Origin: Phocaeicola massiliensis B84634 = Timone 84634 = DSM 17679 = JCM 13223
GTDB taxonomy: Bacteria > Bacteroidota > Bacteroidia > Bacteroidales > Bacteroidaceae
DNA length: 64,000 nucleotides
NCBI RefSeq assembly: GCF_000382445.1
Contig: NZ_KB905472.1
Coordinates: forward strand, 760,444-824,443
Direction: 5' to 3'
Shown: one piece after another, positions 1 to 64,000 of the stretch
Layout: every line of letters begins with the position of its first letter
Numbering within the stretch: position 1 is the stretch's first letter
Notes under the pieces: generated by a model
Databases searched by the model: none
What the model saw: the letters and a program-made list of their open reading frames with translations, nothing else
Told to the model about the DNA's origin: nothing
Program-made: the position numbers and the translations under genes

Positions 1-1591
1 CCTTAATTCCGCAACATAATTGATAATTATTTTTATAAGTTCCTGAGCAACATTTTGTTGCCCAGGTTTTTGCCATGTCAGCGTTTTCACTTACCTTAGT
101 GTTGCGAATCCAAAGACAAAGAAAACCGTAACAAGCATGGCAAATGTAGCAATAAAATCCGAAAGACTCACTCCTTTTGGAGGCATATTTCCAATCATGG
201 AGCAATTTACCTCCCTTCTCTCCTCTACAATTGACTCAACACTTGGGTTGAGATGCAAACTCTATGGTTATCAATACAGCGAAATCATCCGCTCCCTCCT
301 ATGCGTTTACTTCTGCGGCGGTTCTTGCGTTGAGGATGTCACCGCCCACTTAATGAGTCATCTTTCCCTTCACCCCACACTCCGCACCTGTAGCGCCGAC
401 ACCATCCTCAGGGCAATAAACGAACTGGCCCGGGAAAACATCTCATACACATCTGATGCCGGAAAGTCCTATGACTTCAATACGGCAGACACACTCAACA
501 CATTGCTCCTGAATTGCCTGTTGGCCACAGGGCAGTTGAAAGAGGGCGGGGAGTATGACGTTGACTTTGACCACCAGTTCATTGAGACGGAGAAGTACGA
601 TGCAAAGCCCACGTACAAGAAATTTCTTGGTTACAGGCCCGGTGTGGCCGTTATCGGCGACATGATTGTCGGCATAGAGAACAGCGACGGCAACACCAAT
701 GTACGCTTTCACCAGGGTGACACGCTAAAGAGGATTTTGGGGAGACTTGAAGAAAAGAAAATGGCAGTCAACCGCTTCAGGGCCGACTGCGGCTCATGCT
801 CTGAAGACATTGTGGATGAGGTCAGGAAGCATTGCAGGACATTCTACATACGTGCCAACCGCTGCTGCTCGCTCTATGATGACATCTTCGCGCTCAGGGG
901 GTGGAAGAGGGAAGAAATAAACGGCATTGTGTTTGAGTTGAACTCCATTCTCGTTGAGAAGTGGAAAGGCAAACCGTATCGCCTGATAATCCAGAGACAG
1001 AGACGCATGGGCAGTGGACTTGACCTGTGGGAGGGGGAATATACATACCGCTGCATCCTGACCAACGATTACGAATCATCCATGAGCGACATCGTGGAGT
1101 TCTATAACATGCGTGGAGGCAAGGAACGCATCTTTGATGACATGAACAATGGGTTTGGATGGGGCAGACTGCCTAAATCCTTCATGGCGGAAAATACCGT
1201 GTTCCTGCTCCTGACGGCACTGATACGCAATTTTTACAAGGCCATCATGCAAAGGATTGAAGTGAAGAAGTTCGGGCTCAAGGAAACCAGCCGTATCAAG
1301 ACGTTTGTCTTCAAATTCATTTCAGTACCTGCCAAGTGGATTAAGACCGCAAGGCAATGTGTGCTGAACATCTACACCGACAACCATGCATATGCAGAAG
1401 CCTTCAAAACTTCTTCCGGATGATTTACGTCACTTGATGGCCACTGATTGCGTATTGCCTCAAGTCGCTTTATGGGGTAAGGGGATAGTATGCGCATTGA
1501 AACGGACGCGAGGACTTAATGGCTGTCTTACGAATCAAAAGTCCATTTCTCTTGTAGGTAGCACTTCGGGAATGGAGTTGCGGATTTAAGG
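1..1591 (+). mobile_element. Complete IS1380-family insertion sequence
   Basis: Terminal inverted repeats are visible: CCTTAATTCCGCAAC at 1-15 and, reverse-complemented, CCTTAAATCCGCAAC at 1577-1591 (14 of 15 match). Between them lies one full-length transposase gene. The length of about 1.6 kb fits the IS1380 family. The left target flank lies outside the window, so the target duplication cannot be checked; the right flank begins TTAG. The element interrupts the 3' end of the minus-strand gene starting at 2058. Confidence 0.9.
137..1423 (+). CDS. IS1380-family DDE transposase
   Basis: This 428-residue protein is the cut-and-paste transposase of the insertion sequence that encloses it. The N-terminal stretch (KSERLTPFGGIFPIMEQF) and the later Y-x-x-R-x-x-x-E motif (YNMRGGKE, around residue 325) are typical of IS1380 transposases, and the length matches intact members of about 430 residues. 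No stop or frameshift interrupts it, so the element may still be active. It is the only gene in the element. It belongs to the DDE_1 group; the individual catalytic acids were placed by family knowledge rather than alignment. Confidence 0.93.
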   Translation: MANVAIKSERLTPFGGIFPIMEQFTSLLSSTIDSTLGLRCKLYGYQYSEIIRSLLCVYFCGGSCVEDVTAHLMSHLSLHPTLRTCSADTILRAINELARENISYTSDAGKSYDFNTADTLNTLLLNCLLATGQLKEGGEYDVDFDHQFIETEKYDAKPTYKKFLGYRPGVAVIGDMIVGIENSDGNTNVRFHQGDTLKRILGRLEEKKMAVNRFRADCGSCSEDIVDEVRKHCRTFYIRANRCCSLYDDIFALRGWKREEINGIVFELNSILVEKWKGKPYRLIIQRQRRMGSGLDLWEGEYTYRCILTNDYESSMSDIVEFYNMRGGKERIFDDMNNGFGWGRLPKSFMAENTVFLLLTALIRNFYKAIMQRIEVKKFGLKETSRIKTFVFKFISVPAKWIKTARQCVLNIYTDNHAYAEAFKTSSG

Positions 1592-2058
1592 TTAGTTATA
1601 TCTAATTGCAAATTAGGGCATAATGGCTTAATCCAATTATCATATAGTTTCTTATGCCATCCTTTTTCTCTTCGTTTCTCTTTTTGAAGTAAATCATCCC
1701 AATCAAAAGGTGTAAATTTATCGCATTGCCCATAAAGTTCAATTTCCCAAGATTTACGTAAGTTCGATTTCTCATTTCTAATATTATTGTATAAAAGCTG
1801 TATATCTAGATTATCCCAAATATCTATGGTTTTGTTATCTGGATCTTTCATAACTTGCAAGTTTACGATGGAGTTTTTCTTTTTCTCCAGAAAATGTCTG
1901 ACTTGATTTTCCCATTTTTCAAACCAAAGTTCTTTCCATTCAGCATCATTTTGTGATTGGGAATTTTTAATATCTTCTTTTATTATTTTCTGAAAGAAGC
2001 ATAAGAGAAGACACTTTTGGTTAAGTGGCATTTTGGGGTTGGGAAAGATAGGCTTCAT
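1528..2058 (-). pseudogene. Unknown gene, 3' end cut by the IS1380 element
   Basis: The open frame reads 176 codons, but everything below position 1592 is IS sequence, so only about 155 native residues remain before the frame runs into the insertion sequence. The protein is rich in Trp, Lys, Glu and Asn, has no signal peptide or membrane segment, and I recognise no family. Its start at 2058 is followed upstream by an unusually long, structured leader (2059-2370) with a promoter and two tiny ORFs, so expression of the original gene was probably inducible. The rest of the gene may lie left of the IS, outside the window. Confidence 0.6.
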
Positions 2059-2071
2059 AGTTTAATCTCTT

Positions 2072-2202
2072 ATTACTACAAGCCTCCGAGTAGTAATTTT
2101 TATATTCAAAAGAAAGCGTGAGGCTTGTCTATGTTCATCAAAACTGAGGTATCGCCAAACACCCTACCATAAAATGAACGAAGAAACAATACTCCTCACG
2201 CT
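2072..2202 (-). promoter_or_regulatory. Leader with alternative hairpins (candidate attenuator)
   Basis: Three perfect pairings are visible. AGCGTGAGG (2115-2123) pairs with CCTCACGCT (2194-2202), enclosing GTTCAT/ATGAAC (2133-2138 with 2174-2179). ATTACTAC (2072-2079) pairs with GTAGTAAT (2090-2097). ACAAGCCTC (2078-2086) pairs with GAGGCTTGT (2120-2128), which excludes both other stems. On the minus strand the loop at 2080-2089 shows a GGAGG. It sits directly upstream of the ATG at 2058. On the plus strand the 2072-2097 hairpin is followed by five T and could also act as a terminator. Confidence 0.5.
2106..2170 (-). CDS. Two coupled 10-codon leader ORFs
   Basis: On the minus strand, ATG at 2170 opens MVGCLAIPQF with stop at 2140-2138; that TGA overlaps the ATG (2138) of a second ORF, MNIDKPHAFF, ending at 2106. 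Both lie in the leader of the truncated gene starting at 2058. Codons 4-8 of the second ORF form one arm of two mutually exclusive stems, so ribosome position would decide the fold. This is the arrangement of inducible translational attenuators. Translation itself is inferred, not shown. Confidence 0.45.
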
Positions 2203-2259
2203 GAATGATATGTAAGGAGTATAGCATAAAACTACACGCATACATATACAAACAGAAAT

Positions 2260-2407
2260 GAGCGTCAATATTGCCTTCTATCCCTTATGGTAAAAATTTG
2301 GCGAATTTTCAGTTTTGGGATGAAGCAAAAAACGCTTTCCATATAAATCCAACCATTTCTCCGATTGGACTTTGCAAATATACGTTTTTGTTTTAATATT
2401 GACGCTC
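2260..2407. repeat. 13-bp perfect inverted repeat bracketing 122 bp
   Basis: GAGCGTCAATATT at 2260-2272 and AATATTGACGCTC at 2395-2407 are exact inverse copies. They bracket the -7 box at 2375-2382, one arm upstream of the predicted transcription start and the other inside the leader. This could be a protein-binding pair or the ends of a small inserted sequence. Confidence 0.55.
2375..2382 (-). promoter_or_regulatory. Bacteroides -7 box TATATTTG
   Basis: A perfect TAnnTTTG box on the minus strand would start RNA near 2368 and give the truncated gene a leader of about 310 nt. No clear -33 TTTG is present. Confidence 0.45.
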
Positions 2408-2770
2408 TTATTATGAGTATTATTTCTTCAAATATAAGGAAAACAATGTTTTCGGGACGGTAAAATTAGGAAAATATCATTGAACGGCGGGCTTTGAAAT
2501 GAAATCAAATGTAATATTCCGTTCTTTTTTACATCATAATCATCTATGGGTTAACCGAAGGCTGGTTTTATAAGAACTATACCAAGGTTATTAATCCACT
2601 CAAGCGGCGTGAGCCTACAACTAACGAAAGAATACAATGAAACTTTTCTTATGCAACTTTTTTTGTCAGAATCGGTATTATTACTTAAAAAGAATAGATT
2701 GCATAAGGAAAAATATTGTTGCGTTCCGTTTACTCACATACCCTCCTAATGAACAAATAGAAATATTGCA
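2408..2770. other. Intergenic, no gene seen
   Basis: No ORF of convincing composition on either strand. Visible structures are a plus-strand hairpin TGAACGG/CCGTTC followed by six T (about 2483-2531) and a 9-bp inverted repeat CTTATGCAA/TTGCATAAG near 2650-2710. No integrase-type or tRNA-like sequence was found. Confidence 0.5.
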
Positions 2771-2816
2771 GAAAAAGAAAAATAAGAGAAGCCAAGCATT
2801 ACCTTAGCCTCTCTTT
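2771..2816 (-). terminator. Rho-independent terminator
   Basis: Minus-strand hairpin (AAGAGxxGCC paired with GGCxxCTCTT, about 2783-2816) followed by ATTTTTCTTTTT. It lies just after the stop of the 192-residue gene and closes the recombinase operon. Confidence 0.7.
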
Positions 2817-2828
2817 TTCTTTATTTGT

Positions 2829-3407
2829 CTATTCCACTACCGTAAACTCGTGAAAAGAGTACCAAACATCATCATCTTCTTGTTCGTCCATATATTCTTC
2901 CAATGCAGTTTCAATTACATTCTTATCCGGCTCTACCATCTTGCCTACTATCTCAGAAACACATTGAGCCGCTTCTTCGATAGTTGTAAAATACTCCGAA
3001 TCATCATTGCCCGAATCCAAGTAGTAACGTTCCGGGAAATATTCGCCACCTGCATCATTCGTGGAATATACACAACATCCCGATTCTTCCTCTTGAAAAT
3101 ATACTTTAATGGATGGGAATTTTTCTTCGATAATATTTCGTACTCCTTCCTGCTCACACCAAGCTGTGGATTGACAGATAGTGAGAATATTATTATTCAG
3201 TTCATAATAAGTGATTTCGCCACGACATCTATACTTTTCCCAGTTACTTCCTAGTTTTGTGACTAAATTTCCCAGCCACCACTTGCCAAAGCCATTTTTC
3301 TCAATGCTGGTCTTACGTCTATCAATATACTTCAAGATCTTATACAACGACTTTACTTCCTTCAAGTCACCGACACATTTATAAGTACAATCGCACCAGT
3401 TAGGCAT
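2829..3407 (-). CDS. Hypothetical protein, YubB-like N-terminus
   Basis: A 192-residue acidic cytoplasmic protein. It opens with MPNWCDCTYKCVGD, the signature start of the YubB ferredoxin-like / DUF1281 group found on plasmids and conjugative elements; the rest (Cys and Tyr rich, acidic C-terminus) is not recognisable. Its ATG overlaps the stop of the 76-residue upstream gene by 8 nt (ATGCCTAA), so the two are translationally coupled. It is the last gene of the serine recombinase operon and is followed at once by a terminator. Function is unknown; the family assignment rests only on the first 15 residues. Confidence 0.6.
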   Translation of the reverse strand: MPNWCDCTYKCVGDLKEVKSLYKILKYIDRRKTSIEKNGFGKWWLGNLVTKLGSNWEKYRCRGEITYYELNNNILTICQSTAWCEQEGVRNIIEEKFPSIKVYFQEEESGCCVYSTNDAGGEYFPERYYLDSGNDDSEYFTTIEEAAQCVSEIVGKMVEPDKNVIETALEEYMDEQEDDDVWYSFHEFTVVE

Positions 3408-3630
3408 AATCCTCTACCTCCCTTCCGTTTTCGTATCTGCAAATATTCAATTCCTCAGTTGTCATCCATTGGCAGTTACTGAGCCTGAATCCGTACTTTT
3501 CTTCGATAGTTGAAAGGAAAGATTCAAAGTCCTCATATTCCTCCGATTCTCTTAATTCTTCATCCGTCAGCTTTATGATATTCAAACAGCCCACACAAAA
3601 GTCTAAAATTAAAACATATCTTGGTTCCAT
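3400..3630 (-). CDS. Hypothetical small acidic protein
   Basis: A 76-residue acidic protein with no signal peptide or membrane segment and no family I recognise. It starts 10 nt after the serine recombinase stop and overlaps the next gene by 8 nt, so it belongs to a three-gene operon: recombinase, this gene, the YubB-like gene. Tight packing on both sides is the main evidence that it is real. Confidence 0.6.
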   Translation of the reverse strand: MEPRYVLILDFCVGCLNIIKLTDEELRESEEYEDFESFLSTIEEKYGFRLSNCQWMTTEELNICRYENGREVEDYA

Positions 3631-3640
3631 AATTTCAATC

Positions 3641-4321
3641 TTATTTTAAGTTATACCTTTTGATTAATTTATATACAGTCGATTTTGAGAAGTTACATCC
3701 CTGAGAAGTAACGAAACCTTCCCTGTTCAAAGTGTCCGCCATGCTTTTCAGGGTGTATTCTTCCTTGATTAATGTCCGAAGCATCGCAACGGCTCTTTTG
3801 TTATTAGGGTTGTTGTCAGCTTTCTCCTTACAACTTCTGATACTGTTCCGGATGGCTTGTTTATGCTTATCCATCAAGTGCTCAGGATTACCCAATTTAA
3901 AACCTCTTGCTTTCTTGGCTTGTAATGCAGATTTGGTTCTTACCGCTATCAGTTCCGCTTCGTATTGGGATATTGCGGATAAGATATGAAGTACCATTTT
4001 ATTTGCTTGTGGGAAATCACAGAAAACAATCTCCACATCACTCTCTAAAAGGTTTGACAGGAAGGAAACATTTCTCGCCAGCCTGTCCAGCTTGGCTACG
4101 ATAAGTGTCGCGCCTTCTTTTCTGCAAAGGCTCAACGCTTCTTTCAGTTTGGGTCTCTCTTTTTTACGGCCGGATTCTATTTCTATATATTCAGCAACTG
4201 GAACTTTGTCTTGAAGGTGTTTATGTATTATCTCCCTCTGTGCCTCAAGTCCCAGTCCTGAATATCCTTGTTTTTGTGTACTTACCCGTAGATAAGCCAC
4301 ATATTGGGTTTCATTCTTCAT
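3641..4321 (-). CDS. Serine site-specific recombinase (resolvase/invertase)
   Basis: A 226-residue small serine recombinase. The N-terminal catalytic domain (residues about 6-140) contains YLRVSTQKQG with the nucleophilic Ser, then KLDRLARN and the EAELIAVRT helix; the C-terminus (about 180-226) has a helix-turn-helix (TLKSMADTLNREG, then FSKSTVYKLIKRY). A longer frame opens at 4438, but a strong terminator of the upstream gene lies at 4396-4448, so the ATG at 4321 is preferred. It is likely a resolvase or invertase of the mobile element; no inverted gene cassette is visible nearby. A near-palindrome TTAGATGGACGTCTAA lies about 30 bp upstream of the start and may be its site or operator. Confidence 0.85.
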   Translation of the reverse strand: MKNETQYVAYLRVSTQKQGYSGLGLEAQREIIHKHLQDKVPVAEYIEIESGRKKERPKLKEALSLCRKEGATLIVAKLDRLARNVSFLSNLLESDVEIVFCDFPQANKMVLHILSAISQYEAELIAVRTKSALQAKKARGFKLGNPEHLMDKHKQAIRNSIRSCKEKADNNPNNKRAVAMLRTLIKEEYTLKSMADTLNREGFVTSQGCNFSKSTVYKLIKRYNLK

Positions 4322-4395
4322 TGTTATTCGTTTTTTAACAATAGTTCCACTGCTTAGATGGACGTCTAATCTTTGGAACCATGTCGGTTGGGCAT

Positions 4396-4448
4396 AAAAA
4401 AGGGGGAATACATGAGTTTCTATAATCTGAATTCTCACATATTCCCCG
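4396..4448 (-). terminator. Rho-independent terminator
   Basis: Minus-strand stem GGGGAATA-T-GTGAG paired with CTCA-T-GTATTCCCC and followed by TTTTTT. It ends the small-protein operon whose last gene stops at 4471. Confidence 0.85.
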
Positions 4449-4470
4449 ATAACATAAATTATCGTCTGCC

Positions 4471-4815
4471 TTATACGGCTACCTTATATATAACTCCGTA
4501 TTTGGAGCAGATAAAATCATAGGAGGCTAAACCATAACTGACGGTATCATTTATTACAGCCACTATCTTATCAAGCGGCACACAATCATAGGTGATTTCT
4601 GTTTCCTCATTTTCTGGTTTAACTGTTATCTGATAAAGGTTCAGTTCTGCTAAGTAACGAACCTCAATCCAACACTCGGTTTTGAAAAGGTAAAACTCAG
4701 TACCTTTATCTGTCACCTTTATGTCATTAAAGTCCAATCCCCAACCAAAGGGGAGAAAGGATTTTTGCAAAGCATCATGCCAGATTACTTTTGCTATTTT
4801 CTCGTTTTCGTTCAT
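4471..4815 (-). CDS. Hypothetical protein, tandem paralogue 2
   Basis: A 114-residue protein that I do not recognise. It aligns by eye with the gene just upstream (4819-5160): both have an early IW, then a WGxD motif, an EF followed by a V-R-Y/T-Y strand, a YQ/FQ strand and a hydrophobic V-I helix ending about 20 residues before the C-terminus. This points to a tandem duplication. The spacing to that neighbour is 3 nt. It is the last gene of the operon and is followed by a strong terminator. Predicted cytoplasmic, alpha/beta; function unknown. Confidence 0.65.
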   Translation of the reverse strand: MNENEKIAKVIWHDALQKSFLPFGWGLDFNDIKVTDKGTEFYLFKTECWIEVRYLAELNLYQITVKPENEETEITYDCVPLDKIVAVINDTVSYGLASYDFICSKYGVIYKVAV

Positions 4816-4818
4816 AAG

Positions 4819-5160
4819 TCAAAGTCCTAAGATGTAGTTCATAACTTTGGCATTGTAGTCCTCAACCAAATAGTTCTCCACATTTTGGTCAATCACTTCA
4901 GCCAGATTATCTAAATACACATCATCAATTCGTTTCACCTCATTCCCTTCTTCATCATAGAGAGAAACTTGAAATAGATCCACTCCTTCAATATATGTAA
5001 CTCTGACATTCCCTATATGAAGGAAACCCTGTATATGGAACTCTAAAGCATCGTCACTACAAACAAAGCTGTCCGTATCGACTCCCCAGCTCATAGAAAG
5101 GGAAGGGTTAGCGGCAATGATACTCCAAATGTATCTCGCCATTTCTGTTGTTATCTTCAT
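4819..5160 (-). CDS. Hypothetical protein, tandem paralogue 1
   Basis: A 113-residue acidic protein, paralogous by eye to the following gene (shared IW, SWGVD/GWGLD, EFxxxxxxxxxxVRY-like and Q-rich strand positions). Its ATG overlaps the TGA of the 53-residue ORF upstream (ATGA), so it is translationally coupled. No known family, no signal peptide, no metal motif. Its place in a packed operon of an integrative element suggests a mobile-element accessory or anti-host role, but that is only inferred from position. Confidence 0.65.
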   Translation of the reverse strand: MKITTEMARYIWSIIAANPSLSMSWGVDTDSFVCSDDALEFHIQGFLHIGNVRVTYIEGVDLFQVSLYDEEGNEVKRIDDVYLDNLAEVIDQNVENYLVEDYNAKVMNYILGL

Positions 5161-5318
5161 TTTTTTGCTGTTTTATTATCAATCCATCTTTTTGCTGCAT
5201 CCAAAGACTGAAAATGTTTGGTTTCTACTTCGTCATCGTCATTGAGTGCAAAGGCTTGAAAATCTGCTGTAGAAAACTGAATAATCAAGTTTTCATTATA
5301 AACCAGTTCTTCAGCCAT
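5157..5318 (-). CDS. 53-residue coupled small protein
   Basis: A small gene running MAEELVYNENLI to AAKRWIDNKTAKK. Its start overlaps the stop of the upstream zinc-ribbon gene by 8 nt (ATGGCTGA), and its stop overlaps the ATG of the next gene (ATGA). Overlap at both ends and an open frame filling the gap exactly support real coding. Acidic N-terminal half, basic C-terminal helix; no known family. Confidence 0.65.
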   Translation of the reverse strand: MAEELVYNENLIIQFSTADFQAFALNDDDEVETKHFQSLDAAKRWIDNKTAKK

Positions 5319-5514
5319 AGTATTCTTTCATATAACAGGTTTCACACAAAGAACCATAGTCGTTTACATCACTACGGCTCATAGGTTTACCACAATAATC
5401 GCAATGTCTTACCACTTCTTCGTGCATATATCTTGCGACTTCCATTAACGGTGTTCCGGAATAGGAAACCGTTATCTTACTTTTCTTAGTTATCTTCTTC
5501 TTTGCCATTGTCAT
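5311..5514 (-). CDS. Small zinc-ribbon protein
   Basis: A 67-residue protein with a basic N-terminal tail (MAKKKITKKSK) and a C-terminal CDYCGKPM ... CETCY pair of CxxC knuckles about 18 residues apart, consistent with a treble-clef or zinc-ribbon fold that may bind DNA or RNA. The start is either 5514 or the ATG at 5508; both overlap the end of the 169-residue gene by more than 20 nt, and 5508 gives the more natural N-terminus. The downstream 53-residue ORF is coupled to it. Function unknown. Confidence 0.65.
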   Translation of the reverse strand: MTMAKKKITKKSKITVSYSGTPLMEVARYMHEEVVRHCDYCGKPMSRSDVNDYGSLCETCYMKEYYG

Positions 5515-5995
5515 TCAGTTTATCGTTATACTTGTTTTTTATGTAGGCGGTCAGAATAGCTTTGATAACCTTAGCTCTGTCTGCCCGGTCGTAATTGGCT
5601 GGAACATCATGCTCATAACTATTTCTAAAAGACTCGTGTAGCTTTCCCAGACATTGATTTTCAGATCTGTTATCCAAGAAATACTTTAGCTTATAATCCG
5701 TATAGGTGTCTGTATCGTCTCCTTGGATGTAAACTGAGAGATATATTTCATCCTTTTCGCTATTCCAGATTGAAGTTACATTGCTGTTCCAGTTGTTGCC
5801 GGTATCAGAAAGGAATAGCGTTTTGAACTTATTTCTCGCTTTTCCTGAATCTCCTTTTCCAGCCTCCTTGATTATTCTGAGGATGGTAGTGTAGGAGATT
5901 GAGAGTAATTCGCTTTCACTGAGAGAGTTTATAATCTCCAGTTTCTTCTTGGGAGCGTATCTTTTGAATAGCTCCACGTTGATATTTGTTGCCAT
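5486..5995 (-). CDS. Hypothetical protein of the mobile element
   Basis: A 169-residue Lys, Asn and Ser rich protein without signal peptide or membrane segment. The N-terminal part (KKKLEIINSLSESELLSISYTTI) looks like a helical, possibly DNA-binding region; I recognise no family. It starts a few bases after the stop of the 65-residue gene and overlaps the zinc-ribbon gene downstream, placing it in the same operon as the exonuclease-annealing pair or immediately behind it. Confidence 0.6.
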   Translation of the reverse strand: MATNINVELFKRYAPKKKLEIINSLSESELLSISYTTILRIIKEAGKGDSGKARNKFKTLFLSDTGNNWNSNVTSIWNSEKDEIYLSVYIQGDDTDTYTDYKLKYFLDNRSENQCLGKLHESFRNSYEHDVPANYDRADRAKVIKAILTAYIKNKYNDKLNDNGKEEDN

Positions 5996-6000
5996 ATTGC

Positions 6001-6198
6001 TTATTGCTTTTGTTCGTTAATGACTGTGAATTTCTGACGCAACCCTTCAATTACGTCTGCAAACTCTGTAAACTCTTCGTAATTCATTTTGGCTCCGTAA
6101 GATTTGATTTCGATAGAGCCACCATTAGCTGTGTTAAGTGTAAGAGTAATATCATTTTCTCCCTTAACTATTTGACTGATTGCTATTTCGTATTTCAT
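6001..6198 (-). CDS. Small hypothetical protein
   Basis: A 65-residue protein starting MKYEIAISQIVKGE, with alternating beta-strand pattern then an acidic helix. A longer frame opens at 6240, but that start lies inside the terminator hairpin at 6224-6262, so the ATG at 6198 is chosen. First gene of the small-protein operon running down to 4471. No family recognised. Confidence 0.6.
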   Translation of the reverse strand: MKYEIAISQIVKGENDITLTLNTANGGSIEIKSYGAKMNYEEFTEFADVIEGLRQKFTVINEQKQ

Positions 6199-6211
6199 CG
6201 TTTTAAGTTTT

Positions 6212-6262
6212 ATATAAAAAGAAAGCGGGGAGAACTTCATTATTTCAGAAATCCTCCCCGCT
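6212..6262 (-). terminator. Rho-independent terminator
   Basis: AGCGGGGAG (6224-6232) pairs with CTCCCCGCT (6254-6262), and the minus strand continues TTTCTTTTTATAT. It ends the exonuclease gene. Confidence 0.85.
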
Positions 6263-6284
6263 GTTGAAAGTGGGTCTGTCGCTT

Positions 6285-7223
6285 TTATACCGCTATCATA
6301 AGACTTCCTGCGACATTGGAAGTCTTTTCGTAAAGAGAGTAATCAATCTCAGGGTGTTCAGCTTTCAGTTTGCTGGTATTGAGAGAGATTCGTGTACTTG
6401 GCATTTTTCTGGTAAGACGCATCGTTTCGGTAGTCCAGGTCTTTACTCCTGAACTTTCCATATCGGAGAGAATCTTGGCTTTGATTTCTGCCAGTCTTTC
6501 CTCCGCATCATTCTTGGTTTGGATGAGGGATCTGATTTCATCTTCCATAAACTTATACTCTTCTGGAATGCTAAAAGGGTTATTGAAATTTTCTTCTTTA
6601 AGATCTGCTTCTAACAATTCCTTGCAGATTTCGGAAGGTATTCTGTTTACGAAGATAACTTCATTGATATGGTCAACAGTTCCATCCTTCTTAATCTTGT
6701 TACGAAGATGGATGATGAAAAGCTTGTCAATCTTAGCCTTCTTGTTCTGTAATTCAAAGAAGTAAGCATAAAGACTGAGTTGCCATCTTGCTTTTTCGAG
6801 TTTCTCTGAGGTCATTACGCCATAGGTCTTAATATCGCCTATACTGAAAGTGTCATCAGAAACTCTATATACCTTATCAATCATGGAAGCCCAGTTCTTG
6901 TTGTCTGAAACAATATATTCAGAGGCTTCATGAACCAGTCCGTGTTCTTTACAGATTTCAATATAATCCGCTACTTCCACGGTTCCATCATTGTTCCAGT
7001 TCTTGTCGAAATCTTCAATGGAAGCGTGTACGTTTGTTCCGTAGGTAGCTGCTGCATTGAGAACAGCTTCGTCCACGTTATCATACTCGTCAGGAAATAA
7101 TTGTCTTTGAATCATTCCTGTTATACCGCTCAGCTGTTTGTCACCAAGCCAGTATTCGTGAGGTTCTTCTAAAAAGATTACCTCACTGTTTTTCAGTTCA
7201 ATTCTTTTTGTTGCCATAATCAT
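6285..7223 (-). CDS. PD-(D/E)XK exonuclease, phage recombination type
   Basis: A 312-residue RecB-like nuclease. Around residues 110-150 it shows SMIDKVYR, then SIGDIKTYG (the D-x-K catalytic strand), then ARWQLSLYAYFFE, matching the QxxxY motif of RecB/lambda-Exo-like nucleases. A helical region (residues about 225-265) follows. Its ATG overlaps the TGA of the annealing protein gene (ATGA at 7220-7223). An exonuclease paired with a single-strand annealing protein is the standard phage two-component recombination module: the nuclease resects a DNA end and the partner anneals the exposed strand. A Cas4 role is excluded by the lack of a C-terminal Cys cluster. Confidence 0.8.
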   Translation of the reverse strand: MIMATKRIELKNSEVIFLEEPHEYWLGDKQLSGITGMIQRQLFPDEYDNVDEAVLNAAATYGTNVHASIEDFDKNWNNDGTVEVADYIEICKEHGLVHEASEYIVSDNKNWASMIDKVYRVSDDTFSIGDIKTYGVMTSEKLEKARWQLSLYAYFFELQNKKAKIDKLFIIHLRNKIKKDGTVDHINEVIFVNRIPSEICKELLEADLKEENFNNPFSIPEEYKFMEDEIRSLIQTKNDAEERLAEIKAKILSDMESSGVKTWTTETMRLTRKMPSTRISLNTSKLKAEHPEIDYSLYEKTSNVAGSLMIAV

Positions 7224-7966
7224 GCTACTTGGTTAAGTTGTAACTTACGCTCCGTAAAGAGAGCCTTGATTTCACTGTTAGAATCCACTTCGTTCTTATG
7301 TTGCTGATACAATCCCATAAGTGCCTGCTGATTAATACAAGCGTTTAGGGCTGCTTTTATCCCAGCGTACTTCTCCAATGGTTGCTGTGTCGTTTTGGTT
7401 TTACGGGTTGTTGTTTTCTTTGATGCTGTTTCTGCATTTTGGCCGGCATCCGAACTTTCATTCTCCGGCACATCTTCTCCGGCATAGATATACAATCCCA
7501 GCCCGAACATGGCGAGGTTCTTTACAAGGCATCGCATCAGGGTCTTGTTGATGTCGAACATAGTGGCAGCTTCTACTTTCTTTTCGACATACTGCTTCTT
7601 GAACTTGTCATATACATTATAAGTATAGGGTTCAAACTTCATGGCTTTATTGGCACCATTCATTACAGGTAGCCACATTTCATGGGCGATTCCATCTACG
7701 GTTACTTCTGTATATACGACAATCCCCACAAACGGATCCGCAAAATAAGGAAGTCCTGTTGATGGATGTTTGACAATCTTATACGTTGCACTAGGGTAGC
7801 ATCGCTTAAACTCTGCCCAAGCGTTTGCCCAGCTTAAATAAGTCAGGTCGTTGTACTTCTCAACTTTGTCGCTGAGGTCTAATGAATAAAGCGCATCAAA
7901 CATGACGGCTCTTCTTTCGTCATCCGTAGCATTTGCCGGGATGACAGGTTTTTGGAATTTACACAT
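7220..7966 (-). CDS. Sak-like single-strand annealing protein (DUF1071)
   Basis: A 248-residue protein. The N-terminal half carries YLSWANAWAEFKRCYPSATY, the hallmark of the DUF1071/Sak family of phage annealing proteins, and a conserved core up to residue about 170. A Thr/Lys-rich linker (residues about 175-195) joins a helical C-terminal tail. It binds single-stranded DNA and promotes annealing, working with the exonuclease whose gene overlaps its stop. Such pairs support replication and recombination of phages and some conjugative elements. Confidence 0.82.
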   Translation of the reverse strand: MCKFQKPVIPANATDDERRAVMFDALYSLDLSDKVEKYNDLTYLSWANAWAEFKRCYPSATYKIVKHPSTGLPYFADPFVGIVVYTEVTVDGIAHEMWLPVMNGANKAMKFEPYTYNVYDKFKKQYVEKKVEAATMFDINKTLMRCLVKNLAMFGLGLYIYAGEDVPENESSDAGQNAETASKKTTTRKTKTTQQPLEKYAGIKAALNACINQQALMGLYQQHKNEVDSNSEIKALFTERKLQLNQVA

Positions 7967-8001
7967 AATGATAAAAAATTAGTGGTTGATAATCCGATAA
8001 A

Positions 8002-8070
8002 ATAAAAAAAGGGAGATACACAGAATCTTGGTTTGATGAATAAACTTTGATAATGTGTACCTCCCCTTTT
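8002..8070 (-). terminator. Rho-independent terminator
   Basis: GGGAG-A-TACACA pairs with TGTGTA-C-CTCCC across a 30-nt loop, followed on the minus strand by a T-rich run. It separates the DUF3871 gene from the annealing protein gene. Confidence 0.75.
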
Positions 8071-8088
8071 AAAAAGTAGGGTTAGTTG

Positions 8089-9111
8089 TCAGTTGAGAAA
8101 CCATGAATAGCCTTCGGTATCGTTACCTTCTATGGCTCTTTGGATTCCCAAAGCAAAATCGGTGCAGTTTTGGTTGCGTTCAAGCCAACGGTCAATGTAA
8201 GCTGATTTGGCCGCTTCGTTGGCGAGTTGTAACAGGTTCCAACAGGTTATGTTCTCGTTTTCCTTCTTCCCGAAATTAGGATTGGAAACATATCCTTTCA
8301 CCATCGCATTTACGGCTTGGTCACCCATTTCCAGCGATGGCAGGTTTCGTTGTTCGTTTACAGGTAGAAACTGATATAATCTTAATCTGCCTATGATTTT
8401 ACAGAACAATTCTTCGGAGATTGCTGTTGATTGCAAATTCTCCAGAAGATTGAGTGTTTCTTCTTTATGAGGATTGAAACCGCTGAACAGTTCCAGAGCC
8501 TTCTGCGTGATGTCCGCTTCAGTCATACATTCTATCGTTCCTGAAAATCCATCGCACGTCAGGCAGAGATTTGAACACACTTTTACTTTCCAACCAACAA
8601 AGATTTTAAACTTCATTGCGGTCTGCCCTCTGTATAGCTTGTCTTCACTGTAACTTCTGACACCTCCGACAGTCAGATTAACATTCTGTCCGTTGATGGT
8701 CTGAACCAGTCCTTTTATATGTGTCACCCATGCAAGACGCTGATAGAATATGGTTTTCTCATCTTCTCTTAGTTCGCTTGCTTTCTTGTGCTGAGCTGAT
8801 GGAACCCTCCCGATAATGGGGTGTGATACCCTGCATTCAACAGGTGTCATTTCTCCGAATATCTGTCCTGCCGCTTCTGTTACAGCACCGATGAAATTCT
8901 GGTGCGATATGGTCAGGCTGTTGTCGCAGAACGTTGGAATTACGTTCTTCTCTGTAAGTTCTTCCAATGTGATACCGGAAGTGTTGCTCTCGATGAAGTT
9001 AGGATGAAACTTCTGATTTTCTTCTGATACTGTTGCTGTATCTTCAATACCTGTAATCACTGCTGCCTGTTCTTTGATAGAATCGGCTGCTTGTCTTTTT
9101 GTTGTTCTCAT
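8089..9111 (-). CDS. DUF3871 family protein
   Basis: A 340-residue protein of a family seen in Bacteroidetes conjugative and integrative elements. The central part (RVSHPIIGRVPSAQHKK, then EKTIFYQRLAWVTHI) matches what I know of DUF3871; several Cys (VCSNLCLTCDG) may bind metal. The function is not established. A longer frame opens at 9156; the ATG at 9111 (MRTTKRQAADSIKEQ) is preferred because it avoids an AT-rich non-protein-like N-terminus. It is followed by its own terminator. Confidence 0.75.
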   Translation of the reverse strand: MRTTKRQAADSIKEQAAVITGIEDTATVSEENQKFHPNFIESNTSGITLEELTEKNVIPTFCDNSLTISHQNFIGAVTEAAGQIFGEMTPVECRVSHPIIGRVPSAQHKKASELREDEKTIFYQRLAWVTHIKGLVQTINGQNVNLTVGGVRSYSEDKLYRGQTAMKFKIFVGWKVKVCSNLCLTCDGFSGTIECMTEADITQKALELFSGFNPHKEETLNLLENLQSTAISEELFCKIIGRLRLYQFLPVNEQRNLPSLEMGDQAVNAMVKGYVSNPNFGKKENENITCWNLLQLANEAAKSAYIDRWLERNQNCTDFALGIQRAIEGNDTEGYSWFLN

Positions 9112-9129
9112 TTTACTGTTATTTTTTAG

Positions 9130-9205
9130 TTGGTTGATAAAATCTGATAAAAACAAAAAGCCAAGAGGTCATTTCTTTGCTTTTACAAATATTCCTCTTA
9201 GCTTC
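9130..9205 (-). terminator. Probable terminator overlapping a small ORF
   Basis: AAGC-C-AAGAGG pairs with CCTCTT-A-GCTT (about 9158-9204), and the minus strand continues TTTTTGTTTTTATC. It overlaps the last third of the 36-residue ORF, whose stop lies within the loop. Confidence 0.55.
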
Positions 9206-9279
9206 TTTATGCCTTTAAGTATCGAAGTTGCTACCTCCAATACCGTTATTATTATGTCCTGTGTCTTGTCATAATCCAT
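9169..9279 (-). CDS. 36-residue amphipathic peptide ORF
   Basis: An open frame of 36 codons starting MDYDKTQDIIITVLEVA and ending in a Lys-rich helix (KAKK). Hydrophobic residues recur every three to four positions, as in membrane-active or toxin-like peptides. It starts 15 nt after the stop of the 53-residue ORF. Too short for certainty; the pattern and position support it weakly. Confidence 0.4.
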   Translation of the reverse strand: MDYDKTQDIIITVLEVATSILKGIKKLRGIFVKAKK

Positions 9280-9293
9280 TCACGGACATTTTA

Positions 9294-9455
9294 TCAGTTT
9301 TCAGTAACTGCATTATCTACAGCCACTTTACTTGCAGCGGATTTTTTCTTGGATCTGCTGCCATACTTCTCAACAAGTTCAATTACTACCGAACCTGCAA
9401 CAATAATCTCAGCTACATACGCTGCGATTTTAATTCCTTTCATTAAATTTCCCAT
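9294..9455 (-). CDS. 53-residue protein with hydrophobic helix
   Basis: A small ORF beginning MGNLMKGIKIAAYVAEII, with a hydrophobic segment at residues 9-27 followed by a basic tail (SRSKKKSAASK). It could be a single-pass membrane peptide. A purine-rich AAATTTAAGAG precedes the ATG. It lies between the structured region at 9456-9921 and the 36-residue ORF. No family recognised. Confidence 0.5.
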   Translation of the reverse strand: MGNLMKGIKIAAYVAEIIVAGSVVIELVEKYGSRSKKKSAASKVAVDNAVTEN

Positions 9456-9921
9456 TTCTCTTAAATTTTAGTTTGTTAATAATATTGTTTTCTATTCTCT
9501 TATATACATTTTTCATATATAAGGCTTTGAGGGGAAATCAAGGAAATGGGGAGAAAAAATAAACCAATCTTTCGACTGGTTGTGATAGTTGAACCGTTGT
9601 AAATAGCTCCTCGCATTTACTTGGCCTATCATGCGGCATACATTCTTTCGTGGGGAACTATGTCTTGTCCATATACTAAAATTGCTACGCATCATCGAAT
9701 CTCCATCTTATCCATCGTCTGAAAATAAGTGTGACCCGGTAAATTATTTTTTATATATGCTTGAAGCTACGCACCTTATCTTAATGGTGCATGAATAATG
9801 CTTCAAGTTATTTTCTCATATATAAGAGTTTGAGGTGATTTAAAGAGGAAATAAAAGCAATAATCCCTATTACTCAATAAAATTAGAGCATAGGGATTAT
9901 TATGTTATAAAGGGATATACT
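9456..9921. other. Structured non-coding region between small ORF and integrase
   Basis: No protein gene is convincing here. Features seen: CTTATATA/TATATAAG stem near 9500-9525; a 22-bp imperfect direct repeat, CATATATAAGGCTTTGAGGG at 9514 and CATATATAAGAGTTTGAGGT at 9817 (19 of 22 over the full unit, 303 bp apart); a stem-loop at 9760-9807 (CTTGAAGC/GCTTCAAG with inner GCACC/GGTGC); and AACCA/TGGTT near 9570. Candidates are an sRNA, recombinase arm sites, or a replication or transfer origin. Confidence 0.45.
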
Positions 9922-11139
9922 TTAGTAATCAGAATCTCCTGTAAACGTATCCATAAGTTTATCCATCTGCTCGCCTATGCACTTGTCTATTAGCTTTGCA
10001 TAGTGGGCAGTCATTCGTGTATTGGTATGTCCTAACATCTTAGAAACAACTTCCAGCGATATGTTATTGGCTAAAGTAATTGTACTTGCAAAGGTGTGCC
10101 TACTTGTGTGGAAGCAAATTCGTTTATTAATTCCACAAAGTATAGCTATATCCTTTAGATATTTGTTGATGTCCGCAGGGTCTTGAATAGGGAGTAATTT
10201 CTCTCCACCTTTGTACTTATCCAATATCAGTTTGGCGATGGGGAGTAGGGGAATGCGTGATAGAACCCCTGTCTTAACCCTACGTTTCTTAATCCATATT
10301 CTGCCAGTGTTATCTTTCTCAAAGTGTTCTGGTGTCAAGGTCTTAATGTCAATGTAGCTAAGCCCTGTGAAGCACCCAAAGAGGAACATATCTTTAGCTC
10401 TCTCCAATCGTGGCAGGGGAGTATCAAAGTTGATTATCTTCCTCAATTCTTCTTCGTCCAAGAAATCAACTTCCACAGGTTCACGTTCTACTTTATAAGT
10501 AGTGAATGGGTTGAAACTAATGTAAGCATTGGCTACGGATAGGTTGATAATTTTCTTCAATAGTTTTAAATGCTTGGTGCATGAGTTTTGTGCCATACCT
10601 TTATCAATTTTTAAGAACGAATGAAACGACTGAATGAAATTAATGTTCAGTTCACGTAAATATAAATCGTCACGTTTGTATTTCTGTTGAACAAACTCCC
10701 TTAATAATCTGATGGTATAGACAGATACCCAAAGAGTGGCTTTAGAAACTCCATTGCCAACAAGTTTTTCTTGTTCTTTGTTGTGTTCTTCAAAGACTTC
10801 AAATAGGCTTTTCTCTTTTAGAGATTCTACTTTATCAAAATAAGCGTCACGTAATAGTTCCGCTGTGATTACAAAACCTCTATCTAACAATTCTGCTTCT
10901 TTTTGATAGAGTTTGGCTCTGATAGCCTTTAGATAGTTGTTTAGACTTTGGGCTTCTTTATCCTTGCCTTTTACTTGTTGTTTGGTTTTATCCCAATTAC
11001 AGGATTTTACTTTTTTACCTGTAGAAAAAGCACATCTTTCTCCATTAACTGTGAGTACTACCTCTATTGAAGCTGTACCATCTTTCCTAACTCTGCTATC
11101 TCTTATGAAGAATAAGATAGCAAATGAACTTCTTACCAT
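9922..11139 (-). CDS. Tyrosine integrase of a Bacteroides mobile element
   Basis: A 405-residue tyrosine recombinase. An N-terminal arm-binding domain (residues about 5-90), a SAM-like core-binding domain (about 110-205) and a C-terminal catalytic domain follow in order. The catalytic box HTSRHTF and the LGHTNTRMTAHYAKL segment with the nucleophile Tyr are intact. At the first conserved Arg position the sequence reads TGLSYIDIKTL, with Ser instead of Arg, as described for IntDOT of CTnDOT. It integrates and excises the element occupying the left end of the window; the attachment site should be close to its 5' side. Confidence 0.93.
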   Translation of the reverse strand: MVRSSFAILFFIRDSRVRKDGTASIEVVLTVNGERCAFSTGKKVKSCNWDKTKQQVKGKDKEAQSLNNYLKAIRAKLYQKEAELLDRGFVITAELLRDAYFDKVESLKEKSLFEVFEEHNKEQEKLVGNGVSKATLWVSVYTIRLLREFVQQKYKRDDLYLRELNINFIQSFHSFLKIDKGMAQNSCTKHLKLLKKIINLSVANAYISFNPFTTYKVEREPVEVDFLDEEELRKIINFDTPLPRLERAKDMFLFGCFTGLSYIDIKTLTPEHFEKDNTGRIWIKKRRVKTGVLSRIPLLPIAKLILDKYKGGEKLLPIQDPADINKYLKDIAILCGINKRICFHTSRHTFASTITLANNISLEVVSKMLGHTNTRMTAHYAKLIDKCIGEQMDKLMDTFTGDSDY

Positions 11140-11220
11140 AGTTTAATCATTTAAAATTAGACATTGGGAAGTCCTTTAAAATGTGATATATCTTTCTGTA
11201 TATTAGATAGATGAATTGAT

Positions 11221-11273
11221 TTTTGTGTGCAGTTTTGAAAAAACATCAAATTGCACACAGATTGCACACAAAA
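11221..11273. repeat. TTGCACACA repeat cluster upstream of integrase (att candidate)
   Basis: TTTTGTGTGCA at 11221-11231 is the exact inverse of TGCACACAAAA at 11263-11273, and TTGCACACA occurs twice directly (11251-11259 and 11262-11270). The cluster lies 80-135 bp upstream of the integrase start, the expected place for integrase-binding sites and the element end. Confidence 0.55.
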
Positions 11274-11445
11274 TAGCCTCAATTTAGCTCCAAATTAAGG
11301 ATAATCAGCCACGTTTACCCTTAGAGATTCAAGCTCCATTTAAGCTATAATTTGCTTCAATTCCATCATTCAATCACAGCCAATTATAAGAAAAACAGCA
11401 AGAGGAAATGAGTGTCAGAATAGGGGATAAGCATTACAGTATAAC

Positions 11446-11486
11446 TAAAACAAAAATCCCCATAACCATTACAGTTACAGGGATTT
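11446..11486 (-). terminator. Rho-independent terminator
   Basis: AAATCCC (11454-11460) pairs with GGGATTT (11480-11486), supported by GTAAC/GTTA-type inner pairs, and the minus strand continues TTTTGTTTT. Ends the GGGtGRT operon. Confidence 0.75.
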
Positions 11487-11507
11487 ATATGTTAGCAATG
11501 TATTATA

Positions 11508-12518
11508 TTACTTGCTCAAAGCTTGAGCCACGTCAACCGCACAAGCCACTGTACATCCTACCATCGGGTTGTTACCGATACCCAGGAAGCCCATCATTTC
11601 CACGTGAGCGGGAACGGATGAAGAACCGGCGAACTGAGCGTCAGAGTGCATACGACCCATTGTGTCTGTCATACCGTAAGAAGCAGGACCGGCAGCCATG
11701 TTGTCCGGGTGAAGAGTACGACCTGTACCACCACCTGATGCAACTGAGAAATAAGGCTTACCTGCAAGAACACGTTCTTTCTTGTAAGTACCTGCAACCG
11801 GATGTTGGAAACGAGTCGGGTTAGTAGAGTTACCGGTGATAGATACGTCTACACCTTCTTTCCACATGATAGCTACACCTTCGCGAACATCATCGGCTCC
11901 GTAGCATTTTACTTTTGCACGAGGACCGTCAGAATAAGCGATTTCACGAACTACTTTCAGTTCACCTGTGAAATAATCGAATTCAGTCTGAACGTATGTA
12001 AATCCGTTGATACGAGAGATGATTTGTGCAGCGTCTTTGCCCAAACCGTTCAAGATACAACGCAGAGGTTCTTTACGTACTTTGTCTGCTTTTGCAGCGA
12101 TTTTGATAGCACCTTCGGCAGCAGCGAATGATTCGTGACCTGCCAGGAATGCGAAACATTTAGTTTCTTCGCGCAGCAACATAGCAGCCAGGTTACCGTG
12201 ACCGATACCTACTTTACGGTCGTCGGCTACAGAACCCGGAATACAGAATGCCTGCAGACCGATACCGATAGCTTCGGCAGCTTCGGCAGCGTTTTTGCAA
12301 CCTTTCTTCAATGCAATGGCAGAACCTACTACGTAAGCCCACTTAGCATTTTCGAAACAGATAGGCTGAGTTTCTTCACAAGTTTTATAAGGATCAAGTC
12401 CGGCAGCTTCGCAGATTGCGTTAGCTTCTTCGATGTCTTTGATGCCGTTTTCGTTCAAAGCAGCAATGATCTGTTTGATACGACGGTCTTGGCTTTCGAA
12501 TTTTACTTCTCTAATCAT
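11508..12518 (-). CDS. GGGtGRT protein
   Basis: A 336-residue cytoplasmic protein of a family named after its motif, visible here as SVASGGGTGRTLHPDN. Several conserved Cys (AICEAAGLDPYKTCEE, GCTVACAVD) suggest a metal or Fe-S link. The biochemical role is not known to me. It is the second gene of an operon with the NifU/IscU-like scaffold protein, starting 18 nt after that gene's stop. The two genes are consistently paired in anaerobes, so a redox or Fe-S cluster function is a reasonable inference. Confidence 0.88.
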   Translation of the reverse strand: MIREVKFESQDRRIKQIIAALNENGIKDIEEANAICEAAGLDPYKTCEETQPICFENAKWAYVVGSAIALKKGCKNAAEAAEAIGIGLQAFCIPGSVADDRKVGIGHGNLAAMLLREETKCFAFLAGHESFAAAEGAIKIAAKADKVRKEPLRCILNGLGKDAAQIISRINGFTYVQTEFDYFTGELKVVREIAYSDGPRAKVKCYGADDVREGVAIMWKEGVDVSITGNSTNPTRFQHPVAGTYKKERVLAGKPYFSVASGGGTGRTLHPDNMAAGPASYGMTDTMGRMHSDAQFAGSSSVPAHVEMMGFLGIGNNPMVGCTVACAVDVAQALSK

Positions 12519-12536
12519 ATTCTTTCCTCCTTATAA

Positions 12537-13238
12537 TTATTCGTGACGTGGATCAATTTTCTTAACAGCTCCCTGCTCTTCAGTTACACGTCCGTAAGTA
12601 CCTGTAACTTTCTTCAACGCTTCGTTAGCATCAGTACCCTTCTTGATTTCGTCCATGAACTTACCCATGTGAACGAATTCGTAACCGCAGATTTCATCGT
12701 TCTTATCCAAGAATACGTTCTTGATGTAACCTTCAGCCATTTCAAGGTAACGGGGACCTTTAGCCAAAGTACCATACAAAGTACCTACCTGGCTGCGAAG
12801 ACCTTTACCCAAGTCTTCCAGACCGGCACCGATAATCAGACCACCTTCCGAGAAAGCCGACTGAGTACGTCCGTAAACGATTTGAAGGAAAAGTTCGCGC
12901 ATTGCTGTGTTGATAGCGTCACAAACCAAGTCGGTGTTCAATGCTTCCAATACAGTCTTGCCCGGAAGGATTTCGGCAGCCATGGCAGCCGAGTGAGTCA
13001 TACCTGAGCAACCGATAGTTTCTACCAATGCTTCCTGGATGATACCTTCTTTTACGTTAAGGGTTAGTTTACAAGCACCCTGCTGAGGAGCACACCAGCC
13101 AATACCGTGTGTCAAACCAGAGATGTCTTTGATTTCTTTTGATTTTACCCACTTTCCTTCTTCAGGAATAGGAGCCGGTCCGTGATTAGGACCTTTCTTC
13201 ACAACACACATGTGTTCTACTTCGTGTGAATAAGTCAT
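12537..13238 (-). CDS. IscU/NifU-like iron-sulfur scaffold protein
   Basis: A 233-residue protein with an IscU/NifU-like core: CAPQQGACKLTLNVKEG, then VETIGCSGMTHSAAMAAEIL, matching the GC(G/S)xxxxxS(A/S)MA cluster-binding region of scaffold proteins, followed by LPGKTVLEAL. It likely holds a nascent Fe-S cluster. The C-terminal 80 residues form an extension absent from classic IscU. It leads the operon with the GGGtGRT gene and has a good promoter box upstream. Confidence 0.8.
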   Translation of the reverse strand: MTYSHEVEHMCVVKKGPNHGPAPIPEEGKWVKSKEIKDISGLTHGIGWCAPQQGACKLTLNVKEGIIQEALVETIGCSGMTHSAAMAAEILPGKTVLEALNTDLVCDAINTAMRELFLQIVYGRTQSAFSEGGLIIGAGLEDLGKGLRSQVGTLYGTLAKGPRYLEMAEGYIKNVFLDKNDEICGYEFVHMGKFMDEIKKGTDANEALKKVTGTYGRVTEEQGAVKKIDPRHE

Positions 13239-13283
13239 ATTCTTTACGTTTTTTGGTAATAAAATAAATATTCGTAACCACGT

Positions 13284-13319
13284 GAAAAAGGTTAGTTACC
13301 TTTTTCGCCTACAAAGTTA
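13284..13319 (-). promoter_or_regulatory. Promoter and palindrome of the scaffold-GGGtGRT operon
   Basis: The minus strand has a TAACTTTG -7 box (13312-13319), with TTG 19 bp upstream. Just downstream of the predicted start lies a palindrome GAAAAAGG/CCTTTTTC (13284-13306), which could be an operator or a 5' stabilising hairpin. Confidence 0.6.
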
Positions 13320-13445
13320 GTCCTTTTATTCTTTTCTGCAACCTGTTGCGTGCCACTTTTTGATATTAAATTAAATAAATTTATTGTGAGACAATATTTT
13401 GCAAACTAGAGTTGCCAAAATCTTTTTTCTTTCCACCGAATCACT

Positions 13446-13453
13446 TATCTTTG
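13446..13453 (+). promoter_or_regulatory. -7 box TATCTTTG of the DMP19 gene
   Basis: A perfect TAnnTTTG box 22 bp upstream of the ATG at 13476. The -33 element is weak. Confidence 0.55.
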
Positions 13454-13475
13454 TACCTATATATATTATATAAAG

Positions 13476-13988
13476 ATGGAAACGAGTAAAATAGAAATTA
13501 AGGACGAAGTGCTTCGACAGGGTGCTGAGGAAGGTATGGACGAATTTATTAAAGTTTTTACCGATAAGTATTTGGAAGTGACGGGCGGTGTGATTAATGC
13601 TGAAACAATGCCCTTGCTCAATGGTTACCAACATTCTTTGCTAGGCTATCATTTTTTTCGTGAAGAGATTAATGAAGGGGGCTTTATTCAGTTGATTCAA
13701 AATGGCTATGGGCCGTATCTTTTTGATAATCCTTTTGCTAAATCAATGCGTCTTTTTGGGGCGAAGGAATTCTCAAAGTTGATTTATACTGCCAAGAAAA
13801 TTTATGATGAAAACCGTGCAGACTTGGAAAAAGACTGCGATGATGAAGAATTTATGGCTATGTATGAGCAATACGAGGTATTTGATGAACTGGAAGAGCA
13901 GTTTATGGATATGGAGGAACTTGTCACAGCACAGATTGCCGAGTATGTGGATAATAATATAGAACAGTTTGCTGAAATAGTGGAGTGA
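13476..13988 (+). CDS. DMP19 family protein
   Basis: A 170-residue, strongly acidic protein with the DMP19/DUF4375-like core NGYQHSLLGYHFFREEINEGGFIQLIQNGYG, then the helix FAKSMRLFGA and an acidic tail. The Neisseria prototype is a DNA-mimic protein that binds a transcription repressor; whether this one mimics DNA is unknown, though its charge would allow it. Single gene between the divergent GGGtGRT operon and the NigD-like lipoprotein, with its own promoter box. Confidence 0.75.
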   Translation: METSKIEIKDEVLRQGAEEGMDEFIKVFTDKYLEVTGGVINAETMPLLNGYQHSLLGYHFFREEINEGGFIQLIQNGYGPYLFDNPFAKSMRLFGAKEFSKLIYTAKKIYDENRADLEKDCDDEEFMAMYEQYEVFDELEEQFMDMEELVTAQIAEYVDNNIEQFAEIVE

Positions 13989-14115
13989 GTTTGTTTATGT
14001 ATTAATAAAGGTTAATATGGAAGAATGTTGTGCAGTATTTGGGTTTGGAGCTCATTTAATCATTAAAACAACAAAAAAGAGTTGAAGTTTCCCTTTACGA
14101 CTCGAATCTTTTAAT

Positions 14116-14123
14116 TAATTTTG
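14116..14123 (+). promoter_or_regulatory. -7 box TAATTTTG
   Basis: Perfect TAnnTTTG box 26 bp upstream of the NigD-like lipoprotein ATG at 14150. Confidence 0.5.
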
Positions 14124-14149
14124 CAAACCCTAATAATAAAGAGAAGAAA

Positions 14150-14899
14150 ATGAAAAAAATGAAGTTGGCAGTGTTCTTTGCTGCATTGGTATCTGTATTA
14201 TCCTTTAGTTCTTGTTTGGACACTAACAGTGAAAGTGCTTATGACGGTATAGTGCTTGTAACTGTTACAGGTGATGAGTTTCTTGGCTATAAATTATACG
14301 CAGATGGAGGTGGAATCTTGGTTCCTACAGCTGCTAATATGAAACAGTTTGGTGATTGGAGTAAGGTGAAGCGTGCTCAAGTGGCATTTAAACATTTGGA
14401 TGAAGTGTTGCCTGAGCCGTCAGAAAATACACAGTATAAGGTTGAAATTGTTTCTGCTGCTCCATTACATGGAGGTGCCAATATGATTAATACTACGAGA
14501 GATGTAGAAGCAGCTGATACTTTGTATAAGAATCAAGATCCTGTTATCGATTTTTATGGGGGAGTTATTATTTACAAGGGATATATAACATTTAGTCCTC
14601 AACTTAATTATAACTCATCTTCACCTTTTTATTTTAATATGAGTTATAGAGAAGAAGATATTGTTGATAATGAAAAACTGACGTTGACATTCCATTATGA
14701 CAATGGGGAAAGCGATTCTTATAATTCTACTCGTGCATTATGCAGTTTTCCTTTCTCGTCAGAACTTTATAGCCATTTCTCTGAAACAGATTCTATAGAT
14801 GTAGTTCTTAGAGCTATGCAGGATAGAGGTGGTGAAAATTATGTAAAAAAAGAAGTAAGAATGGCTACTAAAGATTTTAGAGCTCCTTACGGATACTGA
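14150..14899 (+). CDS. NigD-like lipoprotein
   Basis: A 249-residue exported lipoprotein. The signal peptide ends at the lipobox LSFSSC (Cys at residue about 22). The N-terminal half (YDGIVLVTVTGDEFLGYKLYADGG, then ILVPTAAN and RAQVAFKHL) fits the OB-fold N-terminal domain of the NigD-like family, and the rest is a beta-rich C-terminal domain. The family is common in Bacteroides; its role is unclear. Monocistronic: own promoter box and a strong terminator directly after it. Confidence 0.8.
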   Translation: MKKMKLAVFFAALVSVLSFSSCLDTNSESAYDGIVLVTVTGDEFLGYKLYADGGGILVPTAANMKQFGDWSKVKRAQVAFKHLDEVLPEPSENTQYKVEIVSAAPLHGGANMINTTRDVEAADTLYKNQDPVIDFYGGVIIYKGYITFSPQLNYNSSSPFYFNMSYREEDIVDNEKLTLTFHYDNGESDSYNSTRALCSFPFSSELYSHFSETDSIDVVLRAMQDRGGENYVKKEVRMATKDFRAPYGY

Positions 14900-14921
14900 T
14901 AAATCATTATATTGCAAGTAG

Positions 14922-14959
14922 AAAAGTCCTCTTTTCCCTTTGGGAAAAGGGGATTTTTT
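14922..14959 (+). terminator. Rho-independent terminator
   Basis: TCCTCTTTTCCC pairs with GGGAAAAGGGGA around a three-base loop and is followed by six T. It partly overlaps the promoter of the next gene. Confidence 0.9.
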
Positions 14960-14968
14960 ATACCTTTG
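14939..14968 (+). promoter_or_regulatory. Promoter of the Yip1-smpB-metH operon
   Basis: TTTG (14939-14942), 18 bp, TACCTTTG (14961-14968). The -33 element sits in the loop of the upstream terminator hairpin. Confidence 0.6.
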
Positions 14969-15007
14969 CAACTCATTGAAGTATAACAAAGGTAAATAGA
15001 TTAAGCA

Positions 15008-15577
15008 TTGAACTACAAAGATTTATTTAATAGAGTGGTGTTGCTGATTTCCTCTCCGGCTAAGGCTTGGGCAGAAATCAATACAGAAGAGGATAGGCGG
15101 AAAGTGCTTGGCACATTTGTTTATCCCATGATAGGATTGTGCGGCTTGTCCGTTTTTATAGGTACTTTTATTGGAAATACAGCAGGTGTATCTGCTTTTC
15201 AGATAGCAATGACCCGTTGTTGCGCCATTTTTGTTTCTCTCTTTGGAGGATATTTCTTGGCTGCTTATGCTGTAAATCAATTGGGAAAGAAATTGCTGAA
15301 CCGAGGCGAACAGTATGAACTAAACCAACAGTTTGTGGGTTATGCCATGGTGGTGACATTTGTGCTTGATATTATCAGCGGTTTGTTTTCAATCTCCATT
15401 TTGCATTGGATACTCCAGTTCTATACCGTGTTTGTGGTATATGAAGGGGCACGCACACTGATGAAAGTGGAAGAAGCCAAACTGACCCGATACACATTGA
15501 TTGCTTCGGTGATTGTAATTGTTTGTCCGGCGCTTATTGCGGCGGTATTTAATGAGTTATCTGTTATTTTGAATTGA
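15008..15577 (+). CDS. Yip1-family inner-membrane protein
   Basis: A 189-residue polytopic membrane protein with about five hydrophobic segments (residues about 35-60, 65-95, 110-135, 140-150 and 160-185) and the Yip1-like N-terminus [22 protein letters not shown]. No ATG lies near the N-terminus, so a TTG at 15008 is the probable start, which leaves about 30 nt of leader from the predicted transcription start. Its stop overlaps the smpB ATG by one base (TGATG). Function unknown; co-transcription with smpB and metH is inferred from spacing. Confidence 0.75.
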
Positions 15578-16029
15578 TGAAACCGACTCCTGTAAATATA
15601 AAAAATAAACGTGCGTCGTTCGATTATGAATTTATCGATACGTACACAGCAGGTATTGTGCTTACCGGAACTGAGATAAAATCCATCCGTATGGGTAAAG
15701 CCAGCCTGGTAGATACCTATTGCTACTTTGTGCATGGTGAGTTGTGGGTAAAGAATATGCATATTGCAGAATATTTCTATGGTTCGTATAATAACCATAC
15801 AGCCCGCCGTGAACGTAAGCTGTTGTTAAGCAAGAAAGAGTTGCGTAAATTGGAAGAGGCAGGAAAGAATCCCGGCTTTACTATTGTTCCTGTCCGTTTG
15901 TTCCTGAATGAAAAAGGACTGGCAAAATTAGTTATCGCTTTGGCAAAAGGTAAAAAACAATATGATAAGCGCGAATCTTTGAGAGAAAAGGATGACAGGC
16001 GTGAAATGGATAGAATGTTTAAGAGATAG
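15577..16029 (+). CDS. smpB: SsrA-binding protein SmpB
   Basis: A 150-residue SmpB, the partner of tmRNA in rescuing stalled ribosomes. Seen: [47 protein letters not shown] and the basic C-terminal tail [25 protein letters not shown] split as [10 protein letters not shown] and REMDRMFKR. The start at 15577 (TGATG overlap with the previous stop) is chosen over a TTG one codon earlier. metH follows 12 nt downstream. Confidence 0.96.
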
Positions 16030-16041
16030 TATATATTGTGA

Positions 16042-18777
16042 ATGGCTACATTGAAGCAAATTATTGACGAACGAATTCTCATCCTCGACGGAGCGATGGG
16101 GACAATGATACAAAAATACAACTTATCGGAACAGGATTTTAGAGGGGAACGGTTTGCACAAGTTGCCGGTCAGATGAAAGGCAACAATGACTTGCTGTGC
16201 CTTACCCGTCCTGATGTGATAAAAGATATTCATCGCAAGTATCTGGAAGCAGGTGCAGATATCATCGAGACAAACACGTTTAATGCTCAGCGGGTGTCGA
16301 TGGCAGATTATCATATGCAGGATATGTGCCGTGAGATAAATTTGTCGGCTGCCGGAATCGCTCGTGAAATGGCGGACGAATATTCCCGAAAGACTCCCCA
16401 TAAACCGCGCTTTGTGGCCGGGTCTGTCGGTCCCACCAATAAAACTTGCTCAATGAGTCCCGATGTGAATAATCCTGCAATGCGTGCACTTACTTATGAT
16501 GAGTTGGTCGGTGCCTACAGGGAGCAAATGGAAGCATTGCTGGAAGGGGGAGTGGATGCTCTCCTGATAGAGACTATATTTGATACACTGAATGCCAAGG
16601 CTGCTGTTTTTGCGGCTGAGTCGGCAATGCAGGCGGTGGGACGAGAAGTGCCTTTGATGCTCTCGGTGACGGTATCGGATATTGCCGGCCGCACGCTTTC
16701 CGGTCAGACTCTGGATGCCTTTCTTGCGTCTGTTCAGCATGCTCCTGTTTTTTCTATCGGCTTGAATTGCTCTTTCGGAGCCAAACAGTTGAAACCTTTT
16801 TTGGAAGGGCTGGCTGCGCGTGCTCCTTATTATATCAGTGCGTATCCCAATGCAGGACTCCCGAATAGCTTGGGGCAGTATGACCAGACTCCCGGAGATA
16901 TGGCTTCGGAAGTGAAGGAATACATAGACGAGGGTTTGGTGAATATTATCGGCGGATGTTGTGGCACGACTGAAGAATATATTGCCGAATATGTTCCATT
17001 GGTGCAGAAGGCACGCCCTCACATTCCGGCAGGTAAGCCTGAGCGGATGTGGCTTTCGGGATTGGAGCTGCTTGAACAGACACCCGAAATTAATTTTATC
17101 AATGTGGGCGAACGTTGCAATGTGGCGGGTTCGCGTAAGTTTCTTCGTTTGATAAACGAAAAGAAATACGAAGAGGCATTGAGCATTGCACGTAAGCAGG
17201 TAGAAGACGGTGCATTGATTATTGATGTTAATATGGATGATGGGCTGCTGGATGCCAAGGAAGAAATGACTGTTTTTCTGAATCTGGTGATGTCCGAACC
17301 CGATATTGCACGTGTTCCTGTGATGATTGATTCTTCTAAGTGGGAGGTGATAGAAGCCGGGCTGAAGTGTTTGCAAGGTAAATCTATCGTAAATTCCATA
17401 TCGCTGAAAGAGGGAGAGGAGAAATTTATCGAGCATGCCTGTCTGATTAAAAAACTGGGAGCTGCAACGGTCGTGATGGCTTTTGACGAGAAAGGACAGG
17501 CCGACACCTTCGAACGGAAGATTGAAGTTTGTTCGCGTGCCTATCGTATCTTGACAGAGCAGGTCGGCTTTAATCCGCATGACATTATTTTCGACCCTAA
17601 TGTGCTGGCTGTGGCTACGGGAATTGAGGAACACAATAATTATGCTGTTGATTTTATCAAAGCAACCGGTTGGATAAAGCAGAATCTTCCCGGAGCACAT
17701 GTCAGTGGCGGGGTAAGTAACTTGTCATTCTCTTTCCGTGGTAATAATTATATCCGTGAAGCAATGCATGCCGTATTTCTTTATCATGCCATTCGGCAGG
17801 GCATGGATATGGGTATTGTGAATCCGGCCACTTCGGTGCTTTATACCGATATTCCTGCCGATGTGCTGGAACGGATAGAGGATGTGGTGTTGAATCGTCG
17901 TCCCGATGCTGCCGAAAGGCTGATTGAAACAGCGGAAGCTTTAAAGAATACCGAAACCGGCGGCAAACCGGCGGAACAGGAGTTATGGCGTGAGGAAACG
18001 GTGGAGATGCGTCTGCAATATGCGTTGATAAAAGGCATCGGTGATTATTTGGAAGAAGATTTGGCGGAGGCGTTGCCGCTATACGGAAAAGCGGTGGATA
18101 TCATTGAAGGGCCGTTGATGGATGGAATGAACAAAGTGGGTGAGCTTTTTGGGGCCGGAAAAATGTTTCTGCCTCAAGTGGTGAAGACTGCCCGCACCAT
18201 GAAAAAAGCTGTGAGTATTTTGCAACCGCTTATTGAAGCCGATAAGCAGGAAGGAGTGCGCAGTGCCGGAAAGGTGTTGATGGCAACTGTGAAAGGTGAT
18301 GTGCACGATATCGGGAAAAATATCGTATCGGTGGTGATGGCTTGTAATAATTATGAAATTATAGACTTGGGGGTGATGGTTCCTGCCGAAACGATTGTGC
18401 AAAAAGCCATAGAAGAGAAAGTGGATATCATCGGCTTGAGTGGATTGATTACTCCGTCTCTTGAGGAGATGGCACATGTGGCTGTCGAATTGCAACGTGC
18501 AGGACTGGATATTCCGATTATGGTTGGTGGTGCTACGACTTCCAAACTTCATACTGCTCTGAAGATTGCTCCTGTTTATGGAGGGCCGGTTATTCACATG
18601 AAAGATGCTTCACAGAATGCATTGGTGGCAGCCCGTTTGCTGAATGCTGAGTCTCGCCAAGAATTTGTGGAGGGAATAAACAGAGAGTATGAAGAACTTC
18701 GCAGCAAGAATAGTGCAAAACAGGTGAAGACTGTTTCTTTGGAAGAGGCACAAAAGAATAAGTTAAACCTTTGGTAA
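16042..18777 (+). CDS. metH: Cobalamin-dependent methionine synthase, lacking activation domain
   Basis: A 911-residue MetH that transfers a methyl group from methyltetrahydrofolate to homocysteine through B12. Domains in order: homocysteine-binding barrel with the zinc Cys pair GGCCGT (residues about 1-320), pterin-binding domain beginning FINVGERCNVAGSRKF (about 350-610), four-helix cap (about 650-740) and B12-binding domain with the cobalt His motif GDVHDIGKN (about 750-890). It stops at KNKLNLW, just where the AdoMet-binding reactivation domain starts in the 1200-residue enzyme; a terminator follows 40 nt later, so no separate remnant exists here. Reactivation must use another protein. 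Confidence 0.95.
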   Translation: MATLKQIIDERILILDGAMGTMIQKYNLSEQDFRGERFAQVAGQMKGNNDLLCLTRPDVIKDIHRKYLEAGADIIETNTFNAQRVSMADYHMQDMCREINLSAAGIAREMADEYSRKTPHKPRFVAGSVGPTNKTCSMSPDVNNPAMRALTYDELVGAYREQMEALLEGGVDALLIETIFDTLNAKAAVFAAESAMQAVGREVPLMLSVTVSDIAGRTLSGQTLDAFLASVQHAPVFSIGLNCSFGAKQLKPFLEGLAARAPYYISAYPNAGLPNSLGQYDQTPGDMASEVKEYIDEGLVNIIGGCCGTTEEYIAEYVPLVQKARPHIPAGKPERMWLSGLELLEQTPEINFINVGERCNVAGSRKFLRLINEKKYEEALSIARKQVEDGALIIDVNMDDGLLDAKEEMTVFLNLVMSEPDIARVPVMIDSSKWEVIEAGLKCLQGKSIVNSISLKEGEEKFIEHACLIKKLGAATVVMAFDEKGQADTFERKIEVCSRAYRILTEQVGFNPHDIIFDPNVLAVATGIEEHNNYAVDFIKATGWIKQNLPGAHVSGGVSNLSFSFRGNNYIREAMHAVFLYHAIRQGMDMGIVNPATSVLYTDIPADVLERIEDVVLNRRPDAAERLIETAEALKNTETGGKPAEQELWREETVEMRLQYALIKGIGDYLEEDLAEALPLYGKAVDIIEGPLMDGMNKVGELFGAGKMFLPQVVKTARTMKKAVSILQPLIEADKQEGVRSAGKVLMATVKGDVHDIGKNIVSVVMACNNYEIIDLGVMVPAETIVQKAIEEKVDIIGLSGLITPSLEEMAHVAVELQRAGLDIPIMVGGATTSKLHTALKIAPVYGGPVIHMKDASQNALVAARLLNAESRQEFVEGINREYEELRSKNSAKQVKTVSLEEAQKNKLNLW

Positions 18778-18813
18778 GAAGATTTATCTTTCAAAGTATT
18801 TAGGGAATAATTG

Positions 18814-18857
18814 AAAAACTTCAAGGTCTTTTTTTAGAAGAACTTGAAGTTTTTTTA
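18814..18857 (+). terminator. Rho-independent terminator of metH operon
   Basis: AAAACTTCAAG pairs with CTTGAAGTTTT and is followed by a run of T. Confidence 0.85.
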
Positions 18858-18861
18858 AAAG

Positions 18862-18997
18862 ACGGAAGAGTTTTTTGAAAAGAACAAGGTCTTTTGGGAG
18901 GGTTGCTGTCACGAAAAACTTCCGCCTTTTAATTTATTTGATGTTTCACCGCAAATCGTTGAACATGAGTGGAATAATGCCCTGTTATGCGTGAAAC
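18862..18997. repeat. Further inverted repeats between metH and the nucleotidyltransferase
   Basis: GACGGAAG plus a T-run (from about 18861) pairs with an A-run plus CTTCCGCC (about 18912-18926), followed by TTTT. GTTTCAC (18953-18959) and GTGAAAC (18991-18997) form a second pair. These probably serve convergent termination; no gene is present. Confidence 0.4.
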
Positions 18998-19018
18998 GTG
19001 CTTTTTATTAAAGTCCTT

Positions 19019-19768
19019 TTATAGTTGATTTAGAAATTCTTCTGCTTTGATGAGCGTCTCCGGCTTTCCGATATCTATCAATTGTAGGTTGTCGACGGGA
19101 TAGCCCTGAATCCTGATGTTTTTGCAAACTTGCAGGTAAAAATCGATAATAGAATATTTCCCCGGTTTCATGCCTTTGTTCAGCAATAGCGGGTTGATTG
19201 CTTGTATACCGCTATAGGCGTATTCCCGGTACTTTCCTTCTTCGTATTTTAATCCGGCAGGTTTCACTTCGCCTGTGGTTTTATTTATCCAGCCGCACAA
19301 AAGATTGTTGCCATCAAATAGCAAGTAGCGGGAGGTGATTCGTCTGCTTACCAGCATGGTGGCGTATACATCAGGGGTTTGTTGGTGGAAGCGGATTAAA
19401 TCTTGTAAATTGCAGTTGGATAAAATATCTACATTATGCAGCAGGATACCGTTTTTATCTTCATGGCAGGGGGATATGAAATACTTGCCGGCTTTTTCCA
19501 GTCCTCCTCCGGTGTCCAGTAATTCTTCTGTCTCGTCAGAAATATGGATGTCGACACCGAAATTATGATTAGCCTGCAGAAAATCTAGAATCTGATCGGC
19601 AAAATGGTGTACGTTAATCACTATTTCATTAAAGCCCGAAGCTTTCAGTTTTAATATGACATGTTCCAGCATGGGCTTTCCGGCTACTTCTATCAGCGCT
19701 TTGGGTTTGGTATCTGTCAGGGGTTTGAGCCGGCTTCCCAAGCCGGCTGCAAAAATCATAGCTTTCAT
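19019..19768 (-). CDS. MurU-like sugar-1-phosphate nucleotidyltransferase
   Basis: A 249-residue nucleotidyltransferase. The N-terminus MKAMIFAAGLGSRLKPLTD and PKALIEVAGKPMLEH form the nucleotide-binding signature of the GT-A-like family; a second Asp motif (LLHNVDIL) coordinates metal. Family members next to an anomeric sugar kinase, such as MurU beside AmgK, make UDP-MurNAc from recycled MurNAc-1-phosphate. Its ATG overlaps the stop of the upstream kinase-RapZ fusion (ATGA), which supports a shared pathway. The exact sugar is inferred; a mannose or glucose-1-phosphate transferase is possible. Confidence 0.8.
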   Translation of the reverse strand: MKAMIFAAGLGSRLKPLTDTKPKALIEVAGKPMLEHVILKLKASGFNEIVINVHHFADQILDFLQANHNFGVDIHISDETEELLDTGGGLEKAGKYFISPCHEDKNGILLHNVDILSNCNLQDLIRFHQQTPDVYATMLVSRRITSRYLLFDGNNLLCGWINKTTGEVKPAGLKYEEGKYREYAYSGIQAINPLLLNKGMKPGKYSIIDFYLQVCKNIRIQGYPVDNLQLIDIGKPETLIKAEEFLNQL

Positions 19769-21195
19769 AAAGTCGATTCGAATATTTGTTCTATGTTTTG
19801 TTCGCGGTGAATCAAGACAACCTTTACACCGAATTTCCGGTTTAAATGCTCAGCTGTATGTTGGGCCGAATAGACCGACCGGTGTTGTCCGCCGGTACAG
19901 CCGAAGCATACAGACAGGTTGCTGAACCCTCGCTCCATATATCGTTTGACCGACGCGTCCACCAGTGCGTATGCATGTTCCAGAAAAGGAAAGATTTCTC
20001 CGTCTTCTTCCAAAAAGCGGATAACAGGTTCATCCAGTCCGGTAAAGGGTTTGTAGCGTTCGTATTTACCGGGATTATTTACGGCACGGCAATCGAATAC
20101 ATAACCGCCTCCGTTACCTGTAGGGTCGTCGGGTATGCCTTTTTTATATGCAAAACTCATCACTTTAACCGTCAGTTGGCGTTTTTTCAGCTCGTCCTTG
20201 AATTGTTTCAATTCAGTCAGCTCGCGCAAGACGGAGCATAAGTAAGGATATTCGGGATACTCATCGCGCAATAACTGCCGCAGGTTTTCTATGGCATAAG
20301 GTACGCTTTGTATGAAATGAGGCTTTTTCTCAAAATATCCGCGAAACCCGTAGGCTCCCAATACTTGCAAGGTGCGGAAAAGTACAAAATGATGCAGTTG
20401 GCTGAAAAAATATTCTCTGTCTACCGGTTTGTATTTGCAAAGCGCGTCAATGTATTCTTCCAAGAGTTCTTTTTTTAAAGTGTCAGGGTATTGGGCTTTG
20501 GCCTGCCATAAGAAAGAGGCGACATCATAGAAGAACGGGCCTTTGCGTCCACCCTGAAAATCGATGAACCATGGTTTGTCATCTTTAATCATTACATTCC
20601 GGCTTTGGAAATCGCGATACATGAAAGTGGCTGAAGAGCTGCGGAGCAGTACATCGCTCATCTTCTGGAAATCGTCTTCCAGTTTGTCTTCTTGAAATTC
20701 AAGTCCGGTAGCTTTCAGAAAACAGTATTTAAAGTAGTTCAAATCCCAAAGAATAGAACGTTGGTTGAATTCCGGTTGCGGGTAACAATGGGAAAAATCA
20801 AATCCGTCGGCCCCTGCAAATTGGATGGCCGGCAGTAGGCGGATAGTTTTGCGGAGAAGTTCCTTCTCCTCTTCCGAGAATACACTGGTGGTGCGCCCTT
20901 TTTCGATGGCATTGAATAATAATGTGTCACCTAAGTCTTCTTGTAGATAGCATGTCTTATCTGCGGAAACACAATAGACTTCGGGAACAGGAAGACCTTT
21001 TTTGCGAAAATGTGCGGCCATATAGAGAAAAGCGTTGTTCTCTTCGATGGAAGTACCATAAACGCCGATTAAATTCTGTGTTCCGGTGAGTCTGAAATAA
21101 CGTCTGTTGGAACCGGAAGAAGGCAATTCGGTAATTGTCTCGGCAGCTACACCTGTGTATGTTTGATATAAATGCTGTAAATCTTCTATAATCAT
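19765..21195 (-). CDS. AmgK-like sugar kinase fused to RapZ C-terminal domain
   Basis: A 476-residue fusion. Residues about 1-320 form an aminoglycoside-phosphotransferase-type kinase with the catalytic loop FMYRDFQSRNVM and the metal motif WFIDFQGG, as in the AmgK anomeric kinases of MurNAc/GlcNAc. Residues about 340-476 are a RapZ C-terminal domain (VFDCRAVNNPG, then CFGCTGGQHRSVYSAQ), without RapZ's own N-terminal ATPase domain. In enterobacteria that domain senses glucosamine-6-phosphate. A longer frame opens at 21225, but the -7 box at 21214-21221 puts transcription start downstream of it, so ATG 21195 is used. Likely cell-wall sugar recycling, with MurU-like partner. Confidence 0.8.
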   Translation of the reverse strand: MIIEDLQHLYQTYTGVAAETITELPSSGSNRRYFRLTGTQNLIGVYGTSIEENNAFLYMAAHFRKKGLPVPEVYCVSADKTCYLQEDLGDTLLFNAIEKGRTTSVFSEEEKELLRKTIRLLPAIQFAGADGFDFSHCYPQPEFNQRSILWDLNYFKYCFLKATGLEFQEDKLEDDFQKMSDVLLRSSSATFMYRDFQSRNVMIKDDKPWFIDFQGGRKGPFFYDVASFLWQAKAQYPDTLKKELLEEYIDALCKYKPVDREYFFSQLHHFVLFRTLQVLGAYGFRGYFEKKPHFIQSVPYAIENLRQLLRDEYPEYPYLCSVLRELTELKQFKDELKKRQLTVKVMSFAYKKGIPDDPTGNGGGYVFDCRAVNNPGKYERYKPFTGLDEPVIRFLEEDGEIFPFLEHAYALVDASVKRYMERGFSNLSVCFGCTGGQHRSVYSAQHTAEHLNRKFGVKVVLIHREQNIEQIFESTL

Positions 21196-21213
21196 GACTT
21201 TAGTATTTGTAAG

Positions 21214-21221
21214 CAAAGATA
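21214..21221 (-). promoter_or_regulatory. -7 box TATCTTTG
   Basis: Perfect TAnnTTTG box about 20 bp upstream of the chosen start of the kinase-RapZ fusion. Confidence 0.5.
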
Positions 21222-21246
21222 CCAATTAATATTGGGAATAAAAAAA

Positions 21247-21276
21247 CGGGGAGCGACTTCATTTATTCGCTCCCCG
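21247..21276. terminator. Terminator after the RNase G gene
   Basis: CGGGGAGCGA pairs with TCGCTCCCCG, with A-run on one side and T-run on the other, so it can act in both directions. It ends rng (minus) immediately upstream of the kinase-RapZ promoter. Confidence 0.85.
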
Positions 21277-21280
21277 TTTT

Positions 21281-22855
21281 TTATTTGATTTCGATTTCCT
21301 CTTTCATGTCTATTTCTTCTCCATGCATATCGGTAAACTTATATTGCAGGAATGCCAGACTTTGATCGGGGATAATCTTTATTCCGAATCCGTATTTCAT
21401 TTGCCATTTACGCTTTAGCGACACAAGGCCTTGATTAACGTAAGCAGCAATATACGGGTGGATGTACAGTGTAAATCTCTTAATCTTCAGTTTATTGACC
21501 AGGTAATCAATTTTACTCTCCAATGTATCTGTAAAAAGAATGGATGGTTTGATGCTACCTTTCCCGAAGCAGGTGGGACAGGTTTCATCTGTAGTGACAT
21601 CCATGGCCGGACGCACGCGTTGGCGGGTAATCTGCATCAGTCCGAACTTGCTGAGAGGGAGAATATTGTGTTTGGCTCTGTCTTTCTGCATATTTTGGCA
21701 CATGCGTTCATACAGCTTTTGTCTGTTCTCAGCCAGGTTCATGTCTATAAAGTCAACGACAATAATACCACCCATATCACGCAACCTCAACTGGCGCGCC
21801 AATTCATCGGCAGCTCCCAGATTGACATCCAGTGCGTTAGCCTCTTGTCCGTTACCGGATTTGGAACGGTTACCGCTATTGACATCCACCACATGAAGCG
21901 CTTCAGTGTGTTCAATAATCAGGTAAGCTCCACTCTTATACGAAATCGTTTTACCGAATGAGGACTTGATTTGTTTGGTTATTCCAAAATTGTCGAAGAT
22001 AGGAAGCTGTCCTTTGTACAATTTCACGATTTCTGCCCGTTCAGGGGCAATGAGAGATACATAATCCTTGATTTCGTGGAACACTGTTTCGTCATTTACG
22101 TAAATGTTCTCGTATGAAGGGTTAAATAAATCGCGCAACATGGCTACCGTGCGGCTGGTCTCTTCATAAACCAGTGCAGGAAGTTTGGCTGCTTTTTGTA
22201 CTTTTGTAATGGTCTCTTCCCAATGTTTCAGCAAGACTTTAAGCTCGGCATCAAGTTCGGCCACCCTTTTTCCCTCTGCCACAGTGCGAACTATCACCCC
22301 GAAGTTTTTCGGTTTGATACTTTGCAACAGTTGCTTGAGGCGGGCGCGTTCTTCGCTCGATTTAATTTTTTGAGATACGGAAACCTTGTCATTGAAGGGG
22401 ATAAGAACCAAATAACGCCCGGCGAAAGATAATTCGCAGGTCAGTCTGGGGCCCTTGGTTGAAATAGGTTCCTTTACGATTTGCACAATTACTTCCTGAC
22501 CTTGTTGGAGGGTGGTTGAAACAGTTCCCTCTTTATCAATGTCAGGCAGCATAGTAGCTTTTGAAATTGGATAAAGTTTTTTGCGGTCGCTTAAAACTTG
22601 CTTCAGATACTTCTGATAAGAATGAAATTGAGGTCCTAAGTCTAAATAGTGAAGAAAAGCGTCTTTTTCGAAACCGACATCCACGAAGCAGGCATTGAGT
22701 CCGGGCATTAGTTTTCTTACCCGTCCCAAATACATATTTCCCACATTGAAAGAAGCACTTCTTCCTTCTTTTTGGAATTCCACCAACGCCTTATCTTCCA
22801 GGAGCGCAATGGAAATTTCTTTGGGTTGTACGTCTACTACTAGTTCGCTTGTCAC
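21281..22855 (-). CDS. rng: Ribonuclease E/G family endoribonuclease
   Basis: A 524-residue RNase G-type protein, acting in rRNA maturation and mRNA turnover. Seen: an S1-like domain at about residues 38-130 (GNMYLGRVRKLMPGLNACFVDVG), the DNase-I-like catalytic core with HVVDVNSGNR and GGIIVVDFIDM (metal-binding Asp residues), and the zinc-link CPTC near residue 410. It lacks RNase E's long scaffold tail. A 13-bp stem-loop lies in its leader. Downstream of, and possibly co-transcribed with, the bS22-like and HU genes. Confidence 0.93.
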   Translation of the reverse strand: MTSELVVDVQPKEISIALLEDKALVEFQKEGRSASFNVGNMYLGRVRKLMPGLNACFVDVGFEKDAFLHYLDLGPQFHSYQKYLKQVLSDRKKLYPISKATMLPDIDKEGTVSTTLQQGQEVIVQIVKEPISTKGPRLTCELSFAGRYLVLIPFNDKVSVSQKIKSSEERARLKQLLQSIKPKNFGVIVRTVAEGKRVAELDAELKVLLKHWEETITKVQKAAKLPALVYEETSRTVAMLRDLFNPSYENIYVNDETVFHEIKDYVSLIAPERAEIVKLYKGQLPIFDNFGITKQIKSSFGKTISYKSGAYLIIEHTEALHVVDVNSGNRSKSGNGQEANALDVNLGAADELARQLRLRDMGGIIVVDFIDMNLAENRQKLYERMCQNMQKDRAKHNILPLSKFGLMQITRQRVRPAMDVTTDETCPTCFGKGSIKPSILFTDTLESKIDYLVNKLKIKRFTLYIHPYIAAYVNQGLVSLKRKWQMKYGFGIKIIPDQSLAFLQYKFTDMHGEEIDMKEEIEIK

Positions 22856-22892
22856 TTTTGTATTCTTAAATTATTCACTTTTCTCATTAAAC

Positions 22893-22941
22893 AAAGAACA
22901 AACCTGAAAGACATTTTGTTGCTTTGCAAGGTTTGTTCTTT
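22893..22941 (-). terminator. 13-bp stem-loop upstream of rng
   Basis: AAAGAACAAACCT (22893-22905) pairs perfectly with AGGTTTGTTCTTT (22929-22941). On the minus strand it is followed by only GTTTAATG, so it may be an intercistronic terminator for the HU genes or a leader hairpin through which RNase G regulates its own mRNA, as RNase E does in E. coli. Confidence 0.5.
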
Positions 22942-22965
22942 ATTTGTCGTCAGACAGACTACAAA

Positions 22966-23058
22966 TTATTTTTTGCTTTTATGTCTGTTCTTTCTTAGTC
23001 TTTTTTTACGCTTGTGCGTTGACATTTTATGTCTTTTTTTCTTCTTTCCGCTTGGCAT
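22966..23058 (-). CDS. 30-residue AURKAIP1/COX24-type ribosomal protein
   Basis: A 30-residue, almost entirely basic peptide: MPSGKKKKRHKMSTHKRKKR followed by LRKNRHKSKK. The KRHKMxxHKRKKRxRKNRHK pattern is that of the AURKAIP1/COX24 domain, whose relatives are the mitochondrial ribosomal protein mS38 and mycobacterial bS22. It should bind rRNA in the ribosome. It lies 34 nt after the HU gene on the same strand, which makes co-transcription likely. Easily missed because of its size. Confidence 0.85.
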   Translation of the reverse strand: MPSGKKKKRHKMSTHKRKKRLRKNRHKSKK

Positions 23059-23092
23059 AGCTTCAAATTTTATGGGTTAATACTCTAGTTGT

Positions 23093-23368
23093 TTATTTTT
23101 TTACTGATAATGTAAATGTCTTTGCTGGCTTAAAAGCCGGAATATTATGTTCCGGAATGATAATCGTAGTGTTCTTTGAAATATTACGAGCTGTTTTCTG
23201 AGCTCTCTTCTTCACAATAAAACTTCCAAAACCACGCAAGTATACATTTTCCTCTCTTGACAAAGATTCCTTAACTGTATCCATGAAAGCTTCGAGTGTA
23301 TTCAACACTGCTTGTTTATCAGCACCGGTTTTCTTCGTAATTTCGTTTACGATATCTGCTTTAGTCAT
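23093..23368 (-). CDS. HU-family DNA-binding protein
   Basis: A 91-residue HU/IHF-type nucleoid protein. The helical N-terminus (MTKADIVNEITKKTGADKQ) is followed by the saddle with VYLRGFGSFIVKKRAQKTARN and the DNA-binding arm ending IPAFKPAKTFTLSVKK, with the family's intercalating Pro region (IPEHNIPAFKP). It bends DNA as a dimer. The small ribosomal protein gene lies immediately downstream. Confidence 0.93.
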   Translation of the reverse strand: MTKADIVNEITKKTGADKQAVLNTLEAFMDTVKESLSREENVYLRGFGSFIVKKRAQKTARNISKNTTIIIPEHNIPAFKPAKTFTLSVKK

Positions 23369-23499
23369 TTCGCTAATAATTATTGTTATACTTATATCTT
23401 AATTTTTTGGACTGCAAATATATAGCTTTTCTAGCTCTTTAAGAAATATATTCAGAATAAATTTCCTAAAAAAAATGTCAGCTTTGGTTTTCTTGCCTT

Positions 23500-23507
23500 A
23501 TTTTTGC
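23500..23507 (+). promoter_or_regulatory. -7 box TATTTTTG of the mutY operon
   Basis: Perfect TAnnTTTG box 41 bp upstream of the mutY ATG. Confidence 0.5.
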
Positions 23508-23547
23508 AGAATTAACGCACATTTTGTGCTGATTTGTAACGTTAGAC

Positions 23548-24606
23548 ATGGATAATTTTGGAGAAATACTAATAAAATGGTATCAAGATAACAAGCGTGA
23601 TTTGCCTTGGCGCAGGACGAAGAATCCTTATTTAATATGGATTTCGGAAATTATATTGCAACAGACGCGCGTCGCTCAAGGTTATGATTACTATCAACGT
23701 TTTGTAAAACGTTTCCCTGACGTGTTTTCATTAGCGGCTGCCGATGAAGACGAGGTCATGAAATATTGGCAAGGATTGGGCTATTATTCTCGTGCCCGTA
23801 ATTTACATGCTGCTGCGCGTAGTATGGCCGGTGCCGGAGGTTTTCCTAAAACATATAAAGAGGTGCTGGCTTTGAAAGGAGTGGGAGAGTATACTGCGGC
23901 TGCCATTTGTTCTTTTGCTTATGGAATGCCTTATGCTGTGGTGGATGGGAATGTTTATCGGGTGCTTTCGCGCTGGTTGGGGATTGAAACGCCCATAGAC
24001 TCTGCAGAAGGGAAGAGGATTTTTGCGGAAGTGGCGGCGGAGTTATTGGATAAAGCGCAACCGGGGATTTATAATCAGGCGATAATGGATTTTGGCGCGT
24101 TGCAGTGCACTCCTGCTTCGCCCAACTGTATGTTCTGCCCTTTTGTTGATACTTGTGTCGCCCGGCAAAAGGGGGTGGTGGATACGCTGCCTGTGAAACA
24201 GCATAAGACAAAGGTGGCAAATCGTTACTTTAATTATATCTATGTACGCATGGGCGCGCATACATTAATCAATAAACGGACAGGGAATGATATCTGGAAG
24301 AATCTGTATGAGCTTCCTTTGATAGAAACGGAGAATGAAGTGCCCGAAGAAAAGTTCTATGCTTTATCCCGGTGGCGGGAAATGTTGGCTGAAGGCGAGA
24401 CTCCCTTGGTCCGGCTGGTACAAAAAGGAGTGAAACATGTCTTATCCCATCGGGTGATTTATGCAAATTTTTATGAGGTTATTCTGCCCGAAGATTCTGC
24501 CTCTTTTGCACAGTATCAGAGAATTAGGATAGAAGATTTGCATAAATTTGCTGTTTCTCGCTTGGTAAATCAGTTTTTTTCGCTAATTTTGAAGCCTGAT
24601 AATTAA
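23548..24606 (+). CDS. mutY: A/G-specific adenine glycosylase MutY
   Basis: A 352-residue DNA glycosylase that removes adenine paired with 8-oxoguanine. Visible: the catalytic Glu in WISEIILQQTRV, the helix-hairpin-helix LKGVGEYTAAAI, the catalytic Asp in AVVDGNVYRVLSRW, and the Fe-S cluster Cys set CTPASPNCMFCPFVDTC. The C-terminal 130 residues form the NUDIX-like 8-oxoG recognition domain. First gene of the mutY-ssb-gldE cluster, an order I know from other Bacteroidetes. Confidence 0.96.
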   Translation: MDNFGEILIKWYQDNKRDLPWRRTKNPYLIWISEIILQQTRVAQGYDYYQRFVKRFPDVFSLAAADEDEVMKYWQGLGYYSRARNLHAAARSMAGAGGFPKTYKEVLALKGVGEYTAAAICSFAYGMPYAVVDGNVYRVLSRWLGIETPIDSAEGKRIFAEVAAELLDKAQPGIYNQAIMDFGALQCTPASPNCMFCPFVDTCVARQKGVVDTLPVKQHKTKVANRYFNYIYVRMGAHTLINKRTGNDIWKNLYELPLIETENEVPEEKFYALSRWREMLAEGETPLVRLVQKGVKHVLSHRVIYANFYEVILPEDSASFAQYQRIRIEDLHKFAVSRLVNQFFSLILKPDN

Positions 24607-24620
24607 AATGGAAGAAGAGA

Positions 24621-25058
24621 ATGTCATTAAATAAAGTGCAATTGATAGGGAACGTAGGTAAAGACCCTGATGTGAGATATTTGGATAATGGTGTTGCTGT
24701 AGCTACTTTTTCTTTGGCTACCACAGACCGTGCATATACCTTGGCAAATGGGACTCAGGTTCCTGAACGTACCGAATGGCATAATATTGTTTTGTGGAGA
24801 GGATTGGCGCAAACGGCTGAAAAGTATGTTCGCAAAGGAGATAAGCTTTATATCGAAGGTAAAATCCGCAGCCGTTTTTACGATGATCAGAATGGTATCA
24901 AACGTACTATCGTTGAAATCTTTGCTGATAACATGGAAATGCTGACTCCCCGTACTGCTTCTCAGCAGCAAGGAGGATATATGCCGCAAGCTACTTCACA
25001 GCCGGCATCGCAACAGCCTGCCGCCAATAGCAGCGTGACAGATGATTTACCGTTTTAA
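24621..25058 (+). CDS. ssb: Single-stranded DNA-binding protein
   Basis: A 145-residue SSB. The OB fold (residues 1-105) starts MSLNKVQLIGNVGKDPDVRY and includes EWHNIVLWRGLAQTAEKYV and GDKLYIEGKIRSR. A Gln/Pro/Ala-rich linker leads to the acidic tip DDLPF that binds replication and repair partners. It starts 14 nt after mutY. The neighbour mutY and this gene probably share an mRNA. Confidence 0.96.
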   Translation: MSLNKVQLIGNVGKDPDVRYLDNGVAVATFSLATTDRAYTLANGTQVPERTEWHNIVLWRGLAQTAEKYVRKGDKLYIEGKIRSRFYDDQNGIKRTIVEIFADNMEMLTPRTASQQQGGYMPQATSQPASQQPAANSSVTDDLPF

Positions 25059-25095
25059 TTTTAAAGAACCGGATGTTTAACTAAAACCAGATTCC

Positions 25096-26445
25096 TTGGA
25101 CCCTGACTCGTATTTATGCCGCTTGGCGGATTTGTTTGACGGTGTGACCGTGACTACTCCTACTATAGGAGCAATTATAGCTATTGTATTAGCTGTTATA
25201 TTATTGTATGCATCAGGCTTTGTGTCTGCTTCGGAAATTGCTTTCTTCTCTCTGTCTCCCGGTGACTTGAGTGAAATAGAGGAAGGGCAGACTTCTTCCG
25301 ACAGGCGTATCAGTGCTCTGCTGGACGATTCTGAACACTTGTTAGCCACTATTCTGATTTCTAATAATTTTGTGAATGTGACGATAATCATGCTGTGCAA
25401 TTATTTCTTTGCCAGCACCATCCATTGGGGAAATTCTGTCATACTTGAATTTCTGGTTATAACGGTCATTCTTACTTTCTTATTACTTCTGTTTGGAGAA
25501 ATAATGCCCAAAATTTATTCGGCACAGCATACTTTGAAGTTTTGCCGTAAGGCTGCTCCTGTCATTTCTTTCTTGAAAACATTATTTTCTCCTTTGTCTG
25601 CCCTGTTGGTTCGCTCTTCATTCTTAATTAATAAATGTGTGGCGAAGAAGAACTATAATATTTCAGTCGACGAATTGTCGCAGGCGTTGGAGTTGACCGA
25701 TAAGAATGAAATATCGGAGGAGAGCAACATTCTGGAGGGAATTATCCGTTTTGGTGGAGAGACTGCCAAGGAGGTGATGACACCGCGTCTTGATATGGTG
25801 GATTTGGAAATCAATACTCCTTATGCCGAGGTGCTGAAGTGTATTGTAGATAATGCATATTCACGTATTCCTGTATATGCCGAGTCACGTGATAATATCA
25901 AAGGTATTCTTTATATCAAGGACTTGTTGCCTCATCTTAACAAGATGGATAATTTCCGTTGGCAAACACTGATCCGTCCTGCTTATTTTGTTCCTGAAAC
26001 AAAAATGATTGATGATTTGCTGCGTGACTTTCAGGCAAATAAAATTCATATTGCCATTGTTGTTGACGAGTTTGGAGGAACATCGGGCATTGTAACCATG
26101 GAAGATATCATTGAGGAAATTGTAGGAGAAATCAATGATGAATATGATGATGAAGAACGCACGTATGTGAAACTGAATGACCGCACTTATATTTTTGAGG
26201 CTAAAACTCTTCTGTCTGATTTCTATAAGATAATGAAGATAGACTCGAATATATTTGAGAGAGTGGAAGGAGATGCCGATACCTTAGCCGGTCTTTTACT
26301 TGAGATAAAGGGAGAGTTCCCGGTGTTGCATGAACATTTGGATTATGAAAACTATCATTTTGAAGTGTTGGAAATGAACACCCGTCGAATCTTGAAAGTA
26401 AAAGTGATTGTTGACGAACCCCAAGTGGCGGAAGAAACGAAGTAA
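25096..26445 (+). CDS. gldE: GldE-like CBS-domain membrane protein
   Basis: A 449-residue member of the CorC/HlyC-related family, named GldE for gliding motility in Flavobacterium; Bacteroides do not glide, so its role here is probably ion or envelope homeostasis. Residues about 20-170 form a CNNM/DUF21 transmembrane domain (ASGFVSASEIAFFSLSPGDL; LLFGEIMPKIYS). A CBS pair spans about 215-335 (MTPRLDMVDLEI; IAIVVDEFGGTSGIVTMEDI). A CorC_HlyC C-domain ends the protein. The start is a TTG at 25096; no better ATG exists before the first membrane segment. PPTase gene follows 5 nt later. Confidence 0.85.
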   Translation: MDPDSYLCRLADLFDGVTVTTPTIGAIIAIVLAVILLYASGFVSASEIAFFSLSPGDLSEIEEGQTSSDRRISALLDDSEHLLATILISNNFVNVTIIMLCNYFFASTIHWGNSVILEFLVITVILTFLLLLFGEIMPKIYSAQHTLKFCRKAAPVISFLKTLFSPLSALLVRSSFLINKCVAKKNYNISVDELSQALELTDKNEISEESNILEGIIRFGGETAKEVMTPRLDMVDLEINTPYAEVLKCIVDNAYSRIPVYAESRDNIKGILYIKDLLPHLNKMDNFRWQTLIRPAYFVPETKMIDDLLRDFQANKIHIAIVVDEFGGTSGIVTMEDIIEEIVGEINDEYDDEERTYVKLNDRTYIFEAKTLLSDFYKIMKIDSNIFERVEGDADTLAGLLLEIKGEFPVLHEHLDYENYHFEVLEMNTRRILKVKVIVDEPQVAEETK

Positions 26446-26450
26446 TCATT

Positions 26451-27092
26451 ATGCCGTTATATCGGAAAATTCAAGAAAACGGACTGCTGGTCGGGGTTTG
26501 GAAAACAGAGGAAACGGTGGAGCAGTTATTGGCTTTGCTTGGCAATATTTCTATGTACGAGAAAGACTTGGAGCATTTTACCTCTGATATGCGGAAATAT
26601 GAATGGCTGGCTGTACGTGTATTACTGAAAACATTGTGCGGAGAAGAAAAGAAGGTGGTTTATCTTCCTTCCGGGAAGCCATATCTGGCAGATGGAAGTG
26701 CACATATCAGCATATCTCATACGAATGGTTATGTGGCTGTTGCCCTGCATCCGACCGAAGAAGTAGGAATCGATATTGAGAGATATGGGGTAAGGGTTCG
26801 TAGGGTTGTTTCTCGTTTTGTGCGGCCGGACGAAGAAAAAACGATGAATCAAGGTGATGAAGTATATGTATTGCTTCTTCACTGGTCTGCCAAAGAAACA
26901 TTGTTCAAGGTGATGGGGGTGGAAGGTGTAGACTTTATCCGGCATTTGCATATTTTTCCTTTTGTCATGGAAGAGGAGGGGTGTTTGGAAGCGCAGGAAT
27001 ATCGGACAGAGGAACAGTGGCATTATCGGGTGCGTTATCTGACTCATCCCGATTTCGTGCTTACTTGGACTATAAAAAAAATGCCAACGTGA
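26451..27092 (+). CDS. 4'-phosphopantetheinyl transferase (Sfp/HetI type)
   Basis: A 213-residue PPTase that attaches the phosphopantetheine arm of CoA to carrier proteins. Motifs: YLPSGKPYLADGSAHISISH, then VGIDIE with the metal-binding Asp and Glu, and HWSAKETLFKVMG. It follows gldE by 5 nt, so it belongs to the mutY-ssb-gldE mRNA. Its 3' end overlaps by 23 bp the convergent frame behind the cobalamin riboswitch. Confidence 0.9.
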   Translation: MPLYRKIQENGLLVGVWKTEETVEQLLALLGNISMYEKDLEHFTSDMRKYEWLAVRVLLKTLCGEEKKVVYLPSGKPYLADGSAHISISHTNGYVAVALHPTEEVGIDIERYGVRVRRVVSRFVRPDEEKTMNQGDEVYVLLLHWSAKETLFKVMGVEGVDFIRHLHIFPFVMEEEGCLEAQEYRTEEQWHYRVRYLTHPDFVLTWTIKKMPT

Positions 27093-27209
27093 TTCCCATC
27101 AGGCTGGCACTCAAATAAACTTGGCAGAGTTTATTCTTATAAAAAATCTCTTTTACCTGATCATCTCTTTTGGGATAGCGAAACGGAGAAGATAGCGGAT
27201 GCTAATCAT
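27070..27209 (-). pseudogene. Short ORF behind the cobalamin riboswitch, frame-broken
   Basis: ATG at 27209 opens MISIRYLLRFAIPK and stops at 27153. In the -1 frame the sequence continues as RDDQVKEIFYKNKLCQ and ends at 27070 in a hydrophobic stretch (SASLMGITLAFFL), giving a coherent 46-residue small membrane protein. The junction is CCCAAAA (27174-27168), a canonical X-XXY-YYZ slippery heptamer in the right frame. Either a single A was lost (decay or sequence error) or there is -1 frameshifting. It is the only coding material downstream of the riboswitch. Confidence 0.45.
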
Positions 27210-27261
27210 CCTTTATGTTCAATGTTCCAAGCTCTTTCCTCGAAAGCTTCAGGATGTGAAA

Positions 27262-27405
27262 GTGTATAGGCAGGTCTTCTGACTTGTTTCCGCTATAAGC
27301 ACCTTCCCGGAAATGCTTTCCAGTGGTTAATGGAGTTTGCTTATGCGTTTTGTGAAACATACAGCAGCGGGACTGTTCAGGATTCTCACCTGATTCCCTT
27401 TTAAT
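27262..27405 (-). ncRNA. Cobalamin riboswitch
   Basis: The minus strand contains the conserved B12-element blocks in order: GGTGAGAATCCTGAAC, AGTCCCGCTGCTGTA, ACCACTGGAAAGCATTTCC-GGGAAGG, and GTCAGAAGACCTGCC. These are the core of the AdoCbl/MeCbl riboswitch that lowers expression when cobalamin is present. A complete promoter stands upstream (27445-27474). No cobalamin transport or synthesis gene follows on this strand within the window; the next gene is convergent. Confidence 0.93.
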
Positions 27406-27444
27406 CATTTATCTTTGACTAAAGATAAACAAACCAATACATTG

Positions 27445-27474
27445 CAAATATACTGCTTATCTTTAGAAAAACAA
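27445..27474 (-). promoter_or_regulatory. Promoter of the cobalamin riboswitch transcript
   Basis: TTG (27474-27472), 19 bp, TATATTTG (27452-27445) on the minus strand, predicting RNA start near 27438. An inverted repeat TTATCTTT/AAAGATAA (27409-27428) lies just inside the transcript. Confidence 0.65.
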
Positions 27475-27519
27475 TTAATTCTTTTGGTTTTTGTAAAGGG
27501 AGGAATAGAAATTTTGCCT

Positions 27520-27527
27520 TATCTTTG
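27520..27527 (+). promoter_or_regulatory. -7 box TATCTTTG of the HAD gene
   Basis: Perfect TAnnTTTG 20 bp upstream of the ATG at 27548, divergent from the riboswitch promoter. Confidence 0.5.
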
Positions 27528-27547
27528 TGACATAATTTAGAGTAACT

Positions 27548-27970
27548 ATGATTATAGCAGTAGACTTTGACGGAACAATCGTGGAACATAAGTATCCCGC
27601 AATAGGTAAAGAAATTCCTTTTGCCATAGAAACATTGAAAAAATTGCAGCAAGAACGTCATTTCCTTATATTATGGAGCGTTCGTGAAGGTCGTTTATTG
27701 GAAGAAGCGGTGGAGTTTTGCCGTCAGCGGGGACTGGAATTTTATGCAGTCAATAGCAATTATGCCGAAGAGAAAGATAAAAGCCGGTATTATTCGCGTA
27801 AACTGAAGGCGGATTTATTTATTGATGACCGTAATTTGGGCGGGTTGCCTGATTGGGGGGTGATTTATGAAATGGTGCACAATCGCTTAAGTTATGAGCA
27901 GGTATATCAAAATCTGCATAATGAAAAACGCCCTGCTCCTAAAGGTTTTTGGGCAAGGCTTTTCAAATAA
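27548..27970 (+). CDS. HAD-superfamily hydrolase, BT0820-like
   Basis: A 140-residue HAD-fold protein. Motif I reads IIAVDFDGTIVEH with both catalytic Asp residues; motif II is ILWSVREG; the motif III/IV region is KADLFIDDRNLGG with the metal-binding Asp pair. No cap domain, so it resembles small HAD phosphatases typified by BT0820 of B. thetaiotaomicron. Substrate unknown. Monocistronic, convergent with the sensor kinase gene. Confidence 0.82.
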   Translation: MIIAVDFDGTIVEHKYPAIGKEIPFAIETLKKLQQERHFLILWSVREGRLLEEAVEFCRQRGLEFYAVNSNYAEEKDKSRYYSRKLKADLFIDDRNLGGLPDWGVIYEMVHNRLSYEQVYQNLHNEKRPAPKGFWARLFK

Positions 27971-27986
27971 TAGGAAAGGCGTCCTT

Positions 27987-29768
27987 TTATTCTTTACACA
28001 ACGTAAAGATAAATTCCAACCCCCCACCGGGATTATTCTTGGCAAAGATAGTCCCGCCATGCAGAATGACTGCGTTTTTTACAATGGCAAGTCCGAGTCC
28101 TGTGCCGCCTAATTTGCGTGAGCGTCCTTTATCAACTCGGTAGAAGCGTTCGAACAGGCGGCTTAAATGCTCGGGAGCTACTCCTATACCGGTGTCCGAG
28201 AAACTGAAATAGTAGAAACGTTCGTCTTCACGGAAGCAACGGACTGTAATTGATATTCCTGTACCGGCATAAGCGATGGCATTGTCTGTCAGGTTTCTGA
28301 AAATGGAATAGAGCAAGGAAGCATTGCCGGATACAGTCAGTCCATGGGGTAGAAAATTGGATGCTGTTATCTGTTTTTCTTCCAATTCCAAGGCAACTTC
28401 ATTCAGTATGTTTTGCATCATAACTGTCAGGTTGACTTGTTCAGTCTCTATCATATTGGGGGCTTCCTCCATGCGTGTCAAGACAGAAATATCACGTAAC
28501 AAATGTGCCAGGCGATTACTTTGAGCATAACTGCGTTCGAGGAACGTATTTATTTTTTCTCGTGGCAGTCCCGGGTTATTGACTATTGTCTCAAGATATC
28601 CTTGTATGCTGCTGACCGGGGTCTTTAATTCATGGGCAATATTCTGAGTTAATTGTTTTTTTAACCGTGCCTGTTCTTCTTCCTGAGTGACATCGTTGAT
28701 AGAAATTTCAAAGCTGTCGTCTTGAAAAATAATACAGTCTACCGAGAAAATACGACCGTTTTTGTCTATAACAATCGACATTCGTTTCTCTTCTTTGCTG
28801 ATTGTGCGCTCTTTATTTTTGGCAATGAAATCAGTAATCGGCTGAAGTTCCGGAATAGAGAAGATTTCCTCTGTCGAACTCAGGTTTTTGTCCGAAATGA
28901 GGTTGGCGTACTGGGTAAAGAGATTATTAACCAGTATTTCTTGTTTCTTATGGGTAAAAACTCCTAATCCTTCACGGGATATTTGCAGGTGGGTTATCAG
29001 TTTCTCTCTTTCGATATATAAATCTTCTTTTGCCTGATGCAGTCGTCTGTATATCTGAATGATATGTTGGGAAATCTCACCCAATTCGTTTTTCGGAAAT
29101 GCTCCTTGCAAGTCGGTGTCTATCGGTTCGTTACGATCAGCTTTCAAAGCAAATTGTTGCAACTGTGTGATTGACATCCCCAATTTATGTGTAAAACGGT
29201 AAAAGATAAAAATCAGCACGAGACTTACTATAAGCGTAAACCATACAAAATGGGAATCTGCTTTTAAATGACGCACCAAGCTGACACTATAGGGCAATGC
29301 GGAACGGATTATATAATTAGTGTTCGGATAATATTGGGCTGAATAGAAAAACTCTCCTCCTAAACTTTCGGATTGGCGATTAATGGAATAGCCGCTTCCT
29401 TGGCTGATAGCTTCCTTTATTTCTTCCCGGTTGAGATGGTTGCTGAAGTACAGCGGATTCTGTTCGATATTATCATACAACACTTTCCCTTCTTTATCAA
29501 TAAGGGTGACGCGCAATTCATCCAACGTATGTTCGTGTACATATTTATCTAAAAGTCTCAAATTCAATGTGTCTTTTCCACGGAGAAAGTCATTCAGACG
29601 GTCATTATAATTCTGTAATTGAGTGTTGAGCAGTTCTATTTTGTATTCCTTTTCCCTGCGATATTGAAATGCCATAAAGCAAATGGCAAAGACAAGAAAC
29701 AATACAATGACAGAAAGAAAAAGCTTCTTGCTGAACGATAATACATGGCTGGATAGTTCAAGTGTCAT
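27987..29768 (-). CDS. PhoR-like sensor histidine kinase
   Basis: A 593-residue membrane kinase. Transmembrane segments at about 15-33 and 172-192 flank a periplasmic sensor domain; a HAMP-like linker and PAS-like segment follow. The phospho-acceptor His is in QNIAHELKTPVSSIQGYLE. The ATPase domain shows the N box (FRNLTDNAIAYA), G1 (FSDTGIGVAPEH), FERFYRV and G2 (GGTGLGLAIVKNA). It autophosphorylates and passes phosphate to the response regulator encoded 17 nt upstream. Architecture resembles PhoR, but no pho gene is nearby, so the signal is uncertain. Confidence 0.9.
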   Translation of the reverse strand: MTLELSSHVLSFSKKLFLSVIVLFLVFAICFMAFQYRREKEYKIELLNTQLQNYNDRLNDFLRGKDTLNLRLLDKYVHEHTLDELRVTLIDKEGKVLYDNIEQNPLYFSNHLNREEIKEAISQGSGYSINRQSESLGGEFFYSAQYYPNTNYIIRSALPYSVSLVRHLKADSHFVWFTLIVSLVLIFIFYRFTHKLGMSITQLQQFALKADRNEPIDTDLQGAFPKNELGEISQHIIQIYRRLHQAKEDLYIEREKLITHLQISREGLGVFTHKKQEILVNNLFTQYANLISDKNLSSTEEIFSIPELQPITDFIAKNKERTISKEEKRMSIVIDKNGRIFSVDCIIFQDDSFEISINDVTQEEEQARLKKQLTQNIAHELKTPVSSIQGYLETIVNNPGLPREKINTFLERSYAQSNRLAHLLRDISVLTRMEEAPNMIETEQVNLTVMMQNILNEVALELEEKQITASNFLPHGLTVSGNASLLYSIFRNLTDNAIAYAGTGISITVRCFREDERFYYFSFSDTGIGVAPEHLSRLFERFYRVDKGRSRKLGGTGLGLAIVKNAVILHGGTIFAKNNPGGGLEFIFTLCKE

Positions 29769-29785
29769 GATAAAGCAGACTTTAT

Positions 29786-30475
29786 TTATTGATATTCAAA
29801 GCAATATCCGTATCCCAGACGTGTTACGATACATTTTCCATATTCTCCGACTTTTTTGCGTAGCCGGGTGATATTCACATCAATGGTGCGGTCGAGTACG
29901 TATACTTCTTCTTGCCAGACTTTTGCTAAAATATCTTCGCGGGAAAACACACGTCCCTGATTTTGCAATAGGAGCAGCAGAATCTCAAATTCTTTTTTGG
30001 TAAGAGAGACTTCAATACCGTCAATACTTACTTTCTTTTTGGTCATATCAAGTATCAATCCTTTATAAACCAGTTGTTGCGGAGCTTCTTTTTCGTTACC
30101 CGATGCTGTGCGACGCAACACCGCCTTGACACGTACCATTACTTCGCGCAGGGAAAAAGGTTTTGAAATGTAGTCATCAGCTCCCAAATTGAAGCCGGTC
30201 ACGGTATCGTTTTCTGTATCTTTGGCAGTAATGAAAATGATAGGAATAGTGGCGGTGGCTTTATTTTTTTTGAGCATACTTGCCATCTTGAAACCTGAGA
30301 TCTCACCCATCATGACATCCAATAAAAGGAGATCGTATTTAGTGAGATCCGTTTTTAAGGCTTCTTCGGCAGAGTTGGCAGTATCTACCAAATATCCTTC
30401 GTTTTCCAAGTTGAATTTAAGAATCTCACAGAGATCCTCTTCGTCATCAACTACTAAAATGCGGTAATCATTCAT
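29786..30475 (-). CDS. OmpR/PhoB-family response regulator
   Basis: A 229-residue two-component regulator. The receiver (residues 1-120) has the acidic pair VDDEEDL, the phosphorylated Asp in LLLLDVMMG and the switch Lys in YISKPFSLRE. The winged-helix DNA-binding domain (about 135-229) ends TIDVNITRLRKKVGEYGKCIVTRLGYGY split between TIDVNITRLRKKVG and TRLGYGYCFE. First gene of the operon with the sensor kinase. A TAGTTTTG box lies 23 bp upstream. Confidence 0.92.
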   Translation of the reverse strand: MNDYRILVVDDEEDLCEILKFNLENEGYLVDTANSAEEALKTDLTKYDLLLLDVMMGEISGFKMASMLKKNKATATIPIIFITAKDTENDTVTGFNLGADDYISKPFSLREVMVRVKAVLRRTASGNEKEAPQQLVYKGLILDMTKKKVSIDGIEVSLTKKEFEILLLLLQNQGRVFSREDILAKVWQEEVYVLDRTIDVNITRLRKKVGEYGKCIVTRLGYGYCFEYQ

Positions 30476-30498
30476 GTCGTTCCTCTTTTTATTTACTA

Positions 30499-30506
30499 CA
30501 AAACTA
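30499..30506 (-). promoter_or_regulatory. -7 box TAGTTTTG of the two-component operon
   Basis: TAnnTTTG on the minus strand 24 bp upstream of the regulator ATG; a second similar box, CATCTTTG, lies further upstream. Confidence 0.45.
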
Positions 30507-30579
30507 ATCTTTTCTTGTTTCGCATTGCAAAGATGGAGCGTTTTTATTACTATTTAATGAAACAAATATTACAAATGTG

Positions 30580-31629
30580 TTACATTGTAGGTATGGTAAA
30601 CTCACCGGCAACCGGAATACTCATTTGATGCCGTATCTCACTTTCATTTTTGCCATGACCCAAAAGAAACATTAGTTTTGTAAGAACGGACTCTACTGTA
30701 CTGTCATATCCACTGATAACTCCGGCATCGAGCAAATGAAGTCCGGTTTCATATCTTCCCATCTCTACACTTCCTGTAGAACATTGGGAAATATTGATAA
30801 TGACGATACCACGGTCGGTAGCTTCTTTCAGTAAGTCGATGAACCAAGGTTTTTGTGGAGCATTACCCGAACCGTATGTTTTAAGCACCACTGCCCGCAA
30901 TCCGGGGGTATGAAGTATGTTTCGTATCATATTTTCCTGAATACCGGGAAAGAGTGTCAGGATGACGACATTGGTGTCGTACAGATAGTGGGGCTTTAGA
31001 GCCACATTGGGATTTGCTTTATGAATACGGTCATATTCATACTTGATATGAATACCGGCTGTAGCAAGTGATGGATAATTATATGAACGGAAAGCATTAA
31101 AGTTTTCTGCATTAATTTTTGTCGTTCTGTTGCCGCGAAGCAAGTGGTTTTCAAAGAAGATACACACTTCGGGAACGATGGCTGTACCATCGGGGTGTTT
31201 GGCAGCGGCAATTTCAATGGAAGTGATAAGATTTTCTTTGCCGTCGGTACGCAACATGCCAATGGGAAGCTGGCTACCTGTCAAGATGACCGGCTTACTT
31301 AAATTTTCCAACATGAAACTAAGGGCAGAAGCGGTATATGCCATGGTGTCTGTTCCGTGAAGAATGACAAAACCGTCAAAATTATCATAATTGTAAGCGA
31401 TGATTTTTACCAGTTTTGCCCATAAAGAAGGTTCCATGTCGGAAGAATCGATGGGAGGATTAAACTGATAGGAAGAAATGCGGTAATTGAAACGTTTTAA
31501 CTCCGGAACATTCTCTTGAAGTTGATCAAAATTGAAGGCTTCTAAAGCACCTGTTTCGGGATTCTCAATCATACCGATTGTACCACCTGTATATATTAGC
31601 AAAACGGAAGGATATTCACTCTTTATCAT
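30580..31629 (-). CDS. ansA: Type I L-asparaginase
   Basis: A 349-residue asparaginase converting asparagine to aspartate and ammonia. Motif 1 LLIYTGGTIGMIENP carries the nucleophilic Thr; motif 2 FVILHGTDTMAYTASALSFM carries the second Thr and Asp. No signal peptide, so the cytoplasmic type I enzyme. The longest frame starts at 31707, but the promoter (TTTG at 31683-31686, 20 bp, TATCTTTG at 31655-31662) lies inside that extension, so ATG 31629 is correct. Monocistronic, downstream of trpA on the same strand. Confidence 0.93.
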   Translation of the reverse strand: MIKSEYPSVLLIYTGGTIGMIENPETGALEAFNFDQLQENVPELKRFNYRISSYQFNPPIDSSDMEPSLWAKLVKIIAYNYDNFDGFVILHGTDTMAYTASALSFMLENLSKPVILTGSQLPIGMLRTDGKENLITSIEIAAAKHPDGTAIVPEVCIFFENHLLRGNRTTKINAENFNAFRSYNYPSLATAGIHIKYEYDRIHKANPNVALKPHYLYDTNVVILTLFPGIQENMIRNILHTPGLRAVVLKTYGSGNAPQKPWFIDLLKEATDRGIVIINISQCSTGSVEMGRYETGLHLLDAGVISGYDSTVESVLTKLMFLLGHGKNESEIRHQMSIPVAGEFTIPTM

Positions 31630-31654
31630 AAGTATATCTGATTGGATTATGGCA

Positions 31655-31686
31655 CAAAGATACGGAATATGTGGAAATATGGCAAA
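31655..31686 (-). promoter_or_regulatory. Promoter of ansA
   Basis: Minus strand TTTG (31686-31683), 20 bp, TATCTTTG (31662-31655). Confidence 0.7.
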
Positions 31687-31753
31687 ATTAAGATGGAGAA
31701 ATAACAAAATGTTTTTGCTGTTTCTCCATGCATTTGTTTAAATAGTGCTTCTC

Positions 31754-32533
31754 CTACTCGTTGTTTAATGCTTTGAGCAACTTGTCGGTTGCTGCTTCAG
31801 CATCTCCTTTTTCATCACCAAGTAGCGTAACGAACTTGCTTCCGATTATTGCTCCTGCTGCATTGGCAGAGGCTGTTTCGAATGTCTGTTTATTTGATAT
31901 TCCGAAACCTATCATTCGAGGGTTACGCAACTTCATAGCTGCAATGCGTTGGAAATATGCCTGCTTCTGTGTACCGAAATCTTTCTGTACACCGGTAATG
32001 GCTGCCGAAGATACCATATAGATAAATCCATCTGTATGTTCGTCAATCAGCCGGATGCGTTCTTCACTTGTTTCAGGTGTAATCAGCATAATCACTTTTA
32101 TATCATATTTTTCTGCAATGGGGCGATACTCATTCATGTAATCTTTGAAAGGAAGGTCGGGAATGATAACTCCGTCGATACCAACCTCTTTGCAGGTACG
32201 GCAGAAGTTTTCGAAGCCGAATTGCATGATAGGGTTTAAATATCCCATTAAAATAAGAGGAATCTGTACTTTGTGGCGAATATCCTTCAGTTGCGTAAAA
32301 AGGAGTTGTAGTGTCATGCCGTTTTTCAATGCCTGTGTTGCTGCATGTTGGATAACGGGGCCGTCTGCCATCGGGTCACTGAAAGGAATACCTATTTCAA
32401 TCATATCGATTCCTTTACTTGCCAGTGTGTTGATAACGTTTGCAGTACCGTCTGAGGTAGGATAGCCGGCACAAAAATAAATGGATAAAATATCTTTTTG
32501 TTTTGTGCTGAATAAATTATTAATTCTGTTCAT
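31754..32533 (-). CDS. trpA: Tryptophan synthase alpha subunit
   Basis: A 259-residue TIM barrel that cleaves indole-3-glycerol phosphate to indole, which tunnels to TrpB. Visible: [20 protein letters not shown] (catalytic Glu and Asp) and GVIIPDLPF. Loop region [10 protein letters not shown] resembles the usual phosphate-binding area, and [10 protein letters not shown] completes it. Last gene of the trp operon; its ATG overlaps the trpF stop (ATGA). Confidence 0.96.
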
Positions 32534-33147
32534 TCTATGTTAGATTTGATTTGTTTGATAAATGTGTTTAATAGCGTTGTATCCTTTTTGCCCGGAGAGA
32601 TTTCGAATCCGCTATTGAGATCGATGCCTGCCCATGCAGGATGGTGGAATTCTTTCAGAGAATGCAGACTGTCGGGCTTTAGTCCGCCGCTTAGCAGAAA
32701 AGGAGTGGAACCATGATACGCCGTAAGCACTTGCCAATCGAATGTTTTTCCCGAACCGCCATAACCGGTACAGGCTGTGTCGAACAGGAAGTAGTCGCAG
32801 ACATTTTCATAGCAGGCAGTAGATTTCAAATCACTCATTGAGGCAATAGGGAATACTTTGATAACCCCCAGTCCGGCACGTTTCAGGTTGAGACATTGTT
32901 CGGAAGTTTCTGTTCCGTGCAGTTGGATATAATGAAGGTCGAATTCTTCCGCTTTTTGTAGGATGGCGGGTGTTACTTCATTGACAAATACGCCTACACG
33001 CTTGCATCGCTCCGGCAGGTAAGCCGGACGGAGAGAGACATGACGGCAGGAATGGGGGAAAAAGATAAATCCCATCCAGTCCGGACCGATCTGTTCTACG
33101 GCGCGAATGTTGTCGGGATCGCGCATGCCACATACTTTTACAATCAT
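32530..33147 (-). CDS. trpF: Phosphoribosylanthranilate isomerase
   Basis: A 205-residue TIM barrel that isomerises phosphoribosylanthranilate. The N-terminus [13 protein letters not shown] carries the catalytic Cys; the C-terminal catalytic Asp lies in [20 protein letters not shown]; the phosphate site is [11 protein letters not shown] and [19 protein letters not shown] separate gene, not fused to trpC. Overlaps trpA by 4 nt. Confidence 0.95.
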
Positions 33148-33163
33148 TTTGTCAATATGATTT

Positions 33164-33943
33164 TTATAACTTACTGATAAACTCTTTCAAAGCATTTCCC
33201 GGTTGAGGTGTCTTCATGAAATTCTCTCCAATCAAGAAACCCCGAAAGCCGGCTGCACGTAATTGTCGGACAGTCTGTGGGCTGGAAATGCCACTTTCGG
33301 AAACAAGTAACATTTCTTTAGGTAACTTCTCTGCCAGTCGGAAGGAGTTTTCCACGTCTGTATGGAAAGTTCCCAGATTGCGGTTGTTCACTCCCACCAT
33401 ATCAATGTTGTCTTCTATGTATTCCAATTCTTGTTCACTATGAATTTCGAGAAGTACTTCCAATTTCAGTTCGTGCGCTTTGGCCGCTAACATACTGCAT
33501 TGCTCTTTTCTGAGTGCTGCAGCAATCAGAAGAACTGCATCTGCCCCTACGATGCAGGCTTGGTAAAGTTGATATTCGTCAATGATGAAGTCTTTACGTA
33601 GAATGGGAAGGCTCACTTGGGGACGTGCGGCACGGATGTCTTTTAGGTTGCCGCCAAAAAAATTCTCGTCTGTCAGGATGGAGAGAACGGAAGCTCCTGC
33701 CATTTCATAGGCAGGAGGAATGATATCAGCCTGTGCGTTTTCTTTTATCCATCCTTTGGATGGTGAACGGCGTTTAAACTCGGCAATGATGCCGGAAGGT
33801 GATGCCGAAAGGCTGGCGCGCATGCTCCTTCTCGGCATAGGCTCATTGCAGTTGTTTATCAGCAACTCTTGGCTGATAGCGGCTTTTTGTTGTTCGATTT
33901 CTAACCGTTTGTGGGCGATGATTTCATCTAATATATCTGTCAT
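33164..33943 (-). CDS. trpC: Indole-3-glycerol phosphate synthase
   Basis: A 259-residue IGPS. Seen: IIAEFKRRSPSKGWI with catalytic Lys, ILTDENFFGG, ILRKDFIIDEYQL (catalytic Lys), GVNNRNLGTF and LVSESGIS. The longer frame begins at 33970 inside the trpD stop region; ATG 33943 (MTDILDEIIAHKRLE) matches family N-termini. It starts 24 nt after trpD and ends 16 nt before trpF. Confidence 0.95.
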   Translation of the reverse strand: MTDILDEIIAHKRLEIEQQKAAISQELLINNCNEPMPRRSMRASLSASPSGIIAEFKRRSPSKGWIKENAQADIIPPAYEMAGASVLSILTDENFFGGNLKDIRAARPQVSLPILRKDFIIDEYQLYQACIVGADAVLLIAAALRKEQCSMLAAKAHELKLEVLLEIHSEQELEYIEDNIDMVGVNNRNLGTFHTDVENSFRLAEKLPKEMLLVSESGISSPQTVRQLRAAGFRGFLIGENFMKTPQPGNALKEFISKL

Positions 33944-33966
33944 AGCTTTACTTTTATACCGGGTTG

Positions 33967-34962
33967 TCAACTGTTTAATTCGATAAAACGTTTTAATGTT
34001 TTCAGAGCCTTGCCGCTTTCCAATGATTCACGGGCTATGGCGACACATTCTTCTATTGGTTTGGCCGGTTCCATAGCTTGGATGGCAAAAGAGGCATTAA
34101 TCAACACACAGTCGGTCTGTGCTTTGGTTGCACGGTTCTGCAATACGTTGTCGAAGATGCAGGCAGCCTCCTGAGGGGTTGTTCCGCCATAGAGCTCTTC
34201 TTGGCGGGCGAGAGAAAAGCCGAGTTCTGATGGCTTGTAAATAGTTTCGTAACGGTTGGTCATTACTTTAAACTCATCCGTAAGGGAGATTTCATCGTAT
34301 CCGTCCAGATTATTGACTACGGCAAAACCGATGCCAAGCTTTTGGAATACATTGGTGTAAAGGCGCATTTGAGGAAGATCTGCCACACCCAATAATTGGT
34401 AGGAAGGTAGGCAAGGGTTGACCAATGGTCCGAGAAGATTGAAGATAGTCCGCACTTGTAGGGCTTTGCGTACCGGACCGACGCTTTTCATGGCGGGATT
34501 GAACAGCTGGGCGTGCATATAAACCATGCCACACTCTTCCATACTGCGAGTAAGTATCGATGGGTCATTGGTAAATTTCACTCCGTGTTGCTCCATTACG
34601 TTGCTTGCTCCGCTTATTGAGGTTGCACCGTAATTTCCATGTTTTGCCACATGATATCCGGCACCGGCAACAATAAGGCAAGCACAAGTAGATATATTGA
34701 ATGTATTCTTTCCGTCTCCCCCCGTACCTACAATGTCAATAGGTTTGTAGGCAGAAAAGTCTATGGGTACTCGTGTTGTAAGCAGTGCTTCACGAAAACC
34801 GATAAGTTCTTCTACTTTGACGCCACGCATCTGGAATACTGTGAGCAGAGCAGCTATTTGTGAGTCATTATACCTGCCTTTGGTGATATTGAGTAACAAG
34901 TTTTTTGCTTCTTCACGATTCAGTTCTTCATGGTTGAAGAGGCGTGATAATATAGCTTTCAT
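33967..34962 (-). CDS. trpD: Anthranilate phosphoribosyltransferase
   Basis: A 331-residue enzyme joining PRPP and anthranilate. Signature glycine loop VGTGGDGKNTFNIST, then KHGNYGATSISGASNVMEQHG, and GPLVNPCLP. Complete length for the family. Fourth gene of the operon, 18 nt after trpG. Confidence 0.96.
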   Translation of the reverse strand: MKAILSRLFNHEELNREEAKNLLLNITKGRYNDSQIAALLTVFQMRGVKVEELIGFREALLTTRVPIDFSAYKPIDIVGTGGDGKNTFNISTCACLIVAGAGYHVAKHGNYGATSISGASNVMEQHGVKFTNDPSILTRSMEECGMVYMHAQLFNPAMKSVGPVRKALQVRTIFNLLGPLVNPCLPSYQLLGVADLPQMRLYTNVFQKLGIGFAVVNNLDGYDEISLTDEFKVMTNRYETIYKPSELGFSLARQEELYGGTTPQEAACIFDNVLQNRATKAQTDCVLINASFAIQAMEPAKPIEECVAIARESLESGKALKTLKRFIELNS

Positions 34963-34980
34963 ATCGTTTGAATTGTTGTT

Positions 34981-35544
34981 TTATGCGTTTAGGAAATTAG
35001 CAATTATTGTTTTTCCATTCGGTGTCAGCACAGATTCGGGATGGAATTGGATTCCATGTACATCATATTTTTTATGTTTGAGTGCCATGATATATCCTTC
35101 CCGGCTCATAGCTGTTACTTCCAAACAGTCGGGGAATTCGTCTGTATCTACCACCCACGAGTGATATCTTCCGACGGGTATTTCCTGTGGCAACCCTCTA
35201 AATATATAATCGTCTTTTTCTATGGTTATCGGTGTTTGTACTCCGTGAAAAACTTCACTCAGGTTGATCAGTTTGGCTCCGAATACCTCTCCGATGGCCT
35301 GCTCTCCCAGACATACACCGAGAATAGGTTTTTTCCCTGTATAAGTCCGGATAACATCCGGCAGTAGTCCGGCTTCAGAGGGGATTCCCGGTCCCGGTGA
35401 AAGAATTATTTTATCGAATACTTTTAATTCTTCCAGTTTAAAGGAATCATTGCGCATGACGGTGACTTCTGCACCGAGTTCTTTTACCAAATGACTCAGG
35501 TTGTAAGTGAATGAGTCGTAGTTGTCTATAATTACTATTTTCAT
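34981..35544 (-). CDS. trpG: Anthranilate synthase component II (glutamine amidotransferase)
   Basis: A 187-residue class I glutaminase that supplies ammonia to TrpE. The nucleophile Cys is in PILGVCLGEQAIGEVFG (the usual His after LG is Glu here), the oxyanion region is SPGPGIPSEAG, and the His-Glu pair is VHGIQFHPES. A PabA role shared with folate synthesis is possible. Starts 14 nt after trpE. Confidence 0.94.
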   Translation of the reverse strand: MKIVIIDNYDSFTYNLSHLVKELGAEVTVMRNDSFKLEELKVFDKIILSPGPGIPSEAGLLPDVIRTYTGKKPILGVCLGEQAIGEVFGAKLINLSEVFHGVQTPITIEKDDYIFRGLPQEIPVGRYHSWVVDTDEFPDCLEVTAMSREGYIMALKHKKYDVHGIQFHPESVLTPNGKTIIANFLNA

Positions 35545-35558
35545 AATAGAGTGTTTTT

Positions 35559-36959
35559 TTACATTTGTTCTGCCAGGAGAATTGCTTTTTTAAGTGCTCC
35601 CAGCTTATTGTTTACTTCTTGTAGTTCGTATTCTTCATTACTTTTTGCTACAATACCACCTCCGGCTTGAAACCAAAGTTCGTTGTTGCGACTGACGAAG
35701 GTGCGGATGGTGATTGCCTGGTTGAGTGTGCCGTTTAGTCCGATGAAACCGATACAGCCACCGTAGGCTCCACGGCTGTGAGGTTCGTATTGGCTGATGA
35801 GTTGCATTGCCTTTACTTTAGGAGCCCCGCTCAGGGTACCGGCCGGGAAAGTGTCGATGAATGTTTTGATAGAGTTAGCATTTGGGTTTAATTCACCACT
35901 GACTCGGCTTACTAAATGGATGACGTGACTATAATATTGAGGTTCTTTATAGAATTCTACTTGCACATCTTTACAGTTACGGCTCAGGTCGTTGCGTGCC
36001 AGATCTACCAGCATCACGTGTTCGGCATTTTCTTTCGGGTCAGCAAGTAAGGCAGTTGTGAGTTCGTCATCTGTTTGTTTATTTCCGCTGCGGCGGGTTG
36101 TTCCTGCAATGGGATCGATGGTAGCACGCCCCCCTTCTATTTTGCAATGTGTTTCGGGGGATGAACCGAAGATACGAAATCCGCCAAAGTCGAAGTAAAA
36201 TAAATAAGGTGAAGGATTGATGCTCCGCAGCGCACGATAGAGTTTGAAGTCATCACCTTCATAACGTTGGATGAATCGGCGTGAGAGAACGATTTGGAAT
36301 ACATCCCCGCGCATACAGTGGATTATACCTTTTCGGATATTGGCTTTATGCTCCTCATCGGTCAGCGTGCTCGTTGTTTCGCCTACAGCATGAAAATCAT
36401 AGGTAGTGTAGTTGCGGTTATGGATAGCTTTTTCTACATAGTCGAGATGGCTTTCTTCATTATCCTGAAGCATTTCGAGCAGAAGCATTTCATTGCGGAA
36501 GTCATTGAAGACAATCAGATACTTATATAAGATATAGAGCATTTCGGGAGCGTCATTTTTGGGGTCGCAACTGTCTTTTACATTAATGTGCTCAAAGTAA
36601 CGTACTGCATTGAAAGTGGTGTATCCATACAGACCGCAATAATGATTATATTCTCCGCGTACTTTAAAATGGTTCAGGAAATCGGTTATGGCATGATCTA
36701 CTTTGTAATCGGCAGTAATGGTATGCTCTTCTGTGCTGCCGTCAGGGTAAGTGGCTGTGGCGACTCCGTGGTTAATGCCGATGCTGGCAACAGGGTTTAG
36801 TCCGATAAAGGAACGGTTGTTTTCACTTCCGTGGTAATCAGAGCTCTCCATCAGTGCACTTTGAGGGAAGATGTCCCGTACTTTCAGATAAGTACTTACC
36901 GGAGTATGAAGGTCTCCCAACATAGTTTTGTGCTTAGTTGTATAGATAAATGTTTTCAT
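35559..36959 (-). CDS. trpE: Anthranilate synthase component I
   Basis: A 466-residue chorismate-utilising enzyme making anthranilate. The N-terminal domain carries the Trp-feedback element [18 protein letters not shown] in variant form; the C-terminal catalytic core shows [29 protein letters not shown] and [15 protein letters not shown], ending [16 protein letters not shown]. Its ATG overlaps the trpB stop (ATGA at 36956-36959). Confidence 0.95.
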
Positions 36960-38152
36960 AATTTCGTTTCTTCTGGTTTGTTATTCAAATAAGTTTCTGT
37001 ATCCTTATCTCCTCGTCCTGAGACAGTAAGTACCACTATATCTTCGGGACGGAACTGCATTTTATTGAGTGCACCCAATGCATGAGCCGATTCCAATGCC
37101 GGAATAATACCTTCCAAACGGGTTAGCTCGAATGCAGCGCGTATAGCTTCATCATCATTGATGGACAGAACAATGGCCCGCTTTTGTCGGGCAAGATTGG
37201 CATGCATGGGGCCAATACCCGGATAATCCAGTCCGGCAGAGATAGAATAAGGTTCCTCTATCTGTCCGTCCTCGTTTTGGATGACCAATGTTTTTGCTCC
37301 GTGGATGATTCCCATCTTTCCCAGTTGGATAGTGGCTGCCGACATTCCTGTTTCTATACCTTTTCCACCGGCTTCGGCCAATACGATTTGTACACGTTCG
37401 TCATCGATATAGTGGAAAATAGTACCGGCAGCATTACTTCCCCCACCCACACAAGCCATTAGATAATCGGGATACTCACGTCCTTCATGCTCTTTCAGTT
37501 GTTTTCTGATTTCTTCACTGATGACAGATTGCAGTCTTGCCACCATGTCGGGATAAGGATGAGGCCCTACCGTAGAGCCGATTACATAATACGTATCGGC
37601 TGGATGACAGCACCAGTCTCGAATCGCTTCATTGGTGGCGTCTTTCAGTGTCATGTTTCCCGATGTGACAGGGCGGACTTCAGCCCCTAGCATCTTCATT
37701 TTCTCTACATTGACATGTTGGCGTTCTACATCAGTTTTACCCATATAAATAATGCATTGCATATTCATCAGTGCACAAACGGTTGCGGTTGCCACTCCAT
37801 GCTGACCGGCTCCGGTCTCGGCAATGATACGACTTTTTCCCATACGTTTGGCAAGCAATACTTGCCCGATGGCATTGTTTATTTTGTGTGCTCCTGTATG
37901 ATTCAGGTCTTCGCGTTTCAGATAGATTTTACAGCCGTACTTTGCGCTTAACCGACGGGCAAGATAGAGTGGAGAAGGACGTCCTACATAGTCATGCAAC
38001 AAGTCATTAAATTCTTGTTTGAAGTCTTCGCTATCCAATACATTTAAATAAGCGTTTTTTAGTTCATCTACACAGCGATGAAGAATTTCTGGGATATATG
38101 CTCCTCCGAACTCGCCGTAATAACCTTCATTGTTTACTTGATAAGTTTTCAT
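36956..38152 (-). CDS. trpB: Tryptophan synthase beta subunit
   Basis: A 398-residue PLP enzyme condensing indole and serine. The PLP Lys lies in [14 protein letters not shown]; the glycine-rich phosphate loop is [26 protein letters not shown] is the substrate loop. First structural gene of the trp operon, the reverse of the enteric order. A frame extends to 38185, but ATG 38152 ([20 protein letters not shown]) matches TrpB N-termini and leaves room for the attenuator terminator at 38191-38220. Confidence 0.97.
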
Positions 38153-38190
38153 TGTGATTGAGTATCTATTTTTTGTATATTGCATAAACG

Positions 38191-38220
38191 AAAAAAGGCC
38201 TGTCGTAAGTACGACAGACC
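38191..38220 (-). terminator. trp operon attenuator terminator
   Basis: GGTCTGTCGTA (38220-38210) pairs with TACGACAGGCC (38207-38197 and following) around a two-base loop, then TTTTTT. It lies 40 bp before trpB and is downstream of the leader peptide, as expected of an attenuator. Confidence 0.9.
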
Positions 38221-38297
38221 TTTTCTGAATATCCTTTTAGAATGTTAAGTATATACACATGGACTGGTTCTCTTACGACTTATTCAGTTGCAAGAGA
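38202..38297 (-). promoter_or_regulatory. trp attenuation elements: 1:2 stem and 2:3 antiterminator
   Basis: Region 1 TCTCTTGC (38297-38290) pairs with region 2 GTAAGAGA (38276-38269). Region 2 GTCGTAAG (38279-38272) can instead pair perfectly with CTTACGAC (38209-38202), which is the loop and 3' arm of the terminator. The two Trp codons lie directly before region 1, so a stalled ribosome would mask region 1 and free region 2 to break the terminator. Confidence 0.85.
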
Positions 38298-38332
38298 CGC
38301 CACCAACATGTATTTACTAATATTCTTTTCAT
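38273..38332 (-). CDS. trpL: trp leader peptide
   Basis: A 19-codon ORF reading MKRILVNTCWWRLLQLNKS, with tandem Trp codons TGG TGG at 38305-38300 and stop at 38273. It starts about 17 nt after the predicted RNA start, with a purine-rich AACAGAAAAAG before the ATG. Its stop codon lies inside region 2 of the attenuator. Adjacent Trp codons, position and alternative stems together make it the sensor of charged tRNA-Trp. Confidence 0.88.
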   Translation of the reverse strand: MKRILVNTCWWRLLQLNKS

Positions 38333-38355
38333 CTTTTTCTGTTTCTATTTCGGTG

Positions 38356-38386
38356 CAAATGTAATCGTTTTGATTTTATCTCCAAA
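38356..38386 (-). promoter_or_regulatory. trp operon promoter
   Basis: A textbook Bacteroides promoter on the minus strand: TTTG (38386-38383), 19 bp, TACATTTG (38363-38356). Confidence 0.85.
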
Positions 38387-38405
38387 GAAAAACTTACTTT
38401 TTTTT

Positions 38406-38678
38406 CTATTTATTGGTAACTTCGTTCAATTTGCCTTTCACAGCTTCGGCCTGTTGACTCATCTTTTCCACCACTTCTCCGCTTACTTTCTCTGCTTTAT
38501 GCTTAGCGCGATGTGCAAAGTCATACGCATCTTCTTCCAAGTCCTGAATGGTGTCATAAATGTCTCTTCTCAGTTTGCGTCCTCTGTTGCTGTGGGCGAA
38601 ACAACTCAATGCACTGCCGACCAACGCACCTAGTGCCAGTCCTGCGAAAAATTTTCCATTATTCATAATCTTATTCAT
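38406..38678 (-). CDS. YtxH-domain protein
   Basis: A 90-residue protein with an N-terminal Gly/Ala-rich membrane segment (FFAGLALGALVGSALSCFA), the YtxH-type NRGRKLRRDI and a charged helical tail. Proteins of this kind are small stress-associated membrane or envelope proteins. A start at 38666 is also possible. Upstream of, and transcribed in the same direction as, the trp leader, but separated by the trp promoter. Confidence 0.75.
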   Translation of the reverse strand: MNKIMNNGKFFAGLALGALVGSALSCFAHSNRGRKLRRDIYDTIQDLEEDAYDFAHRAKHKAEKVSGEVVEKMSQQAEAVKGKLNEVTNK

Positions 38679-38762
38679 TTAATTGGGTTTTATCTATGAA
38701 CATTTCGGCTGTGTGGATGGTTCTTAATGCATCAGTTAATAAATCATTAAAAAGGAAATAAG

Positions 38763-38906
38763 ATGAAACGTAAACTTTGGATAAGAATAGGAGCGGTGGT
38801 ATTGGCTGCATTATTGTTGTGGTGGCTCTTTTGGGCTATATTGATTGACGAAGACGAGAATGATCAGGGCTTACCGGAAACAGAACAAATAGAGGCAGTG
38901 GATTAA
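38763..38906 (+). CDS. 47-residue single-pass membrane protein
   Basis: A short ORF: basic start MKRKLWIRIG, one strongly hydrophobic Trp-rich segment (AVVLAALLLWWLFWAILI, residues 11-28), then an acidic tail (DEDENDQGLPETEQIEAVD). The basic-hydrophobic-acidic layout is that of a membrane-anchored small protein with its tail outside. GGAAATAAG precedes the ATG. Divergent from the YtxH gene and 92 bp upstream of the DUF308 gene. No family recognised. Confidence 0.6.
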   Translation: MKRKLWIRIGAVVLAALLLWWLFWAILIDEDENDQGLPETEQIEAVD

Positions 38907-38998
38907 TTCCCTGCCTTTTCTTATTCTTTTTCAGAAATATTCTGTATATTCGCTTATTGATTATTGAAAAAGTGTAATAGTATAAATAATATGTAACA

Positions 38999-39565
38999 AT
39001 GAAAACAATGAATTATTCTATAATCCGATGCATCTGTGCATTAGTATTGGGCGTATTATTGGTAGCATGGCCCGAAGCTGCTATCCTGTATTTGGTGATT
39101 ACTATCGGAGCTTTGTTTTTGGTACCAGGTCTGTTCTCTGTCTTTGGTTATCTTACTCGTGGAAAGCAGAATGGAATGTCTTTTCCTATAGCCGGATTGG
39201 GTAGTCTGCTGTTTGGTCTTTGGCTGATGATTATGCCGGCATTTTTTGTCGGTATTCTGATGTATGTGTTGGGAGCTGTTCTTGTGTTGGCAGGTATCAG
39301 TCAGATTGTAAACCTGTCTGCTGCCCGTAGTTGGACGGTTGTGCCGGGAGGTTTCTTTGTCGTTCCCGTGCTGGTGCTTATTGCTGGTGTTGTTGTTTTG
39401 TTCAATCCGTTTACGGCTGCTACTGTGCCTTTTATTATATTGGGGGTCAGCAGTATCGTTTATGGACTTTCGGATTTGGTGAACATTATTCGTTTCCGCC
39501 AAAAGAAAGATATTCAGACTCCTATTATAGAGGATGTGACTCCTATTGAAGAGATTAAAGATTAA
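38999..39565 (+). CDS. DUF308/HdeD-family membrane protein
   Basis: A 188-residue protein with six hydrophobic segments in three tandem pairs, typical of HdeD/DUF308 proteins: IIRCICALVLGVLLVAWPEAA split by short loops, AGLGSLLFGLWLMIMPAFF, and VPVLVLIAGVVVLFNPFTA. The C-terminal tail is charged. HdeD is linked to acid resistance in E. coli, but the role here is unknown. Its end overlaps the long frame of the lipoprotein gene downstream. Confidence 0.8.
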   Translation: MKTMNYSIIRCICALVLGVLLVAWPEAAILYLVITIGALFLVPGLFSVFGYLTRGKQNGMSFPIAGLGSLLFGLWLMIMPAFFVGILMYVLGAVLVLAGISQIVNLSAARSWTVVPGGFFVVPVLVLIAGVVVLFNPFTAATVPFIILGVSSIVYGLSDLVNIIRFRQKKDIQTPIIEDVTPIEEIKD

Positions 39566-39572
39566 TATACTT

Positions 39573-39968
39573 ATGAAAAAACGACTGAACTATTTATTGC
39601 TGGTATTGTGTTTATTGGTAGCCTCTGCATGTAAAAACGGAGTTTCTACCACAGCCTCCGGCAAAGATGAAGGCGCCGGAGGTTGTGAGGGCGAAAAGGC
39701 AAAAGCTATTTTGTGGGTAGACTATAAAAAAGGGCGTTCTATCCCTGCCGGAGTTGCTATCAGGACAGTGAAAGTGCGTGCCAATGTGTTTGCCGATGGT
39801 AGTGTGAAGGTTCTTTCTTTCTGTAAGAAACAATCTTTCAGAGTGGAAGACTATTTATTGAAGAGATTGAAAGTTTACCGAATTCGGGATTGGGCATTTG
39901 AGGGGAATTATATACAGACCGGCGAGCAATATTTACAGTTGCGGTATATTCCTGCCTGGATAAAGTAA
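39573..39968 (+). CDS. Small lipoprotein of unknown function
   Basis: A 131-residue exported lipoprotein: MKKRLNYLLLVLCLLVASAC with the lipobox Cys at residue 20, a Gly/Ser linker, then a compact domain (ILWVDYKKGRSIPAGVAIRT; VFADGSVKVLSF; EQYLQLRYIPAW). It may belong to the DUF4891 group, from memory only. The frame opens at 39546, but ATG 39573 begins the signal peptide. It follows the DUF308 gene by 7 nt. Confidence 0.65.
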   Translation: MKKRLNYLLLVLCLLVASACKNGVSTTASGKDEGAGGCEGEKAKAILWVDYKKGRSIPAGVAIRTVKVRANVFADGSVKVLSFCKKQSFRVEDYLLKRLKVYRIRDWAFEGNYIQTGEQYLQLRYIPAWIK

Positions 39969-40191
39969 AAGTGTTGCCATATTAGTATCTGTCTGCTGAT
40001 GAAAGCAATGTACTCACTTTATGAAGGCTGCATTTTACCGAACTGAAATTAAGGTATCATACTGTGGGAGGTGCCGACAGGTATAGTTATTATGTATTGA
40101 CCGGTCTTCGTTTCTCTTTCTTTTAGGGGGTAGCATTTCCCCCCCCTTCCTCGGACATGTCTTTTTTGTGAATACAATTAGGCAGACAAAT

Positions 40192-41040
40192 TCATTCTAC
40201 ATTTTCCCTATACTGTTTGGGTGACATTCCTGTATATCTTTTAAAGTATTTCCCGAAGAATGAAATATCGGGGAAGTTCAGTGAATACGCTATTTCCTGA
40301 ATAGTGAGGTCGGTGGACTTCAGTTTTGCTTCCGCATCGGTTATCACTAGTTTGGCGATAATGTCAGTAACCGTTTTCCCGGTTATCTTGTTTACGGTGG
40401 TGCTGAGGTGTTGTGGTGATATATGGAGCAAATCGGCATAAAAGGCTACACTTCGCTCTTGCGTATAATGTTTGATAATATATTGAACCAGACGTTTTAC
40501 AATCTCTTCTCCGCGATTGAAAGCGCGGGTGGTCACATTGGTATTTTGATGAATATTGCCTACGCCATGCAGTATGGTGAGCAGCATGGAGCTGAGCAAG
40601 TCCTTATTGGGCTTTGCTTCTATGTGTTTCATTTTTATCAATAACATAAAGTAGTCTTGGAACAATTCGGATGTTTCGGGACGCAGAGGGGTGACAGGTG
40701 TATCAATCAGGGCCGAAAGATAATTCTTGGTGGAATTGAAAAAGTTTATTCCATTCAGCAATTCTTTGTTGAATCCGGCTAAGTATAAACGGCAGTCGGG
40801 ACTTTGCCGGTGAACATGGACGAATGTTTCGGGCAGTATGGTAACAATGTCGTTTTTTTGTATCTTGTGTTCAGACAGGTGGATAGTTATGTCACACTCA
40901 CCACGCAGGCAAAGAATAAATAGACAACCATTCATGCGCTGAGGGTAGTGGTAGATATGTCCGAAAGTACCGGTTATGTCAATTTCAGCTGTGAAATCTT
41001 TGTTCAGTTTAAAGATGTTAATGTCGTCAGTGTACTTCAT
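40192..41040 (-). CDS. AraC-family transcription regulator
   Basis: A 282-residue regulator with an N-terminal cupin-like sensing domain and a C-terminal AraC double helix-turn-helix (VAFYADLLHISPQHLSTTVN; IQEIAYSLNFPDISFFGKYF; RYTGMSPKQYREN). A frame opens at 41073, but the promoter -7 box (41071-41078) covers that start, so ATG 41040 is used. It is divergent from the RND efflux operon and is its most likely regulator. Confidence 0.9.
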   Translation of the reverse strand: MKYTDDINIFKLNKDFTAEIDITGTFGHIYHYPQRMNGCLFILCLRGECDITIHLSEHKIQKNDIVTILPETFVHVHRQSPDCRLYLAGFNKELLNGINFFNSTKNYLSALIDTPVTPLRPETSELFQDYFMLLIKMKHIEAKPNKDLLSSMLLTILHGVGNIHQNTNVTTRAFNRGEEIVKRLVQYIIKHYTQERSVAFYADLLHISPQHLSTTVNKITGKTVTDIIAKLVITDAEAKLKSTDLTIQEIAYSLNFPDISFFGKYFKRYTGMSPKQYRENVE

Positions 41041-41070
41041 AAAAATAAAGAAGACTTTGGTTATACACCA

Positions 41071-41101
41071 CAAATATAGGACAGTTTAAGCAGATTACAA
41101 A
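41071..41101 (-). promoter_or_regulatory. Promoter of the AraC-family gene
   Basis: Minus strand TTTG (41101-41098), 19 bp, TATATTTG (41078-41071): a perfect match to the Bacteroides consensus. Confidence 0.85.
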
Positions 41102-41143
41102 GAAAATGCTTAAAAATAGACTAATATATCTTACTGTTAGCAC

Positions 41144-41174
41144 TTGTGCACATTTAATAAATGTGAGAACTTTG
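41144..41174 (+). promoter_or_regulatory. RND operon promoter with embedded palindrome
   Basis: TTG (41144-41146), 20 bp, GAACTTTG (41167-41174, one mismatch to TAnnTTTG). The perfect palindrome CACATTTAATAAATGTG (41149-41165) fills the spacer between the two elements, where a bound regulator would directly affect RNA polymerase. Confidence 0.6.
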
Positions 41175-41204
41175 CATTCGAAAACTAATGTGAAGATTAA
41201 CAGT

Positions 41205-42260
41205 ATGAAATGTAGAAAATTGTCTATTGTGGCAGTGAGTGTGGTATTGTTCTGTTCATGCGGACAGCAACCTGCTCAGGAACGAGGCCCCCGTCCGGTG
41301 AAATTGGCGGAAGTTGCGTCGTTAAATAAAATTGAAAAATCCTATTCAGGCGTAGTGTCGCCCGATCAATTCAGTGATCTTGCGTTTAAAATGTCCGGTC
41401 CGTTGGTGGCAATGAATGTACTCGAAGGACAGAGAGTGAAAAAAGGGGAGGTGGTAGCTGAAATTGACCCGACAGATTATAAGTTGGATTATGACGCAAA
41501 GAGAGCTTCCTTCCAGAAAGCGTCATCGCAAATGCAACGTGCAGAGAAGCTATTGATGAAAAATGCCATATCTATGCAGGAGTTTGAAACGACTCAGGCA
41601 TCTTATACCAATGCTAAATCTGCTTTTGAAAATGCACAAAACACATTGAATGATACAAAGTTGCGTGCACCGTTTGATGGATTTATCCAAAAGAAATATG
41701 TGGAAAATTATCAGCGTGTACAACCGGGACAAGGTGTGGTATGTCTGATTAACCCGGCAAAGTTGCAAGTGGAATTTACCATTCCCGAAACAAATATTGC
41801 CTATGTGACTTCTCACGGAAGTATTTTTGTAGAATTTGATGCTTATAAAGGCAAGTTATTTCAGGCAAAGGTAAAAGAGTATGTGGAAGCATCGCAAGAC
41901 GGTGCCGGAGTTCCTGTATTCCTTTATATTGATGACCCCGAATTTGACTTGAAGAAATATAAGGTATCGGTGGGCTTTTCTTGCCGTGTGGTAGTTAATA
42001 TTGAAAATGAAACGGTAAAAGGAGGAATTACCGTTCCGTTATCTGCTGTAGTATTTGATAACAATCTGAATAATAAGGTTGTATTCATTTATAATCCTTC
42101 TACCCAAAAAGTAGAGAAGCGTAAGATTTATGACGAAGGAACCATTGTGGGACGTAATGATTTAATTGTGACCGGAGAGGTGAAGGCCGGTGAACAAGTA
42201 GTAGCTGCGGGAGCTTCTTATCTAGTGGACGGTCAGCAAGTCAAAATATTAACCGAATAA
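41205..42260 (+). CDS. RND efflux periplasmic adaptor lipoprotein
   Basis: A 351-residue membrane-fusion protein linking the inner-membrane pump to the outer-membrane channel. Signal peptide with lipobox LFCSCGQQ; lipoyl halves LEGQRVKKGEVVAEIDPTDY and LRAPFDGFIQKKYV flank a coiled-coil hairpin (KRASFQKASSQMQRAEKLL). A long frame opens at 41106, upstream of the predicted transcription start; ATG 41205 gives the correct signal peptide. First gene of a three-gene efflux operon. Confidence 0.92.
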   Translation: MKCRKLSIVAVSVVLFCSCGQQPAQERGPRPVKLAEVASLNKIEKSYSGVVSPDQFSDLAFKMSGPLVAMNVLEGQRVKKGEVVAEIDPTDYKLDYDAKRASFQKASSQMQRAEKLLMKNAISMQEFETTQASYTNAKSAFENAQNTLNDTKLRAPFDGFIQKKYVENYQRVQPGQGVVCLINPAKLQVEFTIPETNIAYVTSHGSIFVEFDAYKGKLFQAKVKEYVEASQDGAGVPVFLYIDDPEFDLKKYKVSVGFSCRVVVNIENETVKGGITVPLSAVVFDNNLNNKVVFIYNPSTQKVEKRKIYDEGTIVGRNDLIVTGEVKAGEQVVAAGASYLVDGQQVKILTE

Positions 42261-42278
42261 AAGAGGAGAGTACAAATC

Positions 42279-45200
42279 ATGAATATTCCAAAATATTCTT
42301 TAGAGAACCAGAAGGTTGTCTACTTTTTTTTGGCTATTTTGTTGATAGGTGGAGTTATCTCCTTTTTTAAATTGCCAAAGAAAGAAGACGCTCCTTTCGT
42401 GATAAAGACGGCGGTTCTTGTTACCCAATATCCGGGTGCGAATCCGCATGAAGTGGAGAAATTGATAACCGAACCGATTGAACGTGAGATTCAGTCAATG
42501 ACTGATGTATATCAGATTAAATCGGAATCTTATTTTGGGCTGTCTAAGATTTCTATTGAGTTACAGCCTACTATCGACCCTGATTATATGCCGGTAAAAT
42601 GGGATGAACTGCGTCGTAAGGTGGCAAATATCCAGCCGAAGCTGCCTAGCGGTGCATCTACTATCACGGTGAACGATGATTTTGGTGATGTATATGGTAT
42701 TTATTATGCATTGACAGCCGATGAAGGTTTTTCATACAAAGACTTGCGTGACTGGGCACAGCATATACGTACGCAGCTTACTCCGATTGAGGGTGTGCAG
42801 AAAGTGATGCTTTATGGTGAGCAGACAGAAGTAATCAATGTGAAGATATCTACTTCCAAACTATCATCTTTGGGTATTGACCCGACTTCTATCATGGGGA
42901 TTTTGCAAAAACAGAATGTACAAGTCAATACGGGAGATATCGCTACCGATATTTATCAGTTACGCTTGCGCACAGAAGGTACTTATACTAGTCTTGAAGA
43001 TATCGAGAACCAGCTGATTGTTAGCAAAGATGGACGTGAAGTACGTTTAGGGGATATTGCAACAGTGGAACGCGGTTATTATGATCCACCTTCAACATTG
43101 ATGCGTGTCAATGGCAAACGTGCTATCGGCATTGGTGTAGCCAGTGGTGCAAAGGATAATGTGGTTGCTGTTGGTGAAGCCGTGGATAAGAGCTTGGCAG
43201 AGATAGAACAATTGTTGCCTATCGGTATAGAATTGTCTTCTCTCTATCCCGAAGACAAGATTGCGGATGAAGCTAATAATGGATTTATTCTCAATCTGAT
43301 AGAGTCATTGGTCATCGTGATTTTGATTATCTTTGTAGTGATGGGATCGCGTGCCGGTATGCTGATTGGTAGTTCGCTATTGTTTTCTGTAGGAGGTACC
43401 TTGCTTATCATGTTAATGTGGGGAGTGGGTTTGAACCGTACTTCTTTGGCTGCATTTATCATTGCCATGGGTATGTTGGTGGATAATGCCATTGTGGTGA
43501 CAGACAATGCCCAAATCGGAATCAAGCGCGGAAAATCCCGTTATCTTTCTTTGATAGAAGGTGCTATCAAGCCTCAATGGGCATTGCTGGGAGCGACCTT
43601 TATTGCTATTTGTTCATTCTTGCCGTTGTATTTGGCTCCTGCATCGGTTGCTGAAATTGTAAAACCGTTGTTTATCGTGTTGGCCGTGTCATTGGGATTA
43701 AGTTGGATCTTGGCTTTATGCCAGACTACAACTTTCGGTAACTTTATTTTGCAAGAGGCTACTCCCGGTAGTGAAGGTAAGGATCCATACGATACCAAAA
43801 TTTATCATAAGTTTGAGAAGCTCTTGACTTTATTGATTAAGCGCCGTTTTATAACACTGACTACTGTTGTTGTTACTTTGGTGCTTTCTCTGGTCATTAT
43901 GGCAGTTATGCCTCAGAGTTTCTTTCCGAAGATGAATAAACCTTATTTCCGTGCCGATTTGGTATTCCCGGAAGGTTTCAGTATTCATGCGGTAGACGAA
44001 GACGTGATGAAGGTGGAAGAGTATTTGGAGAAGAATGAAAAAGTAAAATCTTATTCTGTGACTTTAGGTGGTACTCCCTTGCGTTACTATCTGGCAAGTT
44101 CTTCTTTCGGTCCGAAGTCTAACTATGCCAATGTGATGGTGGAAACAAAAGACCCTGAAGATGCTGCCGAAGTAGAACAACAGTTCTATGAACACATGAC
44201 TCAGAATTTTCCGAATATCATTACCCGTTCGGCATTGTTTGCGTTGTCACCGGTGCCCGAAGCTGCCATTGAAATCGGATTTATCGGTGAAAATCCGGAT
44301 ACGCTGACCGCCTTGGTGGAGCGTGCGAAGAAGATTGCGCATGAATGTGATATGGTGACGGATATACGTTCTAACTGGGGTGATAAAGTGCCGGTATGGA
44401 AACCGATGTTCTCACAACAGAAAGGTTTGCGCCTTGGTATTACCCGTCAACAGGTTGCCAATTCGTTCCGTACTGCTACCAATGGCTTGCCGTTGGGCGA
44501 GTATCGTGAGGGGGATATTTCACTTCCTATCTTATTGAAGGATGAAGATGCAGAAAATATGAACCTGAATGATGTGAAGAGTGTTCCGGTATTCAGCACT
44601 AAAGGAAATTCAGTTAAGGTGGAGCAGGTGATTGATAATTTTTCTTTGGGTTATGATTATAACGTAGTGCGTCGTTTCAACCGTGAACGTTGCATGATGA
44701 TGCAGTGTGAACCGAAGCGTGGTGCCAATACGATGGCTGCCTTTAAGCAGGTGTTGACCGCCGTACAGGAACAGATGCAACTGCCCGAAGGTTATAAGAT
44801 GAAATACTTTGGTGAACAGGAGACACAAGATGTAAGTAATGCTGCTTTGGCAAAGAATATTCCGTTGACATTCTTGTTGATTTATGTCGTTTTATTATTC
44901 CTTTTCCCGAGCAATTACCGCAAACCGGTATTGATTATGCTGATGTTGCCATTGGTGTTCATCGGTGTGGTATGGGGATTGTTGTTGTTCGGTAAATCTC
45001 TTGATTTCTTTGCCATTTTGGGCTTGTTGGGCTTGATTGGTATGAATATCAAGAATGCGATTGTACTGGTAGACGAAATCGGACTTCAACTGAAAGATGG
45101 CAAAGGGGCAGTACCTGCCGTGGTTGAGGCTACCAAAACACGTATTGTTCCCGTAACTATGGCGTCGGGAACCACTATTTTGGGTATGCTTCCTTTGTTG

Positions 45201-45326
45201 GGTGATGCGATGTTTGCAGGTATGGCAGCTACCATTATGGGTGGTTTGTTCGTATCAACCATTCTTACCATCTTCGTGCTTCCGGTGACTTATTGTATAT
45301 TCTTTAAAATCAGAGCAGACAGATAA
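42279..45326 (+). CDS. RND-family efflux permease
   Basis: A 1015-residue inner-membrane pump of the AcrB superfamily, with 12 membrane segments and two large periplasmic loops. The TM4 motif reads GMLVDNAIVVTDNAQIG: of AcrB's proton-relay Asp pair only the first is kept and the second is Asn. The TM10 Lys is present (GMNIKNAIVLVDEI). Shorter than the usual 1030-1060 residues, but complete at both ends. It overlaps the TolC gene by one base (TAATG). Substrates could be drugs or bile salts; this is inferred from family. Confidence 0.93.
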   Translation: MNIPKYSLENQKVVYFFLAILLIGGVISFFKLPKKEDAPFVIKTAVLVTQYPGANPHEVEKLITEPIEREIQSMTDVYQIKSESYFGLSKISIELQPTIDPDYMPVKWDELRRKVANIQPKLPSGASTITVNDDFGDVYGIYYALTADEGFSYKDLRDWAQHIRTQLTPIEGVQKVMLYGEQTEVINVKISTSKLSSLGIDPTSIMGILQKQNVQVNTGDIATDIYQLRLRTEGTYTSLEDIENQLIVSKDGREVRLGDIATVERGYYDPPSTLMRVNGKRAIGIGVASGAKDNVVAVGEAVDKSLAEIEQLLPIGIELSSLYPEDKIADEANNGFILNLIESLVIVILIIFVVMGSRAGMLIGSSLLFSVGGTLLIMLMWGVGLNRTSLAAFIIAMGMLVDNAIVVTDNAQIGIKRGKSRYLSLIEGAIKPQWALLGATFIAICSFLPLYLAPASVAEIVKPLFIVLAVSLGLSWILALCQTTTFGNFILQEATPGSEGKDPYDTKIYHKFEKLLTLLIKRRFITLTTVVVTLVLSLVIMAVMPQSFFPKMNKPYFRADLVFPEGFSIHAVDEDVMKVEEYLEKNEKVKSYSVTLGGTPLRYYLASSSFGPKSNYANVMVETKDPEDAAEVEQQFYEHMTQNFPNIITRSALFALSPVPEAAIEIGFIGENPDTLTALVERAKKIAHECDMVTDIRSNWGDKVPVWKPMFSQQKGLRLGITRQQVANSFRTATNGLPLGEYREGDISLPILLKDEDAENMNLNDVKSVPVFSTKGNSVKVEQVIDNFSLGYDYNVVRRFNRERCMMMQCEPKRGANTMAAFKQVLTAVQEQMQLPEGYKMKYFGEQETQDVSNAALAKNIPLTFLLIYVVLLFLFPSNYRKPVLIMLMLPLVFIGVVWGLLLFGKSLDFFAILGLLGLIGMNIKNAIVLVDEIGLQLKDGKGAVPAVVEATKTRIVPVTMASGTTILGMLPLLGDAMFAGMAATIMGGLFVSTILTIFVLPVTYCIFFKIRADR

Positions 45327-46618
45327 TGAAAACGAATCTTATATATATACTTGGAATGATGTGCTTGTCCGGCACGGTTTCAGCTCAGACTACCGTAAAT
45401 TATACGGAGTTCGAACAGAAAGTGTTGGATTATAGTCAGACTTTGAAGCAGAGTGTGTCACAACGTACAGCCATGCAGAAAGCAATGAAAGCTGCGAAAA
45501 CTGCTTTCTTCCCCGCAGTGGATGCCACGGGTAGTTATCAATATCGTATAAATAAATATGATATGGATTTTGGCGGAATGGCTGTTCCTATGGAGCATGA
45601 TTCTTACAGTGCCGAAGTGGGAGTTGTCCAACCTATTTATGCAGGAGGAAGTATTTATCATACTTATAAGGCATCACAAATTCAGTCTCAGATAGCTGAC
45701 AAGTCGGTAGATTTGACCACAGATAATCTTATTTATGCTGCAGAAGCCAGTTATTGGGGTACTGCGGCTCAGAAAGAGATGTATAAAACGATGTGTCAGT
45801 ATGTGGAAATTATCAGTCAGTTGACCAAAGTGTTACAAGATAAGTATGATGACGGTTATATCAGTAAAACAGATTTGATACAAATGCAGACTCGCCTGAA
45901 AGAGGCAGAGTTACAACGTTCCAGCAGTTATCAGTCTTATCAGATAGCTTTGCAGAACATGAATGTGTTGATGGGATTGGAACCGGATAAAGAAGTAGGT
46001 TTGGTTGATTCTATTTTCGTTGAGTTACCATTACCAGCTTATGTCGGTGCTGATGCTGCACTGAATGTTCGTCCTGATTATGCTATTTCTCAGTTGGATG
46101 TGGATTATCAAAAAAGACAGGTTAAACTGGCTGCTGCAAAATATAATCCATCCTTGTCTATCGGCTTTAAGGAGACTTGGGGGACACAAATGTTGAACAT
46201 TTCGGGCGAAACAATGTTTAATAGTAATGTGTATGCTTCTGTCAAGCTGCCGTTGTTCCACTGGGGAGCGCGATTTAAGTCGACGGCTGCACAAAAAGCG
46301 ATTTTACTTGGTAAGCAGTATGCTTTGCAAGATAAACAAGACCAAATCACGAAAGAGGTAGCCAAAGCATGGACTAGTCTGACAGAAAATACTCGTCAGA
46401 TAGATATTGCTAAGGAAAACTGCAAGTTAGCAGAAGAGAATTTGGATTTGAATACATTTAGTTATACGGAAGGTAGGCTGACTATTTTGGATGTACTTTC
46501 TGCACAGTTGACTTGGGTACAGGCATATACAAATCTTATCCAATCATATTATGAGCAGAAAATAGCATTGGCAGATTATAGGAAAGCAACCGGTATAAGG
46601 TATTTAGGACAGAAATAA
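45326..46618 (+). CDS. TolC-family outer-membrane efflux channel
   Basis: A 430-residue outer-membrane protein with a signal peptide (cleavage after GTVSAQ) and two repeated OEP domains of long helices: YTEFEQKVLDYSQTLKQSVS and LTENTRQIDIAKENCKLAEE. The motif EGRLTILDVLSAQLTWVQAY is typical of the second repeat. Third gene of the adaptor-permease-channel operon. Confidence 0.92.
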   Translation: MKTNLIYILGMMCLSGTVSAQTTVNYTEFEQKVLDYSQTLKQSVSQRTAMQKAMKAAKTAFFPAVDATGSYQYRINKYDMDFGGMAVPMEHDSYSAEVGVVQPIYAGGSIYHTYKASQIQSQIADKSVDLTTDNLIYAAEASYWGTAAQKEMYKTMCQYVEIISQLTKVLQDKYDDGYISKTDLIQMQTRLKEAELQRSSSYQSYQIALQNMNVLMGLEPDKEVGLVDSIFVELPLPAYVGADAALNVRPDYAISQLDVDYQKRQVKLAAAKYNPSLSIGFKETWGTQMLNISGETMFNSNVYASVKLPLFHWGARFKSTAAQKAILLGKQYALQDKQDQITKEVAKAWTSLTENTRQIDIAKENCKLAEENLDLNTFSYTEGRLTILDVLSAQLTWVQAYTNLIQSYYEQKIALADYRKATGIRYLGQK

Positions 46619-46674
46619 GTAATTTCAGACCAAAATCTTATAATTTAAAATGCCACTTTAAAGCAGGTTTGGAT

Positions 46675-46682
46675 TATCTTTG
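46675..46682 (+). promoter_or_regulatory. -7 box TATCTTTG before the D15 barrel gene
   Basis: TAnnTTTG 37 bp upstream of the ATG at 46720; it lies within the upstream extension of the longest frame and so fixes the start. Confidence 0.55.
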
Positions 46683-46719
46683 CATCCAAATCTGCTTTTT
46701 TCTTATATATGAATACATT

Positions 46720-47904
46720 ATGAAGAGATTGTTACTTTTAACATGGATATTCGTATGTATGGCGGGCATATCTTTTGCAACTCCCAGACACAGTGAGTTG
46801 TTTGAGTTTCCAACAGATACGATACAACACAAAGACAGCACTGTACGGAAAAGAAGCTTTTTCAATAAGTTTCTTGACTACTTTAATGATGCGAACAAGA
46901 ATAAGAAGCACAAGAAGTTTGACTTCAGTATCATCGGTGGACCTCATTATAGTACAGATACCAAGTTGGGACTTGGATTGGTAGCTGCCGGGCTTTACCG
47001 TTCGGATAAGAATGATACTATTCTTCCTCCCTCCAATGTTTCCCTGTTTGGCGATGTATCTACGGTAGGTTTTTATTTGCTGGGAATTCGTGGTACCCAT
47101 ATTTTTCCACAAGATAAATACCGTTTGGATTATACCTTATACTTTTATTCTTTCCCTTCCAAATTTTGGGGAATGGGATATGATATGGGAAATGTAGATG
47201 CCAACGAAACGGATATGGACCGTTGGCAGGCACAGATAAAAGCTAGTTTTTTATTTAAACTGACAGACAATTTGTATTTGGGACCGATGGTAGCTTATGA
47301 TTATGTGCATGGAAAGAACTTGGAACGTCCCGAATTGTTGGAAGGAATGGATTTGACTACAACTAATTATGGTGCCGGATTCTCCTTGGTGTATGATTCA
47401 CGTGATGTATTGACTAATCCTCATAAAGGATATTATCTGAATATATCGCAATGTTTTCGTCCCAAGTTTATGGGAAATGATTACGCTTTCAGCACCACCG
47501 ACTTGCGTACCAGCTATTATCATCCTGTTTGGAAAGGAGGTTTGCTTGCCGGAGAGTTTAGGGGGATGTTTAATTTTGGCAACCCGTCTTGGTCAATGAT
47601 GGCTTTGTTGGGCAATTCTTACTCGATGCGTGGTTATTACGAGGGCCGCTATCGTGATAAACATAAAATGGAAGGGCAGATAGAATTACGCCAACATATT
47701 TGGAAACGTAATGGTATAGTGGCTTGGATTGGTGCAGGAACGGTGTTTAATAAGTTCAGTGCGTTGCGTGTCAATCGCGTTTTGCCTAATTATGGTATCG
47801 GATACCGTTGGGAATTTAAAAAGAATGTGAATGTTCGCCTCGATTATGGGTTTGGAAAGAACGGACAATCGGGGTTCTTATTTAATATAAATGAAGCGTT
47901 TTAA
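46720..47904 (+). CDS. D15/BamA-like outer-membrane beta-barrel
   Basis: A 394-residue protein with a signal peptide (MKRLLLLTWIFVCMAGISFA) and a C-terminal surface-antigen (D15) barrel: GAGFSLVYDSRDVLTNPHKGYYL, then aromatic strands and the insertion motif LLGNSYSMRGYYEGRYRDKH shown in part, ending in Phe. It has no POTRA repeats, unlike BamA, so it is not the essential assembly factor. It overlaps the phosphoethanolamine transferase gene by 14 nt, suggesting joint expression. Function unknown. Confidence 0.82.
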   Translation: MKRLLLLTWIFVCMAGISFATPRHSELFEFPTDTIQHKDSTVRKRSFFNKFLDYFNDANKNKKHKKFDFSIIGGPHYSTDTKLGLGLVAAGLYRSDKNDTILPPSNVSLFGDVSTVGFYLLGIRGTHIFPQDKYRLDYTLYFYSFPSKFWGMGYDMGNVDANETDMDRWQAQIKASFLFKLTDNLYLGPMVAYDYVHGKNLERPELLEGMDLTTTNYGAGFSLVYDSRDVLTNPHKGYYLNISQCFRPKFMGNDYAFSTTDLRTSYYHPVWKGGLLAGEFRGMFNFGNPSWSMMALLGNSYSMRGYYEGRYRDKHKMEGQIELRQHIWKRNGIVAWIGAGTVFNKFSALRVNRVLPNYGIGYRWEFKKNVNVRLDYGFGKNGQSGFLFNINEAF

Positions 47905-49594
47905 AGAGATCTATCAATGGTGTTGTGAGCCGAGACAATTATTTTTTCTGTTTATAATTGTATTAGCTATTCCTAATGTGGCATTGTTCTTCACAGAGCA
48001 AATGCCTTTATTGGTACGTATATGTAATATTATTTTGCCGGTATCGGTATATTGGATGGTGATGACGCTGAGCCGGAAACCCGGAAAGATAATATGGATA
48101 TTGTTTCCCTTTGTTTTCTTTGCTGCTTTTCAATTGGTTTTGCTTTATCTTTTCGGACAGTCCATTATAGCAGTCGATATGTTTTTGAATTTGCTGACAA
48201 CCAATTCCGGTGAGGCTATGGAGCTTCTGGATAACTTGTTGCCTGCTGTGATTGGCGTATTTGTGGTATATTTGCCCACTTTGGCTTTGGGTATTGTTTC
48301 GATAACAGGGAATAAGAAACTGGATCAATACTTTATATATCGCCAGCGGAGATATGCCCGGATGACAATGGGAGTAGGAGTCATCCTGACCGCATTGTGC
48401 TATGCAGACCATGAGGATTATGCATTGAAACTCGATATGTATCCGGTCAACGTATGCTATAATCTGACTTTGGCAATAGAGCGTGCCGGTGAAACAGCCG
48501 GTTATCAAGAGAGTTCAAAGGACTTTACTTTTGGTGCACAAGCCACACACGATAAAGATGAGGCAGAGATATATGTGTTGGTAGTGGGAGAAACTGCAAG
48601 GGCTTGTAACTTTGGGCTGTATGGGTATGAACGGAATACCACTCCGCTGTTGGATAAAACAGAAGGCTTGGTCGCATTTACAGATGTACTTACCCAATCA
48701 AATACAACGCATAAAAGTGTGCCAATGCTCCTTTCGGGAGCTTCTGCTGAAAATTACAATCGTATTTATCGGGAAAAGGGTATCATTACTGCTTTTAAAG
48801 AAGCAGGGTTTCATACAGCTTTTTTTTCCAATCAGCGGCCTAATCATTCTTTTATTGATTTCTTCGGAATGGAGGCGGATGAATGGAAATTTATAAAAGA
48901 AGATGCACCTGAGGAAACGAATATATCAGATGATGAATTATTGAAGTTAGTGGATAAACAACTAAATGACGGACATCGGAAATTGTTTATCGTGCTGCAC
49001 ATGTATGGTTCCCATTTTAATTATAAAGAACGTTATCCTTCGGATATGGCAGTGTTCAGGCCGGATAGCCTGACCGATGCGAAATATGAGAACCGTGAAT
49101 ATTTATTGAATGCGTACGATAACACAATCTGTTATACAGACGGCTTCTTGGCGTCACTGATTGAAATGTTGCAACGCACGAATGCTTCATCGGCTATGCT
49201 TTATACTTCCGATCATGGAGAGGATATTTTTGATGATGACCGGAAACTGTTTTTGCATGCGTCTCCGGTACCTTCATACTATCAGTTGCATGTTCCGTTC
49301 CTGATTTGGATGTCTGAGGCGTATCGTAAAGGATATCCTGTTCAATATGAGGCTGTGTGTATGAATCGTGAAAAGCCGGTGGCAGGGAATGCATCTGTTT
49401 TTCATTCAATGTTGTCGTTGGGTGGCATACAAACCGATTATAAAGAAGATAGTTTGTCTGTCGCCAGTAAGCGGTATGTCACTCGCCCCCGTTATTACTT
49501 AAATGACCATAATCTTCCTAAACTTTTAGATAAAATAGGATTGAAGGAGAAAGATATTAAACAACTTGAACAAAGAAAAATGATGTATCCATGA
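47891..49594 (+). CDS. Phosphoethanolamine transferase (EptA type)
   Basis: A 567-residue membrane enzyme. Five N-terminal membrane helices (residues about 15-200) precede a periplasmic sulfatase-fold domain. Active-site features: VLVVGETARACNFGLYGY (metal Glu), the nucleophile Thr in QSNTTHKSVPMLLSG, and metal motif YTSDHGEDIFDD. Such enzymes add phosphoethanolamine to lipid A or other glycans, lowering sensitivity to cationic peptides. Transcribed with the overlapping D15 barrel gene. Confidence 0.88.
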   Translation: MKRFKEIYQWCCEPRQLFFLFIIVLAIPNVALFFTEQMPLLVRICNIILPVSVYWMVMTLSRKPGKIIWILFPFVFFAAFQLVLLYLFGQSIIAVDMFLNLLTTNSGEAMELLDNLLPAVIGVFVVYLPTLALGIVSITGNKKLDQYFIYRQRRYARMTMGVGVILTALCYADHEDYALKLDMYPVNVCYNLTLAIERAGETAGYQESSKDFTFGAQATHDKDEAEIYVLVVGETARACNFGLYGYERNTTPLLDKTEGLVAFTDVLTQSNTTHKSVPMLLSGASAENYNRIYREKGIITAFKEAGFHTAFFSNQRPNHSFIDFFGMEADEWKFIKEDAPEETNISDDELLKLVDKQLNDGHRKLFIVLHMYGSHFNYKERYPSDMAVFRPDSLTDAKYENREYLLNAYDNTICYTDGFLASLIEMLQRTNASSAMLYTSDHGEDIFDDDRKLFLHASPVPSYYQLHVPFLIWMSEAYRKGYPVQYEAVCMNREKPVAGNASVFHSMLSLGGIQTDYKEDSLSVASKRYVTRPRYYLNDHNLPKLLDKIGLKEKDIKQLEQRKMMYP

Positions 49595-49604
49595 TAGATG
49601 GAGG

Positions 49605-49675
49605 TGTGTCAAAATCATAAAGTTATCCTTCTATTGTTATTGACGCAAAACGATAAATCTTTTCATTTTGACACA
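49605..49675. repeat. Inverted repeat in convergent intergenic region
   Basis: TGTGTCAAAAT (49605-49615) and ATTTTGACACA (49665-49675) are exact inverses, with outer GAGG/CCTC support. It lies between the convergent transferase and metY genes and could fold transcripts of either; there is no clean T-run. Confidence 0.5.
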
Positions 49676-49703
49676 TCCTCATACAAAGTCTGCTTTCGTG
49701 CTT

Positions 49704-50990
49704 TTAAATTTTATCAAGTGCCTGTTCCAAATCGGCCAGCAGGTCATCAATATGTTCTGTTCCGATGGATAACCGTACTGTTCCCGGATAAATCTCCTGT
49801 TCTTTAAGTTCTTGCTCATTTAGCTGTGAATGAGTTGTGCTTGCCGGATGGATAACAAGTGATTTTACATCGGCCACATTAGCCAGTAAAGAGAATATTT
49901 CGAGGCTGTCTATAAACTTATGGGCCTCTGTTTGCCCTCCTTGCACTTCAATTGTAAAGATAGAGCTGCCTCCATGAGGGAAGTAGCGGTTGTATAAAGC
50001 ATGGTCGGGATGTTCAGGCAGTGACGGATGATTTACTTTTTTTACTTTAGGATGTCTATTTAGGAATTCCACCACTTTCAGTGCATTTTCTACATGACGC
50101 TCTACACGTAGAGAAAGAGTTTCCAGGCCTTGCAGTAGGATAAAGGCATTGAATGGGCTGATGGCTGCTCCTGTATCTCGTAATAAAATGGCACGGATAC
50201 GAGTGGCATAAGCCGCTGCTCCTGCCGCATCGATAAAACGGATTCCATGATAACTGGCATCGGGTTCGGTCAGTTGTGGAAATTTTCCTGAAGTTACCCA
50301 GTCAAATTTACCGGAATCTACAATGACTCCTCCTAAAGAAGTACCGTGTCCGCCAATAAACTTAGTTGCCGAATGTACCACAATGTCTGCTCCATGTTCT
50401 ATGGGTCGGATGAGGTAAGGAGTTCCGAAAGTATTGTCTACAATCAAAGGAATCTGATGACGGTGTGCAATATCTGCTACAGCTTCTATATCGATAATAT
50501 TAGAATGGGGATTGCCCAAACTCTCGATGAACAGTGCTTTCGTGTTTTCCTGAATTGCATTTTCAAAATTGGATAAGTCATTCGGGTCGACAAAGGTGGT
50601 GGTTATACCATAGTCGGGTAGGGTATGCGCCAGCAAATTATAACTTCCTCCATAAATTGTTTTGGCGGCAACGATATGGTCACCGGCACGAGTGATGTTC
50701 TGAAATGCGTAGGTAATAGCAGCTGCACCCGAAGCTACCGCAAGTCCGGCTACTCCTCCTTCTAACGCTGCTACACGTTGTTCAAAGACTCCTTGAGTGG
50801 AATTGGTCAGACGTCCATAGATATTCCCCGGATCCTGTAAGCCGAATCGTGCTGCTGCATGAGCTGAGTTGTGAAATACATAAGAAGTGGTTTGGTAGAT
50901 GGGGACTGCACGCGCATCTGTTGCTACATCGGGCTGTTCTTGTCCTACATGGAGTTGTAATGTTTCAAAATGTAATCTCTTAGTTGCCAT
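49704..50990 (-). CDS. metY: O-acetylhomoserine sulfhydrylase
   Basis: A 428-residue PLP enzyme of the Cys/Met metabolism family that makes homocysteine from O-acetylhomoserine and sulfide. Seen: [34 protein letters not shown], and the PLP Lys in [29 protein letters not shown] and [13 protein letters not shown] complete the pattern. A frame opens at 51065, but the promoter (51035-51065) lies within it, so ATG 50990 is used. Divergent from the Lrp-type regulator. With metH it can supply methionine. Confidence 0.93.
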
Positions 50991-51034
50991 AGTTGTATTC
51001 TTTTTAGTTAAACTGATGATTGATTTATTGGCTG

Positions 51035-51065
51035 CAAAGTTATAATTGATGGTAATATCGAACAA
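51035..51065 (-). promoter_or_regulatory. Promoter of metY
   Basis: Minus strand TTG (51065-51063), 20 bp, TAACTTTG (51042-51035). Confidence 0.65.
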
Positions 51066-51167
51066 TATATTGTGGAAAAATGGAAAATATATCTATATTT
51101 GTTGTGATATATAGAATAAAATTATTGTTTTACTGTTGGATGTCATACTTTAAAAGAATATTGCACT

Positions 51168-51629
51168 ATGGATACATTGGATAAAACAGATTTGCAGATA
51201 CTTCGTACATTGCAAGAAAACGCACGACTTACCACTAAAGAACTGGCTGCACGCGTCAGTCTGTCTTCTACTCCGGTATTTGAACGACTCAAGCGTCTTG
51301 AAAGTGGGGGATACATTAAAAAGTATATAGCAGTGCTTGATGCAGAAAAACTGAATCAAGGTTTTGTGGTATTTTGTAGTGTGAAACTCAGGAGGCTTAA
51401 TCGGGATATTGCAGCTGAGTTTACCCGTATGATACAAGGTATTCCTGAAGTGACGGAATGCTATAATATTTCGGGAAGTTATGATTATCTGCTCAAGATA
51501 CATGCCCCCAATATGAAATATTATCAGGAGTTTATATTAAATGTCTTGGGAACCATAGATAGTCTGGGTTCGCTGGAGAGTACATTTGTGATGGATGAAG
51601 TGAAGCATGAGTATGGAATACATATATAA
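51168..51629 (+). CDS. Lrp/AsnC-family regulator
   Basis: A 153-residue regulator. The N-terminal winged helix-turn-helix (LDKTDLQILRTLQENARLTT; RVSLSSTPVFERLKRLES) is followed by the amino-acid-binding RAM domain (VVFCSVKL; VTECYNISGSYDYLLKI). It likely senses an amino acid, perhaps methionine, and controls the divergent metY; that link is from position only. Confidence 0.93.
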   Translation: MDTLDKTDLQILRTLQENARLTTKELAARVSLSSTPVFERLKRLESGGYIKKYIAVLDAEKLNQGFVVFCSVKLRRLNRDIAAEFTRMIQGIPEVTECYNISGSYDYLLKIHAPNMKYYQEFILNVLGTIDSLGSLESTFVMDEVKHEYGIHI

Positions 51630-51638
51630 AAAAGAAAA

Positions 51639-51742
51639 ACACGTTCGTATGTGTGGGGTTACACGTTAGTATGTATAAGTTAATACGTTAGTACGTGTGA
51701 GGCTATACATACGTATGTATAAGGTCACACGTACTAACGTGT
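51639..51742. repeat. Five 16-bp palindromic units at exact 22-bp period
   Basis: Units at 51639, 51661, 51683, 51705 and 51727: ACACGTTCGTATGTGT, ACACGTTAGTATGTAT, ATACGTTAGTACGTGT, ATACATACGTATGTAT, ACACGTACTAACGTGT, separated by 6-bp spacers of unrelated sequence (GGGGTT, AAGTTA, GAGGCT, AAGGTC). Unit 4 is a perfect palindrome; unit 5 is the inverse of the consensus ACACGTTAGTACGTGT. Located between the convergent Lrp-type and protease genes. Confidence 0.85.
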
Positions 51743-51754
51743 AGAAAGTTGCTT

Positions 51755-54700
51755 TTATTTCTTTTCACCTACGGTCTTCAACATTTCCTGTACGGCTGCT
51801 TCCAACTGTTGGTCTTCTCCTGTGAGTGCCTTTTCGGGAGCATTATACACTTCAATGTGAGGTGTAAGCAATTGGTTTTCGGCATATTGTCCGCGCATAT
51901 CCATACAGCCTACCTGCGGAATACCGAATACAATAGTTGGATCAATCTGTGTTTCCCACCATACGGCAGTCATGGTTCCCGGAACGGGCGCACCAATCAG
52001 TTTACCGATTTTCAGTTCTTTATATACCCATGGGAAACCGTGTGCATTGCTGTAATTATCCTCGCAAATCAATACACAGGAAGGTTTGAGCCATTTATTG
52101 AATGGATCACTACCGATATATTGTCCGCGTGGAACAAAGCGCTGATATTCTTTACCACTCAATAAGGTAGCCAAATCATCGTGTAGCCAACCGCCTCCGT
52201 TGTGGCGTGTGTCTACAATTACGGCTTCTTTATTGCGGCAACGTCCGAGCAATTCGCTGTATACTTCACGGAAACTTTGGCTGTCCATACCTCTGACGTG
52301 TACGTAGCCTATACGACCGTTCGACAGCTTATCCACATTCTTACGGCAGCGTTCTACCCAGCGTTTGTAAAGCAGATTGCTCTGTTCGCCACTACTGATG
52401 GCTTTGATGGTCACGTCAAATCGTTTTCCATTGGCAGGATTATACATGGCAAGCAATACCTTTCGACCGGCTTTACCTTCCAGTAGCGGGAAATAATCCC
52501 GGCCTTTTAAAATCGGTTTGCCATCTATCTTTTCAATGATACATCCCGGAGTAACGTCAGTTTTCTTGATGGCAAAGGGCCCTTTGGCCAATATCTCTTT
52601 TATCTTCAAGCCGTCTCCATTGTAAGTCTCGTCATAGAATACGCCTAAAGCGGCTGTGGAAAGAGAGGCCCCTGAACCATAATAACGGGCACCGGTATGA
52701 GAACCGTTCAGCTCGCCTAACAATTCACTTAACATCTCTTGGAAATCATAGTTGTTATTGATGTAAGGCAAGAAGCGTGAATAGGCTTCACGATAACCCT
52801 TCCAATCTACCCCGTGCAGGTCTTTTACATAGAATTTATCTTCTACTTGTTGCCATACGTGGTTGAAGATATATTCGCGTTCGCCGTATGGTTGATAATC
52901 GAAGAAAGCTTCAAATTCAACTGTTTTAGGCTCTCCGGTACTTACGCTGACTTTTTTGATGCCTCCGCCTGTGCATAGGAATACATTTTCACCTTTTTTG
53001 TCGGGATACATGGCACCGCCACCGACAGATTTCATCACAATCTTCGTCTTATTCTCTTTTAAGTCATGTTCCCATAAATCATATCCGCCTTCAAAAGCAG
53101 CTTGATAATATAGTTTATCTCCTTTCGGTGTGAGAACAGCATCTCCCAAATGAGAAGAGTTGACAGTCAGGCGGACAATTCGGTCTCGACAGTTTTCGAG
53201 GTCGAAAACCAAAGGTTTGACTTCTTCTTTCTTTTCATCTTTCTTTGTGTCTTTTTTATCGTCTTTCTTCTTGCCGGTCTTCTCGTCTTTTTTCTCTTTA
53301 TCATCCTCTTTTTTCTTGCTTTCGTCGATAAGGGCAAGCTCTTCTTTATTCATACGGAAACGTTCGTATGCGTCAAGGTCGAAGAACATGATGTAAACAT
53401 CCGCTTCAGCTCCCCAACTGCCGTGGCTGCGGTATCCGGCACGGTCGCTATACCACATCATTGCTTTTCCGTCGAGCACCCATTTGGCATTCGTGTCTGT
53501 ATAGCCGCTTTCGGTCAGGTTATGGATTTCTCCGTTGCCTGATGCGTTAACCAAAGCCACATCTTGGTTGTTCCATCCACCTATGCCAATATAGTTGGTG
53601 AGAATCCATTTGCTATCCGGACTCCATTGATACCATTGATCACCATCACTGTATGAATATTCAAACTTACCGTCCATTACAGTGCGGACATCTTTACTTT
53701 TCAAGTTAAGCACACGAATCGTGGTACGGTCTTCCAAAAACGCTATTTCTTTACCATCAGGACTGAATTGGGGCTGGAAAGAAGCAATGGCTGAACCGGT
53801 CAGTTTCTCCTCTTTAATATCTGTAGAATAAGTGAATTGTTTCTCTTCTTTTTTGTTCAGGCTTGCCTGATAAATTTGCCACAAACCGTTTCTTTCCGAA
53901 GCATACACGATACTTCTTCCATCGGGAGCGAAGTTGATGTCGCGTTCTTGTTCCGGAGTATTGGTGATTTGTTTTGTTGTCTTATATTCCACTGAAGTGA
54001 CGTAAACATCGCCGCGCAGAATGAATGCTACTTCTTTAGCATCGGGAGACAGAGCTATTTCTGTTGCACCGTTTCGTCTGATTTGGCGAATCAGGTCTTT
54101 GTCATTTTTGTCCGTTAAGATGGATATTTGTACTTTCCGAGGTTCGGTTCCTTCTTTCATTGTATAGATTTCTCCATCATATCCGTAGCAGAGTGTGCCG
54201 TTGTCGGCAGCAGTAAGGAAACGGACCGGGTGCTTGGTATGGTGGGTGAGCTGAGTGGAACTTGTTCCATCCAGTGCACGTTTGAATACATTGAATGAAC
54301 CTTTTTCTTCACTCAGATAATAGAATGACTTTCCGTCCGAAGCCCATACAGGAGTACGGTCTTCACCATTAAAAGAGGTTAGCTTGCGATAGCTGCGTTT
54401 TCCGTCCAATGAACACAGCCAGATGTCGCGTGTGATAGAAGAAGTGTGATGCTTGCGCCAGGGATCTTCGTAACCTTTCTTATCATGGTAGAGTAAAGCA
54501 TTGCCGGTTTTGTTGATGCTGATATCTTCCATAGGCATGGAGGAGAACATGACCGGACGGTCGCCTGTAGTGCTAACTTCATATACCTGTTGGAATTGTC
54601 CTGATGGAAATTGGGCATCTTCGGCTGACGGCATTACATTTGCCAGAAACAGGATATGGTCTGCATCCTTGAATGCTACGGGTGTTTCGTTGCCGGAGTG

Positions 54701-55015
54701 AGTGGTTAATCTTTTTGGGATGCCTCCCTCTCTGTCTACCACGAATATATCCATACTGCCCATGCGGTCGGAAGCAAATGCGATTTGTTTTCCATCGGGG
54801 CTCCATACCGGATGAGTGTCGTGTGCTGCATTGGTTGTAATCTGTGCAGCTTTGCCTCCGTTGACCGGTACTGTGTAAATGTCTCCTTTGTAAGTAAATG
54901 CGATGGAAGTTCCATCAGGTGAAATGGCACAATAACGCATCCACAACGGATTGTCTTGTGCATGTGCAGATAATGCCAGCATAAAAGCTGCCACTCCCAG
55001 TAGTTGTCTTTTCAT
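51755..55015 (-). CDS. Tricorn-like S41 peptidase
   Basis: A 1086-residue exported protease (signal peptide cleaved after ALSAHAQ). N-terminal PD40/TolB-like propeller repeats (SPDGTSIAFTYKGDIYTVPV; WSPDGKQIAFASDRMGSMDI) fill the first half, a Lys/Asp/Glu-rich low-complexity insert lies at about 575-615, then a second propeller, a PDZ domain (about 840-910) and the S41 catalytic domain. The likely nucleophile is the Ser in EDNYSNAHGFP. It probably degrades peptides in the periplasm. Monocistronic. Confidence 0.9.
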   Translation of the reverse strand: MKRQLLGVAAFMLALSAHAQDNPLWMRYCAISPDGTSIAFTYKGDIYTVPVNGGKAAQITTNAAHDTHPVWSPDGKQIAFASDRMGSMDIFVVDREGGIPKRLTTHSGNETPVAFKDADHILFLANVMPSAEDAQFPSGQFQQVYEVSTTGDRPVMFSSMPMEDISINKTGNALLYHDKKGYEDPWRKHHTSSITRDIWLCSLDGKRSYRKLTSFNGEDRTPVWASDGKSFYYLSEEKGSFNVFKRALDGTSSTQLTHHTKHPVRFLTAADNGTLCYGYDGEIYTMKEGTEPRKVQISILTDKNDKDLIRQIRRNGATEIALSPDAKEVAFILRGDVYVTSVEYKTTKQITNTPEQERDINFAPDGRSIVYASERNGLWQIYQASLNKKEEKQFTYSTDIKEEKLTGSAIASFQPQFSPDGKEIAFLEDRTTIRVLNLKSKDVRTVMDGKFEYSYSDGDQWYQWSPDSKWILTNYIGIGGWNNQDVALVNASGNGEIHNLTESGYTDTNAKWVLDGKAMMWYSDRAGYRSHGSWGAEADVYIMFFDLDAYERFRMNKEELALIDESKKKEDDKEKKDEKTGKKKDDKKDTKKDEKKEEVKPLVFDLENCRDRIVRLTVNSSHLGDAVLTPKGDKLYYQAAFEGGYDLWEHDLKENKTKIVMKSVGGGAMYPDKKGENVFLCTGGGIKKVSVSTGEPKTVEFEAFFDYQPYGEREYIFNHVWQQVEDKFYVKDLHGVDWKGYREAYSRFLPYINNNYDFQEMLSELLGELNGSHTGARYYGSGASLSTAALGVFYDETYNGDGLKIKEILAKGPFAIKKTDVTPGCIIEKIDGKPILKGRDYFPLLEGKAGRKVLLAMYNPANGKRFDVTIKAISSGEQSNLLYKRWVERCRKNVDKLSNGRIGYVHVRGMDSQSFREVYSELLGRCRNKEAVIVDTRHNGGGWLHDDLATLLSGKEYQRFVPRGQYIGSDPFNKWLKPSCVLICEDNYSNAHGFPWVYKELKIGKLIGAPVPGTMTAVWWETQIDPTIVFGIPQVGCMDMRGQYAENQLLTPHIEVYNAPEKALTGEDQQLEAAVQEMLKTVGEKK

Positions 55016-55052
55016 TTGATTTGTTTAATAGGTATGTTAATTTATAGATTTT

Positions 55053-55319
55053 CTATTTCTTCTTTTTGGTGAAGTAACTTCTTACTTTCCGCATTATTTT
55101 GATGCCGGTCATTACTCCGTCATAAACGGCTATTCCGGTATTTACATGTTGCATAATCCCTTCTATACCACCCTTATTTTCTTCAGGTACAAATAATTCG
55201 CGCAAAGTTTCGGTTATTTGTGTCTTCGCTTTGAGCACTTCCTCCCGTTTTTCGGCTTTTCGCCGGGCTATCTCTTCCAGGGTGATAATCGGTGTATGTT
55301 TAGAATCGTTGTTGTTCAT
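55053..55319 (-). CDS. Small basic protein of the YtxH/holin-X operon
   Basis: An 88-residue helical protein with charged N-terminal half (LEEIARRKAEKREEVLKAKT) and a basic C-terminus (YFTKKKK). One moderately hydrophobic stretch (VNTGIAVYDGVMTGIKIM). It starts 3 nt after the holin-X-like gene. In enterobacteria a third small protein (YqjK-like) follows YqjD and YqjE in the same way; the sequence similarity is not clear. Confidence 0.65.
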   Translation of the reverse strand: MNNNDSKHTPIITLEEIARRKAEKREEVLKAKTQITETLRELFVPEENKGGIEGIMQHVNTGIAVYDGVMTGIKIMRKVRSYFTKKKK

Positions 55320-55321
55320 AA

Positions 55322-55678
55322 TCAGTCATCGTTTAAAAGCAGATTGGCGAGAAAGTTAACCATAGGTTGCATAATCAAACGTTTACGGAAGAATATGATT
55401 AATATAATCAGTAGGATGATACATCCGGTGATGATGCCGTAACTAACCATCAATCCGCCTACATGAGGAGCCAATACATAAGCTAATGTAAAAGAAAGGT
55501 AGAAGAGGGCAATGATACCTAGAATAACCAATACCAATACCAGAATCAGAGAGGATACCAATATGGTCAGCTTTTCTACTAAATGCAGTTTTACATAATC
55601 TTTTTGCAGCTCTGCATATTTTTTCAGTTCTACAAAGAGTTGTTGCAGGTTGTCTATATTCTTATCGTTTGCAAACAT
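55322..55678 (-). CDS. Holin-X/YqjE-like membrane protein
   Basis: A 118-residue protein: an N-terminal amphipathic helix (LFVELKKYAELQKDYVKLHL), two transmembrane helices (ILVSSLILVLVLVILGIIAL; VSYGIITGCIILLIILIIFF) and a short C-terminal tail. Matches the Holin-X/YqjE group of small envelope proteins; despite the name there is no phage context. Middle gene of a three-gene operon with YtxH upstream. Confidence 0.78.
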   Translation of the reverse strand: MFANDKNIDNLQQLFVELKKYAELQKDYVKLHLVEKLTILVSSLILVLVLVILGIIALFYLSFTLAYVLAPHVGGLMVSYGIITGCIILLIILIIFFRKRLIMQPMVNFLANLLLNDD

Positions 55679-55756
55679 TCGCTGTTGTTTTTTACATTAA
55701 ATATTGCCATTTATGTGTGTATGATGGCTGTGTGTCAATCGGTAAAGAGGTAAAAT

Positions 55757-55797
55757 GAAGAATCCATAGACATATAATATATGTATATAGATTCTTC
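55757..55797 (-). terminator. Hairpin between YtxH and holin-X genes
   Basis: GAAGAATC (55757-55764) pairs with GATTCTTC (55790-55797), followed on the minus strand by ATTTTA. Likely a partial terminator giving YtxH more transcript than its downstream neighbours. Confidence 0.5.
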
Positions 55798-55838
55798 AAT
55801 TTTGTTTAGAATGACAAGGCAAGTTGTATGATACCTTA

Positions 55839-56036
55839 TTATTCTTTTACTTCTGCAGCAATTTCATCTACCAAGTCTTCCATTTCGGTACGGCTCAGTT
55901 TGATACCTCTTTTACGCAAAGCGTCAACAATTTTATTACGAGTATCTTCTCCTCTTTCGGGAGCAAATAAAACTCCGGCTGCTGCACCTACAACGGCTCC
56001 GCCCAGAAATGCAGCTAAAATACTTAAACTTTTCAT
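55839..56036 (-). CDS. YtxH-domain protein
   Basis: A 65-residue protein with a Gly/Ala-rich membrane helix (ILAAFLGGAVVGAAAGVLFA), the PERGEDTRNKI motif typical of YtxH domains and an acidic helix. First gene of the operon with the holin-X-like protein, as in stress-related YqjD-YqjE pairs of other bacteria. Confidence 0.8.
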   Translation of the reverse strand: MKSLSILAAFLGGAVVGAAAGVLFAPERGEDTRNKIVDALRKRGIKLSRTEMEDLVDEIAAEVKE

Positions 56037-56186
56037 AGTCTTATTAATTTTTGAACATTACAAAACTAACAAATAAAATTGAAAGTTGTTGCTATTTGGG
56101 GATGTTTCTTAGTAAGAAATTGACGATTATAGGCTGATTAACTTAATTTAACTGCGTATTAGATGTGAATGCTGTTGATATATTGC

Positions 56187-56194
56187 TACTTTTG
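56187..56194 (+). promoter_or_regulatory. -7 box TACTTTTG
   Basis: Perfect TAnnTTTG 54 bp upstream of the SPOR-domain gene. Confidence 0.45.
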
Positions 56195-56248
56195 CAACAA
56201 TTATTATAGGATTAAACTAGAGTATTAATTTATAAAGATGGAATAATC

Positions 56249-56749
56249 ATGAAAAAATTAGTTGTGTTGGGTATGGGATTGTGCGTAGCTTTGGCATTCT
56301 CCTCTTGTAAATCAAGCGAAAGCGCTTACAAAAAAGCATACGAAAAGGCAAAACAACAGGAATTGGCTGAGGCTCCTGCTGCAGCCGAAGAGGTAGAGGC
56401 TGCTCCTGTAGTAGCTGCTCCTGTTGCAACTGCACCTGCTCCTGCTCCGGTAGCCGGCCCGGTTCGTGAAGAAAAAGTGGAGCTGGTTTCAGGTGATGGT
56501 TTGAAGGCTTATAGTGTTGTTTGTGGAAGCTTTGGCGTAAAAGCAAATGCTGAAGGTCTGAAACAATATCTGGACGGGCAGGGTTATAGTGCTAAAGTGG
56601 TTTACAACCCCGAAAGAAACATGTATCGTGTAATTGCAGTTTCTTTTGATGACCGCGCACAAGCTACACAAGCTAAAGAAGAATTTAAAGCGAAATATCC
56701 TAACCGTGACGACTTCCAGAAGGCATGGTTACTTTATAGAGTATATTAA
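56249..56749 (+). CDS. SPOR-domain lipoprotein
   Basis: A 166-residue lipoprotein: signal peptide and lipobox LAFSSC, a Lys/Ala helix, an Ala/Pro/Val-rich linker (residues about 45-75), and a C-terminal SPOR domain (YSVVCGSFGVKANAEGLKQY; GYSAKVVYNPERNMYRVIAV). SPOR domains bind stem-peptide-free peptidoglycan at the division site. Single gene with its own promoter box and terminator. Confidence 0.88.
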   Translation: MKKLVVLGMGLCVALAFSSCKSSESAYKKAYEKAKQQELAEAPAAAEEVEAAPVVAAPVATAPAPAPVAGPVREEKVELVSGDGLKAYSVVCGSFGVKANAEGLKQYLDGQGYSAKVVYNPERNMYRVIAVSFDDRAQATQAKEEFKAKYPNRDDFQKAWLLYRVY

Positions 56750-56800
56750 TAATTTCTTTTTGGTAAATTAAGAAGAAAATATAGTCTATTCTTCTTTATT

Positions 56801-56834
56801 AAAAGTGGTAACTGCGAAGTTGCCGCTTTTTTTT
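56801..56834 (+). terminator. Rho-independent terminator
   Basis: AAAGTGGTAACT pairs with AGTTGCCGCTTT (with G-U pairs) around GCGA and is followed by a run of T. Confidence 0.85.
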
Positions 56835-56835
56835 A

Positions 56836-56843
56836 TAACTTTG
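56836..56843 (+). promoter_or_regulatory. -7 box TAACTTTG
   Basis: Directly after the T-run of the preceding terminator and 34 bp before the PCMD gene; the terminator stem occupies its upstream element. Confidence 0.5.
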
Positions 56844-56877
56844 TTAATTCTAAAACAACAATAAAAACTAGTTGGAT

Positions 56878-57837
56878 ATGAAGTATTACAGTAGAATGTC
56901 ATTGCTTGCTTTGCTGGCTGTCATACCGTTTAATGGTTTCTCTCAAGAAAGAGAAGTTCCTATTAAATATGGTGATATGGAACAATGGGTGACACGTAAG
57001 ATTCATGAGTCATCGATTATAGGTGGAAATACCAGACTTCTTTATGAGATAGCTCCGACTCAGGAGGTTGATGGCAATGTGGCTTATGAAAATATGGGAG
57101 GGTCTCCTTGGGGGACATCCAATGTGATGGCGAAGGTGATGGGAATTGTCAAAACTAATAACACGGTATATAAGGAAAAACGTTATCATGGCTATTGTGC
57201 CCGCTTGGAGACGCATATTGAAAGAATGAAAGTGCTGGGCATGGTCAATATAACCGTATTGGCTGCCGGAGCCATTTATTTGGGTGATATGAAAGAGCCT
57301 ATTACGAGTACGAAAGAAGGGGTGAAAAACATGAATTGGGGCATACCGTTTACAGAAAAGCCCAAAGCGCTTCGTTATGATTATAAAGTTAAAATGTCCG
57401 GTGAGAAAAATCGTATCCGTTTGACGGGCTTTAGCAAAAAAGAAGTAGTGAAAGGTCAGGACTGTGCTATTACTGTATTTTATCTTCAAAAGCGTACAGA
57501 GGATGCTCAAGGGAATATCACAGCAAAACGAGTGGGGACGATGGTTGTGAAGTATGACAAGGATTCTGAAGGATGGGAAAATGATGCTACTTATGAGATT
57601 CTATATGGTGATATAACCCAAGACCCTCGATATAATCCTGAGTTTATGGGATTGAGATCGGTTGGTTATGCCCGTAACAGTAAAGGGGAGAGTGTCCTTG
57701 TTAAAGAAACGGGATGGGCTTCACCTGATGAAAAACCTACACACATGCTATTGCAGTTCTCTTCAAGTCACGGTGGAGCATATGTAGGTTCTCCCGGAAA
57801 TACTTTTTGGGTAGATAATGTGAAGCTGGTCTATTGA
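56878..57837 (+). CDS. PCMD-domain exported protein
   Basis: A 319-residue secreted protein. Signal peptide MKYYSRMSLLALLAVIPFNG with cleavage near FSQ. The remainder fits the putative carbohydrate-metabolism domain: KYGDMEQWVTRKIHESSIIGG, PWGTSNVMAKVMG, GYCARLET, NWGIPFTEKPKALRYDYK, and FWVDNVKLVY at the end. Related proteins often accompany glycan-binding systems, but no SusC/D pair is nearby. ATG 56878 is preferred over the TTG at 56872. Confidence 0.75.
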   Translation: MKYYSRMSLLALLAVIPFNGFSQEREVPIKYGDMEQWVTRKIHESSIIGGNTRLLYEIAPTQEVDGNVAYENMGGSPWGTSNVMAKVMGIVKTNNTVYKEKRYHGYCARLETHIERMKVLGMVNITVLAAGAIYLGDMKEPITSTKEGVKNMNWGIPFTEKPKALRYDYKVKMSGEKNRIRLTGFSKKEVVKGQDCAITVFYLQKRTEDAQGNITAKRVGTMVVKYDKDSEGWENDATYEILYGDITQDPRYNPEFMGLRSVGYARNSKGESVLVKETGWASPDEKPTHMLLQFSSSHGGAYVGSPGNTFWVDNVKLVY

Positions 57838-57892
57838 TAAGGCTTTTTCTATAATTTATCTTTATATATCAGACAGGTATGGAATAAATTTG

Positions 57893-57900
57893 TATTTTTG
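57893..57900 (+). promoter_or_regulatory. -7 box TATTTTTG close to the ruvX start
   Basis: The box ends only 8 bp before the ATG at 57909, which predicts a nearly leaderless mRNA. Confidence 0.45.
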
Positions 57901-57908
57901 TGCTCAAT

Positions 57909-58331
57909 ATGAGTAGAATATTAGCAATAGATTATGGTAAAAAGCGTACGGGAGTGGCGGTTACAGACATTTTGCAGATTATTGCGAATGGCCTGACTAC
58001 TGTTCCCACCCATCAGTTAATGGACTTTATTCTGAAGTATGTGGAGAGTGAACCGGTAGAAAGAATTATTGTAGGGCATCCCAAGCAAATGAATAATCAG
58101 GAATCTGAGAATATGCGTAACATTGTTCCGTTCATTAATCAGTTAAAGAAAAAACTTCCCAATATACCTGTCGAACTGGTTGATGAACGGTTCACTTCTG
58201 TTTTGGCGCATCAGGCCATGCTGGATGGCGGACTCAAGAAAAAAGATAGACAGAATAAAGCCTTGGTTGATGAAATCAGTGCTACCATTATTTTACAATC
58301 CTATTTGGAATCAAAGAAATATATAAAATAA
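57909..58331 (+). CDS. ruvX: RuvX/YqgF nuclease
   Basis: A 140-residue RNase H-fold protein, proposed to resolve Holliday junctions and shown in E. coli to act in 16S rRNA 5' maturation. Motifs: [16 protein letters not shown] (first Asp), [31 protein letters not shown] and a C-terminal [13 protein letters not shown] with the last catalytic Asp. A GTG at 57900 is an alternative start, but it overlaps the -7 box. def follows 7 nt downstream. Confidence 0.93.
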
Positions 58332-58338
58332 AAGAGAA

Positions 58339-58893
58339 ATGATATTACCAATTTATGTTTATGGACAACCGGTATTGCGCAAAGAAGCGGAAGATATTAC
58401 ACCGGATTATCCTAATTTGAAAGAGTTAATTGAAAATATGTTTGAGACAATGGGACGTGCAGACGGAGTGGGGCTTGCAGCTCCTCAAGTGGGACTTCCC
58501 ATTCGTGTGGTTACGATAGACCTTGATGTAATGTCGGATGAATATCCTGAACTGAAAGGTTTTCGTCATGCATACATCAACCCGCATATCATAGAAGTGG
58601 GTGAAGAGGAAGTTTCGATGGAGGAAGGATGTTTGAGTCTTCCCGGTATCCATGAAGCAGTAAAGCGTCCGGACCGTATTCATGTCACTTATCTGGATGA
58701 AGATTTGAAAGAACATGATGAGTGGGTGGAAGGTTATCCGGCACGTGTGATGCAACATGAATTCGACCATTTGGATGGTAAGATGTTTATCGACCACCTT
58801 TCTACGCTGCGTAAGCAGATGATAAAAGGCAAGTTGGGCGCTATGCTGAAAGGCAAGGCACGTTGCTCTTATAAGGTGAAAACTTTGAAATAA
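58339..58893 (+). CDS. def: Peptide deformylase
   Basis: A 184-residue metalloenzyme that removes the formyl group from nascent proteins. All three motifs are intact: [19 protein letters not shown] (metal Cys) and QHEFDHLDG (metal His residues, catalytic Glu). Sits between ruvX and the TPR gene with gaps of 7 and 1 nt, so the three are co-transcribed. Confidence 0.97.
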
Positions 58894-58894
58894 G

Positions 58895-60904
58895 ATGATA
58901 AAACGGATTCTGTACCTATATATATTAATAATGTGTCCCGGTCTGGCTTTTGCCCAGATTAATACGGACCGTGTAATGGCAATTGGACGCAATGCTCTCT
59001 ATTTTGAGGATTATGTCCTTTCCATTCAGTATTTTAATCAGGTAGTCAATGCGAAACCTTACTTGGCCGATCCTTACTTTTATCGGGGGCTGGCTAAGAT
59101 AAACCTTGATGACTTTCAAGGTGCGGAAAGCGATTGCTCGGAAGCTATAGAACGGAATCCGTTTGTAGTCAGCGCTTATCAGGTGCGGGGATTGGCACGT
59201 ATCCGTCAGGATAACTATGCCGGTGCCATTGAAGATTATATGAAAGCACTGGAGTTTGATCCCGAAAATATAGGTGCATGGCACAATATGGCTTTGTGTA
59301 AGATAAAGCAGGGAGATTACTCGGGCGCAAAGAATGACTTGGATCGATTAATCACCATCTCTCCGCGTTACACAAAGGCATATTTGATGCGTGGGGAAGT
59401 TGATTTGAAACAAAAAGATACGATTGCTGCCGAGAAGGATTTCGGGCATGCCATCGAGATAGACCGTTATGATCCGGATACATGGGCGAGCCGTGCGATT
59501 CTCAGACTTCAGCAACAGAAATATAAAGATGCCGAAGCCGATTTTGACCATGCTATTCATCTTTCGACACGTAATGCAGGTGTATATATCAATCGTGCTT
59601 TGGCGCGTTATCATCAGAAAAACCTGAGGGGCGCAATGAGTGATTACGATATTGCTCTTGAAATAGATCCGAATAACTTTATCGGTCATTATAACCGAGG
59701 CTTGCTACGTGCCCAGGTAGGTGATGACAATCGTGCCATCGAGGACTTTGATTTTGTTATCAATATGGAACCTGACAATATGATGGCTATCTTCAATCGC
59801 GGTTTGCTTCGTGACCAGACGGGGGATTATAAAGGGGCGATTAAGGATTATTCTACGGTGATAAATGAATATCCTAACTTTGTGATTGGTTATCAGTATA
59901 GAGCTCAGGCGCGCAAGAAGGTGGGAGATATAAAAGGAGCTGATGCCGATGAGTTTAAAGTTCTCAAAGCTCAGTTGGATAAACAAAACGGTGTAAGTCA
60001 GAATAATCAGACAGCGGATAATTCGGAGAGCGGAAACCGTACACGCAAGAAGTCTGATAAAAATATGAACAATTATCGAAAGATTGTAGTTGCCGATAAC
60101 GAAGAAGGTGAAGAAAAGTATAAAAGTGAATATCGCGGACGTGTACAGGATAAGAACGTGACCATTGTTCCGCAACCTATGTTCGTGCTTACTTATTATG
60201 AAAAACATAATGATGTGAAGCGTCAGGTTAACTATCATAAATATATAGAAGAGCTGAACTCAAACAAGGTATTGCCTGAACGTTTGCTTATCACGAATGA
60301 GGAAGCACCATTGACGGAAGAACAAGTGAAAAAACATTTTGCATCCATCGATGAGCAGTCGGCTGCTATTGTAGCCAGTCCGAATGATGTGACGAAGCGC
60401 TTTGCACGTTCTTTGGACTTCTATCTTGTGCAAGACTTTGACAATGCCATCGAGGATTTGAATCAGGCTGTTATGTGCGAAAGCAAATTCTTCCCGGCTT
60501 ACTTCAACCGTGCTTTGATTCGTTTCAAACAGCTGGAGTATCAAAAGGTGGCGAAAGAATACAATGACAAAAATGCGGAAGAACAGAAGACCAAGACCGG
60601 TGATTATGAAATGGTGAAACGCGATTTGGATAAAGTGATAGAGTTGGCTCCCGATTTTGTCTACGCTTACTATAACAGAGGCAATGTGCTTTCGTCACTG
60701 AAAGATTACCGTGCTGCCATTGTCGATTATGACAAGGCGATAGAACTGGATTCCAAATTTGCCGAAGCATATTATAATCGCGGATTAACCCATATCTATT
60801 TGGGTAATAACCGTCAAGGAATTCAAGATTTGAGTAAAGCCGGTGAGTTAGGCTTATTCTCTGCGTACAATATTATTAAACGTTTCACAGAGAGAAAAGA
60901 ATAA
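58895..60904 (+). CDS. Exported tetratricopeptide-repeat protein
   Basis: A 669-residue protein with a signal peptide (cleavage near LAFAQ) and about nine TPR units in the first 370 residues (for example [20 protein letters not shown] and [20 protein letters not shown]), a charged linker (about 370-410), a less regular segment, and at least three more TPR units at the C-terminus ([20 protein letters not shown]). It should be a periplasmic protein-binding scaffold; the partner is unknown. Starts 1 nt after def. Confidence 0.88.
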
Positions 60905-60945
60905 CATTTTTTTGCAAAAAAGAGAGGAAGTCAAAAAGAATTCGT

Positions 60946-60953
60946 TATTTTTG
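60946..60953 (+). promoter_or_regulatory. -7 box TATTTTTG of thrS
   Basis: Perfect TAnnTTTG 32 bp upstream of the thrS ATG. No leader peptide or T-box is seen. Confidence 0.5.
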
Positions 60954-60984
60954 CATCCTCAAGGAAGAATTAAACGTAATAATT

Positions 60985-62925
60985 ATGATAAAGATAACAT
61001 TCCCCGACGGCTCTGTTCGTGAATACAACGAAGGAGTAACAGGTCTGCAGATTGCAGAAAGTATCAGTTCACGCCTGGCGCAAGATGTTTTGGCTTGCGG
61101 TGTGAATGGCGAGACTATTGACTTGTCACGTCCTATCAATGAAGATGCAAACTTTGTTCTTTATAAATGGGAAGATGAACAAGGTAAACATGCTTTTTGG
61201 CATACAAGTGCTCACTTGCTGGCAGAAGCATTGCAAGAACTTTATCCGGGTATTCAGTTTGGTATCGGTCCGGCTATCGAAAATGGTTTCTATTATGATG
61301 TAGATTCGGGAGAAGCTACCATTAAGGACTCGGATTTGCCCGTTATCGAAGCAAAGATGGCTGAACTGGCAGCAAAGAAAGAGACTTTGGTGCGTGAAAG
61401 TATTGCCAAAGAAGACGCTTTGAAGAAATTTGGAGAAAGAGGTGAGACATATAAATGTGAATTGATTTCCGAATTGGAAGATGGTCACATTACTACTTAT
61501 ACACAAGGTGCGTTTACTGACCTTTGCCGTGGTCCTCACTTGGTGTCTACTGCACCTATCAAAGCTATTAAGTTGCTTTCGGTAGCCGGTGCTTATTGGA
61601 GAGGGCAGGAAGACCGCAAACAAATGACGCGTATTTATGGTATTACTTTCCCAAAGAAAAAGATGCTGGACGAATATCTGGCAATGTTGGAAGAAGCCAA
61701 AAAACGCGACCATCGCAAGATAGGTAAAGAAATGGATTTGTTCATGTTTACGGATATGGTAGGTAAGGGACTTCCCATGTGGTTGCCGAAAGGTACTGCA
61801 CTGCGCATCCGTTTGCAGGATTTCTTGCGCCGTATCCAGGCTCGTTACGACTATCAGGAAGTAATGTGCCCGCCTATCGGAAACAAGAATCTGTATATCA
61901 CTTCCGGTCACTATGCCAAGTATGGTAAAGATTCATTCCAGCCTATCCATACACCGGAAGAAGGAGAAGAATACTTCTTGAAACCGATGAACTGTCCTCA
62001 TCACTGTATGATATACAAGAACTCCCCGCGTTCTTATAAGGACTTGCCTTTGCGTATTGCAGAATTCGGAACCGTATGCCGTTACGAACAGAGCGGCGAG
62101 TTGCACGGGTTGACTCGTGTGCGCAGCTTTACACAAGATGATGCTCACTTGTTCTGCCGCCCCGACCAGGTGAAGGAGGAATTCCTCCGCGTGATGGACA
62201 TCATCAATATTGTGTTCAAGTCCATGAACTTTGAAAACGTAGAAGCTCAGATTTCTTTGCGTGACAAAGTGAACCGTGAAAAATATATCGGTAGTGACGA
62301 GAATTGGGAAAAGGCTGAACAGGCTATTATTGAAGCTTGTGAGGAAAAGGGATTGACTGCAAAGATAGAATATGGTGAAGCCGCATTCTATGGACCTAAG
62401 CTGGACTTCATGGTAAAAGATGCTATCGGTCGCCGTTGGCAGTTGGGTACCATTCAGGTAGACTATAACTTGCCGGAACGTTTCCAATTGGAATATATGG
62501 GCTCTGATAACCAAAAGCATCGTCCGGTAATGATTCACCGCGCACCTTTCGGTTCAATGGAACGCTTTGTAGCAGTGTTGATTGAGCATACAGCCGGAAA
62601 ATTCCCCTTGTGGCTGACTCCCGAACAAGTCGTTATCCTGCCTATAGCGGATAAGTTCAATGACTATGCCGAGCAGGTGAAAGCCGAGTTGAGAAAATAC
62701 GATATCCGCGCTATTGTGGACGGTCGTAACGAAAAGATTGGCCGTAAAATTCGTGACAATGAAATGAAGCGCATTCCTTACCTGCTGATTGTAGGTGAAA
62801 AAGAAGCGGCTAACGGTGAAGTTTCGGTTCGCAGACAGGGCGAAGGCGATAAAGGAACCATGAAAATTGAAGAATTCGGAAAAAATATTGCCGAAGAAGT
62901 TTCTAATATGATAAATAAATGGTAA
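60985..62925 (+). CDS. thrS: Threonyl-tRNA synthetase
   Basis: A 646-residue class II synthetase. TGS domain (residues 1-62, [20 protein letters not shown]), editing domain with the metal motif [11 protein letters not shown], and catalytic core with [11 protein letters not shown] (zinc Cys and His), [19 protein letters not shown] and [13 protein letters not shown], then the anticodon-binding domain. Head of the translation cluster thrS-infC-rpmI-rplT. Its stop TAA is part of the infC -7 box. Confidence 0.98.
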
Positions 62926-62930
62926 CTTTG
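62904..62930 (+). promoter_or_regulatory. infC promoter overlapping the thrS stop
   Basis: TTTC (62900-62903), 19 bp, TAACTTTG (62923-62930). The TAA of the box is the thrS stop codon, so the genes need not share one mRNA. Confidence 0.6.
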
Positions 62931-63041
62931 CAGCCGTTTGCAAAAGAATACATGATTAAACTTTTGTATGGACTTTTGCGTTAAGATAAAGAAATAACTA
63001 ATTTAAATAAGAAGAAACAAACAGGAACTAATAGTTTTTTA

Positions 63042-63584
63042 ATGAAGAATGACAGTTTAAAAGGGCAACACAGAATCAATGAACAGATTCGTGCCAAAGA
63101 AGTCCGCATAGTGGGCGATGATGTAGAACCGGCAGTATATCCGATAGCTCAGGCATTAAAGATGGCTGAAGAGCATGAAGCCGATTTAGTTGAAATTTCA
63201 CCCAATGCTGTTCCTCCGGTTTGTAGAATTATTGATTATTCTAAATTTCTTTATCAATTAAAGAAACGTCAAAAGGAACAAAAGGCTAAACAAGTAAAAG
63301 TAAACGTAAAAGAAATCCGTTTCGGACCTCAGACAGATGACCATGATTATAACTTTAAGTTGAAACATGCCATCGGTTTTCTGCAGGATGGAGATAAAGT
63401 TAAAGCTTACGTATTCTTCAAAGGTCGTTCCATTCTTTTTAAGGAACAGGGAGAAGTGTTATTACTTCGTTTTGCCAATGACCTGGAAGAATATGCCAAG
63501 GTAGAGCAGATGCCATTGTTGGAAGGTAAGAGAATGACAATTTCTTTGGCTCCGAAGAAAGCAGGCTCTCCTAAAAAAAGCTGA
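63042..63584 (+). CDS. infC: Translation initiation factor IF-3
   Basis: A 180-residue IF-3: N-domain ([38 protein letters not shown]), Lys-rich linker ([17 protein letters not shown]) and C-domain ([30 protein letters not shown]). An ATG start is used. The frame ends KKAGSPKKS at a run of seven A (63573-63579); with six A it would continue [12 protein letters not shown] to 63618, the usual type of Lys/Ala tail. This is either a homopolymer error or slippage. Confidence 0.93.
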
Positions 63585-63627
63585 TGCTCCAAAGAAAGCG
63601 GAAGGAACACAAGAATAAAAAGAGTGC

Positions 63628-63652
63628 GTAACGCGCCGGTATAGTGCGTTAC
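63628..63652 (+). promoter_or_regulatory. Stem-loop between infC and rpmI
   Basis: GTAACGC (63628-63634) pairs with GCGTTAC (63646-63652), no T-run. It may be a ribosomal-protein binding site or a processing signal rather than a terminator. Confidence 0.4.
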
Positions 63653-63691
63653 CACCTTATTTGAATAATAATTATTTAAAATTAAAACAAG

Positions 63692-63889
63692 ATGCCAAAG
63701 ATCAAGACTAACTCCGGTTCTAAAAAAAGATTCGCTCTTACCGGAACAGGTAAAATCAAGAGAAAGCACGCTTTTCACAGTCACATTCTGACTAAGAAAA
63801 CTAAAAAGCAAAAAAGAAACCTTGTACATTCAGGCTTAGTAGCTAATGCTAACTTGGATCAGGTGAAAGAACTTCTTTGCATGAAGTAA
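63692..63889 (+). CDS. rpmI: Ribosomal protein bL35
   Basis: A 65-residue ribosomal protein with the family start [20 protein letters not shown] and the basic core [20 protein letters not shown]. Located between infC and rplT as in most bacteria. Confidence 0.97.
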
Positions 63890-63997
63890 TCTAAAGAAAA
63901 AAGCGTAATCGTATTATTTTAAGTATTAACCGAATGTCTTTAGCTTTAAGTTCGCTGTGTGAAACAGGGGCGCTAACATTCAAAAAGAATTAAAACT

Positions 63998-64000
63998 ATG
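63998..64000 (+). CDS. rplT: Start codon of rplT (bL20), cut by window end
   Basis: Only the ATG is inside the window. The identity is inferred from the conserved order infC-rpmI-rplT and from the 108-bp leader (63890-63997) that separates it from rpmI, a place where bL20 autoregulation occurs in other bacteria. Confidence 0.55.

Follow-up and report, generated by a model that had tools for sequence, protein, structure and literature searches.

A tryptophan leader RNA of Phocaeicola massiliensis as a putative attenuator variant with an antiterminator directed at the terminator loop and 3' arm

The trpL attenuator of E. coli combines a Trp-rich leader peptide, a 1:2 hairpin and a 3:4 intrinsic terminator, with one strand deciding the outcome. 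In textbook attenuators of this type it is the first terminator arm that the antiterminator occupies, so that the decision falls ahead of synthesis of the second arm. A tryptophan leader of Bacteroidetes has been catalogued as Rfam family RF01692 (Bacteroid-trp, 'Bacteroidete tryptophan peptide leader RNA'). Weinberg et al. 2010 (PMC2864571) list it in their Table 1, and Rochat et al. 2019 (PMC6414381), who also give TAnnTTTG as a Bacteroidetes promoter sequence, describe it as similar to attenuation in E. coli. The transcriptome of the species treated in the latter study is described as giving strong indications of attenuation by leader peptides ahead of amino-acid operons (PMC9723704). The transcript map of B. 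thetaiotaomicron mentions attenuation-like leader ORFs in general, and its main text holds neither 'trp' nor 'tryptophan' (PMC7366714). Naville and Gautheret 2010 stated that to their knowledge no leader-peptide system had been shown beyond Proteobacteria and Actinobacteria (PMC2965389). In a search that covered the open-licence part of PMC, no experiment addressing trp attenuation in Bacteroides was found.

The leader analyzed here is located on the minus strand of a 64,000-nt window (the whole stretch of DNA that was studied) from P. massiliensis, upstream of a complete trpBEGDCFA operon (Table 1). Its closest TrpB relative among the best 80 of 321 loci is that of Phocaeicola faecalis (96 %). 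The leader matches RF01692 over the full length of the model, at 79.9 bits against a cut-off of 49, and its position upstream of trp genes also agrees with membership of this family. Because it belongs to a family described since 2010 and already compared in the literature with the E. coli system, attenuation in Bacteroidales is not in itself news. The first-pass annotation of this DNA had noted that trp attenuation of this form is classically described in proteobacteria and some actinobacteria; the class is however already catalogued for Bacteroidetes. Its remark that no experimental report from Bacteroides was known agrees with the literature search. Comparison with relatives, which share the Trp codons, the terminator and the complementary segments, gives strong support to its proposal of ribosome-mediated trp attenuation, and such a catalogued mechanism is very likely for this leader; the antiterminator topology that the annotation drew was however wrong (see below).

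The other parts named in that annotation were all recovered on the minus strand: a promoter, a 19-codon ORF with tandem Trp codons, a 1:2 stem right after these codons and a terminator ahead of trpB. The inner 1:2 hairpin (38297-38290 with 38276-38269, plus 38288-38286 with 38280-38278) begins 2 nt past W11, and its first strand could be covered by a ribosome stalled on the Trp codons. The intrinsic terminator has a 16-bp stem and ends in six U (38196-38191). The 5' UTR of the leader is predicted to be 17 nt long. Folding of the leader RNA gave -51.3 kcal/mol against -25.8 kcal/mol for shuffled sequences (z -7.3), with none of 200 shuffles as stable. Sub-threshold matches over the leader to PyrR, at 30.7 bits with a cut-off of 54, and to Thr_leader, at 20.6 and 18.8 bits with a cut-off of 55, were rejected and are most likely caused by the shape of a hairpin followed by U residues.

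Table 1 Features of the trp leader and operon in the window
Feature	Position	Strand	Basis or remark
-33 element TTTG, Bacteroidetes promoter	38383..38386	-	sequence
-7 element TACATTTG	38356..38363	-	sequence; 19 nt spacer after TTTG
Leader ORF MKRILVNTCWWRLLQLNKS*, 19 codons + stop	38273..38332	-	sequence
Tandem Trp codons W10 W11 (UGGUGG), presumed stall site	38300..38305	-	sequence
Segment 1, partner of segment 2	38286..38297	-	minimum-free-energy fold
Segment 2	38269..38280	-	minimum-free-energy fold, relatives, covariation
Segment 2 core GUCGUAAG, proposed antiterminator strand	38279-38272	-	contains leader stop codon
Terminator 5' arm (segment 3)	38211..38226	-	fold; relatives
Terminator loop ACUU	38207..38210	-	CUU complementary to segment 2; loop nucleotides covary with segment 2
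Terminator 3' arm (segment 4), six U at end	38191..38206	-	fold; relatives
CUUACGAC, segment 2 partner in proposed antiterminator	38202..38209	-	3 loop nt + 5 nt of 3' arm
Rfam RF01692 Bacteroid-trp match	38213..38352	-	79.9 bits, gathering 49, model 1-131 of 131
trpB, first operon gene	36956..38149	-	TIGR00263, 577.6 bits
trpE, trpG, trpD, trpC, trpF, trpA	31754..36959	-	NCBIfam matches

The first-pass annotation had further described an 8-bp perfect '2:3 antiterminator'. The complementarity is indeed perfect, but the partner of segment 2 is not segment 3. The core GUCGUAAG pairs over 8 bp with CUUACGAC, which is made up of loop nucleotides (38207-38209) and the descending arm (38202-38206), thus of loop and segment 4. 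The region after the Trp codons forms no helix longer than 4 bp with the terminator 5' arm in the window, so the segment 3 antiterminator of the E. coli type was not found here. GUCGU of segment 2 is a copy of the segment 3 sequence, not its complement, and as read from the sequence segments 2 and 3 are competitors for segment 4. It is likely that the antiterminator is 2:(loop+4) and not the textbook 2:3, a reading supported by covariation among relatives and by the contrast with other leaders in the same genome. Our main reading, to which we give a probability of roughly 0.7, is that the leader would act as a ribosome-mediated transcription attenuator of trpBEGDCFA, as a member of RF01692 and with a 2:(loop+4) antiterminator. 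It is termed a variant because the 5' arm antiterminator was looked for and was absent. The leader has the Trp-rich peptide, the 1:2 hairpin, the intrinsic 3:4 terminator and the deciding strand in common with E. coli trpL. It differs in three respects: the proposed partner of segment 2 is the loop plus 3' arm in place of the terminator 5' arm, segment 2 contains the stop codon of the leader, and trpB instead of trpE opens the operon. The RF01692 structure line pairs the 1:2 region alone, ends within the terminator 5' arm and contains no antiterminator; the one proposed here would supply it.

The exact pair of 8-mers, at a spacing of 50-75 nt, occurs at this single place in the genome, which is hit on either strand since the pattern is identical to its reverse complement. 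Nevertheless, the argument from the 8-bp match in one sequence is too weak alone, since dinucleotide-shuffled versions of the window's post-Trp region reached at least 8 Watson-Crick pairs with loop plus 3' arm in 87 of 5000 cases. The match to the 3' arm is moreover partly a consequence of the terminator hairpin, because segment 2 resembles the 5' arm. The loop provides the clean test, because the terminator leaves it unpaired. Covariation was analyzed in 144 leaders: 25 of 187 sequences were lost at anchoring, the other 162 were merged to 145 unique ones, and L082 was lost. Position 4 belongs to the loop in 78 % of the terminators; its combinations with segment 2 were A-U in 92, G-C in 40, G.U in 5 and a mismatch in 7 leaders (n=144). 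Over positions 0-6, 392 of 464 loop cells pair with segment 2. When partners were shuffled between species, the observed pairing was reached in 0 of 2000 shuffles at position 4 and likewise at position 6, a signal that is inflated by relatedness. Loop position 5 is barely variable and showed no covariation (278 of 2000 shuffles reached the observed value).

Relatedness was addressed in two further comparisons. A tree built from the TrpB of 114 rows shows six changes in segment 2 and four in the loop; both loop changes on well-supported branches agree with segment 2 (2 of 2), too few for significance. In a set of 25 divergent representatives, with segment 2 windows less than 60 % alike and the terminator of L191 anchored by hand, the score of segment 2 with its own loop and 3' arm was 408, compared to 340 +/- 13 for permuted partners, and none of 5000 permutations reached 408. 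The terminator 5' arm of the same 25 representatives gave no own-versus-foreign signal (1629 of 5000 permutations). Individual helices show compensation, namely UUGUGAG:CUCACAA in L202, CCGUGAGU:ACUUACGG in L207 and UCGUGAA:UUCGCGA in L206. In L205 the helix GUGAGG:CCUCAC is kept on an unrelated stem, with five of the six partner bases in the loop (CUCAC with GUGAG). The letters of GUCGUAAG are kept where the leader reading frame differs, ending in KS* in most relatives and in KSRKG in L036 and others, which indicates that the RNA and not the peptide is under selection.

Counts over larger sets of relatives point in the same direction. The loci came from at most 30 each of the 42 phylum, 38 genus, 43 family and 38 order genomes with a match, plus 19 others. 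A short ORF with WW was present in 153 of 158 trpB upstream regions. The duplex of segment 2 with loop and 3' arm was the stronger one in 142 of the 145 unique relatives. After removal, by set rules, of 5 regions without a WW ORF and 2 without a terminator from 145 unique trpB upstream regions, 138 leaders were left, and their best helix involved loop and 3' arm in 128, the 5' arm in 7 and a stretch spanning both in 3. Loop bases were included in 100 of those 128 leaders and the segment 2 UCG core in 97. In the remaining leaders, above all those of Bacteroides, another stretch pairs, for example AAGGGAGC with the base of the 3' arm. A second set was picked by TrpB similarity (the best 80 of 321 loci, minus 3 cut short and 10 failing strict detection) and consisted of 67 leaders. 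All 67 have Trp codons and a terminator, as well as at least 6 bp between segment 2 and loop plus 3' arm, with loop bases included in 46. Their Trp run counts two codons in 23 and three codons in 44, and the stop codon within segment 2 has an offset of 24 nt past the Trp run in 59. The promoter TTTG-N17-21-TAnnTTTG precedes the leader in 58 of the 67, and TAnnTTTG alone was seen in the other 9.

RF01692 matches at an E-value of 0.001 or better were present in at least 38 of 60 genomes of the genus, at least 43 of 151 of the family, at least 38 of 393 of the order and at least 42 of 395 of the phylum, all lower bounds because of strict filters. Among the 22 Rfam-negative genomes of the genus, 12 had their trpB locus among 30 listed loci, and all 12 carry Trp codons, a terminator and complementarity to loop and 3' arm (at least 8 bp in 11, and 6 bp in one, L283). 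The RF01692 search as run thus misses relatives. The Trp codons, the terminator and the complementary segments recur in Bacteroidales and in Flavobacteriaceae-type relatives, and the leader itself and the covariation of the terminator loop with segment 2 are likewise shown by comparison.

A textbook attenuator, in which segment 2 pairs with the terminator 5' arm on starvation (2:3) while its match to the loop is incidental, is the best of the alternatives and is itself unlikely. It is contradicted in the window by the 5' arm helix of at most 4 bp, and among relatives by the lack of an own-versus-foreign signal in 5' arm pairing and by the covariation of loop bases with segment 2. On the other hand, a 5' arm helix of 6 bp or more with segment 2 is also available in 24 of the 67 TrpB-picked leaders, mostly through CGACAG in Bacteroides. 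Among 19 further divergent RF01692 loci, loop plus 3' arm was stronger in 14 and the 5' arm in 5: the pairing with the 5' arm is clear in L193, L197 and L198, a change of antiterminator topology within one Rfam family, and narrowly ahead in L194 and L196 (-6.3 versus -5.5), where the pairing of GUGAGA runs on from the 5' arm into the loop. In L085 and L201 a different stretch, UGCUGAA, pairs with loop and 3' arm, and L078 fits neither topology. Leaders of the Bacteroides type (L093, L099, L166) carry CGACAGUCGUAAG, of which the first half can pair with the 5' arm and the second half with the 3' arm; these may be intermediate between the two topologies.

The ilvD and his leaders of the P. massiliensis genome resemble the trp leader in having a short leader followed by a terminator upstream of the gene, but unlike it they have a putative 5' arm antiterminator, of 11 bp for ilvD (L239, leader MNVTTLNNLAVLHIIRFVVITPGE, read by eye) and 9 bp for his (L216, upstream of hisG, leader MVRTATHHHHFPNE). 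Relatives of the ilvD leader have the stronger duplex with the 5' arm in 11 of 13 cases, 3 of 16 loci being without a usable terminator, a behaviour that speaks for the textbook topology as well. The his relatives are mixed by duplex energy (5' arm stronger in 8 of 13; 2 of 15 loci without a usable terminator). Leader ORFs with a run of His codons were found ahead of 13 of 17 hisG loci, and the set rule flagged an ORF with an Ile/Leu/Val run ahead of 3 of 17 ilvD loci. Run through the same code, E. coli trp came out as 5' arm (CGGGC, -10.9 versus -4.9 kcal/mol), as did E. coli thr (9 bp with the 5' arm, 5 bp with loop plus 3' arm). Because these controls and the exceptions come out as 5' arm, the topology found for the trp leader is not forced by the code, and the phylum holds both types.

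For the 2:(loop+4) reading the following sequence of events is envisaged. In the presence of charged tRNA-Trp, the ribosome at the stop codon would cover segment 2, or the 1:2 hairpin would shut segment 2 in. The 3:4 terminator would then form in Trp-replete cells, and transcription would end after about 160 nt. In the absence of charged tRNA-Trp, we infer that the ribosome would stall on Trp10-Trp11 and hide segment 1. The freed segment 2 could catch the emerging terminator loop and zip into the 3' arm ahead of the 5' arm. With the 3' arm held by segment 2, the polymerase would pass the U-tract and read through into the operon.

Folding calculations indicate under what circumstances such a switch could work. 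In the full-length RNA 3:4 is stronger than 2:4 in every state, and the model of loop capture consequently needs timing. The calculations describe the equilibrium at each RNA length, not kinetics, with assumed textbook values for the hybrid length and the ribosome edge. With a ribosome over W11, P(2:4) was 0.99-1.00 when CUUACGAC(A) was exposed; it fell to 0.95 with one more base out, to 0.58 with two, and to 0.04 when the exposed RNA reached four bases past the helix. When the polymerase is at the sixth U, with a 9-nt hybrid hidden, CUUACGACAG is exposed, which falls inside the range of lengths that favours 2:4; in this state the window leader with a stalled ribosome gave P(2:4) 0.95 and P(3:4) 0.05. 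With the ribosome at the stop codon or absent, P(2:4) of the window leader was 0.00 throughout. A similarly narrow span of transcription has been described for the Guanidine-IV riboswitch, in which a kissing loop impedes the closing of the full terminator stem; that system differs in being a ligand-driven aptamer, with no leader peptide or ribosome involved (PMC11611296).

The same calculation was applied by a fixed rule to the 144 leaders. With a stalled ribosome P(2:4) exceeded 0.5 in 95 of them, in 10 if loop bases were barred from pairing and in none if segment 2 was covered. The other 49 showed no switch in this fixed-position calculation. Many of these are from Bacteroides, including leaders with ACC or ACCAA loops, which may be mixed or textbook in type since some of them can pair CGACAG with the 5' arm (6 bp). 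In 14 of the 144 leaders (12 trpE-first loci of the Flavobacteriaceae type, L075 and L080) 2:4 prevails with no ribosome on the leader at all; there the 1:2 hairpin as folded would be insufficient, and the task would fall to a ribosome at the stop codon.

It could also be supposed that segment 2 and the loop form a pseudoknot that does not block termination and instead tunes its efficiency or protects the short RNA, control being exerted by 1:2 and the position of the ribosome. Comparative data reveal a pairing and not its effect, and the lower terminator stem and a segment 2:loop helix could geometrically coexist. However, if 3:4 stayed unblocked with segment 1 masked there would be no antitermination state, and the leader would be pointless as a Trp switch. 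This explanation is ranked below the textbook 2:3 helix and is likewise improbable. That segment 2 and the upper stem of the terminator are alike as protein or nuclease sites and not by pairing would agree with their unusual sequence conservation among relatives, but is highly improbable given that complementarity is kept despite changes of letters, the unpaired loop included. Least credible is the view that the leader is a mere remnant with no regulatory function in this strain, which is opposed by the intactness of all parts here and in relatives, including every one of the 12 Rfam-negative genomes of the genus that were examined.

The 2:(loop+4) reading has wider implications. We lean, with little more than even confidence, to the view that trp leaders of Bacteroidota use a distinct capture of the terminator loop, in which antiterminator and terminator compete for segment 4 during synthesis, and that both topologies occur in the phylum. 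If so, the same operon is found with both topologies in one phylum, and the switch between them can be traced. An antiterminator that captures loop and second arm must win a race within the last few nucleotides, and would offer a clear kinetic test of how terminators are outrun. The leader is also a candidate Trp-responsive part for reporters in gut Bacteroidales.

Several features of the surroundings were observed as well. A gene for type I asparaginase (NCBIfam; 30580-31632, minus strand) follows trpA on the same strand after a gap of roughly 50-120 nt, and is possibly cotranscribed with the trp operon. A 90-aa ORF (38406-38678, minus strand) stops 19 nt short of the trp -33 element, on its upstream side. 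A 124-aa ORF on the plus strand (38259-38633), antisense to the leader and without a Pfam match, is probably spurious. One relative (G425 C83) has trpB split into two reading frames while the leader is kept. The P. massiliensis genome carries a second TrpB-like gene outside the operon (C1:2203947-2204993; 133.4 bits, below the trpB cut-off), which we take to be of the TrpB2 type, and many relatives have such a second gene too. Elsewhere in the window a cobalamin riboswitch was detected (27252-27453, minus strand, 112.2 bits).
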